A DNA stretch of 64,000 nucleotides, from assembly GCA_963920665.1 (NCBI GenBank), contig OY987265.1, forward strand, positions 20,217,001-20,281,000. The letters are read 5' to 3'. Each line of letters starts with the position of its first letter. Position 1 is the first letter of the stretch. Under the pieces are notes generated by a model that saw only the letters and a program-made list of their open reading frames with translations, was not told where the DNA came from and did no database searches. Positions 1 to 64,000 of this stretch are shown piece after piece. Made by a program: the position numbers and the translations under genes. Origin of the DNA: Straminergon stramineum (Eukaryota > Streptophyta > Bryopsida > Hypnales > Calliergonaceae).

Positions 1-839
1 TACATAGACAAATTGGAAGAGCCCTTCCAAACATGAAATCATTGGGTAGTTGGACAACATCTGCACCACAAGGTTTATAGGGTGATTGGCACAATTAACA
101 CAGAGAATGAAAGGGGCCCATTTCTCTTGAATTTGGGTAGTAACACCCTTTTTTGGTCCTTGAAATGTAGACACCCCATTGGCCCCAAAGCAAACAAGCT
201 TGAACGCTATGCCCTCTCGACTCAACCCTCCCTCACCTAACAAAGAGTACATAATGGCATTTGTCAAGTGGTCCGCGACGCCACCATCATTAAGCAATTA
301 AGCAGGGTTTTCTTTCTAGACACGACAACATTTCTACAATCAGACATCACACAACATCTAGTAGAGCCCACGAGATGTCCAATAGAGTCAAATTTACCTT
401 TGACTTTAAAAAAATTTACCTCCTTTTTACCTAGGCCACCTAGATGCCATGTGGAGTCCGCATGGTACATTTAAGTGTGATCGCAAGTGTCAAGGGGCAA
501 GACAACTGCAAGTAAGGTGACCTTGTTTGTTAAGTGGTGAATACAAATTTCCAAAGGGTGACTATGTGTGGGTCCAAAAGATGACCTCATGTAGGGCGAC
601 CGTAGGTGTCAAGGGACAAGTGTAGATGGTAAGAGGGGCAACTATGGATGGTTAGGTGGCCAAGGGTGATTACAAGTTGGTAAAGGGCAATTATGAATTA
701 GGCAATGGGAAAATGTGAATGGACAAAGGACAACTATGGGTGAAGAAAGGACAACTATGGGTGGACAAAAGGGTGCTTATGGATAAAAACACATATTTGT
801 AAGGGCATATGCAAAAGGGGGACTATGAGAAAAAGAAAG
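1..839. other. non-coding, weak short repeats
   Basis: No gene is supported here. From about 480 to 830 the + strand is purine-rich and carries irregular copies of a short motif like GGACAACTATGGGTG, for example near 723 and 748. This looks like a degenerate minisatellite. The short open frames on both strands lack recognisable domains and overlap each other. Confidence 0.5.
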
Positions 840-889
840 CCCAATCTCCTTTAGAAAATAAAAAATTGTGAAAAATAGAAAGGGATGTT

Positions 890-1480
890 TTTCCGCCCTT
901 CATTTTTATCTTTAAATCAACATGACATGTAATACATGAGTAGGATGAATCTTTGCAAATTATAAATTGCAAATGAAATAAAAAATATTTACTGAAATCT
1001 CTATCCTTTATTTATTATTTTAAATATCAATATGACAAGTAATACATGATTAGGATGAGTCTTTGAGATTCCAAAAAAGAAACGGAAATTGAAGTTTTCA
1101 CTTAAAAGTTAAAATCTCTTAATGTTATGTTTTAAGTCAAAGTGTTAAATTATTCATTATTAGGAAGACTTTTCGAGAATTATGAATAATAAATAGGAAA
1201 GTTAATTTTAATCTCCAACCTTAGTTTTAGATCAAAGTGAAAAAATATATTTAAATAGGATAACTTTGTGAAAATGGAAAAAATAAACGGAAAATTTCTT
1301 AGTTAAATTTCTATCCTTCATTTTTTATTTGTCATATAAAAGTGACAAATAATTCATGATTGAAAGGAGTCTAGGAAAATTGCAAAAAATAAATAGGGAA
1401 GTTCTTACTTAAATATCCACATTTTTTATTTATTTATTTAAGATCAGCATAACAAACAAAGCATGAGTAGGATGATCCTC
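890..1480. repeat. diverged ~105-bp satellite array, block 1
   Basis: About five to six diverged units follow one another. Each has a phrase like 'aaatctctatcctttatttttta', then 'atcaacatgacaaataatacatgattagga', then 'agtctttgagaattgcaaaaa' and 'gaagttcttactt', given here only as approximate consensus wording. Unit starts near 890, 1002, 1110, 1212, 1312 and 1415 give a period of 100-112 bp. The same repeat fills 6690-7810. Confidence 0.65.
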
Positions 1481-1933
1481 ATAACATTCAATAACCTTCA
1501 TTCCCTCTACATTTCTTCCATACACCTTGCTCATCACCAACGATCTTTAAACCGGCTAATTTCTCTTCGGTTCTACCAAAAACATTGTTGTGCAAAATGT
1601 ACATAGTGGAAATGAAGGATTTTTAAAAATTTTGAGCATATTTTCACACTCTGTTCACCGAATGTCGTAGTTATGTCTATTCATCCAATTTTTGAGTAGC
1701 ATTCATTTGCTACAAGATTTTCATCCAATAGCTAAATTTCAATCTCGATTGTAGATTTGTAGTAGAGGTGGCTGCATTCAAGGGCTTCCACTAGTTAGAA
1801 TTTGACTTTAGAGTTGTTGCCACTCCCTTTCCTCATTAGCATCTTAGTTTCATTTACCATGAGAATTTTAACATTTATGGTTCTACTTACATACCCATTT
1901 ACTATTAATTTCCAATGCTGTCATGGTGCCATC

Positions 1934-2055
1934 CACTAATAGAAAATTGTGTTGCCTTCAACAAAATCCAGATGACACCGTTTTCCGTTTTCTACCCCCA
2001 AACGAAAAACTGCGTCACCTGGATTTTGTTGAAGGCAACGAGTTTTCTACTAGTG
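1934..2055. mobile_element. CACTAGTAG foldback MITE, copy 1
   Basis: A 122-bp sequence begins CACTAATAGAAAA and ends TTTTCTACTAGTG, and its two halves are complementary almost throughout. The shared arm includes GTTGCCTTCAACAAAATCC. CACTA-type termini suggest a non-autonomous CACTA-like or foldback element. No clear target duplication flanks this copy. A second, longer copy lies at 38167-38317. Confidence 0.75.
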
Positions 2056-2720
2056 GTTACAATGCCCCTAGTGCTGTAACATGATGTTGGTAGGAAGTAT
2101 GGGCACGTAAGTTCACTTGGGCAGAGGGAGGTTCAATTCTAGTGGCAATCTTATTAGTGTCATTTGCCAATGTTGTAGTACAATTTCAAGGAGGAGGAAG
2201 ATTATGGTGCCTAAAGCTGATAATTTTAAGAAGCATAAAAGAAAACAGACTTGCAAAGAGGACATAGTGCCATTTCCACACTTGAAGAAGGGCTACACTT
2301 TCGTGAAATTAGACTGCAAACACCTACAATTTTCCAAGTTGTGGGTTTAGCGCAAGCTTGGTGGCACTATCGTGGAGCAATTGGTTTTGGGCTTGGAAGG
2401 TGAACTCAAAAGAAAGGGAGTGCAATTCTCCATGTTGTTTCAAATTTTGAGTAATGGTTGTCCTATGTGTGACTATGAGCAAGAGCAATATTTTGAGGTA
2501 CCTTAAGGTGAAAAGCATGCCTAGAACGCACTAGTCTAAGACTATTGGTTGGGAAATGAGTGAGCATTTGCATGAATGTGTCTTCTCCGCCTTGAAGTCC
2601 GTCATTCAATCTATGAGAGTCATTTCTATCAACACTAATGAGGTAACTGCCATTGACAACACATCTTGGATAGGAGTCCATGTCTATGCCGTGGAATCTT
2701 GAGAGAGGGTTCCTCATCTA

Positions 2721-2753
2721 CTTCACTTGTCATGTCTCTCATGACAAGTGAAG
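2721..2753. repeat. perfect 14-bp hairpin
   Basis: CTTCACTTGTCATG is followed by a 5-base loop and its exact complement. It interrupts the reading frame of the hAT-like pseudogene, so it is probably a later local inversion/duplication or footprint and not part of the gene. Confidence 0.8.
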
Positions 2754-2866
2754 TGGCAATGCTAATAATTTAACTCACATTATTATGTCTGCATTGTTGG
2801 AAGAAGGAGGACTTACTCGTGTACAAATCTATGCCAAAATGGTCTCCTTTGGAACTGACGGTATTT

Positions 2867-3598
2867 GGGTCATTGCAAGAAACAACGTCCATTTTTTATA
2901 GCATTTTCCTTAGTACTATTTTTTTTGGGAGTACTTTATAATTAGAAAAAATAATTTTTTAAAATTGAATAAAATATTTGTAATATATTAACCTTTGAGA
3001 AGAAGGTACCCTAGGAAGGAAAACCGTAGAAAAATTCTCTAGGTAGGAGAACTAGAAAAGTGCCAATTCTCATGAAAATTAGCACTTTCACATTTTTATT
3101 TGTAATAAATAGGAAAAAATATATTTTTTAAAATTAAAAATTTTCCATTTGAGAAGAGTTGATGAAGATGAGATTTCAAGAAAAGAATGATATTAAAACC
3201 ATCTTCAATATTCAAAAATTGAGTGCAATGGGAGTCGTGTTTGCACTCATGTAGAGAACATAAAATAATATATTTTCAAATTTCCTTTGGTCGATACATG
3301 CTTTCCTACTATACAAATAGACCATGAAAGTTTCAACTCTAGATCATAAAATTTGGGTACTCCTAACGTAGTGAAAACCCCTAAACTGCACTTTGTGACA
3401 AACTAACAAAAATGACTTTTATATACAAAATGTTTTTTCTTAATTTCTAAAAAATAAGGGATTTGATTACCATCAAGTTAAACATTTTCCCTAGATATTT
3501 CATGTTCATTGGACTTGTGCTTCAAAAGTTATAGCAAATAACGAAAGCGTCACTAACATTGTGACGAAAAATAGGAGTGGTGTTTCTTGCAATGACCC
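2867..3598. mobile_element. 732-bp TIR element, 4-bp duplication ATTT
   Basis: The left end reads GGGTCATTGCAAGAAACA and the right end is its complement (TGTTTCTTGCAATGACCC apart from one base). ATTT directly flanks both ends (2863-2866 and 3599-3602). Removing the element and one ATTT restores the hAT-like reading frame (GTDGI then STFQG), which confirms the boundaries. There is no coding capacity. A sister element is at 9665-10420. Superfamilies with 4-bp duplications (for example Sola or Chapaev) are possible, but I cannot assign one. Confidence 0.88.
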
Positions 3599-4329
3599 AT
3601 TTCAACATTTCAGGGCCCCGAAATGGGTGTCACTACGTAGATTCGATACAAGTGGGCTCCTTTCAGGTTTGATACAAGCTGCACTAGTCATAGGATAAAC
3701 TTGGTCATGGAAACACTTTCAAATTATCCAATGGTCAATAGTTTGGAGTGCCTTTCCCAATTTGTTTCACTTATTTCTATCACAACAACAAACGTTACAG
3801 TGAATTGCAAAAACTAGCCGATCTCACAGAAACTAAGGGGCAAAAGATGCTACGAAATGTAGAGACTCGTTGAATTTCGTTGAATTTTGATGAGAAGTCC
3901 AATTCAACATATAATGGTGGAGTACAAGATGCTACTTATGAAGATGGGTGTCAACATGTCTTTAGGACCTGGACAGAAGGCGAATTCAGCGGTTGCTACT
4001 ATGTTTGATATCCTTGCCCATGTCGAGGTTCATTTGTGTTTGGTTTGTCAAGACGACTTGGCTAGAATGTTTATTGATGCCTCCACAACTTTTACGACGG
4101 CAGACTTCAAACGCTATAATGACTTGGTTACTTTGAAGTGTGATGAAATTCCCCTAGATTGGAGTTCATTGCTTGGAAATGACGGAGTCTCCCAACCTAT
4201 TGTTCAATTTCGACCATACTCATTTTTTTTCTCATTGTCACGACAAGTAGACTGGGGATCACCTTTTTGTAACTTAAGAGGAGTTCATTCGAGTGCAATT
4301 GAATATTCAACAAAAATTTGCAAGTAATG

Positions 4330-5170
4330 GCTTTATCATCTCTAATTGATTGGTTTGTATTTCTTCATTCTTTTAATTCTTCACTTAGTATTGTGTTTTT
4401 CTTTTAGTTTTATTGTTGTGTTTTCATGTACTTTGGTAGAAACTAATTCTCTCTTGAATTCACTATGGGAGTTTAGATCTGTAGTGAAACTGCAATGTTC
4501 AAATTCTCCTCTATAGGTTCAACATTTGAGGTTCATATCCTCAAAATGGACTTTTGTCTACAGCTACAAGTTCTTAGTTCTTCAATTTCGAGTTTTCTTT
4601 TTCCATTTCTACTTTATGAGTTGTAAGTTTGTAAGGCTCAAGTTCTTATTTCTAACACTGTTGGTTCGGGCTTGTACGTAATTGGTACTTTAGAAATTCT
4701 TTGTGTCCATTCTTTTGTTGTTGTCTAGATTTGAAAGCCTAATTTGATCTTGCTCTAGCATTAAGGTGTCAATGCAGGTTCATTATTCTTTGTAGTTTTT
4801 GGTAGCAGTTGTTGTCCACTTCAATTCTTTTGGTAGATTTTACAAGGTAAGTTCATTTTGCTCTCAAATTCCTTTTTTCTTTTTGGTTTGGAAAATGTTG
4901 GAATGCAACTTTGTTGTATTATAAATTCCCCATTTTTAAAATTTGGTTTGGGCAGATGTGAAAATGCAAGTTCATTTTGCTTTGAAGTTCCTTTTTTCTT
5001 CACTATAGGCAGATGTTGGAATGTAGGTTCATTTGATGAAGTCTAAATTTCAAGTTCAAATGTGTTTCTAGAGATGTATGTTGTTGGATTTCTCATGGCT
5101 CATGTGTGTATGTGTAGAGGTGGCCCAATCATTTTGTGATGAATTAGATAGTAGGTTTCTACAGCAGTAC
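4330..5170. other. non-coding stretch with local duplication
   Basis: T-rich DNA inside the hAT-like pseudogene span. A diverged ~120-bp tandem duplication covers about 4848-5035, recognised by a repeated AAGTTCATTTTGCT followed by CCTTTTTTCTT and ATGTTGGAATG. No exon is supported. Confidence 0.5.
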
Positions 5171-5649
5171 CTCTTTGATGCCTTCGAGATCATTTACTTG
5201 CAATACTAAAAAAGAAGAAGGGGAAGAGGAGAGTTTTCCACAATATTTGGTGTTTTTCAAAAAAAATTATTGTCAAGCAAAAGTGCTAAATGCAGGGACA
5301 CCATACATCGCCTTGGAGATGCTTTTAGCTGCTCAACTTGATAACCAACAAGGCTTTTTCTAGATCACAATGAAAGCCAATTGCAACACGTCCTATGTAG
5401 TGCCCTTGGATGTCAATCCCATAATCAAATTGTGGCGTAGGTTGTCACAAAGTTGGCACCTTAGTAAACCTATATTGGAATACTTCAAATTGGTTGAAAT
5501 TGGCTACATTTTGGTGTTAAGGAGTGATGGAGTGTTGAAGAAGAGAGGTGCTTTTCCACTTTGAAGTTCCTAAAGTCTTGCCTAAGGAATAGATTGGGGA
5601 AACACTTGTCCCTTGTTGTTTGTATGTTAAGCCAAAGATACTTTTTTTG

Positions 5650-6690
5650 GAGAATTTTCTATACATAGAAGCAATGGATTCCTAAAAAAGTGCCATGAAG
5701 GTCAGCTGGCATAAAGGTATGTAAATTTCAAGAGCAACAGTAGCATTGGATCAATATCTTCTAACATGCTCAGTAGAATTCATTCATTCCAGAGGTTTTT
5801 TTCCTTAGTTTTCATGAGATAGGGCCGGTTTTGCAATTCATGTTCACCGGCCTTGACTAGGAAGCTCTATAGTGCATTCTATTCCATCAGAGCTAGGACG
5901 TTATTGCGATTGTTTCACTTGGTGAGTTGGCCATGTTGTTGCAACATGATAGAGACTTGGAGCTGTGTGACGAAGATTTGGAGAAAAAACAACAACAATT
6001 GGGCATGTGGAGTGTTCTTATTTGTGAATCTAACCCTTCAAATGTGTCTTGCTTGTGTTGTGTGTAGATCACTAACATTGCAAAATTGGGATAGTCTTGC
6101 TATTTGCAGGAAGGGTTGAATTCCCTTGTTAGTGAAAGTGTGTGTTGTAGAAAGTTAGTGATAGTGTTTGTTGTAGAAACATAGAACTATAGAAGCCAAC
6201 TTGCAAACAAATTGTGCATTTTTCAAAAAAATTGTACATGTGCATGAATACACTTCAACAACATTCTTGAGGATATGTCAACAATACTTGACATTCAATG
6301 ATTTATCCTTAGCAATATCATTCATAACAAAATTTTAGAGGTAGCTGGCTTGAAATACAAATCTTTGTAACATGTCACAACTTGCACTCTATATAAAAAA
6401 ACAAAAGTTTTCCAAAATGCCTATCATTTTTTCCAAAAATCATTGTTGTTTTCTACCAATAGAATTGTAAGTCGTAGAAATAGCACCCTTTTCTTACAGA
6501 AATAGCACCCTTTTCTTACAGAAATAGCATGTGCTGCGAAATCCTAATATTAGGTTTTGGGAGCAATGCTCATCACATTGAGCCTCAACATGTCCAGTTA
6601 ACTATTGATGGGTGTGGAATATTCTATACCATCTATTGTAGAGTCAAGGCAATGATAATGCATGCTATTGAATATTGTATTTGAGATTTG
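5650..6690. other. non-coding AT-rich spacer
   Basis: I see no gene here. A 22-bp unit (AAATAGCACCCTTTTCTTACAG) is tandemly doubled at about 6477-6521, followed by the start of a third unit. Confidence 0.5.
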
Positions 6691-7810
6691 CAAAAACAAA
6701 TGGAGAATTCTTTACTTAAATCTTCACCTTCTATTTTTTATTTTTGAATCAACATGTCAAATAATCCAAAATTAGAAGGACTCTTTGAGAATTGCAAAAA
6801 TCAAATCTATAAAGTTCTTTATTAGATCTTCTTTTTTTAATTTGTTTTTATAAAAATAGCAAAAAATCATTTATGATAAAGAGTCTTGGACAATTGTGAA
6901 AAAAATAGTGAAGTTCTTACTAAAAATGTCTACATTTTATTTTTAAATTTTAGATCAACATAAAAAATAATTCAAAATTAAGAGGAATCTTTGAAAATTG
7001 CAAAATTTTATTAATTAAATAGAAAAAATTCTTACTTAAATCTTTATCCTTTATTTTCTTACGTATAAAATCAAAGAAAACACCAATTTATGATAAAAAA
7101 GGACTCTTGGAGAATTATAAAAAATGAATAGCAAAGCTTTTAATCTTAAATTTCTATGCTTTATATTTAACTTTTAAATCAATGTGACAAATACTTCTTA
7201 AAAGCAAATAAAGAAGTTTGTACTCAAATCTACTTCTATTATTTTTTATTTGTAAAATCAAAGTAACTAATAATTCATTACTAGGAAGACTCTTTGTGAA
7301 ATGCAAAAAGTAAATGAAATAATCTTCACTTAAACTTCCATTCAATATTTTTATTTTTTAATTTAGTATTTAGTGTAGCAAATAATACTTAATCATGATG
7401 AGATTCTTTAAGTTCTTAAAATAAATAGAGAAGTTCTTACTTAAATCTCTATATGTTATTTATTACATGTAAAATTAAGCGACAAATATTTTGTCATAAG
7501 GAAGGCTCTTTGTAAATTGCAAAATATAAATAACAAAATTTTCAATTCAATCTCTATTAATTATTTTTATTTCTTAATTTCGTGTAGCAAATAATACTTG
7601 ATTAGGATGAATTTTTTCAAATTGAAAAAAAATAGAGGATTTCTTACTCAAATTTCTACTATTTATTTTTATTTAAAATATGAAAATGACAAATAATTCA
7701 TGATTAGAAGGAGTTTTGGAGAATTGCAAAAATAAATGAGAAATTTCTTTCTTAAATCTTCACCCTTTATTTTTAATTTATATAATTATAATAAAATCAT
7801 GAAAAATTCT
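6690..7810. repeat. diverged ~105-bp satellite array, block 2
   Basis: About eleven diverged units of the satellite also seen at 890-1480. The phrase around CTTTATTTTT recurs near 6724, 6828, 6930, 7044, 7148, 7228, 7336, 7440, 7550, 7648 and 7757. Units also share ACAAATAATTCATGATTAG-like and AGAATTGCAAAAA-like segments. It ends just before the LTR-like copy. Confidence 0.65.
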
Positions 7811-7857
7811 TGGAGTCCTTTATAGACTTCTAGAAGAGTGAAGGACTTGGGGAAGAC

Positions 7858-9664
7858 TAGTCCCCCAAGTTGTCACTGGGGACTCACCGGGTTGTTGTTT
7901 TTTGTATTTTGTTATTTTGAGTGTACTTTTATATACAAAAAGCCCCCCAAAGAGTGAAGAACCAAAATAGTTATGTTACATACCAATATAGCATTTGGTT
8001 TAAAATTAGAATATTATAGCTAAAATATCCCAAACCATGACTTGTACATAGGGTAGAACTTGACTAATCGTGGTAAATTGGAGAATTATGTATTATTGGC
8101 ACAACCGGCTCAAACTCCGCATAGGAGAGACATCTCTAGGGTAAAATTGGTCAAGGAAACCCTAGAGAGGTATTTAGGTTAGTTTTTAGCAATAGTTTCT
8201 AGTTTTCCCATTCCATTGATGAAATAATGGAACTCCAATTGTTGGCTAGTAGAGTTTCAAATATCAAGACAACATTGTGGATATATCTATGATCAAAGGA
8301 GGGGGACTTTGGATTAAAGTCACCCTAGAGACTCAACGATGAAGTCGGTTTGCCAAGATTTTCTCCGATGTGAAAGTTTCTTTGGCCACCGATATTTAAT
8401 TGAGGGGGTGGATTTTATTCCCCCTAGGCCAATGTGTAGAGTAAGAATATGAGCCTACACATGTGTTGTGGGATTCCATGAGAGATTCTACAAGAAATTT
8501 TGGAATTTTCTCATAGTCAAAAGATGCTCTTTTGGACGGTCAATTGCCAAAACCTACAATGGAAAATTCCTAGAAATTACCAAGATAGTGGTAAAATCTC
8601 ACGAAAAATTATATTAACTTCTTTTATGTTAATTAGACAACTTGACAAGTTTCAAGACATTTTGATAGTCAGAAGAAGGTCATATTCGTTATATTGAGAC
8701 TTTTTACAATCTTATTTTTATCCTCAACTCAAAGATAAACCGCTTTATCTCTTTACTAGTATTTTTTTACAAATAGGTAACAACACCAACTTTTAGGAAT
8801 TTCATTATATGATCACTATTTGAGCATTATTTATTTTTGGTTTCAATTATTATTTTTTTAAATAAATTTTTCAATAACTAAAATTTTGTCTCAAAATCTA
8901 CGAAAAGTCTCAATATAACAAATATAGCCTTGAAGTACCTGATCTGGCAAGATTCCCTAATAATTGACATAATTTAAAGATTATGGCAGAGTTGACCAAC
9001 GGAGTGGGAACATATGAAAGTGGAATGAGGTTGAAGATAGGTCTTTTCTTACTCCTCCACACCTACTTAAGAGCCTAGGCTAGTTTTTTTATCAAAAAAG
9101 TCAAACTCCAAAAGTTGGTTTTTACATGATTTTGATGTTAAGTTGGTGCTAGGTTTCGTTGAGATTTTGGAGTTAGGAAAAGGGGGTGGAGACTATTGTA
9201 AGACTTCAGATGATCTTCTGAAGTCAATGGTGCAATTTGTTTGTGATTTGGAGTTAATCTTCAAAAGTTAGGTTTAGAAACTAGTGTAAAAAGTAAAAAC
9301 CTAGAGGATAAGGATGAAAATCCAAAGTGATAGGGTTCCTCTAGATGAATGAAAGGAGATGGGTGCCCAGGAGAGAGTATAAAAGGGTACCCTTCTTCTC
9401 CTTTCAACTCACCCCATTTGTTGTATTTGGGTATGTTAGGTCCAACTTATGTTGAAATTTCGGCATTTTAAGTGAAAAACTTAGGAACAGTGTTTTTTGG
9501 CCACTTTTGGGCCCATTGTTGTTATTTTCCGAGCTTTTTAAGGTCTTGCGGGTTCCTAGCACAATGCACATTGAGTCTTTCACACTAACCACCTTGAGTC
9601 ATTTAGAATTTGGAGGCTTTGTTCCTATTAGCCTTCAAAGAGTTGTGATTTTGTTATCCTTTAA
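7858..9664 (+). mobile_element. long-LTR-like copy A (+)
   Basis: From about 7858 to 9300 this is nearly identical, in inverted orientation, to 14330-15521. It is more distantly related, in the same orientation, to 21985-23960. The other copies start TGTGAGCCC, a typical LTR start; this copy is degenerate there. A TATA box (TATAAAA, 9379-9385) followed by pyrimidine-rich sequence suggests a U3/R junction. No gag-pol coding is seen, so it is a solo or truncated LTR. It contains the MITE at 8676-8931 and ends at the target site of the element at 9665. Confidence 0.6.
8676..8931. mobile_element. 256-bp MITE, duplication GAAG
   Basis: The termini are AAGGTCATATTCGTTATATT and, on the complementary strand, AAGGCTATATTTGTTATATT; the match continues through GAGACTTTT (about 28 bases with three mismatches). 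GAAG flanks both sides (8672-8675, 8932-8935). The inverted arm at 14690-14705 has the uninterrupted site with a single GAAG (read on the minus strand), so it serves as an empty-site control. The element is AT-rich and non-coding. Confidence 0.9.
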
Positions 9665-10420
9665 GGGTGATTGCAAGAAACATTTTATGTTTTTGGCTCA
9701 AAAACCCGATTTCTGGTCGTATGTCTAGCAGTACTACGAACTACTATCAATTTCACGCATCAGATTGCACCTATAAATCTCAACCGTCGATTTTGAGCTC
9801 TTGCAGATCTTAACCGTTGATTTAGTACTATATATTACTATGTAGTACTATAGACTATTGTGGAGTACTATAGAAGCCACTGGGAGCAGAAAATAATAGA
9901 AAAGGGGTCTATGGACCCTTTCATTTTTAGTAATTAAAAAAAAAGTCAAAAAATTCCCAGAAAAAAACCATTTTTGTAGACAAGCCTACTTTCACATTGC
10001 ACCAAAAAATTCTTCAAAAAAACTTTCTCTTGCTTGAAAAACGTGCACAAACAACGATCACTTTGGCCCCATGTAGACACCTCATGTAAAGGTTTTTTGC
10101 AAAAAACTCTTTGACTCTCATTGGAATGCAAGTACACCTCCAGCTTCTCCAATTTGTGGCTTCCAATTTGCATTTTTGGGTACAACTTTAGACCCCAAAA
10201 CTCCAAAATGGCCAAGGTAGACACCTATTTGGGGGCACCTTAAAAATAATAAAGTAATTTTAAAAAAAACAAAAAATTACAAAATGTGTGAAACTTTTAT
10301 GTGTATCTTCATTCCAAATTTCAAGACGAACAAACTTATAATGCAAAAGTTAGGACCAAAAAACCACATGTCCAAGAAGAAGGGGACAAAAAATAGGACA
10401 AGTGTTTCTTGCAATCAACC
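9665..10420. mobile_element. 756-bp TIR element, 4-bp duplication TTAA
   Basis: The left end is GGGTGATTGCAAGAAACA and the right end on the other strand is GGTTGATTGCAAGAAACA. TTAA flanks both ends (9661-9664 and 10421-10424). The length and termini match the element at 2867-3598, so the two are one family. There is no convincing coding sequence. A single related end (GGGTGATTGCAAGAAATA) lies at about 56715 without a visible partner. Confidence 0.85.
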
Positions 10421-10424
10421 TTAA

Positions 10425-11415
10425 GGGGATTTTTTGGCCTCCTTTTGCATTGTGTTCTTGTACTAACCCTAAAGCAACCCCCCATATGACTTGATGATGT
10501 CGCTTTGGAGGGCCTTTAGATTGAATTTGTCGTTGTGCTAATCCACGTATCACTAATTCTTGGCCTCTAAGTGTTCTCTTGTCCCTCAAAACTAGTGTAG
10601 TAGTCTATAAATTGAGCCAAGTGTGAATGAAGTTTGGTGAATCCTGTTGTCGTGATGTGGACTGTCTATTAGTTAAAATTAGACATCTATATATTTTAAT
10701 ATTACTTATATATTTACAAGTTAGGATTAATTCAAAGGTCGATTGGTAATTATTTTCTTAGTTAGCTTGTAGTTTTCTAATTGCTTTTACTTTTATAAAA
10801 CCAATATATAAAGGCAAGAGTGAGGGCAATTAGTAAATTATGATATAGAATTATGATATAGGATAATATATGGGGGAGAGGGTGTTAGAATTGAAGGTTT
10901 TTTAGTCATAGGTTTTTTTGGGGTTTTCAAACAAGCACTAACATAGCTAGAAGCCCTATGCTTTTCTGGACTGACGACAATCATCACGACACCGCGATGA
11001 TAGGAGAGCTTTGAACTCCCTAGGGGTAACAAAATCTTAGTTGTGTGTTAAAAGTAAAAACCACATCGAAGCTTTAAGCCCCCCCTAGGATTCAAGAGTC
11101 CTAGTTGTATGTTAAAAGTGGCTTCACAGGTAAACCTTAAACCCTTGTGGTTTCCATGTCCAAAGTTTAGTTTCCAAAACACGTTTGGGAACAAACAAAG
11201 TTCAACCTTCGGAAAATAGGAAATAGAGGTCATCATTGAATTTGAAGGGTGATTGGTAGAAAAAAGAGAGAATACCTTTGGGCACTCGTATGTAGCCATA
11301 CCCACTCTAACATTGAGATACATGTTCCTTTTGCCTATTTTTTAGTTTCCTAGCATAAAATTAGAAAGAGGGGAAGAAGAGAGAAATCTATACCTTAGAC
11401 CAATTCCATGTACCC
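10425..11415. other. non-coding spacer inside inverted-repeat region
   Basis: I find no gene or element end. Short open frames on the minus strand (for example 11048-11323) have no recognisable domains. Confidence 0.4.
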
Positions 11416-11419
11416 TCCT

Positions 11420-11960
11420 TCCAATACCCACAGGGCCGGTTGTAGTCAAGTGTCAAGGAGTCCAACTAGAGCGTCTAAGTGTCAGGAAGTCCGTTCAAGG
11501 TCTCTAAGAGTTCGGTTAGGGTCCCATGTTGTCAAGAAGGCTCCCTCAAGGTCCTTGGTTGTTGAAAAGGGTCCATCCATGGCCGATGGTTATGTATTTT
11601 ACTCCTTTGCAATGAAATCACTTTCATTTGTTTCCAAAAAAAGGATCCATTCAGGGCCTTTGAGTGTCGGGAGGGCTCCTTCAAGGTCTTGGGTGTTGGA
11701 AAGTGGTTAGGTCTTCTATGGTTTCTGGAGGGCTCTATTAGGGTCGTCAAAGTGTCGGGGAGTTTAAATAAGGCCTTGGGGAGTTGGAGAGTCTACATAG
11801 GGCCTCAGGATGTTAGGAAGGGCTGCTCTGGAAGTTCGGGGTGTTGGGGTTTAGAGAAAAGGAGTCCAAAGAGTTTGTTCAATAAAGGGGAGTCTAAGAA
11901 GTTTATCCAGTAAGTGGGAGTTAAGGGAGTTTGGGAAGCAAAGGGGGAGTCCAAAGGGTT
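11420..11960. repeat. degenerate ~30-bp minisatellite
   Basis: Irregular units share phrases such as GTGTCGGGAGGGCTCC, TTCAAGGTCTTGG and GGTGTTGGAA, each about 25-40 bp apart. The open frames here on both strands are by-products of the repeat and not genes. Confidence 0.5.
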
Positions 11961-12889
11961 AAAGGGTAAGAGGAAAAAACCTCAAAGCAAAATTTGAACC
12001 TCCTCTAAGACGAGCATTGGAGTAGGGAAGCCAACTCTCCATCCCCCAACAAGTGAGAAGGAAAGAATCGGACCATCATGTGAGAAACAACACCAAGAGA
12101 AGAAAGAGTGTGAGGTAGAGCTAGTATGAAGAATGACAAGTAGAGGAAGACTATCTGAGGTTAGATAGGAAGTAACCTGTAGGAGATGAGATAAAGGGGA
12201 AATTGCCCCACCTTGTTTGGACCATTGGATCAAACTTAAGTAATTACTGAGATGCTCAACGTAAGTGATAATTCAATATTGTAAGACGGATTGGCGCATC
12301 CTTAATTAGACTCATAGGTAGAAACGAGGATAGTTGGGCCACCATAGGACATAAAATAAATAGGATTGAAAGAAAAGAAATAGGAGAAAGAAGAAAAAAA
12401 GAGGATAAAGTCAGTAAGAGTAGAAAGAATCAACCATTGTATTACCCCACCACTTTATTAAAATGACAATCAATTGCATCATATCACACGAGTTTATGTC
12501 GGAGGAGGAAGTACCTTTGGAAGGCATAATCAATGACATTAGCTCCAAGGTATGATGCCAAAACCCTCCTTAACCTTCCCAACCTATCTAATTAGCAACT
12601 ACTAACCTTGGCCGAGGCCTAGCCCTAAGTTAGACCCCTAAGATTAGAAGTTAGGTTGTATTTGAATTTAATACCTTAGAGAGGAGGTTTGTAGTTCTCC
12701 AAATCCTAAAATACACTCAAATCAGAGTAAAAAAACAAAGGAGTTATTTCCAGATGAAGGTTAGGACTTAATTTGGATAAAAAGTCGTTAGACACAAAAC
12801 TTCAGAACAAAATAAGAGGATTAGAAAGAAAGCATTAATTAGAGATGACAGGTGGAAAAAAGTCCATTCTAAATTGTAGATTAGAAGAA

Positions 12890-13430
12890 ATTAGCACATG
12901 AAGTTTTAAGCCCCGACTAATTGTCAAACTTCATCCATCAAGAACTTCCAATAGGCAAGTCAGATTAGAAGTTGTCTTCCCAATATAGAAAGATAAAGCT
13001 AGGGGCTACAAGAAAAAAATATAAAATTACCAATAAAACAATAAATAACCAAAAGTTAATCCAAAACATAAACATTAAAGAAGACTAATAAAAATATTTA
13101 AAAGGTTGAGTCGAGTAAACAAGATAGGACTATTGGCATGTAGAGCAAGGCAAAGGGAGATCATAGGGCCCTTTCTCTTAGGAAAAGACCAAAAATTCAA
13201 GAAGATATAGAAGGATGAAGTTTAGCTTAGGCTTGGATGAAATATTCATAGAAGTGTTCAATTAAGACCAAACTCTAGATTTAGGTAGAGACAAGCCTCT
13301 TGAACAAGTTATAGAAATTTCAAGTTATTCTGAATTAGGGAACTAGACCTAAGTTGTAGATGAAGTTTGATGAACCGAGTAGTGGTCAAACTTCATCCAC
13401 CTATAACTTTGGCTAGGAGAGTTAGATAGG
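12890..13430. repeat. two ~50-nt foldbacks around GATGAAGTTT
   Basis: At about 12898-12942 and 13362-13415 a segment like GATGAAGTTT is followed after 15-25 bases by its complement, AAACTTCATC, usually preceded by GGTC or TGTC. Further copies lie near 26300 and 26770. The surrounding purine-rich DNA (about 12350-13560) resembles 25540-26880, so both are probably parts of one repeat family. Confidence 0.55.
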
Positions 13431-14299
13431 GTTGAATTTTAAATTTTTAGAAAGGGAAAGGAATCTTCTAGAAGGTTTTGAGATTAGTTCCTCTTTGACA
13501 TGAGTTACACCAAAAACCACAGTAGCCCAAGCTACTCAACCAATCACCATTGTGGTTGCAATAGAAGTTAGATGTGAGCACCAATTTATCTACCTTTGGC
13601 AAATTGTGAACACAATTAGGTTATGGAGTTTTGATCAAATAGTTCCTACTTTTGGATGTCTAAGGGTGGTCCATTGTACCTTCCAAACAATGGATCTTTC
13701 CAGGTGTTCTAATTGTCCTACTTTTGCAAGATTTGAATTTGTAACTAATCTTTTTGAGGCTAAATTAAGGGGTCTGAAAAAAGATTTTAGGAACTAGATT
13801 TAAGACAACTTCATAATTTTTCTTGAAGTCATAGTTTCACTGTATTTTGAAAAATCACCAAAAGTTCTACACCAATTGTAAGACTTGAAGTCAAAACTTT
13901 AGTGTATAGAGGAATTAACCTCAAATTTCAAGACCAAATCACTAAACTAATTAGTAACTGCACATTGAGAGTTTCGGTCCATCCAAAACTTCTCTAAATG
14001 ACATTGACAACCTTGGACTTTGAGAGTTTTGTTCCCACCAGAGCTTCTCGAAATGACACAGCGAGAGAACACAAAATATGACCTAAAAGGCCTGAACTTA
14101 AAGTGGCGTGAGTGACACGAAAGTGAGAGTGGAGTTTTGAGGTGGAAGGGAGACCCTTATATATTATTTCAAAAATATCCATCTTCTTTACAAAATGTAG
14201 AGTACACTCCAAGCAAATCTAATGGAAAATTCCTTCCAACCATGGTAATTCTAATACACTTGGTCTTTACATCTTTTGACCGGACCATCCATCCTTTAA

Positions 14300-15521
14300 C
14301 TTCATCCAATTTTCGAAGTCTTTATCCTTATCCTCTAGATTTTTACTTCCTATACTAGTTCCTAAACCTAACTTTTGAAGATTAACTCCAAATCACAAAC
14401 GAATTGCACCATTGGCTTCAGAAGATCATCTGAAGTTTTACAATAGTCTCCACCCCCTTTTCCTAACTCCAAAATCTCAACGAAACCTAGCACCAACTTA
14501 ACACCAAAATCATGTAAAAACCAACTTTTGGAGTTTGACTTTTTTGACAAAAAACTAGCCTAGGCTCTTAAGTAGGTGTGGAGGAGTAAGAAAAGACCTA
14601 TCTTCAACCTCATTCCACTTTCATATGTTCCCACTCCGTTGGTCAACTCTGCCATAATCTTTAAATTATATCAATTGCTAGGGAATCTTGCCAATTCAGG
14701 TACTTCTGACTATCAAAATGTCTTGAAACTTGTCAAGTTGTCTAATTAACATAAAAGAAGTTAATATAATTTTTCGTGAGATTTTACCACTATCTTGGTA
14801 ATTTCTAGGAATTTTCCATTGTAGGTTTTGGCAATTGACCGTCCAAAAGAGCATCTTTTGACTATGAGAAAATTCCAAAATTTCTTGTAGAATCTCTCAT
14901 GGAATCCCACAACACATGTGTAGGCTCATATTCTTACTCTACACATTGGCCTAGGGGGAATAAAATCCACCCCCTCAATTAAATATCGGTGGCCAAAGAA
15001 ACTTTCACATCGGAGAAAATCTTGGCAAACCGACTTCATCGTTGAGTCTCTAGGGTGACTTTAATCCAAAGTCCCCCTCCTTTGATCATAGATATATCCA
15101 CAATGTTGTCTTGATATTTGAAACTCTACTAGCCAACAATTGGAGTTCCATTATTTCATCAATGGAATGGGAAAACTAGAAACTATTGCTAAAAACTAAC
15201 CTAAATACCTCTCTAGGGTTTCCTTGACCAATTTTACCCTAGAGATGTCTCTCCTATGCGGAGTTTGAGCCGGTTGTGCCAATAATACATAATTCTCCAA
15301 TTTACCACGATTAGTCAAGTTCTACCCTATGTACAAGTCATGGTTTGGGATATTTTAGCTATAATATTCTAATTTTAAACCAAATGCTATATTGGTATGT
15401 AACATAACTATTTTGGTTCTTCACTCTTTGGGGGGCTTTTTGTATATAAAAGTACACTCAAAATAACAAAATACAAAAAAAAACACCCAGTGAGTCCCCG
15501 GTGATAAAGTGAGGGCTCACA
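14300..15521 (-). mobile_element. long-LTR-like copy B (-), inverted partner of copy A
   Basis: Read on the minus strand it starts TGTGAGCCC (15521 downward) and then matches copy A almost base for base to about 14330, apart from the MITE that only copy A carries. A predicted 57-residue stretch in both arms is identical, so the copies are young or homogenised. A TATA-like TATATAAG lies at about 14156-14163 on the minus strand. Beyond that the two copies diverge. No retrotransposon proteins are seen. Confidence 0.65.
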
Positions 15522-18500
15522 TTAGACTTTGGTGATTTTACCCATTTGGGTATACTTAGGCAATTAGGATAAACCCATTGCTTGGAGGCACAATGGATCA
15601 TGTTTAGACACCTAAAAGTAGAAATCATTTAGTCAAACCTCTAAATACCTAGTTGTACTCACGAATTATCAAGAGTGGATAAAATTGGCACTCACAGTGT
15701 GGAAATCATTCCTTTAGTTATTGTTTACACCATCTAGCTTAAAAAGAAATAAAAATATAATGCTTATTGGAGGTTAAACTATTGTGCATGATGTCCTCCT
15801 TTTATACAAAATTCCAAGGTTGAACAATTGCACTTTTGTCCTACATACAAAGATTCTTTGTCATTCGTCAACCAAAAAAATGCCTACAATGCCATTTACG
15901 GGTTAACACTAAGGGGATATTTTATCCTTGAATTAGACACAAGATACCACACTAAAATATATTTGGAGATCATACATGTGGTATTGTATTTGGTTCCTAG
16001 AATATAAATCATCTATCAAAATATTACAACACACATCATTGATTTCACAACTCAATGATTAGAATCTTTTGTTGATATGTCATCTTAATATTTAAACCTT
16101 ATGATACTCAAATATGACACACATATATTGGTAGAATGAATGACCATTTTGAAGCTTAGAAGGCATGAAAGAGTTGCAATAATAATCCAAATTGGAATTG
16201 CCATGTGTCATTGGATATATTTCAACATGAAATCAATTTTTTTGTCAATACTAGAGTTATCTTTAAAGTCATTGAAATGTTGCCCTACATTTGGCTTGTC
16301 TTTTCAATTCTTATTCTAGATTGTATAAGCATTTTGACTCAACTTATAATTTTTTGGAATGACAACAAGATATAATACCATCCACTCTAATTACTTTGGA
16401 TTGTCATCATCCTACATAGATTTTTTTGTTTCACCTATGCAACATCTAGCTGCCATAATTACAAACATTTTACTAGTCACATTGAATTTTTTCCCTCCTA
16501 TATTAAGGTTTTGGTGCTACCTTTGCACTTGCAAGCTGTAAAAAAAGGTTCATAAGTTCTTAGCACCATTTGAAGTGCCAAAAAACTTTTGACTCCTCTT
16601 TGCCTCTTGGAGATGCAAAGGTGGCTATAAAACTTGAACTCCTAAATAAATCTTAATTCCTTAGTAAAATTAGTTAGTATAATGTCTCTCTATTTATATA
16701 GGTATAGGTATGTAATCTAGAAGTTACTTGGACTATTTTTTTATAGCCCAATGTGCCCATAACTTTAATGAACAAACTCTTTATGGACACCAACTACTTA
16801 GAGTGATTGGAGTTATCCGTCTCTCTCTCTCTCTTAACTCCTAAAGGACCAAATATTTGTTCAAAGGACAATTAGAAGTTCAGGTTAGTTCCTACAAAGT
16901 CAGTTTTGAATAGATCTTTTCAAAATTATACACAAGATTTGGATATGTTTGTCTTTAGCATAAATATGTTTTTTTTTTCTAATTGGATGCTCAAATCAAA
17001 ATTTTGAAACAACAACAATGTATTGGAATAAATTTACACACAAATTGACTCACCAACTGAGAGATAAAAGTTTTAATATGTAGCAGAGAATACGTGTACA
17101 TGAAGAGTGTGGCTTGAACTATTATTAAAGCTTTGTTGGGTTGAAGGTTACCTTTGTGGTGAATTCTATTGGAATTTGGCTAATCTTAAAGTTTACAAAT
17201 GGCAAAAATGATGTGAAGAAGGACAAAATCCAAAGCACAAATGCGACTTTATTCTATTGAAAGATCGCTACAATGACCAATGCTATTCATGAGAAGAATT
17301 TTGAACCTTGTTATAGGTTGTTTCAGTTTCATTTTTGGCACCCCCATGGTGCAAATGCAAAACAAATAAAAAAATATTTTTTACATTAATTTTTTTTTGA
17401 AAAAAAATTTTAAAAAAGAAAAAATTCAAATCGCCAATCTGACAAGGCACTAATAATGCCTTGTTAGATTCCTAAATATATATTTTTTTCCACTATAATT
17501 ACATTGCTACCATACAGACACATGGCCTCCTATAAGGTTCAGAATTCTTCTTATGAAAGCATGGCAAGACATGACATCATGGCAATGGAAAGTACTCATG
17601 GCTTAGGTGGATTCAAAGTGCATTGTAGGCTATGATAAATGATTTCCAATTTCATACTCAAAATTGACTTTTGTTTGTATAGTATATCAAAGGCTCTCGA
17701 TCATGATTTGTTGTGTTTGAAAACATCTTGGTGTTCCATGTCACAATTGTCTTTGTAGAAGACAAGTGCTTGCAGCTATGACAATGCTTGACAAAGCCAC
17801 ATTCTTCGCAATGAAATTGAGTAGTGGATTTGTTTGTAGAATAGTCTTGGAGTAATATGTTAATTGTTTATAGTAAGTGAATCTCACTTGTGATGGTTAA
17901 TATGGAGAAGATGATGGCAATTGTTGTAAGACATCTTGAAGATTCTTATAACAATTTTGTATAGATCAAAGAATGTTCGATTTGCAAAGTGATTGTCATA
18001 CATACACATATACTTTAGAACCTTCTAGAGTTTGAAGAAGGTTCCCAGGAAGAGACCTAGAGGTGGTTGGAACTTCTTGAGAAATTTCCTTAATAGAAGT
18101 TGTTTTGTTAGATGATCCAAAAAATGAAAAATTTAATGTTGAGTATTCCTTGAGTCTTTAAAGAAGGTAACAACATATACCAATAATAAAAAAGATATCC
18201 AAAATTTTTGAACTATAGAATAAGTCTTAAAAATTACCATGACTTCAAAATTTGGCTTTTGCTTTTAGTTTAAGCAATTAACTTCTAAATGACAAATCGA
18301 CTTTTTTATAGTGGCTTCCTCATTTTGGGCACCTTTCGTAGACTATTTTTTTTAAAGCATACAAGATAAGAATTTTTTTTAAATTTGAAATCACCTAGAT
18401 CAAAAATTAATGTAAGGAAAATAGTACAATACAAGGCCAACATTGCCAAATGTTAAGAAATTTATTGTACACCTAGAATGCATCAATGTTTTCATCTTTG

Positions 18501-19110
18501 AATCTTTTTTCATTTGAAAAAATAAATTGAATTCTCATTTTAGCCAACTATTTAAAAAACTAAATGCCATAAATACAAACTGCATTTATGATGAATTTTT
18601 AAAGAAAATAAATTTAAAATTGACTTGAAAGAGATTCACAAATATTTTTCAAAATTTGACCATATGGATAATCTGCAATCTTGATGCTTAATATCTTGTC
18701 TTTTGATGCAAATATCAAAAAAGGTTGAAGAAATTATGCTTTATACCCAAATTTATATCACATCTAAATCAAAGAGATAGGAAAGAAAAAGGCAAATCTC
18801 AAAGGGATAGGAAAGGAAAACACTTGTAGAACCCAAACAATATTCTCTATTGTTGCTGCATAGGATTCTAAATGGACTTCTTATTGATGTAAAATAAAAT
18901 AGGCCTTGACCTTGGAGTGTATCCATCTTGGATTACAATTTGTATATTGGCCAAATATCAATTAAAAAAATTAGATGGACCTATGTTGTAGTATTGGTAG
19001 AAACCACCAATAAAATAGATGAAGAATAACATGACTCCTATTATTGGATGAATATCAACCATTTGTACATAGAAGGCACAATAACATTGATTTCACATCA
19101 CATTGAGATC
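15522..19110. other. AT-rich intergenic DNA, nothing recognised
   Basis: No long frames, no paired element ends and no RNA gene are visible. There is a short CT-repeat (about 16820-16837). Confidence 0.45.
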
Positions 19111-19114
19111 TAAC

Positions 19115-21984
19115 TAAGGTAAACCACCCTATGACAAGCAGAATGAATGTTTTGCCCTATTACAATTGGCAAAAAAACTTAGAGTTTTTTCCATACCAAG
19201 ACGTCTATGAAAAAAGAAGAGAACAATTGAAATTTTATTTTTTTGACAAAGTATGAATTTCTTATGAATTTTTGAAGTGTGCTTACCAATTGGCCCAAAA
19301 GAGTCTATAGACTATCCCCAAACCAACAAAAAGTGTATGCATGATGGCCATTCTTTCCCCTAAAGCAGCCAAAATATTTCCTAATATGGATATAATATTT
19401 TCTAACATGGCCAGAACATGAAGAATTTAAAAAATTACTTGCTTTGATGAATTTACACTAAAAAGCTAGAAGTTCCTAAAACATGCACTAATAACTCCAT
19501 CACCATCACCTAAGCCATTGATTTCGGTCAGTAACCAACCTCACGTAGTCCTAATCTTATTTATTAGAGAAAGTCTGTCATGGTTTGTTGTAAGATCCTA
19601 ATGGGTCATTTCCTAGATGCCTGTCATAGGCAAGTTTACCTCATTAGCCCCATTTTAAACCATCAAAATCAACCAATAAAATCAACTACAACTATGAAAT
19701 AGCCCATCACTTGGGTCTACAAGCTTTAAATTTAGAGCCATTAGATTTGTTTTTTATGTCATGTTTGTTTATATATTGTACACATGGTAATTTTTTGGCA
19801 CCAAATAATGGGATCCAAGAGAAAAATCTAGTTGTTGTAATTGTTAGTTTAATTTTTCAAATATAGCCCAATTTGGAATGACGAAGATTTTGGAGTGGGG
19901 TTGTGACCCTAATATAAAGTGGTCATGTACTGAGTAATCCTTTTGGGATGGCAACACAAGGGCAAATTACACCTTTGATTGTAGAGTAATTTTCTACTTT
20001 CAATACTCAAAAAATAGTAGAATTTACCAATTTTTTGGTTTCTACATGATGAAATTGCCAAATCACTACAGGAATATGATTATGAAGTAATTATTTGTTT
20101 AAAATGTGGATGGATTTAGAAAAAGTTAGAGTATAGCATTTACAGCGGAATTGAAAAAACAATTGTTGGCCTCCTAGGATATGATACAAGATAAGGTAAA
20201 ACAACCCATTGTAGACCTTTTACCCATTGTGGACTCCTAAAAATGACCCCATAATGGGTTTTTTTAATTATTGAGATTTAGGCCACATTCAATTCTTAGC
20301 TAACTGGAATGGAGTAATTAATGACCACAATAGGAACCTTCAAATCATTGTATGAAGTGCTTTTTTTAAGGCTTCCTTAGTTAGAAAATATTATGACCGT
20401 AATAGTTGAGTAAGATGAGTGTTATGGATCATTTTTGGTTGGTTTTGGGATAGTCTACAGACTCTTTTAGGCTATGATGGGATGAACACTTCAAAAATTC
20501 ATAACAAATTCACACTTTGTCAAAAAAATGTAGTTTCAAATGCTCTCACCAGTTCTATCACTTGACTTTCTTCGGAAAAAAAAGTAGAATATTTCAAAAA
20601 TGACAAGAGGGCCAACCCCCCATTTGGTCCAGAATGCGTTGTTTTACCTTACATGCACATCTGCCAAACGATTCAAAATTTTGCTCCACCTTCTTGCTTC
20701 ACCAAAATCAGCATTATTGATTTCCATCTTAGCATTTGTTAGATGGGATATAAAAAAACTAGTATTGAATAGTGTAATTTATTTTGGCAATGTTATTGCA
20801 AAAAAACGAATATTATTAGACATCAACAACAAGGATTTAGGATTTGTAAGTTTTTTGAGGTCAATATTTCACCAATTCCATCAAAGGCAATGCTACAAAT
20901 TTGTCAATTTTTTGTGATAAAATAAAACTTGTAAATCAAATGGATGAATATCATGAAAAACTATCTTATATGTAGTCCATATTGGGTGAAAAATAATTCT
21001 AAAAATAAATGTCTAAATTCTTGAGGTATTATTTTTTCAAAAAAATTGAATAAAATAAAATCTTGAGGATTATTGTATATTTAAATATTTATCAAACATC
21101 ATTTTTGAAAAACATTAAAGATCATATATAGGTGTCATAGAGATGGTGGTCACAAGGCAAATGAATGTTCTTTAAGAGAAAATCTTATCTTCAATTTCAA
21201 GAAAAAGTACAAGAGTGTAGTTTGAATAAGAAACTAGAACTTCAAGAGATGTGTTGTCAAGACTAAGGATCATCTCATCCTCGACTTATATATATACTAC
21301 TATCCAAAAGCTTCTCAAGAAGCTTTTATGCACTAAATTTATTCTTCAAATAACTTGCACCAAAGAAACTTGTAAACCACTCTAAGTACAAGCTCCTTTT
21401 TAGTAACTTCTTCAAAACTTCTCAAAGGTTCTAAGGTGTATGTCTATGACAAATGAATATATTTCAATCATTTTTTTTAGTTGTTGCAATAAGGTAGAAT
21501 AGTTTATAATTAGACATTTAAGTTATTTACAATGGTTTAAATTAGTAAGTTGTCATGAATATTTTTGGATCTCATTGGCAAATTCAAGATTGGATATGTC
21601 TAAAATGACAGCACCTAGTTGTAACTAAGTTGCAAGACTATATCACATAGATTCTTGTTTAATATATATAGCCCTATACATGAGAGTCCCATATATGTAC
21701 AATTCCAATATATATACCTATTTTTAGCATTTTCAAAATTCATGATTTATTCTTGCTTTTTAACAGAATTAAAAAATTTCTTTCAATTACCAATAAGATC
21801 TAACAAAAGTTTTTACATTTCAACAATAGGAACCATGTTCAAAATTCTATTTGGAAACATTTAAGTATTCTTACCATCCTAGGCACCTTCAACTTTGGCT
21901 TAGTATAAGTATGGTAGCACACCAATGAGGTGGTTATGAGTTTAAGCTGAAGCATTGGTAGGGTGCTTACCATTGTAGTCCATA
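19115..21984. other. intergenic DNA with possible TIR-element end
   Basis: TAAGGTAAACCACCCTATGA at about 19115 resembles, inverted, the sequence ending near 24655, and a weaker relative is near 20188. These could be ends of one TIR family, but no target duplication confirms it. A 105-codon frame at 20600-20917 (+) has no recognisable domain and is probably chance. Confidence 0.3.
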
Positions 21985-23960
21985 TGTGAGCCCCATAGTT
22001 AGCACTTGGATCTCAAATTTTTCTTTTTTTTCGCTTTTTGCTCACATTCAGTATTGTTTATAGTTGAAAAAACTGAAAAAGAGTGTTTCTACTATGTTTG
22101 GTAGAACTCCTTCCGAATGTGTTGTATTAGTCCTAAAAGTCTAGGAAGTACCTAAATACTTTTCTTTATAAGTTCCAATGTCCAAATTAGGTGTTTCACA
22201 CAATGATTAGATGTTTGGAGTAGTTTAAACCCTATTGGTAGGAATAGGTAAAAACACCTAATTTGGATTACCGTGGATCAAATCTTTGGGAAATGGTAAT
22301 AGATAATTGGACTATGGGAGTTAGAAGGGTCAAGGTGGGAATTAGTTTCCTAGATCCTAAAAATGCATGTAGGTGACCCTCATGAAGATTACCATCCAAT
22401 TCATGAAGAAGTTACTTTCTATTCCTTGCAGGTGAAATCCACAAATTCGATGATTACGCAACCGACGGATGGAAAGAGGTGTTTTTAGCTTAAAAACATG
22501 CCAAAAGCAAAGAAGTCAGTTGGTGAAGCTTCCCTAGTATAGGAATGATTCCTCCCTGGAGGAATTAATTTGATAGGTGTTATTGTAACACCTTTACCAT
22601 AAAGTGCAAAATAGATGTGGGATTTTTCAATTTGCATGTGGTGACTTTCTAGAAGCTACCTCAAAAGTTTCATGATTTCCAACCCATGGGAAGTCAATCG
22701 CATTTACTAGCATTTGGAAATTCATAGAAATTACCAAGGTAGCGATAAGTTGATAAAATCCCACTAAAAGTAAAGATGGTGTATTTTAGCATAAATAAGT
22801 GCCCTATCAAATTTCAAGATGTTCTAACACCGACAAGTACTAGAATCGGCGGCGAGAACGATTTTTAACGGAATTCCTAAATGAATTGTCCAACGTATCT
22901 GAAGTATACGATGTCCGATTGAAGTCAACTCGAACTTTTTTCTTATTTTCTTAAACCTCTTTAACAGCCCTAACTAGTTGAAACTTTAAGGAAAGTCAAA
23001 CTTCAAGTTTTCAATTTTGGGCTTTTTTCATTGCTTTCAAATCACTAGCTTTTGCTTGCAAAATGGGCCAGAAGTAGGGAGTTAGGGAGAGACTGGAGTA
23101 ATTTGGGTCTTTAGAAGACAATGGTGCAATCCGTTTGGTGTTTGGAGCATTTCTCCAAAAGTTAAAACTAGTCACAACAATAGGGTAGAAATTTAAAAGT
23201 TAATTTTGAGTTCTTCCGAGGAATAGTTGTTAGGTAACTTGAGGGGGAGGAGGCCTTGGAAATGTTTAAAAGGCCTCCCCTCCTCTCACTTTGCACCCTT
23301 TTTCTTCATTTTTTTGAAGAATACTTTCTTTCACTTCGTAATTGCTAAATTCATTGGCATTGTTAGATTTTTGATCATTTAGACCAAAACACTTGATTTT
23401 AAAGCTATTTTGAAGTGTTTAAACTTCCATTATTGATGTTATTGAAGTTCATTTAAAGGACATGGGGTCCTTGTGAAACGCTTAGCTATTGTGGAAGTTT
23501 TCCAAGTGATTTACTAACATTTTTGTCTTCTAAGTCTTAATTTCCTATTGAATTTTTTTGGTGAAGATTTCACACATTTTGTGTTGAAAATCCCCCCTGA
23601 AGACTCGAAGTAGAGAAATTGTGGTCCAACTATGAGTCATTGAGTCATTTAGGAGGTGATGTTTGTTGCAATCCTCCAAAGTCCTACAAACCAATCATTG
23701 CTATTTGGTTGTTATTCATACTAACTAGAACCTCAAGTTCCAACTAATTTCTTGTTTTGTGTCTTAGAACATGGTGTTAACCCAGAAAGGACACCACGGA
23801 CGTTTCATGTCCAATGAATGACAAGGCATTCTCTTCTGTAGGACAGAAATTTGACTCTTCATCCTTGAAATTAGTGGTGGGAAGTGGAGATCTTTTACAG
23901 TACTTTGACTTCAAATGAATTCTTTTGATTTTTTTTAATAACAATTATTCCCACGATTTC
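21985..23960 (+). mobile_element. long-LTR-like copy C (+)
   Basis: It starts TGTGAGCCCC at 21985, like copy B. The segment around 22715-22850 (AGAAATTACCAAGGTAG and following) aligns with copies A and B at clearly lower identity. A TATA-like TTTAAAAG lies at about 23265 between G-rich and pyrimidine-rich stretches. The end near 23772-23940 recurs at 34257-34430. No coding sequence is seen. Confidence 0.55.
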
Positions 23961-24655
23961 AGAAATGATGATTTCTATATGGACCCCCCGCGTCCTTCTA
24001 GGGTTAAACCACCATATAGTGAAACTTTTGCCTATAGGCACATTTTCTAACACATTTCCTATCGTTGTCACTCTTTTTGTTGTTTAAATTGAGGCCTAAA
24101 AAATCCATACAACAAAGCTTTGAACTTGGGATTAATTTTTAGTCTTTTAGAATTGGGGCTAATTCTCCAGGTGACACAGCTTTGGTTTAGGTTAGAATTT
24201 CCATTTTGGTTATAGACTAAATGGGTCCCCCAAAGAAGACCCAAATGTGGGGTTAAATCCCAAGAATTGGGACTTGAATTCCAAAAATTTGAGAGAACGA
24301 CCAAAGGGCTAGAATTTAGAAATCCAGCAGTCAAGACAAGCATGACTTGGACAGAGGACCAGCACCCTGCCAGCTCCAGCCAGCAGTCAAACAAGCATCA
24401 GCAGTAACGGGCTGACTAAATCCGGCCCCAAGCCCAACGGACCGGTACAGGTCTCCCCCGTGTGGCCAGCACGTGTCCCCGGAAGGAGAGGCAGGTCGGT
24501 ACTGTACAGCCTTGGGGGTCGTGAGATTAGGAGGGTTGTGTGATTTGGTCACATGAGTTATCATACTTACATGCCATCCAGGAAGACCAAAAATCAGTGG
24601 TTTCCTAGATGACTGCATTAGGCAGTTTGCCTGTTATGGGCTGGTTTACCTTACA

Positions 24656-25076
24656 TAAGGTAGACCAGCCCATTTCCGCCAGCTTCCTATAACCGCCATT
24701 CTAATTTTGGCCCCATCACCACCATAAAACTCACCCAAGTCCATTCACTGTACTGACAATTTCAGTGCATTAATTTCAACGTGGGTAACGTGTCAGAATT
24801 TGATTGGTGGAAACTCCGGTGTTAATAGGTAAATGTGATGGCGGTTATAGGTTTAGGATAGGACATTTATGACTCTAGTCTAGTGGCGGATTTGTAATTT
24901 AGGGCAGACTACTTTAAAAATTCATAGAAATTACAATTTTTATCGAAAAATTATAATTCCAATTGGGTTTGATTCATGAAACATGCGCACACGTCTGAAA
25001 AATATGTGCCCCTCCTAGAGTTGGTCCTAATATACTCAGATTGTGAATCAGGGTGGTAATAGGCTGGTCTACCTTA
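24656..25076. mobile_element. ~420-bp TIR element, 7-8 bp duplication
   Basis: The left terminus is TAAGGTAGACCAGCCCATTT and the right terminus on the complementary strand is TAAGGTAGACCAGCCTATTA. ACCTTACA precedes it (24648-24655) and an overlapping ACCTTACA follows (25076-25083), giving a 7- or 8-bp duplication, which would fit a hAT-type MITE. Internal inverted copies of CCTATAACCGCCAT (24688 and 24838) add symmetry. The left flank (24635-24655) itself resembles this terminus, which makes a perfect 34-bp hairpin-like junction and leaves the left border uncertain. Confidence 0.6.
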
Positions 25077-25084
25077 CCTTACAA

Positions 25085-27540
25085 ATATTGCACACACAAA
25101 TTACATAGTCAAAATTATATATTCATAAGTGACCTCATTCAATTCAAATCCCCAAAATAAAAAAGCCAGGAAATGCAGAACCTTCTTGAAAGAAAGGCCA
25201 CATAACCACTTGTCTGAAAACCAAAAAAAACACAGTGAGCAGGGGTACTCAGACAACCAGGGAGCATCAAATTACAATTTCAAGTCAACTGGTTGACTGG
25301 GTTGTATTTCAACCTCAGGGTCTCTCCAGCATCGCTTCGCCTGAGCACCTCCACCATCTGGACTTCAACTCTCAAATTGGCGGTCAATTTCAAGCTCCGG
25401 TGTGTGCACTCAAACTTCGAACAATCCACAATTTCAAGATTAGAATCCGAATGAACGAAAGTTAGTGTTATATGATAGCAAGTTAGAGTTGGAGAGAGAC
25501 CTGCAAGTGTAGGAAGGCCATTCAATTGGAATATTTAGTACGTAAGATTTGGAAGTTGGTTCAAAGACAAATAGATAAAAGAAAGAGATGGAATAGTTGA
25601 CTTTTTAGATTGTAGGAATTAGATATTAGTTAGTAGAAGTCGAATCAACTTGTCTCCAAAGTATTTGTTTGCTTCTTCAATATTAGCAAGGAATTTTTAG
25701 ATTAGATTTGGTAGGATTTGGTTTACAAAAAAATATCTAGAAAAAAAAGGAAAAAATTAGAAACAAATAGAAGAAAAAGAAAAGAGTTGGGGCTAGCTAG
25801 AAAGAGTCTTTAACCTCCTTCAACGAACTATGTATTTCACCAACATTTCAAAAACCAATATAAAATGGAAGTGAATGGAGTATGCCACAAGGATGTAATT
25901 GAAATTCACAAGCATGTGGGAGTTGTGAATCTCTAGGTAAGTTTGTAAAAACATTTGTCTTTGCTTTGATTTACCCCAAAAGAATTATATTAAATTAGGC
26001 ATCCTTGTTAGAAGTTAAAACTTAAACTCAGACCATTAGGATCATTAGAAAAGTAAAATTTGATTGGAAAAGTAGTTAGGAAAATGCAGTAGCTTTCCAG
26101 AAAGTCATTAAACATCAAAAATAGACAAAAACTTCAAAAGTTATGCTCAAATGAAAAGTGGTTTAAAAATTGGATGAAAAGATAGGAAATCATCCAGAAG
26201 AATCAAGGAAAGAATCTTACAATCTAGAGTAGAAATAGAAGTAGAAGTCAAAAGTAAAAGAAAAAATTAACTTAAAAAATGAAAGGTAAAAGAAATTGAT
26301 GGATGAAGTTTTAGGAACTAGTTGTTGGTCAAACTTCATCCATCAATAATTTTTATTTGGAAAGTCAAAAGTATAAGTTTTTAACCTTTTTCAAAAGGAA
26401 ACTTTAGTGACTTTTTACTCCAACTTTTATTAGATCTAAAAATAGCAAGTAGAAGTAAAAATTAATAGACATAGTTAGAACAATAGAAATTTATAAAGAA
26501 TCTTTGAAGGAATCTTAGGAACAAGTTAGGGTTAGAATCTTTTAGAGCATACTTTTAGTGGTCCAAAACTTTTTTAACTTTAGGAAATAGATTAATATCG
26601 AAGAAGTTAGAGTAGGATGGAGAATTGATCAAGGTTAGGGAGGATTTGGATGAAAGTCAATTTGAGTTGACCAAACCAAATAAAATTCACAACTTAAGGA
26701 GATGATAGGAAATAGGAAATAATACGAAAAAGTAAAAGTAAATTTCAATAGTTAGCATAGAAGAAAACAACAAATGAAGTTTTAACCATTAGATTGGAAT
26801 CCAAACATCATCCGTAATTATCTCATTATAGGAGAGTTGGATTTAAGAGTTCTTTAAAAAAATTTGGAAAGGATATTAAAAACCCTACAACCTAAACTAC
26901 TTTGTTTTCATGATTGATTAATCATCTATAGGCCTAACTTAGGGAATAAATCCCAAGGCCAAAAGTTGTTTACTAATTGTTTTTGAAGTCGATTAAGTTT
27001 TCAATTCAGGAATTCATAGTAGAACTTCTATACTAAAGATCCATTACTTGGAAGGTGTATTTGGATTTGATGTATGGACACCCATAGGACAACTTGATAC
27101 ACAAGAACTTGGTTGTGTCCACTTAATTCCAAGGGTGAGAATTAAGCGCCCACACCACCCAACTATAGTGGAGTGTCAAATGACTTTGTCATCATATAGA
27201 GATTTGAGAAGTCCTTAGGAGAAGCTAGGAATATATTTGTTCTTTATAGGTTCTACCTTCTAACAAAACCATGAAGAATGGGATTTGACATCTAGGTCCA
27301 TGAAGATGAGATAGTATTGATCCATTCCCAATAAATGCTTCATTCAATCCAATCTTTTAGACCAAAATTAATCTCTTCTTATTGCCATATCTTTGGTATA
27401 TTAGTCGTTTTCATCTTTCTCTTAGAGCATGTGCACTAAGAAGCCTTTGAGAAATCCTTCCAAGCCTAGGGATCTATAACTACTCCACTTGAGACTCATA
27501 AACATGAATACAGCTTATAGCCTCTTAAGAATGAAAGTTA
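25085..27540. other. intergenic DNA with retroelement-like purine-rich repeats
   Basis: From 25540 to 26880 the sequence is purine-rich and resembles 12350-13560. It includes two of the GATGAAGTTT foldbacks (about 26302-26350, 26774-26818). No gene was found. The open frames at 25235-25525 lack domains. Confidence 0.4.
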
Positions 27541-28075
27541 TGCTCTTCTATTTTGCAAGCCCTTTCAAAACCTCAACATGTAGAGACTTGAGTTTTTTTT
27601 GTCGAATCCAATCCAAAATATAGTTGTATTTGATCAAGTTCAAGAGGTAGTCCCACTTAGCTAGCACACACATGGAGGAATAGGGGGTATTTGGCCAATG
27701 GGTCTTCCACTTGCCAAAGAATGTACTTTGTTTGGTGTGCAAGCACAAAGAGCACCATATTTGTTTTGGCCGATCTCTTGCAAAGAATCAACCTCAAAGA
27801 AGCTAAAATATAAAAATTTGTAGTATTTTTAATTCCTTTTTCCCAAATCCATCTAGATGACAATTAGGGATTCATCAAATCTTTCTTATTATAGTAAACT
27901 ATGAAACACAAACAGAAAATTATAGTTCAAAATTGTATAAGCCAGAGTCATTATCTTACAAACGATTGGTTGCCACATGAACTACATGGATGGAGGGCAA
28001 ATAAATTTACCCTTATGGAGAGCCCTTGAGGCATGAGCTCCTCCATTTTTTTAACTTTGCCGGCTGGCCCCCGGG

Positions 28076-28099
28076 TCAAACTGACGTGCGTCAGTTTGA
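28076..28099. promoter_or_regulatory. 24-bp palindrome with paired TGACG motifs
   Basis: TCAAACTGACG, then TG, then the exact complement CGTCAGTTTGA. Each arm has a TGACG, and TGACGTG also supplies an ACGT core, so it resembles sites for plant TGA/bZIP factors (as-1-like). It lies 1.26 kb upstream of the F-box gene start, at the edge of its GC-rich upstream region. The regulatory role is inferred. Confidence 0.45.
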
Positions 28100-28578
28100 G
28101 CGAGGACCGATGAACGCGTGTGGATGCTTTTATCGCCACATCGCCACATCGCGACATGAGTGGACCCCCACAAAATCACCTAAGACCGGGCCACGTTACT
28201 AGTTCTCTCGCAAGTCACCGAAGGCCTTTCTGGCGACGGCGAGCAGTATCTGGTTGGAAAGCCGGCATGCGCGTGTGGCGCCCCCGAATGTTGGGGAAGC
28301 TGAGTAAGCGTAGTGAGCGTAGTCGCACTTGTCGTCGGAGCTCAAATTCTCTCGGCGTGCACCTCCTCACACATTTAGCATTCGTGCTCAGTCTGTGGAG
28401 CCAGCATCTGTCACACGCACTGTCACTCTGATCCCCTTCTTCGTTTGGGGAGTAGCAAGACAACCCAATTTATGGTAGCCAGCCCCTTCACATCGGCCTT
28501 TCATCGGCCTACTCTGGAGTGGTCGCAGAATCCCTGGAAAGCATCGTGAATCTTCGACGGGGAGATCTGTTCGGCTAA

Positions 28579-28600
28579 GGGGTGGGGTGTGGGGTGTGGG
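28579..28600 (+). promoter_or_regulatory. G-quadruplex motif
   Basis: Four G-runs (4, 4, 4 and 3 or more) are separated by loops T, TGT and TGT, which fits the canonical quadruplex rule. It is on the coding strand about 755 bp upstream of the F-box start codon, in the gene's GC-rich region. Function is unknown. Confidence 0.6.
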
Positions 28601-28910
28601 TTCGCAGAGATGTTCAAGGTGCAGTCGCGGACATGGTGTCTTGATCGTTCGGTGGAGCGATTGAGTTCAGGTGCGTGGAATTTCATGCTGACTTGGCGAT
28701 GGAAGAATCGCGAAAGTTAGTAAATGGTGGAATTCGTGAGTGTCCACTTGCGAAAGTCTCGTAGTTGGACACCACTGGCCGTGGAGTGCACTCGCTTGGC
28801 TAGGGTTCCCGCTTTTTCACTTCAATGACTGTGTGGAAGGAAAAAATGGATACCAATCATCCGATGTTGAAAGTGGTCACGTTGTCACCCGCCTCCCTTG
28901 GTGACGATGA

Positions 28911-29036
28911 AGACAGTGGAGATTCTCTTGTACTGACAGTGAAGAAGACTCTCTTGTACCGACAGTGAAGAAGACTCTCATGTACCGACAGTGAAGAAGA
29001 CTCTCATGTACCGACAGTGGAGACTCTCATGTACCT
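28911..29036. repeat. 26-bp minisatellite, about 4-5 units
   Basis: The unit CTCTCATGTACCGACAGTGA plus AGAAGA is repeated with slight changes (CTTGTACTGACAG in the first unit, a shortened GTGGAGA in the last). It lies about 320 bp upstream of the F-box start codon, so it may be in the promoter or the transcribed leader. Confidence 0.85.
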
Positions 29037-29262
29037 TAAATTAGAAAATGGAGAGAAGATGGGATTTGAAAGGTCCCAGAAAATTTGAAACCGACGCTTG
29101 ATCCTCCCATTCCAACGTTGGAAGCACTCAGGGTTGAACATGTTGCCCCTGTGCTGCTCTAAACTCCACTAATGATTTGGAGTTGGAGTTTTCATTGTGG
29201 TTGGAGTTAGGTTAGAAGCTAGGAATGTTCTGGTTGCTTGCGCTCACTGTGGGGATAGTGTA

Positions 29263-29307
29263 ATGATTCTCGTTTGGAGTAGGGGTTTCCGGGTTTGGGG
29301 TTTTTGA
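29263..29307 (+). other. possible upstream ORF, 14 codons
   Basis: An ATG at 29263 opens a 14-codon frame that ends with TGA at 29305-29307, 48 bases before the F-box start codon. It matters only if transcription starts upstream of it, which cannot be seen from sequence. Confidence 0.3.
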
Positions 29308-29355
29308 ATTGCGTGTGGTGTGGCGGCAGGGTTTGTGTAGGAAAGCTCTTCAACC

Positions 29356-32300
29356 ATGGCGAAAGAGCAGGAGCGCGACGACGCACTGATCTGGATGCTT
29401 CCCGACGAGAGTTTGCTCGCCGTGTTGGCGCATCTGACGGACTGTTGGGATCGCCAGGCCTGGGGCTTGGTGTGTCGGAAGTTCCGGCACCTGGAGGCTG
29501 TGAGTCGGAAGTACGTGCAATTGATGCGTTCTGAAATTCTGGAGCCCGTGTTGCGACGCCACCCCAACGTGGAGCGTCTGGACCTCTCCTCGTGCGTGGA
29601 AGTGAAGGACTCGGGCCTGGCGACGGTGGCCAAGTTCGCCAGCCAGCGGCTCCAGTCGATCAAGCTCATCAGGACGAAGGGGTTTGGGGCTGTGGGAGTG
29701 AGGAGCCTGGTGGATTGTATGGTTTTGCGAGAAGTGGATCTGTCGTTCTGTAGTCAAATTGGAGATAAGGAGGTGATTGCGCTGAGCGAGCTGCAGCGTT
29801 TGCAGAAGCTCAAGCTCACACAATGCAGGCGTGTCACGGATGTCGGGTTGTCTGCTCTCAGCAATTGTAAAGAGCTCGAAAATCTGGGGTTGAAGCTCTG
29901 TTTGGGGATCGGCGATGGCGGCATTCAGAATGTGGCAACCGGGTGCCGGCAGCTTCGCAATATTGAGCTTTCGTTTACTGAGGTAATTGGGCTTGGTTGC
30001 AATCATTTAGATACGTCACTTTTGGAAGTGAAATACGGTACTTCGTATGGTCAACTAAGGTCTTCGTTGTGAAAAGTAATGTCTGCTTGTCAATATGTCA
30101 GTCGCACGAGAATCTTCTTTGGCTTGTTTGATGTGCTAATATTGCTTGCATTTCTGAAATAGGTTTCAGATAAAGGGCTGGCCTGCCTCGCCCTTTTGCA
30201 GAAAGTCGAGTGTCTCTGTCTCATATCTTGCAACAATGTGACAGACGAGGGCCTCAAAGTTCTTAAGAGCGGATGCTCGACGTTACAGGTGCAGCTCTGG
30301 TTTTTTGTCCGTAATCGCTGAATTTGCAATTTTGTTGTAGTTTTTAAACACAAACTTCCCCTTAAATACAAATTACAGTTTATATCATTTACTGAAAGAG
30401 TTTGAGTATTGCGATTCACTACAAGCTAATAACAAAAGCTAACGCTAAGCTTGAGCAGTGCACGAGGGTTCCATTGAAAAGTAGCCAGAGATGAAGCATA
30501 ATATAATCTGTTTTATAAGTTCGATTCGGCAAACTTGTTAAATGGAACTAGTTTGGCTCGTTGAACCACAGTGCTCGCATAGATTTTGACCGTTAGCTTT
30601 CAAAAAAAAATACTAGTAGCGAAGGCTGGGCCCATTGAATCCCGTGCATCGGACCTGTACAGACCTGTGCAACTGGGCCCGTTTATTCCCATGCACATTC
30701 ATCACGTAGGTTACAGCTCACTTAGATTATAAAGTGGCTACTAAGATGTAAATTGATCAGCGTGACCGTTAGGTTATGATGTAATTTGTTGAAAGTGAAC
30801 AATAAGATTCAGTTGAGTTGAGTTTACTTACTAGAATTTGATTCTAAGGCGGAGTTGAAATTTTCAATCATCCCGAGAGGTGCTTCTTCTATTGTAATGT
30901 TCTAGCTTTCTCACGACCTCCTTAGTGCAAGTGTTTATGAGCTCTGCTGACTCTTGAGTTGGTGTGGTGTACGTACCCTGTCTGTTGCTTGTTATAGAGA
31001 CTGGATGTGGCAAAGTGCTCAAATGTCAGTAGCCATGGTATCATCGCCTTGACAGATAGCTCAGTGCAACTTCAACAACTCGATCTCTCGTTCTGCAAGC
31101 TGGTACGTGATTTTCTGTTCATTGAATGATTTTATCAAAGGGTCGCAAATTTTGCAAGTAATGAGTAATAATCTGGTGGTTTTTAAAGCTTGTCTGGGTA
31201 TTTGTCTATTTCCTACTGCCTTGGGAATTAGTGAGTAACACCTATTGTTTTTTTCGTTTTGGTGGTTGGCAGATCAGCAGCTTGCTGTTCAGTAGTCTCC
31301 AAAAATTTAGGATGCTGCAGGTTATTAGGCTGGACGGCTGTACCATCGGGGAGGCCAATTTGAGCCTGATTGGCAGTGGATGTGAAAAGTTGAAAAAGCT
31401 CAGTTTGAGCAAGTGTCAGGGTGTGAATGATAGTGGTGTTGTGGGTGTCGTCTCGGCCCGCACTGGTCTGCAAAGTCTAGATCTTACCTGCTGCCGAGAC
31501 ATTACAGATGTAGCTTTAGAAGCTATTGCAACAAATTGCCGGGGCCTGCGGAGCTTGAAAATGGAGAATTGCCTTTTAGTCACAGCTAAGGGCCTGGTGT
31601 CAATAGGACAGTTTTGCCTTTCTTTGGAGGAGCTTGATCTTACAGACTGCAATTTAAATGATGATGGTAAGAGCTTGATTTGCTATGCAATCTTGTTGCA
31701 GCATGTGTGCACGTAATAATATTGTTGGATGGAGATTACGTAAGTGTGACTGTAATATAGTTTTCACTGAACGATCGCATGCAATTGAAGTTCTTGTTTA
31801 TTAGCTTATTTACATTCAAATTCCCCTGCCTCAAATACCGTAACCACTGTAAATATTCTTCGTTAAATTGTGCTTTGAATGCTTTTGGAGTAGTAAGGAC
31901 CTGGTGAATGGAACTGACTGCTTGTGTGGCAGGGCTAAAATCAATTGCTAGATGCACCGAGTTAAGGCAGTTAAAGATCGGCTACTGCGCGGATATCACC
32001 GATGCTGGACTGGTGCACATTGGTGCTACTTGCAAGAACCTGCAGGAAATCGACTGTTACAGGTTTGTCCTACACTTGAGCAGGGATGCATTCCTCAATA
32101 TTCTCGTTTTCAGGATCTTTGCTGCTAAGACATAGTGTCGAGTGTATAACCTATGTTGTGGCTAACTGTGATGTTTCACATTAATGTTGTCTACGAACAA
32201 CAACCTCATGTGAAGTTCTGTGATAAGCGTGCACAAGGTCTTAATTATGTTATGATTCCATTAAGATCTTTAGTATGAGCAGAATGCACTATCTGTCTCT

Positions 32301-33362
32301 GTAGAAATTTAGTGCTCATCTCAACAGCACTTTTTGAAATCTTATTGTCATTATTATAACATGTCTAGAGAAGGCTTGAGGATTGCAACCATAGCTTCTC
32401 TTGCTCAAAGCTCTGATGTACTCTCATCTCTAAGGGCACTGGTTCATTGAATCGGAAGAATCTTATGTCTATATACTGCCAGTGAGTTTAGCAATCTTTT
32501 GACTCTCGTTTACAAGATTTCCAGAAGTCCATATTCAGATTTTTTAAACCCCTGATTTATGAGCACAGGTTGGTGGCGGTCAGTGATAAAGGAATCGCAG
32601 CAATTGCGAGTGGTTGTAGGCGTTTGAAGGTGGTGAAGGTATCGTATTGCGAATCTATTACTGATGCAAGCTTGCACTCACTTGCACCTTTAAGAGATCT
32701 TCTGCAGCTGGAGTTACGGGCTTGCTGCCAAGTGACATCGGTGGGAGTCTCCTATATTGCTGCATCTTGCAGTCACCTGAGAGAGTTGGATGTCAAGTGC
32801 TGCAATCTCGTTGGAGATCCTGGCGTGTTAGCTCTTTCACACGGATGTCAAAACCTGCGGCAGGTACTGAGTGCATTGAATTGTTTTCACTACATTCCTT
32901 TTGCAAATCAGCTTCTATTTCAGATTGTTCCTTACAATACAACACTATTTTCGCTCATTTTGTTATGAAAACTGCTTTTTAGAAAATGGAATGAATCAAG
33001 GATCTGTGTATTTGAGACCGGACTCCAAGGTCTACTTGACAGTTGCAATTGCAAGAATTTGAGCTGAATTTGTATTTATCAGACGCTAATTTACTGGATG
33101 ATGAGCGTTGCAGATCAACCTTTCCTATACTGCGGTGACAGACTCGGGGATGATGGCCTTGGCAAGTATGCCATGTATCCAGGATGTGAAATTGGTTCAT
33201 ATGAATGTTTCAATCGATTGCTATGCCAGAACTCTCCTGGCATGCGGCAGCTTAAAAAAAGTGAAGCTGTTCACAGGGTTGCGTTTGACACTGCCCTCTG
33301 AGGTGATCAGGCAACTAGATGAGCGCGGAACCAGACTGCGCTGGATGGACAAGCCTCTTTAA
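29356..33362 (+). CDS. FBL3: F-box/LRR-repeat protein 3-like (SCF substrate receptor)
   Basis: Seven exons join without frame breaks: 29356-29982, 30163-30288, 30998-31102, 31273-31666, 31933-32062, 32569-32863 and 33114-33362. Introns are 170-709 bp, all GT-AG. The product is 641 aa, close to Arabidopsis FBL3/RAE1 (about 665 aa). The N-terminus has an F-box (LPDESLLAVLAHL, residues ~14-50), which in this family binds SKP1 in an SCF ubiquitin ligase. The rest is an array of cysteine-containing LRRs with the recurring pattern L..L.L..C..(V/I)TD.G(L/V). The C-terminus (INLSYTAVTDSGMMALA to the end) follows the FBL3 family tail, ending KKVKLFTGLRLTLPSEV and a basic segment. The start ATG sits in ACCATGGCG, a good plant context. 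Exon 1 is much more GC-rich than its surroundings. By family it selects a target for ubiquitination; in Arabidopsis RAE1 degrades the transcription factor STOP1, but the target here is unknown. It is the only intact conserved gene in the window. The symbol indicates family, not proven orthology. Confidence 0.92.
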
Positions 33363-34256
33363 AATTCCGGTTGGCTAAAAGTGTGTACAAAGTGTAATCA
33401 TAAGCTGAAGCACAAATTGGTTAGTGAGCTCCTGATGAGGTGAGCACTGTTTGAACGATTAATATGCTGAAATCGTGCAATGGAACGGTATTCTAGAATC
33501 TGAACTGCCCTTGAACTGCTTGTAAAGGTTGCGTTTGCAGAGGCGTAAAATTTATGCGAAATATTGAACATGGTTTGACTATGCAATACTGTTTTTCGTG
33601 TGGTTGTACGATCTAGCGAAATTATGATTCTCAGGTGGATCTGGAAAAGATTAAATCCTATGCAATTGGCTCAGGGATTTGCAGTTAATGATTCGTACAT
33701 CTGAATTCTGAAATTTTCTGAAGACTTGACTTTGTTCTATCAGAAACAAAATGACATGTGAAGCTGCCTTCAGTTCAGCCGAACGTTTATGATTCAGCCA
33801 TTTATTTCTGAATGGACAGTGAGTGATGTAATATTCTCGATTTGTTGGCGCTGGACCGAAGAGGAAGAGGCTTTGCGTCGACAGAAGGGTAGATGCCAGG
33901 AAGTTTAAATAGGGCACTACTCAAAAATTCTGCTAGTACTACATGGACAAAGTTGCTTGTTTTTCATCCGCAATCTTCCTTCGGTAGTCTGTGCAGGTCG
34001 AGGAGTGGCTGCACCATACAGAGGGAATTGGTTACTATCAATTTCTTTCCTCTTATGATTGCAGTGGTGCACCCAAAGGGTACTGGTGATTTGCACCCCG
34101 ATGTTTTGGAATAATAGATAGATATTGGTATTTCTCTCATGAATACTTCATTTCCACAGATAACTGTATTTCTTAGTAGTGATTCTGTGTTGAATCTTCA
34201 AAAGATGCACCATCTTACACCATCTTTATATGTTTTGGTTTGTGTTTGTTAAGGGA
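33363..34256. other. 3' flank of the F-box gene
   Basis: Likely 3' UTR followed by spacer. No canonical AATAAA is obvious close to the stop codon, and AATAAT-like signals occur further downstream near 34111. The transcript end cannot be placed. Confidence 0.35.
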
Positions 34257-34430
34257 GCAGCACCTTAACCCCTAAACGATGCGGTAGACGTTTTCTGTCC
34301 GATGAACGTCAAGGAATTCTCCTCTGTAGGATAGAATTGCAACTATTCATCCTCGGAATTAGGGGTGGAAAGGGGAGATCTTCTACAGTAGTTTGACTCC
34401 CAATGAATATTTTTTATTTTTATAAAGTAG
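34257..34430 (+). mobile_element. retroelement fragment related to copy C
   Basis: It aligns, with roughly three-quarters identity by eye, to 23772-23940: both have TTAACCC near the start, then GTCC(A/G)ATGAA, a TTCTC(T/C)TCTGTAGGA segment, TTCATCCT, GTGG(A/G)AA and GGAGATCTT(T/C)TACAGTA. It is probably the same LTR-retroelement region and is a short orphan piece here. Confidence 0.6.
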
Positions 34431-37380
34431 ATGATGTCACATGGTTCCAAAATGCTTGATTTTCACAGTCACCAACTCGGCGTTCAAGGGTTGACCTTCA
34501 AAGGACCTTTTGTTTCATTCGGATGTCAAACAAGCTTTGCACATATTGAAAAATGGATGATTTTCATATGCTTTTTTGTGTGCAACTTTTTTGATGCTAT
34601 ATCCACATGATTAAGCTCAAGACATTTTAATTGTATTTTGATTTTACATGGGGTAGTTTATCAAAAGAATGGCTTAGTGTATTTGAATACTTTGAGCTTT
34701 TTTCCCTTAATTCTTGATTTTGACATTGAAAATGATCTCCTTTGTTTTTGAGCAAAGCTAATAAAATGAAGGTTCTAAGGTGTAGATTATATGCTATTTG
34801 AATTTTTTTGAAAAATTCCTAAAAATAAACATTTCATTGAAGTTTGAAGTTGAAGATCTATAACCTCGTTTCTAAAATCTAGAGTGACATGGAAATTTCT
34901 TTGCTAGTGGTTTGTATTTTTTTTCATTCTAGATGCTATTGGAAGGATGCCAAAGGCAATTGTTCAATAATGTTGTGTACATGTTGATAATGTACTAAAA
35001 TAGCAAGTTTCTTAATCAATGTTGTTTCACTTGAGGTTTGAAAGGATGAAAAAAAATAGTAGAGTTGTTATGAAGATAAATTGTGTATTGCGAAATAGGC
35101 TTTGTTTGTTGATCTTGAATGTAGCTTCCCAACAACTTGATCAAAAAATAAATAATTAAGAGGGTGCCTAAATTTTTAGGCACCATTTTATTGGCCTAGT
35201 TTGTCCCCCCAAAAAAGAATAAAAAAATAAAAAATAAACTAATTATATTTATAAGGATCCCCTAATTCATAGAAATTCAATTCATTCCTTTACAATCTTG
35301 CATCTCCTCTTTGTCAATAACTAAATACATATATTGCAAAAAAATTTGCTTCACCATATTGACTATTCTAAAGCACAATCTTCTACAAATAAATTATATC
35401 TCTCACATGCAACAAATCCTAACATTTAACAAAACCTTAAATACACAAGGTAGGTAGTTAAGAGTTTGGAGGTCAAGATGAGGATTTAGATAAATGTCGC
35501 AAGCTTAACCCCTAAATGTCCAGATTCATCTCTAGAATTGGTGATTTGAGAAAAATCATTATAAAGTTCTATTTGGAAGCATATTTTGGAATTCATATCA
35601 AAATAAAAGTTGTAGATTTTGATTTGTAGATTCCATTTGTATGGTTAGATTCACCAATGCTATCACCAATATTTTTTTTTATAAATTTTGAAAGAGAAAT
35701 TCCAAAATTCCTTCAAAATTCGATTGCAAGTAAATTATTATCATTTTCAGTAAAACTTTTTGGAATGGATTTGAAACGAGGTTCTCTTCACATGGTGATT
35801 TTTTGAAATTTTTGTGTTCTTCCTATCTATGACCTCATTTTGGCTAATCTAGTTTTGAATTAAAGTCAATGCAGTTTGACCACTTGACATACTTGCACAT
35901 TTGTAATTTTAGAAAAATATGAATTCTAGTAATACCAAATCCAACCCTTAGATAGGGCAAAACTTGATAATGTATCTTCACAGATTAAAATAACTTTCAT
36001 CCAAGTAGTTAAGAGGATAAAACTCTAGTTTCAATTTGTTCATCATCTAGAAAATGGATGTTGATGCATTTAGGGGTTAAATGAAAATAGCAGCAACCAT
36101 CCAATTTGAATGAATGCCTAATTTTTATTTTATTTTATTTTAAATTTATTGATATTGATATATTCTTTTTTGGAATATCTAATTTTATTTTGCACTTTAA
36201 TTAATTTTTAGGCAAAAAGCTACCCAATTGCTTGTATGCTACAATAATGTTGTTTTCTACATGCATAGAAATGAAAATTAGAATTTTTCAACAAAAGAAT
36301 GTTTCAAGTAGTGAGTAAGATTATAAAAACTTGATAAATCATTAGAATTACTAAACTTTTGATTGTTTGTTTCAAGCTCCTCACTTTTGTCCTTAGTGCA
36401 TATTTGCAAGGAGCACTCTACCTTTTCCTCCTACCACTACAATAACTTCACCTAAAATGGATCTTTCTCCAAAATGGACCCCTATTTTTTAAGGGAACCT
36501 AAATAGGGAGGATACCCCAAATCATGCGCATCACTTAAGGGCCACTATAAGTAATGTGCAACTCTATTTATAATACTATGGAGGTGACAACCTTACAAGT
36601 GGTCAATTTGGCTTACACTTTTTGTTGTCTTAACTTCTTCTCTATGACAAGTTTCGATACTACCAATGTGATTTCTTGATGTGCATCAATTGAATTTTGG
36701 CATCACTTGCATGAAACTTTCCACAATGCATCAAAAACTATGGAACCACTTGCATTTTGATTCACAGTCCTTTACCAATGTGCAAAAATTGTTGTTCATT
36801 TTCTAGAGCATATTGGTTATGCAACAAATCTTATTCATGCAATTATAGATGTAGTTACCTTTAAGGTACATCTTGTATGTACAATATATTAATACTAATG
36901 CTCAAGATACAATCAAAATTACAAATTGGAAGTCCAAGTCGAGTGTCCTTGTGAAGACAAATGCTCTTCGCAAATCACCTATTAGAATCCATAGAATGTC
37001 TACACTAAATAGTGAAATTAGGTTGTCCCATACGAATTTCTCTACATTTGACAAAATATAAATATTTACTAGAATTCTACAAGAATATACTACTTTTGAA
37101 TTAGGTATTGTTGTAATTCAGACTCATAAAACTTCATATGCACAAATGAAAATATATGTAGAAGTTTTTGTTGACTTTGATGGTTTGTAAAGTAACTTTT
37201 GGGGGGTATGGCAATCTAATTGTTAAGGCAACCTAATTTCACTATTTAGTGTAGTAACTGAACTCCAATTGTAACTTCATCGTCCTATTAACTTACTTCA
37301 ATCATTGTATAAAAGCTTGTGTTGGGATTTGTAGGCACTTTGACTTGCACTATTTGTCAACAGACAGACAAACATCAATA
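34431..37380. other. AT-rich intergenic DNA, nothing recognised
   Basis: No supported gene, RNA or element. Reading frames are short and unrelated to known domains. Confidence 0.45.
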
Positions 37381-37384
37381 AATA

Positions 37385-37465
37385 CTCCCTCTTTCTCGAA
37401 ATAATATTGGTGTTTCCTTTATATTTTACAAAAGAAATCCTGGTATTATTTTGAGACAGGGAGAG
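37385..37465. mobile_element. Stowaway-like MITE (81 bp)
   Basis: It starts CTCCCTCTTTCTCGAAATAA and ends with the near-complement TTATTTTGAGACAGGGAGAG, flanked by TA on both sides (37383-37384, 37466-37467). CTCCCTC...AAATAA termini with a TA duplication are the hallmark of Tc1/mariner-derived Stowaway MITEs in plants. It is short even for that family. Confidence 0.75.
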
Positions 37466-37826
37466 TAAAAAATAACAAATTGAGTTAGCTTTTGATGGGG
37501 GGGGTGTATGAGTGATGAAATGACCATTGTCTCATCACGTGTCCTTGATTGGTAGCAATACCTATCCAAATTTAGTTTCCGCTCTTGAATGGGCGCTTTA
37601 GAGACCTTCTTTCTTGTTGTAAGGTTAAACTTCTCAAAACTCAAGATAAGAAGTAGTTGAAAGGTAATTTTCTTTTAAAGGACATTTCCTTGCCTAGAGC
37701 ACAATCCAAGGGGGAATCAAAAATCTCCTTGAAGTAGGACATAGGTCTTGTTGCTTGTTTAAACTTTGTTCTATGAGTGCATGCAATGATAAACTATGAA
37801 TAGTGCTTTAACTTTGTAGACTATAT

Positions 37827-40652
37827 CACTACAAGAAATTGGGGGTATAAATAACTGCAAAGGATGATTGCAAAAAAGTCATTATGAACAAAAATGACTA
37901 CAAAATGACTTGGGGCCCTATAGTCATTGTGGACAAGTCATTCTTTAAATGACTGCAATTCTATTATCACCATCCATTTCAGCCTTGAATGGAGAATGGA
38001 TGAGAGGGTCTACGTGGCTAATGAAGTGGACAAGCAAATTTTCAAGAAAGATTGGATAGTTGCCCATTTTCAAAGGATTTTTTGCTAACTTGGAAATCCA
38101 TGTCAACCAATTATGCAATCATTTTGTAGTCATGATGTAGTCCGAGCATTGCTGACATAGACATTCCACTAGTAGAAAACTACGTTGCCTTTAACAAAAC
38201 CCCGGTGACGCATTTTTCCGTTTCCTACCCCTAAACACAAATTTTGCGTTTTGGGGCAGGAAACAGAAAAATGCGTCACCGGGGTTTTGTTAAAGGCAAC
38301 GTAGTTTTCTACTAGTGTCGACATCAAAGTCATGTGTAAGCATTGTAAAGTATTATGTAGTCATTCAAAAGTTGTCATGGAATCTTTACATCATCCAAGT
38401 CAACAACCATGTGGCAAGTCATTCCACAGTTATTCTCAAATGGCATGGATTTAGGGTTCAAGTTTCTCTCCAATACATCAAATCATCATTTTCCCATCAT
38501 TTTCAATTTATGGCTATGTATATAATAAAGATTGTATTGACAATTGCAGAGAGTAGTCATTTTGTAGTCACATGAGTACATTCAAAGTTCCACAACAATA
38601 CATCATGTCATACCCAATGCACCATATACAATACACTAAATGTCATACACAATATACCAAATGTAGGGTGGCTACCAAATTCACTTTCTAAGTGAGTTTG
38701 GAGGAATGAAATGACAAACATTTTATAGAAGATTAAAAGTGGGGTAGTAGTAGGAAAGACAAACCATGTGGGATATGTAAAACATAGAAATTATGTTATA
38801 AGTAAAATTTCAGACCTCATTGAGGTATAGTAGATTAATTTTTTTCAAAAAAACTTTTACTAACAAAAGTTGGGAAATCAATCTCACTTTCATCTCCAAA
38901 AATCCGTTTTAGATTTTGTGCCTCAAATCAAAAGTTATAGACAAATTTGCTAAAGAGATTAGAATGGATTGGAACATAATGAGTACTATGGTTACCTATT
39001 CAACTTCCCTAAAATAAAGAAGTATGTAGTTGTCTTAGCTCTCCTCACTTCATACAAGGAAAGTGTGATAATGACTACACAAGATGTTTGCAAATTGCAT
39101 AATGAATCAAAGTGTACAAGGTGCCGAAATAGTAGTAGAGTAAGTGCATAGTAGTCCAAGACTTATGAGTAGTCATTTGGTAGTCACAAGAAGTCATTCT
39201 ATAGTAGCACCGGAGTTGCAATGTTGTCGTTTGTGTAAAGGAGAAATGGGACTCAATAACTATTGTTGACTCCATCTAAAATACTCCAGTGTATGTTTGT
39301 TGGGACCTTAGTAATTCAAATGTGAATTATATGAAGTATTCTAAAGTAGTATAATGATAATGGTGCAAGTTTCTAGAAGTCATCATTGGCATATCAATAG
39401 GAGTTTAAACAAATTATAGAAATAGACCCCAAAGACAAAGACAATATACACCAACAAATGGAAAGGCCAACCACAGACAATGCATGATTTCAAAGAAAAA
39501 GATGTTGGTCAACTACAACATCACATGTATGTGCTATTTTAGTTGTTTGTCATCTTTTGATTCGGTTCACTAACGAGTTGATTTGATCCCAAGGAGGTTC
39601 TATGTAAACAACATAGTCAAAAACCATATAGAAGGTCATAATTTTTTTATATTATAGTGGCATAGGAGTAGTTGCCTTGAAGATTCTCCCCCCAAGTTGC
39701 AGTCATTCATTCAATAGTGATATTGTAGAGGCAGTGTAGTCACGCCATCTAACCTTAGAGGACATTGAAGTAGCCATCTCAACATAGAGTTGTTGTTTGC
39801 TTTCATTGTATGTGCAAAATAAGCGTATCTTGATACTAAAAAATCTTCTATTTGTAGAGCACTAACACAAGAAAGGAAGCAGATATATGTTGTGTAGTCA
39901 TATGCTATGTACACTCTAATCTTTTTCTTCACCCACAAGGAGTACCTTCTCTTGCTAGTGCAAGAAGAGTTCAACCCCAAAATCAAATTCTTATAGACCC
40001 ACATAGTATGTTGAAGGGACGGTACAATGAGACCACAATGATGCCAAGTGACACGCACTTGTACAGCCTTACGGCTTGGCTTGCCTTTTTGCTCCTAGCA
40101 CTTGCATTGTAGTCATCAAAGAGTCATTGAAGAGTGACTCAAGTCCATGTTAGCAAACTGCCCTACTTATCCTTCACTTGCACAAAAAGTCATAGCCTGA
40201 CAAAAAACAAATGTTGTAGTCGTGTTAGAGTCATGTAGCAATCCGAGCAGACATTCGTAAATGTTGTCTTGGGCAACCTTGTACCCTACCTGCACTTTTT
40301 TTAAAAAAAACCAAGGAGGCCTCCTTCCGACTTGAAGTCATTCAGAAGTCATGAAACAATCATTGATAGTTGCAATCAATGACAATCCAATTGTCGTTAA
40401 TGACTTTAGTGTCCACATAGAATACCCCACTTTTCTCATAGTCTTGTTGATGCCATTTCGAACAAATGTCCGCAATTCATATCACACTCTATCACGACTT
40501 CATCCACCATTCATGATCAATGATTGGAGAATGACTCAGACATTGTGGATGCAAGACTCTAGTGCAATTATGAAATTTGTAGTCATTTTCCAATGAAACT
40601 GGACATGTAATTATTTGTTTGCAATCATTTATACCCCTATTTTCTTGTAGTG
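37827..40652. mobile_element. non-autonomous CACTA transposon (2.8 kb)
   Basis: The left end is CACTACAAGAAATTGGGGGT and the right end on the other strand is CACTACAAGAAAATAGGGGT; the similarity continues into TATAAATRA. TAT flanks both ends (37824-37826 and 40653-40655), the 3-bp duplication expected of CACTA (En/Spm) elements. The interior is full of AGTCATT/AATGACT motifs in both orientations (for example near 37870-37950, 38340, 39170-39200, 40330), which look like subterminal transposase-binding repeats. No transposase is encoded. A foldback element is nested at 38167-38317. Confidence 0.9.
38167..38317. mobile_element. CACTAGTAG foldback MITE, copy 2 (nested)
   Basis: 151 bp, beginning CACTAGTAGAAAACTACG and ending with the complement. 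Arms of about 65 bp pair with about two mismatches around a short loop. TC lies on both sides and may be a 2-bp duplication. The sequence shares its outer 45 bp and the CGTTTYCTACCCC core with copy 1 at 1934-2055. Its position inside the CACTA element shows it is the younger insertion. Confidence 0.82.
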
Positions 40653-40655
40653 TAT

Positions 40656-43380
40656 ACAGTGCTTGGCAAGCCATATTTACTATAGGAGTAGGTCTAATAA
40701 ATTCATTAGAAAAATATGAATTCTCTAGAAGTTGTATCTATATTGGCCAAATGTGCAAATACAACAAAAAGTGAAAAATTAAGAAATTAAAAATTTGAAA
40801 TAAAATATGAAATAAAAAAATTATGTATCATGTCATTGCCTTAGGTGCCACATCAAATTGCAATTTGAATTTTTGAATTTTGAATTCTTTTTTCTTAAAA
40901 CATATTCCTTAGTTTGTTTGTTTTTTCAATATTTTTTTATTTCTTGTGTTTGCACATCTTGCCAAAGAAAAACAACCTTCTAGAGTTTAGATTTTCTCTA
41001 ATGAATATATTCCAAAAAAAATCCAAAAAAGATTTTTTGTCAAAGACTCACTCATAACCCAAACCAAGAGACTTGAGCTGTCATTGAATAAAAAAACAAT
41101 GTGTTTGGCCATGAGGTTTCAAATTTTTTTGCACATCCTACAAAGGATCCATTTTCAAGATTGAAAAAATATAACCCATATTTGCACATGAATATGCAAG
41201 ACTAACGCTATCATTCTCAAGATATTGAAAAGTAACTAGAAGGGGCTTCCAACATGTTTGTTGACAAAAGCATTATCCAATAATTGAAGTTAAGCCTTGC
41301 AAAGGAGAGAAATTGCAAACAAATTGGGATGCACATACTATATCTTTATGAAGAATAGCAATTGAACCATGATGATTTTGGAAAATTTGTCTAGTTCACC
41401 ATATCCACAACAAATGAATTAATCAAGGTTGCATCAAAAAAATATAATAAGTATACTTGCATTTCTTTTGATAATCAATCATATATTTTGAAAGACTTGT
41501 ATTCATGAAACTATACATGTTTCAATTACATGATCCTATTGTGGTCACTTGTAAATATCACTTCCATACTCCAAATTGTCATTGTCACATTTGAAAAGTT
41601 CTTGTAGCTTCATTCATTAAAACAAAAAAAATTTAGGTTTTAAACAAGGCCACAATGGGATCATTCTCAAAGTGTAAAAATAGTGAGGAAGTCACAATAG
41701 GGTGGCTTGGCTTACATTAGATGTACTGAAACTAAAAGTCTTAATTACTTACATTGGTTTTGTACATCTTTGCAACAAAAGTCATAGAGATGAATTAACA
41801 ACTACTTTTTGGTAAATTTACACCAAGGGATGAAAGGTTGGAGTATAAATTTGTAGTCCTACATGATTAAGAGAAGAATAAAACACAACAAGAGGATAAA
41901 TAATCCCTCCGAGGATATGAATTTTATTCTTACAAAGAGGCAAATTTAACCTTCAAGAGGCAAGCAAGGATTCAAAACACCTCACTTTCTCATAGAAATT
42001 AAACTTTTTTATGATTTTGTTCTATAATTGAATCATTTTAAAGATTTTTTTATCACATGGGGCAAATATATCATTTGAGAGTCTAAGATTTACTCTATAT
42101 GCAACATGAAGTCAGAGGGTAGAAATTTACCTTTTTTGCCACTAGTTATTTTCTTTAGACTTGTGAATTCACTACCTATTTTCATGAACCTTAATACACC
42201 TTGTTAAAATTGCTTCATATTTTTGCAAAATTTTTAAGGATTTAGGATTTTTTGGCTCGTTTCAAATATTAGTAAATGGATAGGTATATATGAATCCTAA
42301 TTAATTTAATGATAACTCAATTTTTCTCCATTTGCATTGAATATGTGCAATAAATTTTTAATACTAAAATAACAATAAAAAATTGTTGAAACTACCATTC
42401 ATATTTCAAAGTGCCATTGTATGAAGTTCCAAATACAATAAAACAATTGAATTATCCTAATGCTATGAATTATGCACCCAAATTTTTTTTGATTTAAGCA
42501 TATTTAGATTTTTTCAAATTTGCAAATGTCATATTGAAAGAAATCGTTGTTTTGATTTTATGGAAGGGACTCCTCTATTGTTGTAAATAATGATACTAAA
42601 CCTAAGTATTTGTATGATCATTATAATTATATAGAGACCTCTCTATGAATTTTGGATAAAAGATATCATATATATACACAGATTCTTGAAAAAATAAATT
42701 TTCATCCAATCAAAACTTCATAGTTTATTTTGAAACAATTAATGCATACCAGATGATTAAAATCTATAATTACTTCATAATGCTTTCAGCCAATTTCAAC
42801 TTTCAAGTGCCAAGAACTTGTCTTTGAACATACAAACAAGAAAAAATTACTTGATCTTTCAATTTGTTCAAATGTGTGTGTATTCAAATATAAAAATTTC
42901 TTTTATTGTTGAACATTGTTAATATCATCTTAAGTCCACTTCTTCAAGGATCAAATGTAATCTTTGCATCTAGTTATTGCTAAGTAAACTTTGATCATAA
43001 ATTTCAAATCAACGAACTTAGAACTCATCCAAATCTCTAAAAGAAACATCTAGATATTTAGTTATATTCCTATTGGTCTTTGTTTTTTTAATAGACTTGT
43101 TTTATTAATAACATATTATTCAATTTGCAAATGTAGAATTGTATGATGGTCTTATTTTTGAGTGCATAATTTACAATCATAATAATTAGAAAAAAATACT
43201 AGACAAATCTAGCTAATGCATCATGCAATTCCAACACACTATTCTAAACTTGATTCCATGGAAGATGTGAAAACTTGTCAATTAAATTATTTGTACAATT
43301 TCTTGTGCAATTAGCTTCATGACTTGAATTTATGTGATTTGAAATATTTTTAGATTTGTAATCCTTGTCAAAATATAATT
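40656..43380. other. AT-rich intergenic DNA, nothing recognised
   Basis: Very AT-rich with no long frames and no paired ends that I can see. Confidence 0.45.
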
Positions 43381-43583
43381 AGAGGAGATTTCAAGCCCGT
43401 AGAGGGCCGTTTCAGGCATGTTCCCTTTGTCGTTCCCAATGCAGTGAAGGAACAACTAGTTGTTATTAGAAAAACTTAAATGAATTTTAAAAAAACATTC
43501 TGAAATTGAAAAAAAAAAGTAACAAAAAAAAATTAATTAAAAAAAAATGACATGGCCAAACTTTGGCCACATCCAGGGTTGCT

Positions 43584-43630
43584 AAAATATGAGCAGGGAG
43601 CAATGAGCGTTGAGCGTTGAGCATTAAGCA
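43584..43630. repeat. left subterminal repeat block
   Basis: AATATGAGCAGGGAGCAATG is followed by tandem TTGAGCG/TTGAGCA/TTAAGCA 7-mers. The inverted counterpart is at 56340-56378. Placement about 200 bp from the left end and 110 bp from the right end suggests transposase-binding sites. Confidence 0.65.
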
Positions 43631-46600
43631 TTTTTAGAAGAACATTTGAAAAACTTCTAATTTTTCACCATAAGATGCTCATGTCCGTGATTTAGGGTAA
43701 AAACATATGGCTATAAATTCCTCTAAAAGGATGAATGGTGATGAATGGTGATGAATGGAGATGGATGGAGTTGGATGATTTTTTTTTGTAGTTGACTATT
43801 TTGGATGAAATACATTTATTGTTCATGCCATTGGATGAAAGGAATTTGGATGATTGTTGGATAGGACCAAAAAATTAGTTGTTTAAAATTAGGATAAATT
43901 ACCAAGTACTTTACATCCAAGGTTTAGGGTGACTTTTTGGAAACTAGGGTTTGATATTCATAACCTAATATGAAACCATTTTTAGGAAGGTACTATTTAT
44001 AATTATTATTTATAATTCCTTTAAAGAATTATTGAAGTTTACAAATTTATTTCTATATTAACACCAACATTTACAAGTTCTAATTACATGTGTAATTCCA
44101 TTTAAGAAAAGCGGCATAGTGCTAATTGAAAGAAACAGATTCTATTTTTAGAAATTCTTATAATTGACCTTTTCAACGTAGATGTCTTCCAACTAGATTG
44201 GATGTTTTTTAGAATGAAGATGACCTTTACTGTCACACACCAAGGATGACAAGAATGCAAAATCACTCAAGAATAGAAAAAGGTGCAAGAATGTAGTGGC
44301 CCTTTTAGTCTCACTACATGATATTAGAAAATTAAGTAACAACAATAGTGTTTAAAACAAGATCAGTTGGACCCAATACCACACATGGGAGAAGAATGAT
44401 CACTGGCTTCACTACTATCACTACATGTAACCCCTGGTGTCTCGACATCTGCTTCAAGGTCTAAAAACTTCTTGACAGCAACATTGTATGAATGATGTTT
44501 GACAACAGAAATAGGTGATGGAGCCTCTGCCATAGCTGTCGCTAGAGTTTGGATGTAACATGGCAAACTCTTGGGACTAGGAGAAGGCGAGGGCACAAGA
44601 TGTCGAAGAGAACTGCCTCTACAAGGTGCAATGAATGAACAATTAGAAACCTTAAAGAACTTTTGAGATATTGCATAAAAAAAGAAAATTAAGACATGAA
44701 TAAGAGCAACAACCAACTTACTTACAGCAACGTCTCTTCCACGGCCTTGCAAAAGGCTTTACAATGTCATCATCATCAGTATCATCCACCACTATAGATA
44801 GAGGGCGCTTGGTTTGGATGGTGGCAGTAGAAGGAGGTGTGTTCAAAGGTTGAAGGATAGCTTTGAAAATCTCACTATCGCTCTCCAAGGCCACCAAATG
44901 ATGTCCAATATTGCGGCATGCATGGATAGAGGCCTATTCATTGAATGCAACATCATTAGTTAGAGCAAATATATTACACACAATGTAGTAAAAATATGGT
45001 TTAAATAATGATAATTGTCTAATGAAAAGTACCTGTAGATGCATAACAGTCTAGCACCACATCACCAGGTTTTGAAAACGCCTCAATTAGTAGTTGTACA
45101 AATAGAGGATCCTTTTCACGGGCACCTCTCCACGGAACTGCACCATTCATGAGTTGAGTCTGTAAAGAGGTGAAGTTGTGGAGTAGATCCACTTCTTCAA
45201 GGTTTGTCCCTGCATTGCTTAGTTGTTGATTGACATAGATAGAGAATTTAGATACCACTGATGTTTCCTCCCATTTTTTTCTTACAAAAAGAAGGATCCG
45301 AAAGCGCTGCGACTGCCAAATATAAACAAGTATGACAATTAATATTTGACAAATACAAATTTACTACAAATGGGTTCAAGCATCCAAAAATTATAAATGA
45401 AGGAAATTTCAAAGAAGCTTACCCAATGTTTGGATTTTTTGTAACTAGAAAGCTTCAACTCATTCATGCCCATCCAAGAGTCAAGTAGACGAAAGCCATA
45501 CGTATCAGCATGCTCAAGTGTAAATTCCTTCACCTTTCCATTCTCTGGGTGGAACAACAAAATTGCTCCATCATCATGAACATATTCTGAAGCAAACTCA
45601 AAGATGGGTTTAATAACCTCTTCTTGATTCAACACATTCCAAATAGGAACATGAGAAGGTGGAACCGAGATGTTGGACACTGGTAGTCCATCCGGGATAT
45701 CAGCAACAATCAAATCAAAACATGGACCAGGGTTAACGTTGCCTCCAAGAGTTCGCACCCGCTCTCTTCCAACTTGACATTAAAAAATGCACACTTTTAG
45801 ATGTATGAATGATTTGCAATGCCATGCTTATAATTTAATATAAAAGTGAAATGAAAGAATTAGAAGAAGGCTAACAAGCATAGATCTTACTTTTTTTGCA
45901 AAATGAAGCATTTGATCCCATGCTGATGCATTGTCTCCTGTCTTCTCTTTGACACTGAGCATTGCAGAAATCAATGATGGTAGAATTAGAGCCTCAGGCT
46001 CAATACCATGTCTATCAGGTTGAACTGTTGACTTGGCTATGTACTCTGATGAAGCAAAAACATTTGTTGTAATGGACATAAGAGTTGGAGGGCAATGGGA
46101 GCGAGCTTTATCAATTACTTCAAAAGTAGGAGGCACAAGAGAAGTAGGAAGTGCAAGAGCAGATGCTAGCACAAATGAAGAGGGGGTGTTGTCCTTCTTT
46201 GTAGTCTCTTTCACCATCTTCTTCTCCTTTAGCTTGCGCCCCTTCTTCATTGGTGCAACCTCTTCAACCTCCTCTTCTTCATCTAAAGACTCATTCTATG
46301 TGGTTGTTTTGGAATGGTCTTTAGCAGCTTCCTTCTCAAGTCTTTCAAGTGTTGGGGCGAAAATCCTTGGACACTCTAGGTACCAAGGACAAGCTTGAAG
46401 TTCTTGGTCAAAAAAACCCCGTTATTGTGTCAAAGTGAACATGCAACCTTTTAAAGACGTGTCAAGCCATCCCCTAAAAAGCTTGGGCATGAATTTCCTC
46501 TCAATCCCACCTTTATGAATCAACTCTCGTTTGAAATATCTGCAATCATAAAATAAGTTTGGTTATTGCAATGAGAGAGATACAAATGAGATTATTCTAT

Positions 46601-48849
46601 GGATTTGTAAAGCAACTCAAATATACAAAAATAAATGTAACTAAAGTAAAAGATATACCTGTATAGAATCCTCTTCAAAGCAACATTTGTACCCTCCTGC
46701 TCTTTGAAAGGTGTAGACCTTGAATATGAAGAGTCCTTCTTGAAAAGCCACCAAAAAGCATGATCCCATAAGACAATGCGCCATGTCTCCACATAAGGAC
46801 CAATCATGTCCAACTCATCGTTGGCACTCCACTGAACCACAATATTCTCAGACTTGGTGATGCTTGTAAATTCAGCTATGGCTGCCTCTTCTAACTACAA
46901 AAAAATCAAGAAATATAAGTATGAAGACATTGTTAAGGCATAGTATATCATGGTACAACAATGGGATAAGAATCAAAATATTTATAGTCTCGAAAAATGA
47001 AAGTATTGAAAGAGAAGCTTGATAACATACCTCAGCCCAAAAAGCAGCCTTAGAGAGCCAAGTCTCTAAGGTCAATGTGTTGAAACCAAAGGAAGGAAAT
47101 CGGAAGCCCTCTCTAGAGGTCTCACTAGAGTTCCACCACTTGAGCCAACGAACCTTATGGTTTGATTGAACTACACATGTAGATATCCTTTGAAGTTTCT
47201 CCAATGACATCTCGGGCTTCTCAGTGGCACTATAATGCAAGTTAATTTGAAATTTCAAAGGACAAAATTATAGTCGAAACCAACACTAAAGTAATCATAC
47301 AAGTCATTCATTTACAAGGAAGTAAGCAAACAAACAAACAAACAAAAATATATACCTCTTCTAGAAATCCAATGCCATTTTTTGGATTTGCAATAGTAGA
47401 CTGCTTATCAAACTCTGTTCGAAATCCCTTGATAGCTGCAATGGAAGCTTGAATCATGGCATCATGAACTCCCTTTGGAGTACGATCTTGCACCTGTGTC
47501 TTCTCATAATATGTTCGCACTGCCGCATCTGAAATAATAGCGATCTCTTGTTGCACACGAGAAATAAAAATTTAAAATCAATACAAAAAGAATTCTACAA
47601 ATTATCAAAAATGAATGAATAAATTAAACAAACATGAAACACTCACCCGATGAAGGAATTGTATGAAGACGTTTGACGTCAATGGATACCAAGCACCTGG
47701 TAGTTTTCTATTCTTGCATTTCTTGTAATCCTCATCGCTTAGAAGACTCTTGAACTCTTCTAGTTTCAAATTGCCATAAGTACTCATCCTGTGCAATTGT
47801 TGAACCAAATTGCTCTTGACATGGAAATACTCTGTAGACCTTCAAATACCAATGGAAGTAGAATGTAAGATGAATGAATTTGAAGACATGGAATATTGCA
47901 ATACATTCCAAGAAGTGGTAAAGTAAAGAAGAACTTAGTTTACCAGAAATTGAAACTCACCAATTGATGTCATTCATAGCCTCCAATAGAATGCATGTGC
48001 AACCTTCTGACATCAGAAGCATACAATCAACGGGCAAATGCCACTTGCGATCATGACGATGCATCCTGTGTATGTAAGCATACCAAGCTGCCAATCTATC
48101 ATTGCCATCCCATACAAAAAACATATGGTTTGACAAATGTGAGATGGATGGCTGAGACTTTAACCAACATTCAAATTGGTCATTCTCTTGTATCCAGTGT
48201 TCATCCCATGTCTCCACGATCTCGGGGGTCACTAACTTACAAAGTCCCTTGTCATTCGTTGTAGACACATAAAGCACACAATCCCCTTGTCGATATCCAT
48301 GTACAAACTCAGCCTCCAATCGTTTGACTTAACTTTGAAGGAGAGGACGCACCAACGGAAGCCCAATCATCCTACACAAAGGAATATCAAATCGGGATCC
48401 TGTCCCACCACCATTGAATAGTATACTGTTGATGACAGTGTTGGAGTCAAGCTTTTGACCATGTCGTACATCGTGTTCCACCTCTTCTACCATTCGCCCT
48501 TCAAAAGCTTGAGTAGCACTTTTACTTCCAACAGTATTCTCAACCTACAATGAATGGTATATTGAAAATAAATTGTAGTTAATACTATGAAGTCATGGAA
48601 AAACAAAGCAAATTGAATGACAAGTATGATACAAGAATGGTTGATGTGACATAAATCCAAAGAGAATTGGAAATGTATCAAACCTGAGGAATAGTAACGA
48701 CAATCTCAAATTCATCATTGATGTTGAGCCGTAGCAGGTCTACTTGTGTAAGCCCTCCATCGACATCCATGAAACCCTGTTTTAGAAAAATTATAAAACA
48801 TGCATACTAAGCTTGTATTGTCCAAGTGAAATACAAAAGAATCAAAAAT

Positions 48850-49850
48850 TGAGACCTTATTAACAAGGCCATATTCTATAGCTTAAACCAGCAATTGAAA
48901 CAAGAATTGGAACCATACACCATAAACAGGAACTGTCTAAGTGAGACCCAAATGAATTGAAAATTGAGGCCTCGTTAATGAGGCCATATTCTATAGCCTA
49001 AACTAGCAATTGAAACAAGAATATAAACATAGAACATAGACATGCATTGTCTAAGTGACACTTAAAACAATTAGAAATTTAGACCTCGTTGACAAGGCCA
49101 TATTGGACAGCCCAAGCGTTAAATTGAAGAAAATGAATTGGAACCACACCTCCAAACATATATGGTCCAAGTGAGACTTAAAACAACCGGAAATTCAGAC
49201 CTCGTTGACGAGGCCATATTGGACAGCCCAAATGCTAAATTGAAGAAAATGAATTGGAACCACACCTCCAAACATATATGGTCCAAATGAGACTTAAAAC
49301 AACCGAAAATTCAGACCTCATTAATGAGGCCATATTGGACAGCCCAAGTGCTAAATCGAAGAAAATGAATTGGAACCACACCTCCTAAACATGTGTGGCC
49401 TAAGTGAAACTTAAAACAACTGGAAATTTAGACCTCGGTGACAAGGCCATATTAGACAGCCCAAGTGCTAAATCGAAGAAAATGAATTGGAACCCGACAG
49501 CCTAAGCTTGTACCATTGGAGTGAGATAGAAAACAATCGGAAATTGAGACCTCGTTGACGAGGCCATCTTCTACAACCTAAGCAAGCTATTGAGAAGAAT
49601 TTTAAAAAGCAACTAGAACCATGCACCCTCTAATTATAATGTCGGAATGAGACCCTGAATACCCTAAAATTGATGCCTTGTTGATGAGGTCATGTTCTGG
49701 AATCCAAAACAGCAATCGGAAGAAAAAAAATTTGAAACTTGCAACTCAATTCGTACTATTTCAATGAGAAATGAAACATCGCAAGATTGGCGCCTCGTTA
49801 ACGAGGCGGTATTGTATAGCCTCAGCAAGTAGTCTAGAAGCTAAAAAGTG
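48850..49850. repeat. ~117-bp tandem array with palindromic core, nine units
   Basis: Nine diverged units occupy the intron between the exons ending 49855 and starting 48776. Each carries a 14-bp core like CCTCGTTGACGAGG followed by CCATATT, at about 48855, 48971, 49083, 49200, 49315, 49433, 49551, 49674 and 49792 (spacing 113-123). Several units also share AATTGGAACCACACCTCC. The core is a dyad: CCTCGTTAACGAGG and CCTCATTAATGAGG are both perfect palindromes differing symmetrically. Confidence 0.85.
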
Positions 49851-50496
49851 GCACCTGTTGAGGAGTTTCGGTGGCTTGAGGAGCATCAACGCCTTCGATG
49901 CATACAGGGACACCCTCCCCGCCTTGATGGACACCCCTCCCGCTCTCGCCGCACTCCTCTCCATCCTTCCGCTGCAGCACGGCACTCCTTAAGTTCATCA
50001 TAGAAGCAACAACAAACAATGCGCCCAAAAATGCAACAACACAAAACGAAGAGAACTACAAAAAAGCCAATCCTAGGCTAACTAGCAAGTTGATCTTGGG
50101 TTTAAAAAAAAAAAAAAATAAGGAAGAGATTGGTAGATATAGGGCAAAGGAATCTTTTGATTAGATTTTGCGATTTTGAAGATTTCAAGTCCAAATTTTT
50201 GGGGCACATAGATTATAACCTTAGAACTCACCTCAATTTTTCCAGATTTTTTGGACTCACGGTCAATTGTACAAAAATCGTCAAAATCCTCTAAAAATAC
50301 ACAGGCAAGATTTGGGTGAAAATTCTTCTGATTCTCAAGATTTCAGAGAAGATTCCAAGATGCTGAATTTGTTTTTAGGCCATAAAACATTCAAAAACAC
50401 TCCATTTTTTACATGCTATATACCGTTGGAATCCTCTTCTCAGAATACACAATGTAGTGTGTAGTGTCAAATGCACCTCTAACAAATAAAAACATG

Positions 50497-50826
50497 TAAG
50501 GTAGGAGGCTCAAACTCCGTTAGGGCATTTTGAATCGCCCACCTCTCAAATGTACACTATCTGTACATGGGATTTTTTCATCTTTACATGGATGTATCAA
50601 TTGTGTACATTTGAGGACAGGGGCGATTTTAGAGCCTTCTACCATTTCAACTTCAAAAAATCATAACTAATTCTACAAAGCTCAAAAACATATGAAACAA
50701 CTTGGGTTAGATGTCAATTCCTCTTGTCTTCCAAGGAAAATTTACTGAAAAATATTTCAAGAAGTTTCACCTCCCCTAAATTCAGTTTCAGCTCTTAGAT
50801 GGATGCTTTATGGACCTCCTACCTTA
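50497..50826. mobile_element. small TIR/foldback element in the methyltransferase intron
   Basis: TAAGGTAGGAGG at 50497-50508 is matched by its complement at 50815-50826. A tighter foldback lies within: GTAGGAGGCTC from 50501 pairs with GAGCCTTCTAC ending 50642, and CTCAAATGTACAC (50545-50557) pairs with GTGTACATTTGAG (50603-50615). It is either one 330-bp element or a 143-bp one with a related outer copy. It is non-coding and sits between the first and second exons. Confidence 0.55.
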
Positions 50827-51192
50827 AATTCTACTCCTCTCTATCTAATGAATGTAGTTCCAACAATAAATAGATGAACTTACCAACTGTATGCTTCTTA
50901 CCGACATATTGTTCTCTGGAGGGCTTGATTGACGTAAGTCCTCTCCACTTTCATCCACACTATCAAGCTTGGCAATATCCATTCCTTTACTATTTTGTGT
51001 CAAACTATCCCCACACTGAAAATGCCCAACTTCAACTTCAAGATCTTCATAGGACAAGGTCCGAACAATGCTACTAATCTCAGTGCCATTGACCTTCTGC
51101 AAGCGTTTAAACATCTTTGATTTCTCTAATTGCTTCTTACTACAAAAAAGAAGACTAGCCTTACGTCTCTTTTTACGAGAACCCTCTAGCAT

Positions 51193-51749
51193 CCCTCCAA
51201 CCAAAAACACTACAACAAAACTAATTCTACTTCTTCATTGCTAACTTTGCAATCTCTCCAATATATATCAATCTTGGAGGTTGATGAACGTATTCTCATC
51301 CAATTTATTAGAGCTTCTCATGACATAACGACATCTACTCACTTGAACTCCAATAGACACTAACAACCCTTTTTTGCTCAACTGCCTCACAATCACCCTT
51401 ACAGTTCAAAATATCAATCCTACATTGAAAGAGGCCTCTATTTGGTGGCTTCTAATGTGCCTTCATTTGATCATCTATGAGTGCGGCGCAATCTACAATT
51501 AATAATTCTAAGGATTGTGTAATGGTAATTGAAATAAAATAATTGAATTGTTGGACGGACATAAAATCCTTAAATGTAGGCTTCTCAATTCAAATTTCAA
51601 ATCACTAAAATCCAATATAAAACAACCAAAATCTTTCTCTTCCGTCTCATTGTCATCTAGGTACTATGACAAAAAAAGCTTTTGGATTCCCCCATGTAGG
51701 CAAGCAATAACATTCACCAGGACTTTATAGATTGTATGTAGATTCAAGT
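51193..51749. promoter_or_regulatory. shared upstream region of the two divergent transposon genes
   Basis: The 557 bp between the two predicted start codons must contain both promoters unless more upstream exons exist. I see no unambiguous TATA pair. A 60-codon frame at 51548-51730 (+) has no domain and may be leader sequence. Confidence 0.4.
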
Positions 51750-54700
51750 ATGGACATGGCACTTGTCCGTGGTGACGGGTCTAATATTCCAATTTCATTT
51801 CCTTGTAGCGATGATGGTGTAGCATGCATATCTGCATTGATTCTCAGTATTAGGTTCAACTTGGAGTTGTCTTCTTTATAGGTGGAGGAAGAGATATTCA
51901 ATTCCGAGGGAGTTCAAGTCATATCTACTGTCATGCTACCGAAGATCAAGAATGACTCAGGAATCATGTGGAAGCTTTCCCCAGGCAGGTACCATACTTT
52001 CAGTACTCCAAGGGTCACTAGGTCAATGTCAACAGAAATTCTCACACCCGGATCTACAACCTCTACTGTTCAGATGTCTTGGGGAACTTGTATAAAGGTA
52101 GAGTCTCCAAGTTATAACCATATTGATCTTACAGAGTCTTCCGATGATGATGTTGTTGTTATCATTGATGAGAATCCCAAGCTCTCTACCATACTTGAAA
52201 AGTGTGAAGACACTCTATTCGATGTGGACAACATTGAGCATGATAGCACATTGCATCCTTCTGTTCATCAAAGGGAAACTAAATTTGTGAGCATCTTGGA
52301 GTGCCTTAGAGATATGCAGAGTCATCCATGTGCTCGGAATGAGTTGAAGTTTCTAAACCTCAACGCACTTCGTTGTGAATCTGTTTGACATCTTCCTCAA
52401 TCATTTAATGGGGATGTATTTTTTGAGTTACCTCCTCTTCCTTCTTCCTTTTCCCTTTCCGGAACTCGACCCAGCTCAAACTCTTCATCTTCTATAGGTT
52501 GACAACTAGAGGGCATGGACCGTAAGTTTGATGGACACAATTGGACACACACACACACCACTAATATTGCGAATGACTTTGGCCTAAAGTTCCGCTACTC
52601 ATTGTATGTAGGCCACCTTGTTTGTGAAAACAAAGCATGCCCTAGACTACGGCGCACCAGCAACAAAAATGAGACAGAGTGGGAGGGGTCATCACCTACC
52701 ATCTTTGTTGTGGGAAAACAATCACCAACAAAGTCTAATCTAATATGTCGGATTTGTAAGGAAGTTCCTTCATGCAAAGCTCAGTGTCCTTGTCGTATGT
52801 ATAGGGTCTTGAACTCTTTAGGTCTTCCTAGAGCTTGTATCCATGTTGGTATTCACAATCATCCTATGGGTAAAGGCATTTTTCGCGATTCTGTTGATCA
52901 AACATCTTTGATTAGTCAAGAAGTATCAAAGACACCAACTGCGACAAATTCAGCCATTCGACTTGCTGCTAGTAAGGAGTTTCTTGCATTTGAATTGTTT
53001 AGAGAGGAAGGATTACAAAGTGACCGAAAGCCCCTCCATGGAGAGGCCCTTGAAGCTGTCATGGAGAAATTCAAGATACTTAGTTCTCCGAGTATTCGAA
53101 ATACCATCTCAGGTTTCCGTCACAGTACGAATGGAGGACCCATTGACAACATTATCTCATTGAAAATGAGAAGTGCTTACCCTTTTATTCAAGATAGCGT
53201 TTTTCCAAGAGAAGGTAAAGAGAAGGTTTACCTTTTCAAGATGTCTGAGGAAGGTCCAGGAAGCAGAGTGGACTTGGTAAGGCGAATGCAACCTGGTGGA
53301 GACTTGTAAAACTCTTGGTGCATGTTTGATCATGTGAAGAGGGTGAAGGGATGGACATTGATGGCTGCCGATGTTTACGATCCTGAGTTTTGTCGAGTTC
53401 AAACTATCTGCGTCTACGACATGATGAATGAAGATGCTCGGTCACAAGAGCAAATGTGGAGATCCCTTAACTCCATTATGGCGCGCCATGGGATTTCTTC
53501 TCCAAATTTCAAGGGTTTTATGGCTGACAACACAATGGCCAACTGGCATGCTGTTCATGTGGTATATGGAAGTGGCAACAAGCAAGAGCCAATGCAAGAT
53601 CGGGAGCGCTCCTGTCTACTTCATTGGACAACATCGTTGAATAGACACACTGAGAAGCTCATTCGTGTAGAGTTCCAAGAAACTCACAAGATGCTTTGTA
53701 AACAATACAAAGATGCAAAGTCGATGACGGAAGTGGAAGAAAGATATTTAGGAATCAAAGGTTGGTGGCTCTCTTCAAGAGCTGCATTAGAGGACCCTCT
53801 TTGAGAATTAGATGATTGGTTGGGTTTCTGGCACTTCTGATATCGACAATGGGGTGGATTTCTTGAATTGGTAAGGCATATGCCTCCTCAAATTTCTATT
53901 TCCCTTTTCAATTGGCCTAATTTATATTCACTTGCAAGTTCTTTTAATGTCCAAAATATATGTGTTTTCTATTTTTTTGTTTTCCTTCACATGTACAGAA
54001 TTTGCACAAATTTGAGCTAAATACTCAAACTTCATAGTACTAAAATTAGACTTTGGGAACTAAGAAAGCCTTACCGCACCTCTCAAAATTGTTGTTGTTG
54101 GTGTAGAACTTGAACTTAGAGGAGCTGGCTGAAATGCCTTCATACAACTTGGTAGAGACAGTTCACAACAAGTGGTTGCAAATGTCTGGGAAGAGGGGAA
54201 CTTGCTTATATGTCGCCACCACGGATGACATGATGCATGCTATTCAACAATCAACAAATTATTGGGCATACCTCCAAGGGTATGCATCCGGCACAGGTCC
54301 CCACTTGGATGAACTTCGCCTTCGAGCTGCAAGACGAACCAAAAATCCAGCACAATTTGTCGAGGCTATCGCCAAATTACCAAGTGCTCACCTATTCATT
54401 ACGCGTGTTCCCCATTTAGAAGGTGAAGAAGTCTTTGGATCCTGAAAGCGCAAACTAAATCTACCACCTGGGTCAGATGGTGACTCTCATCGCCACGATA
54501 CAGTGAACTTCTCTACACCAAAAGTTTAGACTCGGTCAGTAAGAGCACGTACAAAAGCAGGCGCATCAACACCAATGCCAATGTTGATACAAGAAGCAGA
54601 ACCAAGTACAATACGCCCTCACGCTACTAAGGTACTTGAAACAAATTGCAACCCTTCTCTGTGGCACATTGCTAGGTGTATGAAGGAAGGAAAGACTTGT

Positions 54701-55306
54701 CACGGAGTTCAAGTTGGAATGAAGAAGAAATGTGGGGCCAAGATAAACAAGGCAAACAAGAGTGGAACAACAGCACCTACCTACAACGGCCGCATGACAA
54801 AATATGGAACCAAGGCCATTATAAACTTTGATTTCTGGTTTTGCTCAAACGACCTCATGCGTTGCGTAGGAGGCTCTAAGGTGAAGTGGGTTCATGACTG
54901 GCCTCCTCTTCCAAATGTTTGGCCTATTGCATGTGGGACACATCTCACCAAATCAGAGATCCTTTCTTTAGAGGAAGCGGGTTTCCAATTGCAAACTAAG
55001 AATATAGATGAACCATCGCTCCACCTCTTTAATGAAGAGAGTACAGGGAGAGGTCTGTCCCTCCTTCACTCGAAGCAACTAGATAGCAATCTATAACCAT
55101 CTAACGGTGACATGCACCCCACGAAGCGATTGGGAAGGACCATCCGGCGAAACCCTAATGCGCCTACAGTTGACCACCGCAACAAATGGGAGACTGCACG
55201 AAACTTAAAAGCTGTCATTCAATCTGTAGTTGTTATTCCATACCCTGGTTATGGTAGAGTGATTTCTCTAATATCTGGTATCTTACCCTACCAAAAGGTC
55301 TATTGA
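51750..55306 (+). pseudogene. Mutator-like transposase with WRKY/GCM1-type zinc finger, decayed
   Basis: Two exons (51750-53870 and 54107-55306, GT-AG intron, phase 0) give one frame of about 1,106 codons with no frameshift but nine in-frame stops: 51879 TAG, 52386 TGA, 52500 TGA, 53307 TAA, 53802 TGA, 53838 TGA, 54443 TGA, 54527 TAG, 55094 TAA (first base given). An acidic N-terminal part has IDLTESSDDDVVVIID. From ~52600 LVCENKACPRL (C-x4-C) and later GIHNHPM (H-x-H) resemble a WRKY/GCM1 zinc finger. The catalytic core has ADVYDPEF (first D, ~53368), GFMADNTMANW (second D, ~53527) and, after the intron, NLVETVHNKW (~54140), like the Mutator E region. A conserved-looking C-terminal domain (FDFWFCSNDLM, WPPLPNVWPIACG) is unassigned. 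It would have mobilised the surrounding element. The start is the first ATG in frame; upstream exons cannot be excluded. Confidence 0.78.
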
Positions 55307-56339
55307 ATCACAATTTCGGACTTCCCTGCTTGTACCTGAGAAGACTTCATCACCATGAGTACAGTTGCACTTGGTAGTAGGAAATCATGGGTAAATTGCA
55401 AGCATTTGTATTATGTCTTTAGGTTCATTTGTAAGGCAAACTCTAAGGACAACAAGTATATACATGCACCAAGTCTGAGCTTTGATGAAGTGAAGCTACT
55501 TCTTGTAGGTAGCAATCTATAAGATATTATATATCTGCCTTGTAGTAGATAGTAAAACCACTTATGTTTAAAGGTGGATATAGAATTGTCAATTGGAGTA
55601 GTTGCAAAATATCCCTAATCCTAATTAGATTGAGGTGGAAATAGTTCATGACAACCCAAGGACCACTCAAATCATATGTGAAATCATAAACATCAAAAAA
55701 AGTATATAAGAAAGAGGTTGAATTCAACCAAACAACAGTATAGGATGAAATGTTACAATTCTACAAATGAATGATGAAGGTGCTCCTCAGTTTCAAGGAG
55801 TACTTCACCAATAACCATATCCCAACAACATTATACGATTGATTATTAAATATCTCCAAATAAACCTTCAAAGTGCTCTTTGGTTCTAAAGAACACTAAA
55901 CCAACCTCAAATTATTTAACAAAGTTTTGAAATAAACAATGCAAATTGTAATAATTTTTGTAAATTAATATTTTGGGAAAAATGAAAAAATGAAAAAGGC
56001 ATTTTTTAGGAAATGTACTACAATAGTAGAGTGTGAAAAAAAGTCATTTTTGGATGGATGATGGATGGATGATTTGGATGAAGTTCATTTATACATAAGA
56101 TCTATAGTTGTGAAATCATCTTGTTGCAAGAAATGCTAGTCCTTCATTGATGCCCTTCATACATCATTTGATTGCAAATTGATTATTTTGAATAAAACTT
56201 ATGCAAAAAAACTTTATAAATTTTTCTATTCTTCATTTCTAACATTACTAAATTTCAGTCTAACAAGCCTATTTATTACTCTGACATGTCTATTTTTAAT
56301 AAATATCCTCATAGTGAGTGCTCAAATCTAATCTTTTGT
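55307..56339. other. right non-coding part of the 13.1-kb transposon
   Basis: No exons are seen. GGATGGATGAT-type short repeats near 56054-56080 resemble GATGAATGGTGATGAATGG-type repeats near the left end (about 43731-43775). Confidence 0.45.
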
Positions 56340-56378
56340 TGCTCAACGCTCAACACTCATCGCTCCCCACTCATATTC
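56340..56378. repeat. right subterminal repeat block
   Basis: The inverted counterpart of 43584-43630: GCTCAACGCTCAACACTCAT, then CGCTCCCC and CTCATATT. It supports the transposon boundaries independently of the outermost TIR. Confidence 0.65.
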
Positions 56379-56712
56379 TAGCGTCGTTGTGGCCACATTA
56401 GACTACTACTACAATCTTATTGTAGTGCAATTCCCATGTTCCTTGTAGTCCGAGAACTTGGAGTCCTCCACGGGCTTGAAATATCCTCTAATGAATGGAT
56501 TAAATGAAATTTAGAAATATTCCATATACTTTTAGGAATAGACATTTAAAGCACATATTGCCAAAATCTTCAAATCAAATTAAATTTTAAAATTGCTTTA
56601 TGATGTATATTTATATAATTCTTATATTAATTATTATTATTAATAGATTTTATCCCTATCATTCAATGAGTGTTGACATTCTATCTAAAATCTAAATTTT
56701 GAATGTTTTAAT

Positions 56713-57535
56713 GGGTGATTGCAAGAAATATTTTTCTTATTTTTTGTTCCCTTCACCTTAGACAAGTGTTTTTTTGCTGATAACTTTTTCTTTGTCAATT
56801 TCATGTGAAATTTGAAAGGAAGGTACTTATGGTAGTTGTAGACATTGATTATTTTTATCAATTTAAAAAAAATAGTAAACTACTTTTAAACAATCTCCAA
56901 TTGAATGTCTATTTTTGTCATTTGGGGGATTTTCAATACTATCTTCAATCCCAAAATGAGATATGAGAACTTCTACTAAAGTTACACAAGACCATGAAGA
57001 GATTTTCTAAAAATAATAAAGTCTTCATCTTCCACATACACTTAAAGTGCACTATTTTTGTAAAAGTATAGAGGATGCAATTTTTTTTTCCAAAGATGCA
57101 AATAGTTGAAAAGGAGCACCTTCAAGTTAAGAAAAATATCTAATTTTTATTGAATTTTATTGAATTTTTTAACTATTTTCTAAAAATCAAATATCATGGT
57201 ATCCATTTTTGTGGCATTTAATACTCATTTCTTGTGTAGAACTTTTAGAAATAAATTTTTCTAGGCCAGAAATTTTTCACACAAATTGTTTTGAATGTTT
57301 TACAAATTATCCATATTTTCTTTTATTTAAAAAAATTATTCAGAAAGTCATAATATTCATTCAATTAGGGAGTTTTGAGACAATTAAAGGGGTAGGAATT
57401 TTTTTCAACAACTTTCTGTTATTTTATTTTAGTAGATAGTAGATGCATATTGATTATAGATTATTTTTGGTATGCTAAATAAAATTAATATATTTGTTTT
57501 ACTTGTAGGCTTCTAGCTAAATATTAAAATGAAGC
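56713..57535. other. AT-rich DNA with one orphan element end
   Basis: GGGTGATTGCAAGAAATATT at about 56715 matches the termini of the elements at 2867 and 9665, but I see no complementary end nearby. It may be a truncated relative. The 76-codon frame at 57209-57439 has no domain. Confidence 0.4.
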
Positions 57536-57539
57536 ATTA

Positions 57540-58023
57540 AGGGTAGTCACAGTTCCTTCATCCTCTACATTTTCCGTGGAGAAATGGAAGATCGACCGGT
57601 GAATGGGGAGCCAATGCGGTTCATTCTGAGGTGGAGGAACTGTGACACCCCTTTTTCGTCATACAAGGGTGGAGAAATGGAGGACTAAGAATATTTTACC
57701 TCGGAAAGGGATGCTGGTTACTTTGCTAATTTCCGGGGTCCAAGCACATGACTTGACAGGCTGCAGTTCAGAATAAAGTATGCTTCAATCGGAGGTGAAA
57801 ATGGCAATTGCGGAATGGAACTACAATGCCAAAAGGAATCTTTTTGTTGGAAGAAATTTTGTACGCGTCCATTCTTCTACTCTGGAGGAGAAGAATGGAC
57901 GCATACAAAATTTCTTTCAACAAAAAGATTCCTTTTCACAACGCATGGAGGTAGCCAACTGCTAACAGGCACATCCCCATTCTCCACAGAAAATGTAGAG
58001 GATGGAGGAACTGTGACTACCCC
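57540..58023. mobile_element. 484-bp TIR element with internal hairpin, TA duplication
   Basis: The left end GGGTAGTCACAGTTCCTTCA and the complementary right end GGGTAGTCACAGTTCCTCCA continue matching through the CTCTACATTTTC region. TA lies outside both ends (57538-57539, 58024-58025). A partial third copy of the terminus (GAGGAACTGTGACACCCC, about 57634-57651) makes the left quarter look like a small element of its own. A long hairpin is at 57831-57936. The frames across it are not genes. Confidence 0.78.
57831..57936. repeat. 48-bp stem hairpin
   Basis: Arms 57831-57878 and 57889-57936 are complementary at 46 of 48 positions around a 10-base loop. The stem begins AAAAGGAATCTTTTTGTTG. If transcribed it would give a near-perfect duplex of the kind processed to small RNAs, but nothing shows that it is transcribed. 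Confidence 0.88.
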
Positions 58024-58146
58024 TATTATTGCATACTATATATTATCAGTGCTTCTTGTTGAGAATGTTCCTTAAGAATTAAAAATAAATTTTCATACAA
58101 AAAATATTCTAAGAAAAAAATCAAATTGTCTTTTTGAAAAAAAACT

Positions 58147-58345
58147 CACCTTCATTGTTGAATTTCTTTTTCTAATGCCTAACTTCTTCTCTTTTTGAAG
58201 AAGAATTGATAAAAGCTTCAAGAGTCACAATGTGGTAACAACAACCTCACCTTCATTGTCAAATTTTTTTTCCAATAATCAACTTCTTCTTCTTTGAGAA
58301 AGAAATTATAAAAGCTTCAAGGATCACAATGTGGTACTACAACTT
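58147..58345. repeat. two-unit ~105-bp tandem duplication
   Basis: Both units run from CTCACCTTCATTGT through a CAACTTCTTC/CTAACTTCTTC segment to ATAAAAGCTTCAAG and TCACAATGTGGTA. They start at about 58147 and 58249. No coding role. Confidence 0.75.
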
Positions 58346-58699
58346 GTCACTCCTATATCTTTCAATATTTTTTGTCGTTCGCTAATATATATGCATCCTA
58401 CAAAGAACTTCACTCAATGCAACATATCAAAATGAAAAAGACACCAATCAAGAAACACTTAAAATCCACTAAGATTCAAGGTTCAAAAGAGATCTACAAT
58501 TCTTCATCAAAAAAATTTGAAATTCCTATCATACATTTTAACACACTTTAGACTTGCAGTTTAGGTAAATGCATCTAAATAGATGTACACTTCAGATCAC
58601 AATACTGTAAACCCCAACTCCATTCCAATAACAATACTTCTAAGTACACACAAAACAAAAAGATCATGCAAACAACATATCAATCATTCTTCATCTTAA

Positions 58700-58915
58700 G
58701 TTCACCTTCAAAGCTTCAAGAGCTTCCTCGACGCATCACAATATAATAAGCATGTCCCAACAGCTGAAGATAACGGATCCAGATCCAATCCACCAAGCCA
58801 GCTCGTTCAAAGTTTCAAGAGCTCCAAGCATCACAATGTAGTAAACACGTCCCATCACAAAAAATGGCTGCAGATAACGGATTCAGATCCATCTACGAAG
58901 CCATCCCGTTCTCAC
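58700..58915. repeat. two-unit ~110-bp tandem duplication
   Basis: Units starting near 58708 and 58815 share TTCAAGAGCT, GCATCACAAT, GTCCCA, GATAACGGAT and CAGATCCA. The second unit has an insertion AAAAAATGGCTG. It lies at the start of a GC-richer segment (58680-60330). Confidence 0.7.
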
Positions 58916-59782
58916 GCCTTTTCAGAGTCTGTTGCAAGCGACGTTGCAAGCTAACAAGCGCGCAGCCCCGCACCTAGATTAATATCACAAATCCAACCGC
59001 AACTAAACCCGAAGTCTTCAAAACAGACTTAGCTAGATCCGCAATAACCCGAACACAAATCCAGCCAGTATCACCGTCGATCGAAGAGCTTCCAGTACTG
59101 AGAATCCAAACCGAAACGCCGTTAAATATAAAAAAGAATCGTCTCGTCGATCCAGTACAGACGCTGAAAATGCAAAACCAAAACCTTGTGTGCTGGAATG
59201 ACAAAAAGCTGAATCCTCACACTGTGCAGTAATGACCATAAGCTGCTTGATTCTTCACTGTACCGATCGTGTCGCACCGGCATCGTCCCAGGACCCAGAT
59301 CGAGTTGCAACTAAGCTTAGGCAATGGAAATGGCCACTTGAAACTGCTAAATAGACCCCGCCAGCCAGTCAGTCAGCCAAGGATCAACGATCAGCAAGTA
59401 CGCCCCCATTGCCAGGCAAGAGCTCATTCCTGACAAATCTGCTACAAAGGCTCGGAGCGCCAACTGAAAGATGCATGCGGAGCAGCCATACCCATATTCA
59501 GGGGGAATGCATCGAATCGATCTACCGGATACCCAACTATCTTGATTGCTCAGACCACCTCACCGTCCGGCGGATCGGATGACTCAATTATACTATCTTT
59601 CAAATTTCATTTATGTCCGATTTTAATTTTTTGAAGTATAAATTTATGCTATCCCGCAATAGTACTCCTTATTAAGTTATTTTAGTATCCCGTTTTAGCA
59701 GTGGGGCGGAGTCTTGTTGACTCCCCCCATACAATAGAATAATGTCCCGGCTGTCAAGGCGCGCAGATCACACCGAACGCAG

Positions 59783-59815
59783 GCCAATCGTCGACTCCCG
59801 AGTTTGGTATAAATA
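59783..59815 (+). promoter_or_regulatory. CCAAT plus TATA promoter candidate
   Basis: GGCCAATCG is followed 20 bases later by GGTATAAATAGAC, a near-ideal plant TATA box, in a GC-richer neighbourhood. Transcription would start near 59840. The first downstream ATG (59850) opens only a 23-codon frame. A 91-codon frame at 59970-60245 has no recognisable domain. It may drive a non-coding or unrecognised short-protein transcript. Confidence 0.45.
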
Positions 59816-60882
59816 GACTTTTGGGGGGTACTGGCGCATCTCCGTTTGGGATGGTGAACCATATTTTCGGACGACCAAGCTGGATGAAGATGGAAGGTTT
59901 GGAAAGAGTAGGACCATTATAAGTAAACCTGGGGTTGGGGAGAAGAGTCAGCGCATTAAACAGTGCTGTGTGGACAAGGCCACATGGCCAGATGAGCTAC
60001 TTGCGGTAGAAGACGGACGGACGGATCCAAGTTCAGTCACCGCCCACTGCTGCTTTTTCCGTTACAAGCGTGGCTTAATTTGGGAAGCACTGTTCACAGT
60101 TGCGGTTGAACGGGTCGAGTTCATGGCTGGATTAGGCAAGTCTCGATTCGACCTGCCGATTGGAGGACTTATTATTATTACTGTGTCGAAGGATCAAGGA
60201 TGCATTGTGTTTCGTGTTTGTTTTACAGACACAAATCGGAAATGAAAGAGATGTCGTTGGAAGGATGAATTGCAGCAGTGATAAGTTACAGTCCCACAGG
60301 CGAAGGAAGTGACTGCCTAGCATGGAGGGGCAAGCAAGCCAAAAAACTCGAAGTAAATTTTACTGAGCTTTAAGAGCAAGGATGCATTGTTGGAAGGGTG
60401 ACCGTGCCCCTTCGCTACAGGATGGCTCGCATAACGAGAATTTGCGTTGAGAAGTATGCACATGGGGTGCAGAAATGCGTGCAGATTTATTATATACTCT
60501 GGGTCACAGTACTGGTCCAGTTGACATATTTGTGGGTAGGCAAGTACGTTTTAGTACTTTAGCATTGCTGCTATATTAACCCCTACGTGCTATACCAAAA
60601 GTTAATAGAATCAATTTTCTAGAAATCATAAAGAGCTAAGTGTATCCCCCCAATATAGAACCCTGCAATTCATAATACCATAAGTGATTCGGCACCTCAC
60701 AGTACTGTGGACATAAGTTAATTTTGGCATTTTTTTTTTTTTACACAAATAAAGGTAATTTGGGCATTTGGACAATTCAACAGCTTGATTCGATTTTCTT
60801 GGCTTTTGGCATGCTACTCTTCCTAATTTTTCAACAGGCTTTGATGAAATGATTTGTTTTTCTCTTTTCATACGTGACATTA

Positions 60883-61166
60883 GAGGAGATCTGGTCAAAT
60901 AGAGGGCTGTGAGTTCCCAGCAACGGGGAACTACGTCACCACAGAGTGCTGATGTGGTCGGGAGGCGGCCATGTCACTTTTTTTTTTTTTGAAAAATAAA
61001 TTTTTTTGTCGACTTTTCTGTCAATTTCAAGACCAACCTTTTTTTCTTCACAAAAAAAATTTTCAAAAATTTATGATGGCTGACTACTGTCAACGTGCCC
61101 TCACTGCTGGGGAACAGCTATGGACGAACAGGCCTGGAACAGCCTTCTTTTTGGCCAGATCTCCTC
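60883..61166. mobile_element. 284-bp MITE sharing termini with the 13.1-kb transposon
   Basis: The left end is GAGGAGATCTGGTCAAATAG and the complementary right end is GAGGAGATCTGGCCAAAAAG. TA lies outside both ends (60881-60882, 61167-61168). Just inside the left end AGAGGGCTGT parallels AGAGGGCCGT of the large element at almost the same distance. The interior has T- and A-runs and no gene. Confidence 0.82.
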
Positions 61167-61168
61167 TA

Positions 61169-63655
61169 ATGATGTGGTCCTTTCTTCTAAGTTTTCTAAA
61201 GAATTTTTTTTAGTATTCTGAATTTTCAACAATGAAATTTTCTCAGATTTTCAGAAATAGTTGTACAATAATTTTTCATATTTTAGACATGCTCCAATTT
61301 TTCCCTAATTCTTTACAAAACTCACCTACATGTTGGGTAGTTTGATTCATATAGAGCATCATTTCTCCTTTATATTGATATATTACTCAATCCTTTGTTT
61401 TGAATTTTTCTCAAAGAATATTACTTGCATGAAGTGCATTTTTGAAAACCTTTGTCATCAACCAAGTGAATGGTTGAGAATTTAGGGTTTGCTTTTGTCC
61501 TCATAGTTAGATGATACTTTGATGGTAATTTTATGATCTTTGGTAACAATAAAGTCAATTTCAAATATGGATTACAATGTTCTATAGCAAATTGGGTACT
61601 CATTATTAAAGAATATTGCAATATTCTATCATGTATGTTTACACCAAATTTTGCAAGAAGAGTGGCAACCTAAAATTCAAAGAAGGTGTCAAATTTATAG
61701 CTTGATGATATCAATAGTCAAAATGGGAATTGTTTATTTTTTGAGCACAAATGCAATGCAATTATTTCAAAAGAAGTTTTTGTAATGTATTCCCTCATTG
61801 TCTATAGATGAAGTTCTTCAATTGCTATGAAGTCACTAAATTGCTACAAAATCTCAAGACAATATTGTTCTTTTAGATAAATGCACACACTTTGGGATGA
61901 ATAAATGAATTTTCATCCATAGATTGAACAAATGTTGGTAGATTTGCATTGCCCAAATAAATTAAAATTTGAAAAACTAAAAATAAGAGAGAAGTTTTAA
62001 AATGACTTCCATCCCAATTCAATTGATTTTTAGAGATTTATCTATAAATCTATATTATTGGACAAAATAAGGGGTCACAATGCTAAAGCCCAGAATCAAA
62101 TTGACTTGGTTATCCCACTACGAGGGCAACACCATAATAAGGGAGCTCAAGCTCACTAAAATTAGACCTTTAGACATTAATCTAATGTGGCCATACAAAT
62201 GTCCAATGAGCCCTAAAGGTGGAGTCATTTTAATTAGATAATACATTGATTGTGTGTTTTTTATCAAGACTTTGGTGGCTATAGCAAAGACATGGACAAG
62301 ATGGAGTGGCAAGGCAACATGGTTTAGGTTGAGCTAAGAAGACACATTCAAAGGCCTACCCAATCAACCTCTCATTAATAGGAAGCTTTCTAGGTCATAG
62401 TGGGGACCAATGTTTAGGGACAACTGTCGATTAGTTTGTAGTTAGGCAATAGAACCATTAGAGAAAATTTGTGGCCTCTACAAGACTACTAGGCTCTTAA
62501 CCAACATCCTAGAAAATGCAAATAAAAAATAAGGTGCCATGTCAAATTTTGATTTTTAAACATTTTTAAAAACATTCATTCAAAAAAATTATCTTCATTT
62601 TTGGGATGCAAGTTCTGAGCTTGGCAGCCCTTAGAAGTCCCAAATTTTCTTCTAATGTGGGAAAAAACCCAGTTGCAATTTGAAAACATTGGAAAAAAGT
62701 TCGTGCAAAATAGATGATAAATTTTTTAATTGGAGTTAAAAATAGAAAAAAAAATGAGACTCAATGTTTGAAAGAACAATTCAAATTGGGGGGGGGGGGG
62801 GTTAAGGAAAATAGTCAATAAAACTCAAAAAAATATCTTGAACATTGGTGGGGACCAAGCCTTTAAAGCTCACATAACTCCTTGCCAAAAAATACCCCAT
62901 TCAAAAGACAAGCAAATTATTTCCCGTAATTTCATCCTTGACACATGAAATCCATGTAATCATGATTCCAGATTTTTCATTCATTGATAACAAATTCCAT
63001 CCATTTTTCGATGGACATTTATGTCGGAAAAGCCCTACGTTGTTATGAATTTTGACCAAATAAATAAATAGGCATTCCTCGTGAGGCTTTAGCCTTGTCC
63101 TCATTAGCTTGTTTTTTGGAGGGTTTTTTGTTTGCAATTCCCTCCACCTCGGTGATTGCCCTATAGCTAAACTAATACGGAGTAGCTTAATCCTTGAGTG
63201 CCCCATAACCCCAAATCTGGCTTCCTACTATGAGAAGTTTGATCATTATGATATCCTAGGATGTATGGTGAAAACTTCTATAAGTTTCCTCTGAAGATGC
63301 CCTCTCTACCTCTCTTGCAATCTCAATGGTCATCTCTCTCAAATCTTATTCTTTAATCCATAGGATCAACTTGAGTGGTGTAAAATTTCTAGATGGGTTC
63401 TATTTTTGTTTTGTTTTTGTATGTTTTTGAGTGTACATTTATCTCATTTTGGTAGGCTAATTGTTAGCTCTATGTCCAAATTGGTAATTTTGGATGTTAT
63501 TTTGGATGTTATTTGGCCGTTTGAAAAATGCATTTGTGCCATTTTTCTTGTTAAATTAGGGAGTTGGGTGAAGTGGTAGGTGTACCAATTAGAAAAGTGA
63601 AAAGTGCCGAGTTGGAGCCAATAGGTTGATTGTTAGAATGTGGTTCGAAGTAGGT
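61169..63655. other. AT-rich intergenic DNA, nothing recognised
   Basis: No gene or paired element ends found. A run of 14 G lies at 62788-62801. Confidence 0.45.
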
Positions 63656-64000
63656 ATGTCACGCCCCTTAGTAACACTTACCACCTTAAGCTCACTTTCC
63701 AAACACTTAACACCTTAGTGCCACTAAGGTTCACACTCTCCTAACACTACACATGCCACGCACCCACAATGTTAGGTTCCAACTCAAGTCACGGGGTTCC
63801 CCATTCCTCCGTGACTCCCCATCCTTTCCTTGTAATACTTACTCCCACAAGACACCGAGCATGTCATTTGATGACATGGGGCGAAACTTCCATTGATGTC
63901 CAAGCACTCGGTGAGGCACTACTCCCACCGGTGCTAACCGCCCTTGAATGGGACCCAATTCCCCACTAGGCCCAACCCAACTCATTTCGGGACTCACTAA
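63655..64000 (+). mobile_element. possible LTR start, cut by window end
   Basis: From 63656 the composition changes to a C-rich segment starting TGTCACGCCCCTTAGTAACA. TGTCACGCCC is a common style of plant LTR start. Only about 345 bp are inside the window, so no terminal repeat can be checked. Confidence 0.3.

Follow-up and report, generated by a model that had tools for sequence, protein, structure and literature searches.

What does a DNA-methylase-like gene do inside a Mutator-like transposon, and where does this transposon begin and end? The question is raised by a 64-kb window of Straminergon stramineum (contig OY987265.1), the whole stretch of DNA analysed here, and all coordinates are positions within it. 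A preliminary description had placed two divergent genes between inverted repeats, and both gene regions are present, one transposase-like and the other methylase-like. The repeats are also there, as an outer pair (43378–43405 and 56465–56492; 28 nt, 93%) and a subterminal pair (43581–43623 and 56340–56382; 43 nt, 88%). The window copy is a decayed two-gene Mutator-like (IS256-type DDE) DNA transposon; it is dead, and both genes carry in-frame stops.

Limits of the element

The outer 28-nt repeats are the termini of a MITE of ~289 bp, many copies of which lack the two genes. Their sequence gave at least 40 scored matching places among 61 candidates, its own place counted. These termini are thus found around unrelated DNA elsewhere, an outcome that the preliminary description had itself named as speaking against its proposal. 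When the element was excised in silico and the flanks were joined, a single unbroken MITE was obtained, which aligned across the junction with copies elsewhere (7 MITE copies matched in total; end-to-end alignments were inspected for L004–L007). Moreover, homology of one sister copy (C10) to the window covers exactly 43574–56389, and that of a second (C9) covers 43575–56389. A two-gene element was inserted into an older MITE, making a 10-bp target-site duplication (TSD). The features of this nested structure are as follows.

43378–43573, forward strand: left part of the host MITE, including the formerly proposed left terminus 43378–43405 (from inverted repeats, copies and junction alignment)
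43564–43573, no strand: left TSD copy, TGGCCACATC (10-bp length taken from the C9 copy)
43574–56389, no strand: whole ParB/methyltransferase-bearing Mutator-like element (from the homology limits of the C10 and C9 copies)
43574–43623, forward strand: left terminal inverted repeat (TIR), CAGGGTTGCTAAAATATGAGCAGGGAGC.., with GAGCGTT subterminal repeats (from the inverted repeat and sister copies)
56340–56389, reverse strand: right TIR, CAACGACGCTAGAATATGAGTGGGGAGC.. (from the inverted repeat and sister copies)
56390–56399, no strand: right TSD copy, TGGCCACATT, 9/10 identical to the left one (10-bp length taken from the C9 copy)
56390–56492, forward strand: right part of the host MITE, including the formerly proposed right terminus 56465–56492 (from inverted repeats and junction alignment)

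Since the sister elements match only from 43574 or 43575 to 56389 and the MITE rejoins, the TA on both sides, formerly read as the flank of the element, is the flank of the MITE. The 28-nt repeats do lie at near-symmetric distances around the element, as the ends of a 13.1-kb transposon might; however, they terminate a MITE that occurs without the genes, and two sister elements lack them yet have their own TIRs and TSDs, so that outer ends of this kind were rejected and have practically no chance of being real. The 10-bp TSD is conserved at 10/10 positions in C9, 9/10 in the window and 8/10 in C10, which are all three copies with both ends read, and its length falls within the 8–11 bp of MULEs. 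TIRs, another MULE property, are represented by the 43-nt pair, with the same ends in C10 and C9. The left TIR was found at five further ends in distinct flanks, among eight stretches examined; a search for TIRs in the C2_31.8 and C5_13.99 elements gave none.

Two divergent genes

The coding regions are arranged as follows.

51711–53873, forward strand: first coding part of the transposase, with several in-frame stops; a Cys/His-rich region and the DDE core lie within 52515–53873
54107–55519, forward strand: later coding part of the transposase, whose end shows a degraded SWIM-like region (WVNCKHLYYVF, read by eye)
45891–48776, reverse strand: predicted accessory exons E3–E9 (ParB-like region and middle part), with two in-frame stops in E9 and borders set by eye: E3 48684–48776, E4 47961–48544, E5 47647–47839, E6 47356–47546, E7 47031–47229, E8 46659–46894, E9 45891–46539
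47961–48544, reverse strand: exon E4, with the ParB-like motif region (FFVWDGN[HD]R.AAW; ParB by motif only) and one in-frame stop
44363–45772, reverse strand: accessory exons E10–E13, beta-class DNA-methylase fold by sequence profiles: E10 45423–45772, E11 45033–45312, E12 44726–44933, E13 44363–44618

The transposase has an IS256/MULE-type fold, the RNase H-like DDE domain related to IS256 that is expected of MULEs. No Pfam match to a transposase at E ≤ 10 was obtained for two family members, nor for 4 of 77 relatives, and the profiles are perhaps too narrow. A putative SWIM-type finger (CxC...CKH) was recognised by eye in P0003, L053 and L054, with no Pfam SWIM match for P0003.

The accessory gene is multi-exon and divergent to the transposase. 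Its product unites three parts: the ParB-motif region, a middle segment and a DNA-methylase fold of the beta class. Sequence profiles give the amino-methyltransferase fold of this class with its motif order IV ... X, I: motif IV is read as 'VADIPDGLP' in E10, X/I as '..VVLDCYASTG' in E11, and 'ASIHAC..VALESD' follows in E12. The E11/E12 junction as drawn does not keep the reading frame. The Pfam match of the accessory protein is a DNA methylase, and its Pfam matches include no dioxygenase of the TET/JBP kind. The ParB-like region is labelled from its GNHR-type motif only, and nothing credible for ParB was obtained from Pfam, PHROGs, NCBIfam or PDB profiles; a single-sequence AlphaFold model of this domain was unusable (pLDDT 33). 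Elsewhere, a single relative of the accessory protein was obtained, from the fern Adiantum (E 3.7e-6, 22% identity over 76%). An alignment search found no accessory relatives among the 7997 candidates listed and missed the Adiantum protein too. Pattern matches (28 in viral_contigs and 33 in genome_contigs) yielded 0 confirmed relatives, and no phage match was found for the ParB-like exon.

A divergent transposase lies beside the accessory gene at 9 of the 11 loci read upstream of this gene, in 7 subfamilies; at the other two, C7_0.38 and C1_15.35, reading 8.0 and 9.9 kb upstream of the accessory gene revealed none. This recurrent pairing bears out the earlier proposal of a methyltransferase-like gene as a lasting transposase partner. 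The exon pattern is conserved among relatives, and pN < pS between subfamilies indicates purifying selection on the accessory gene, methylase exons included. In the C2_31.8 element the mapped exons of this gene have 0 stops. The accessory gene belongs to the element family as a component that recurs and is under selection, and is not a chance fragment. Titles and abstract openings of the open-licence literature searched contained no description of a ParB/methylase MULE.

Arrays of palindromic sites

The 5′ part of the accessory gene contains a feature that had gone unmentioned earlier and is the best functional clue.

48811–49840, no strand: tandem array of nine units of ~116 bp in the 5′ non-coding or intronic portion of the accessory gene, with GCCTCGTTAACGAGGC-like palindromes starting at 48854, 48969, 49083, 49199, 49315, 49432, 49549, 49675 and 49792

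Clustered palindromic sites occur in non-coding DNA of 6 of the 9 subfamilies, and these clusters, which parallel the anti-silencing system of VANDAL/VANC by analogy, are new here. The sites are 16–18 bp long and fall into four sequence classes, three restricted to one subfamily each and one common to three, and all classes have a TCG half-site core; the counted patterns were derived from the very sequences counted. The palindrome class differs between clades of the accessory gene, and in a single element with exchanged genes the palindromes agree with its accessory-gene relative. They are located in introns and intergenic DNA and are absent from the TIRs of the window clade. The C2_31.8 element has 13 sites, and in C2_31.8 and C2_24.14 the sites are surrounded by sequence of low conservation (unit means of 0.55 and 0.58, for units chosen via the palindrome itself, the window excepted). 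Single palindromes are frequent: the detector gave 37 matches in the window element and 115 in 43 kb of the window outside it. Compact clusters were not found in three subfamilies (C3_12.57, C9_1.80 and C7_0.38), nor were clusters in the 3.5–4.7-kb pieces L033, L034, L037, L038 and L047–L052. Tandem duplication is able to multiply a chance palindrome.

Possible roles of the accessory protein

By analogy, we suggest a MULE whose accessory protein is self-targeting and would read the palindromes of its own element and counter silencing, and we give this reading as a whole a probability of about 0.5. Palindromes together with a methylase-like gene suggest a helper protein, possibly supplied by the element itself, that reads its addresses and perhaps lets it escape silencing. 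The accessory protein would bind the palindromes as a dimer, and because they are bound it would recognise its own element family. Through such recognition the protein may maintain or establish the element's capacity to be transcribed and to move despite host silencing, in the way that VANC acts for VANDAL MULEs. SAM or DNA is the probable ligand of the methylase fold, which may have lost its catalytic activity. The three subfamilies with no compact cluster and the two accessory genes with no transposase in view speak against self-targeting, as do the frequency of single palindromes, the possible multiplication of a chance palindrome by tandem duplication, the derivation of the patterns from the sequences counted and the want of ParB profile matches.

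In the accessible parts of PMC5735166 and PMC10398659, VANC anti-silencing proteins of Arabidopsis VANDAL MULEs bind motif arrays and remove silent marks of their own family. Both systems may be likened as a Mutator-like transposon with an accessory gene and motif arrays in non-coding DNA; the likeness is by description, and the present protein differs from VANC in its ParB-motif region and DNA-methylase fold and in its putative sites, which are 16–18-bp palindromes with a TCG core. Fungal DNA transposons carrying TET/JBP, thought to aid escape from methylation-based silencing, also combine a DNA transposon with a DNA-modification-related gene; however, theirs is a dioxygenase rather than a methylase fold, and MULEs are unlisted among the lineages (KDZ, hAT, EnSpm and others) in the accessible part of PMC12730594. 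Dinoflagellate and charophyte retrotransposons likewise carry a DNA-methyltransferase-related gene, a C5-cytosine DNMT with demonstrated de novo CG methylation (PMC5890265, accessible part), whereas the fold here is that of an amino-methylase with a non-canonical catalytic motif, on a DNA transposon. With other MULEs the element shares the two-gene plan and the 8–11-bp TSD, and its putative SWIM-type finger would correspond to that of many groups; the accessory ORFs covered in the accessible part of PMC6446971 (mudrB, mutB, vanB/vanC and a SET domain in 14 Phytophthora elements) include no ParB or DNA-methylase.

A helper of transposition (mudrB-/mutB-like), bridging or positioning DNA, with architectural palindromes and no role in silencing, is possible although on the unlikely side. 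Recurrent pairing and divergent orientation agree with it, as do those second ORFs of MULEs whose role is either unclear or in DNA binding (PMC6446971, accessible part), but palindromes in introns and intergenic DNA rather than at the window-clade TIRs do not, nor does the gene-exchanged element whose sites fit its accessory-gene relative.

An active methyltransferase marking element DNA, e.g. adenine or N4-cytosine at or near the palindromes, seems unlikely. The beta-class motif order, the DCxASTG...ASIxAC region retained in most members and purifying selection on the methylase exons would suit such an enzyme. However, the catalytic form of motif IV (D/S/N-P-P-Y/F/W) is absent from all 12 sequences read (11 plus P0001), which mostly have D-x-P-[DE]-[GNE] with the outliers DRQEN, DYQEN, DISDG and DFPTG, and the first glycine of DpnA motif I is a serine in this family. 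Because motif IV is non-canonical in 12/12, the protein is not classed as an active DNA methyltransferase; the earlier idea of an enzyme that marks DNA is, as worded, not supported.

Bacterial ParB/parS systems combine a GNHR motif with palindromic target arrays. The present GNHR-type motif and palindromic arrays are similar, with ParB assigned by motif only and parS likened by description, but here they belong to a eukaryotic transposon. It is conceivable, though doubtful, that the element is a self-addressed epigenetic module, a mobile eukaryotic ParB/parS counterpart plus modification enzyme, in which the ParB-like/methylase protein would read clade-specific intronic arrays and enzymatically write or remove a DNA mark, the address code changing as elements split.

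A host or foreign passenger (Pack-MULE-like), with palindromes as by-products of tandem duplication, is disfavoured and very improbable: MULEs often capture genes (PMC6446971, accessible part), arrays vary between subfamilies and three of nine have no compact palindromes, but selection, the conserved exon pattern, the adjoining transposase, the little-conserved flanks of C2_31.8 and C2_24.14 sites and the TCG core common to all classes all oppose it.

If the self-targeting accessory protein reads the palindromes and is unrelated to VANC, Mutator-like elements would have reached the same solution more than once, namely an accessory protein coupled to changing motif arrays in non-coding DNA of the element; the self-addressed module, if true, would likewise be a second solution beside VANC. 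A DNA-methylase fold would then have been put to use in self-recognition, and protein/palindrome pairs would become available for targeted plant epigenome work. Sequence-specific self-recognition, if this holds, would be a wider MULE strategy beyond the special case of Arabidopsis.

Borders of the element and its host MITE

The 28-nt outer inverted repeats that the preliminary description took as the ends of the transposon are present (43378-43405 with 56465-56492, 93%), and an inner pair lies at 43581-43623 with 56340-56382 (43 nt, 88%). Search of the genome (326 Mb, 59 contigs) with the outer repeat and its inner neighbourhood gave at least 40 matches, counting its own (of 61 candidates, 40 were scored), and 32 of the 39 other scored matches begin at query base 29, which is window 43378. 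The two window flanks of the element were then joined, with the 9 bp that they share included once. The resulting 289-bp sequence aligns across the junction with MITE copies elsewhere, and therefore the outer repeats are the termini of a MITE, with the big element nested inside. Seven MITE copies matched the reconstruction (L002-L008), and end-to-end alignments were seen for L004-L007.

Features of the window
43378-43573 and 56390-56492: MITE of a ~289 bp family with ends ATTAGAGGAGATTTCAAGCCC, host of the element insertion
29356-30072: ORF of 238 aa in the GC-rich 28-34 kb, resembling by eye a plant F-box/leucine-rich-repeat protein; likely a host gene

The sister copies on contigs C10 and C9 are 92-97% identical to the window element in main blocks, and homology runs from 43574 (C10) or 43575 (C9) to 56389 and no further, giving an element of 12,816 bp. 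Left ends are mostly CAGGGTTGC or TAGGGTTGC, and right ends are GCGTCRTTG. Of the 10 bp flanking each end, 9/10 agree in the window (TGGCCACATC/TGGCCACATT), 10/10 in C9 (CTCTGAGAGG on both sides) and 8/10 in C10. Among eight additional stretches, the left end was seen in five with flanks all different (L056, L058, L060, L061 and L063), whereas no match came from L057 or L062 and only an internal one from L059.

The second gene and its transposase partner

The second gene, laid out by eye, has eleven exons (E3-E13) on the minus strand with GT-AG borders, in a model whose first exons are uncertain and whose E11/E12 junction as set breaks the frame; nine or ten of these exons are present in other subfamilies in unchanged order. 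Its C-terminal part matches Pfam N6_N4_Mtase (E 5.9e-5, below the curated cut-off) and, in PDB, DpnA (9e-4), MboIIA (0.016) and CcrM (0.061), and all four second-protein members compared match PHROG DNA methyltransferases. By these matches the C-terminal part is a predicted DNA-methylase fold of beta-class order. The ParB-like label is based on the motif FxxDGNHRxxAW, with no ParB profile support in any library searched.

It is possible that the second protein is a mark-writing enzyme, but the form of motif IV counts against this. Most sequences have D-x-P-[DE]-[GNE], with DRQEN, DYQEN, DISDG and fern DFPTG as outliers. Because DPPY/F/W was found in none of the 12 sequences read, including the fern protein P0001, we do not call the second protein a working methyltransferase. 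P0001 (Adiantum capillus-veneris, 866 aa) is a relative over most of the second protein, reads 'FIDFPTG' at motif IV, and has a gene model apparently without the GNHR stretch.

The ParB-like exon has at least 151 matches in the genome (150 of 746 candidates scored), and among matches listed many at 37-45% identity are stop-free. At C7:10594018-10609172 (L012, L013), two inverted exon copies with equal scores lie ~14 kb apart, perhaps as an inverted duplication. From the match list, 11 loci, named here by contig and position in Mb, were chosen for reading of upstream DNA. A divergent transposase was found at nine of them, representing seven subfamilies: the window, C10, C9, C2 31.8, C5 13.99, C3 12.57, C2 24.14, C9 1.80 and C3 35.46. 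None was found in 9.9 kb upstream of C1 15.35, a stretch almost wholly tandem array, or in 8.0 kb upstream of C7 0.38. Stops per residue are higher in the transposase than in the second gene in 7/9 elements, which may perhaps reflect unequal selection after insertion. At C5 13.99 (L053/L045/L046) the transposase has 6 stops and the second gene 0.

In 11 between-subfamily comparisons covering the ParB-like region, the middle and the methylase part (the last missing for C2 versus L033), pN was 0.13-0.48 and pS 0.61-0.88. Raw pN/pS was 0.15 to 0.70, and true values should be lower because pS is saturated. Ratios of 0.39-0.92, as expected for dying copies, were obtained for four close pairs (window, C10 and C9 among themselves; L046 with L047). 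Transposase and second-gene distances are correlated (Mantel r 0.81, 9 elements, 1 of 5000 permutations), also with one element per subfamily (r 0.48, 140 of 5040). At two decimals the second gene is more divergent in 16/21 subfamily pairs, less in 3 and tied in 2, in a comparison whose aligned parts are unequal in length and choice. C9 1.80 has the transposase closest to that of C3 35.46 (0.30), whereas the C3 35.46 second gene lies at 0.47-0.49 from C2 24.14, C3 12.57 and C5 13.99 and at 0.60 from C9 1.80; these discordant relatives indicate exchange of genes between elements. The two genes of this element (L068+L050) come from different clades.

Palindrome arrays

Palindrome sites per element (patterns of the first three elements were derived from the DNA in which sites were counted)
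Window: nine ~116 bp tandem units with GCCTCGTTAACGAGGC-like palindromes; 9 sites (≤4 mismatches), shuffle mean 0.05
C2 31.8: CTCCTYGAAATYRAGGAG, 13 sites (≤2 mismatches), shuffle mean 0.0; 19 sites (≤4), shuffle mean 0.75
C5 13.99: ACYGTYGGATCCRACRGT, five sites (≤1 mismatch), shuffle mean 0.0; again five (≤5), shuffles 3.95, so that the strict count alone is telling
C2 24.14: largest detector cluster 8; coding DNA 0/10 sites, coding share 0.40
C1 15.35: largest cluster 31 (289-bp array); coding DNA 0/31, share 0.15
C3 35.46: largest cluster 5; coding DNA 0/18, share 0.30

Mapped coding DNA holds 0/27 sites of the first three elements. A single palindrome detector was applied to six additional elements, and its clusters (shuffled maximum 1) were present in the last three of the table and absent from C3 12.57, C9 1.80 and C7 0.38, bringing palindrome clusters to 6/9 subfamilies. 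Scans of a 3.5-kb C7 0.38 piece and of the downstream pieces of the other elements gave no clusters; by eye, separated CCGAGGAG/CTCCTCGG half-sites were recognised in an 86-bp array of C7 0.38. Control DNA gave largest clusters of 1 (three 14-kb slices of the window that lie beyond the element, each scored separately), 1-2 (seven MITE neighbourhoods) and 2 (first 43 kb scanned as a single stretch). Within the palindrome-array intron of the C9 copy (rc(L055+L042+L041), ~6.7-10 kb) lies a mobile-looking insertion with long ORFs, with 6 and 11 palindromes on its two sides.

Six palindromes compared with eleven elements (≤3 mismatches) gave a block-like table, in which the window, C2 31.8 and C5 classes are restricted to their own clades save one cross-match. 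The C2 31.8 class has one match in its sister C7 0.38, and a CTCTCGG class is common to C2 24.14, C1 15.35 and C3 35.46. A TCG half-site core is common to all four classes, and 43 kb of other window DNA gave 0 matches to the six palindromes at the same threshold. Palindromes are more conserved than the unit mean (0.90 versus 0.55 in C2 31.8, 0.91 versus 0.58 in C2 24.14), with little-conserved flanks, in units picked via the palindrome; in window units, which were not so picked, 8/95 stretches are conserved as much as the palindrome or more, the palindrome itself counted. In the single case of C3 35.46, the class fits the second gene: it is that of C1 15.35, the closest second-gene relative read, and clusters are absent from C9 1.80, the relative by transposase.

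Comparison with known systems and proposed role

PMC5735166 and PMC10398659 describe the VANC protein of Arabidopsis VANDAL MULEs as binding short, family-variable motifs that are tandemly repeated in non-coding parts and guide the removal of silent marks. The moss elements have the same plan. In contrast to that system, their sites are palindromic and their second protein combines a ParB-like motif with a predicted methylase fold. TET-carrying fungal transposons (PMC12730594) and DNMT-carrying retrotransposons (PMC5890265) are the nearest cases with DNA-modification genes, and our search of open-licence literature found no paper on a ParB/methylase MULE. We infer both the step from arrays to binding and that from binding to function. 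Most likely, the second protein would recognise its own subfamily by reading the palindromes, and would then counter silencing or otherwise support mobility.
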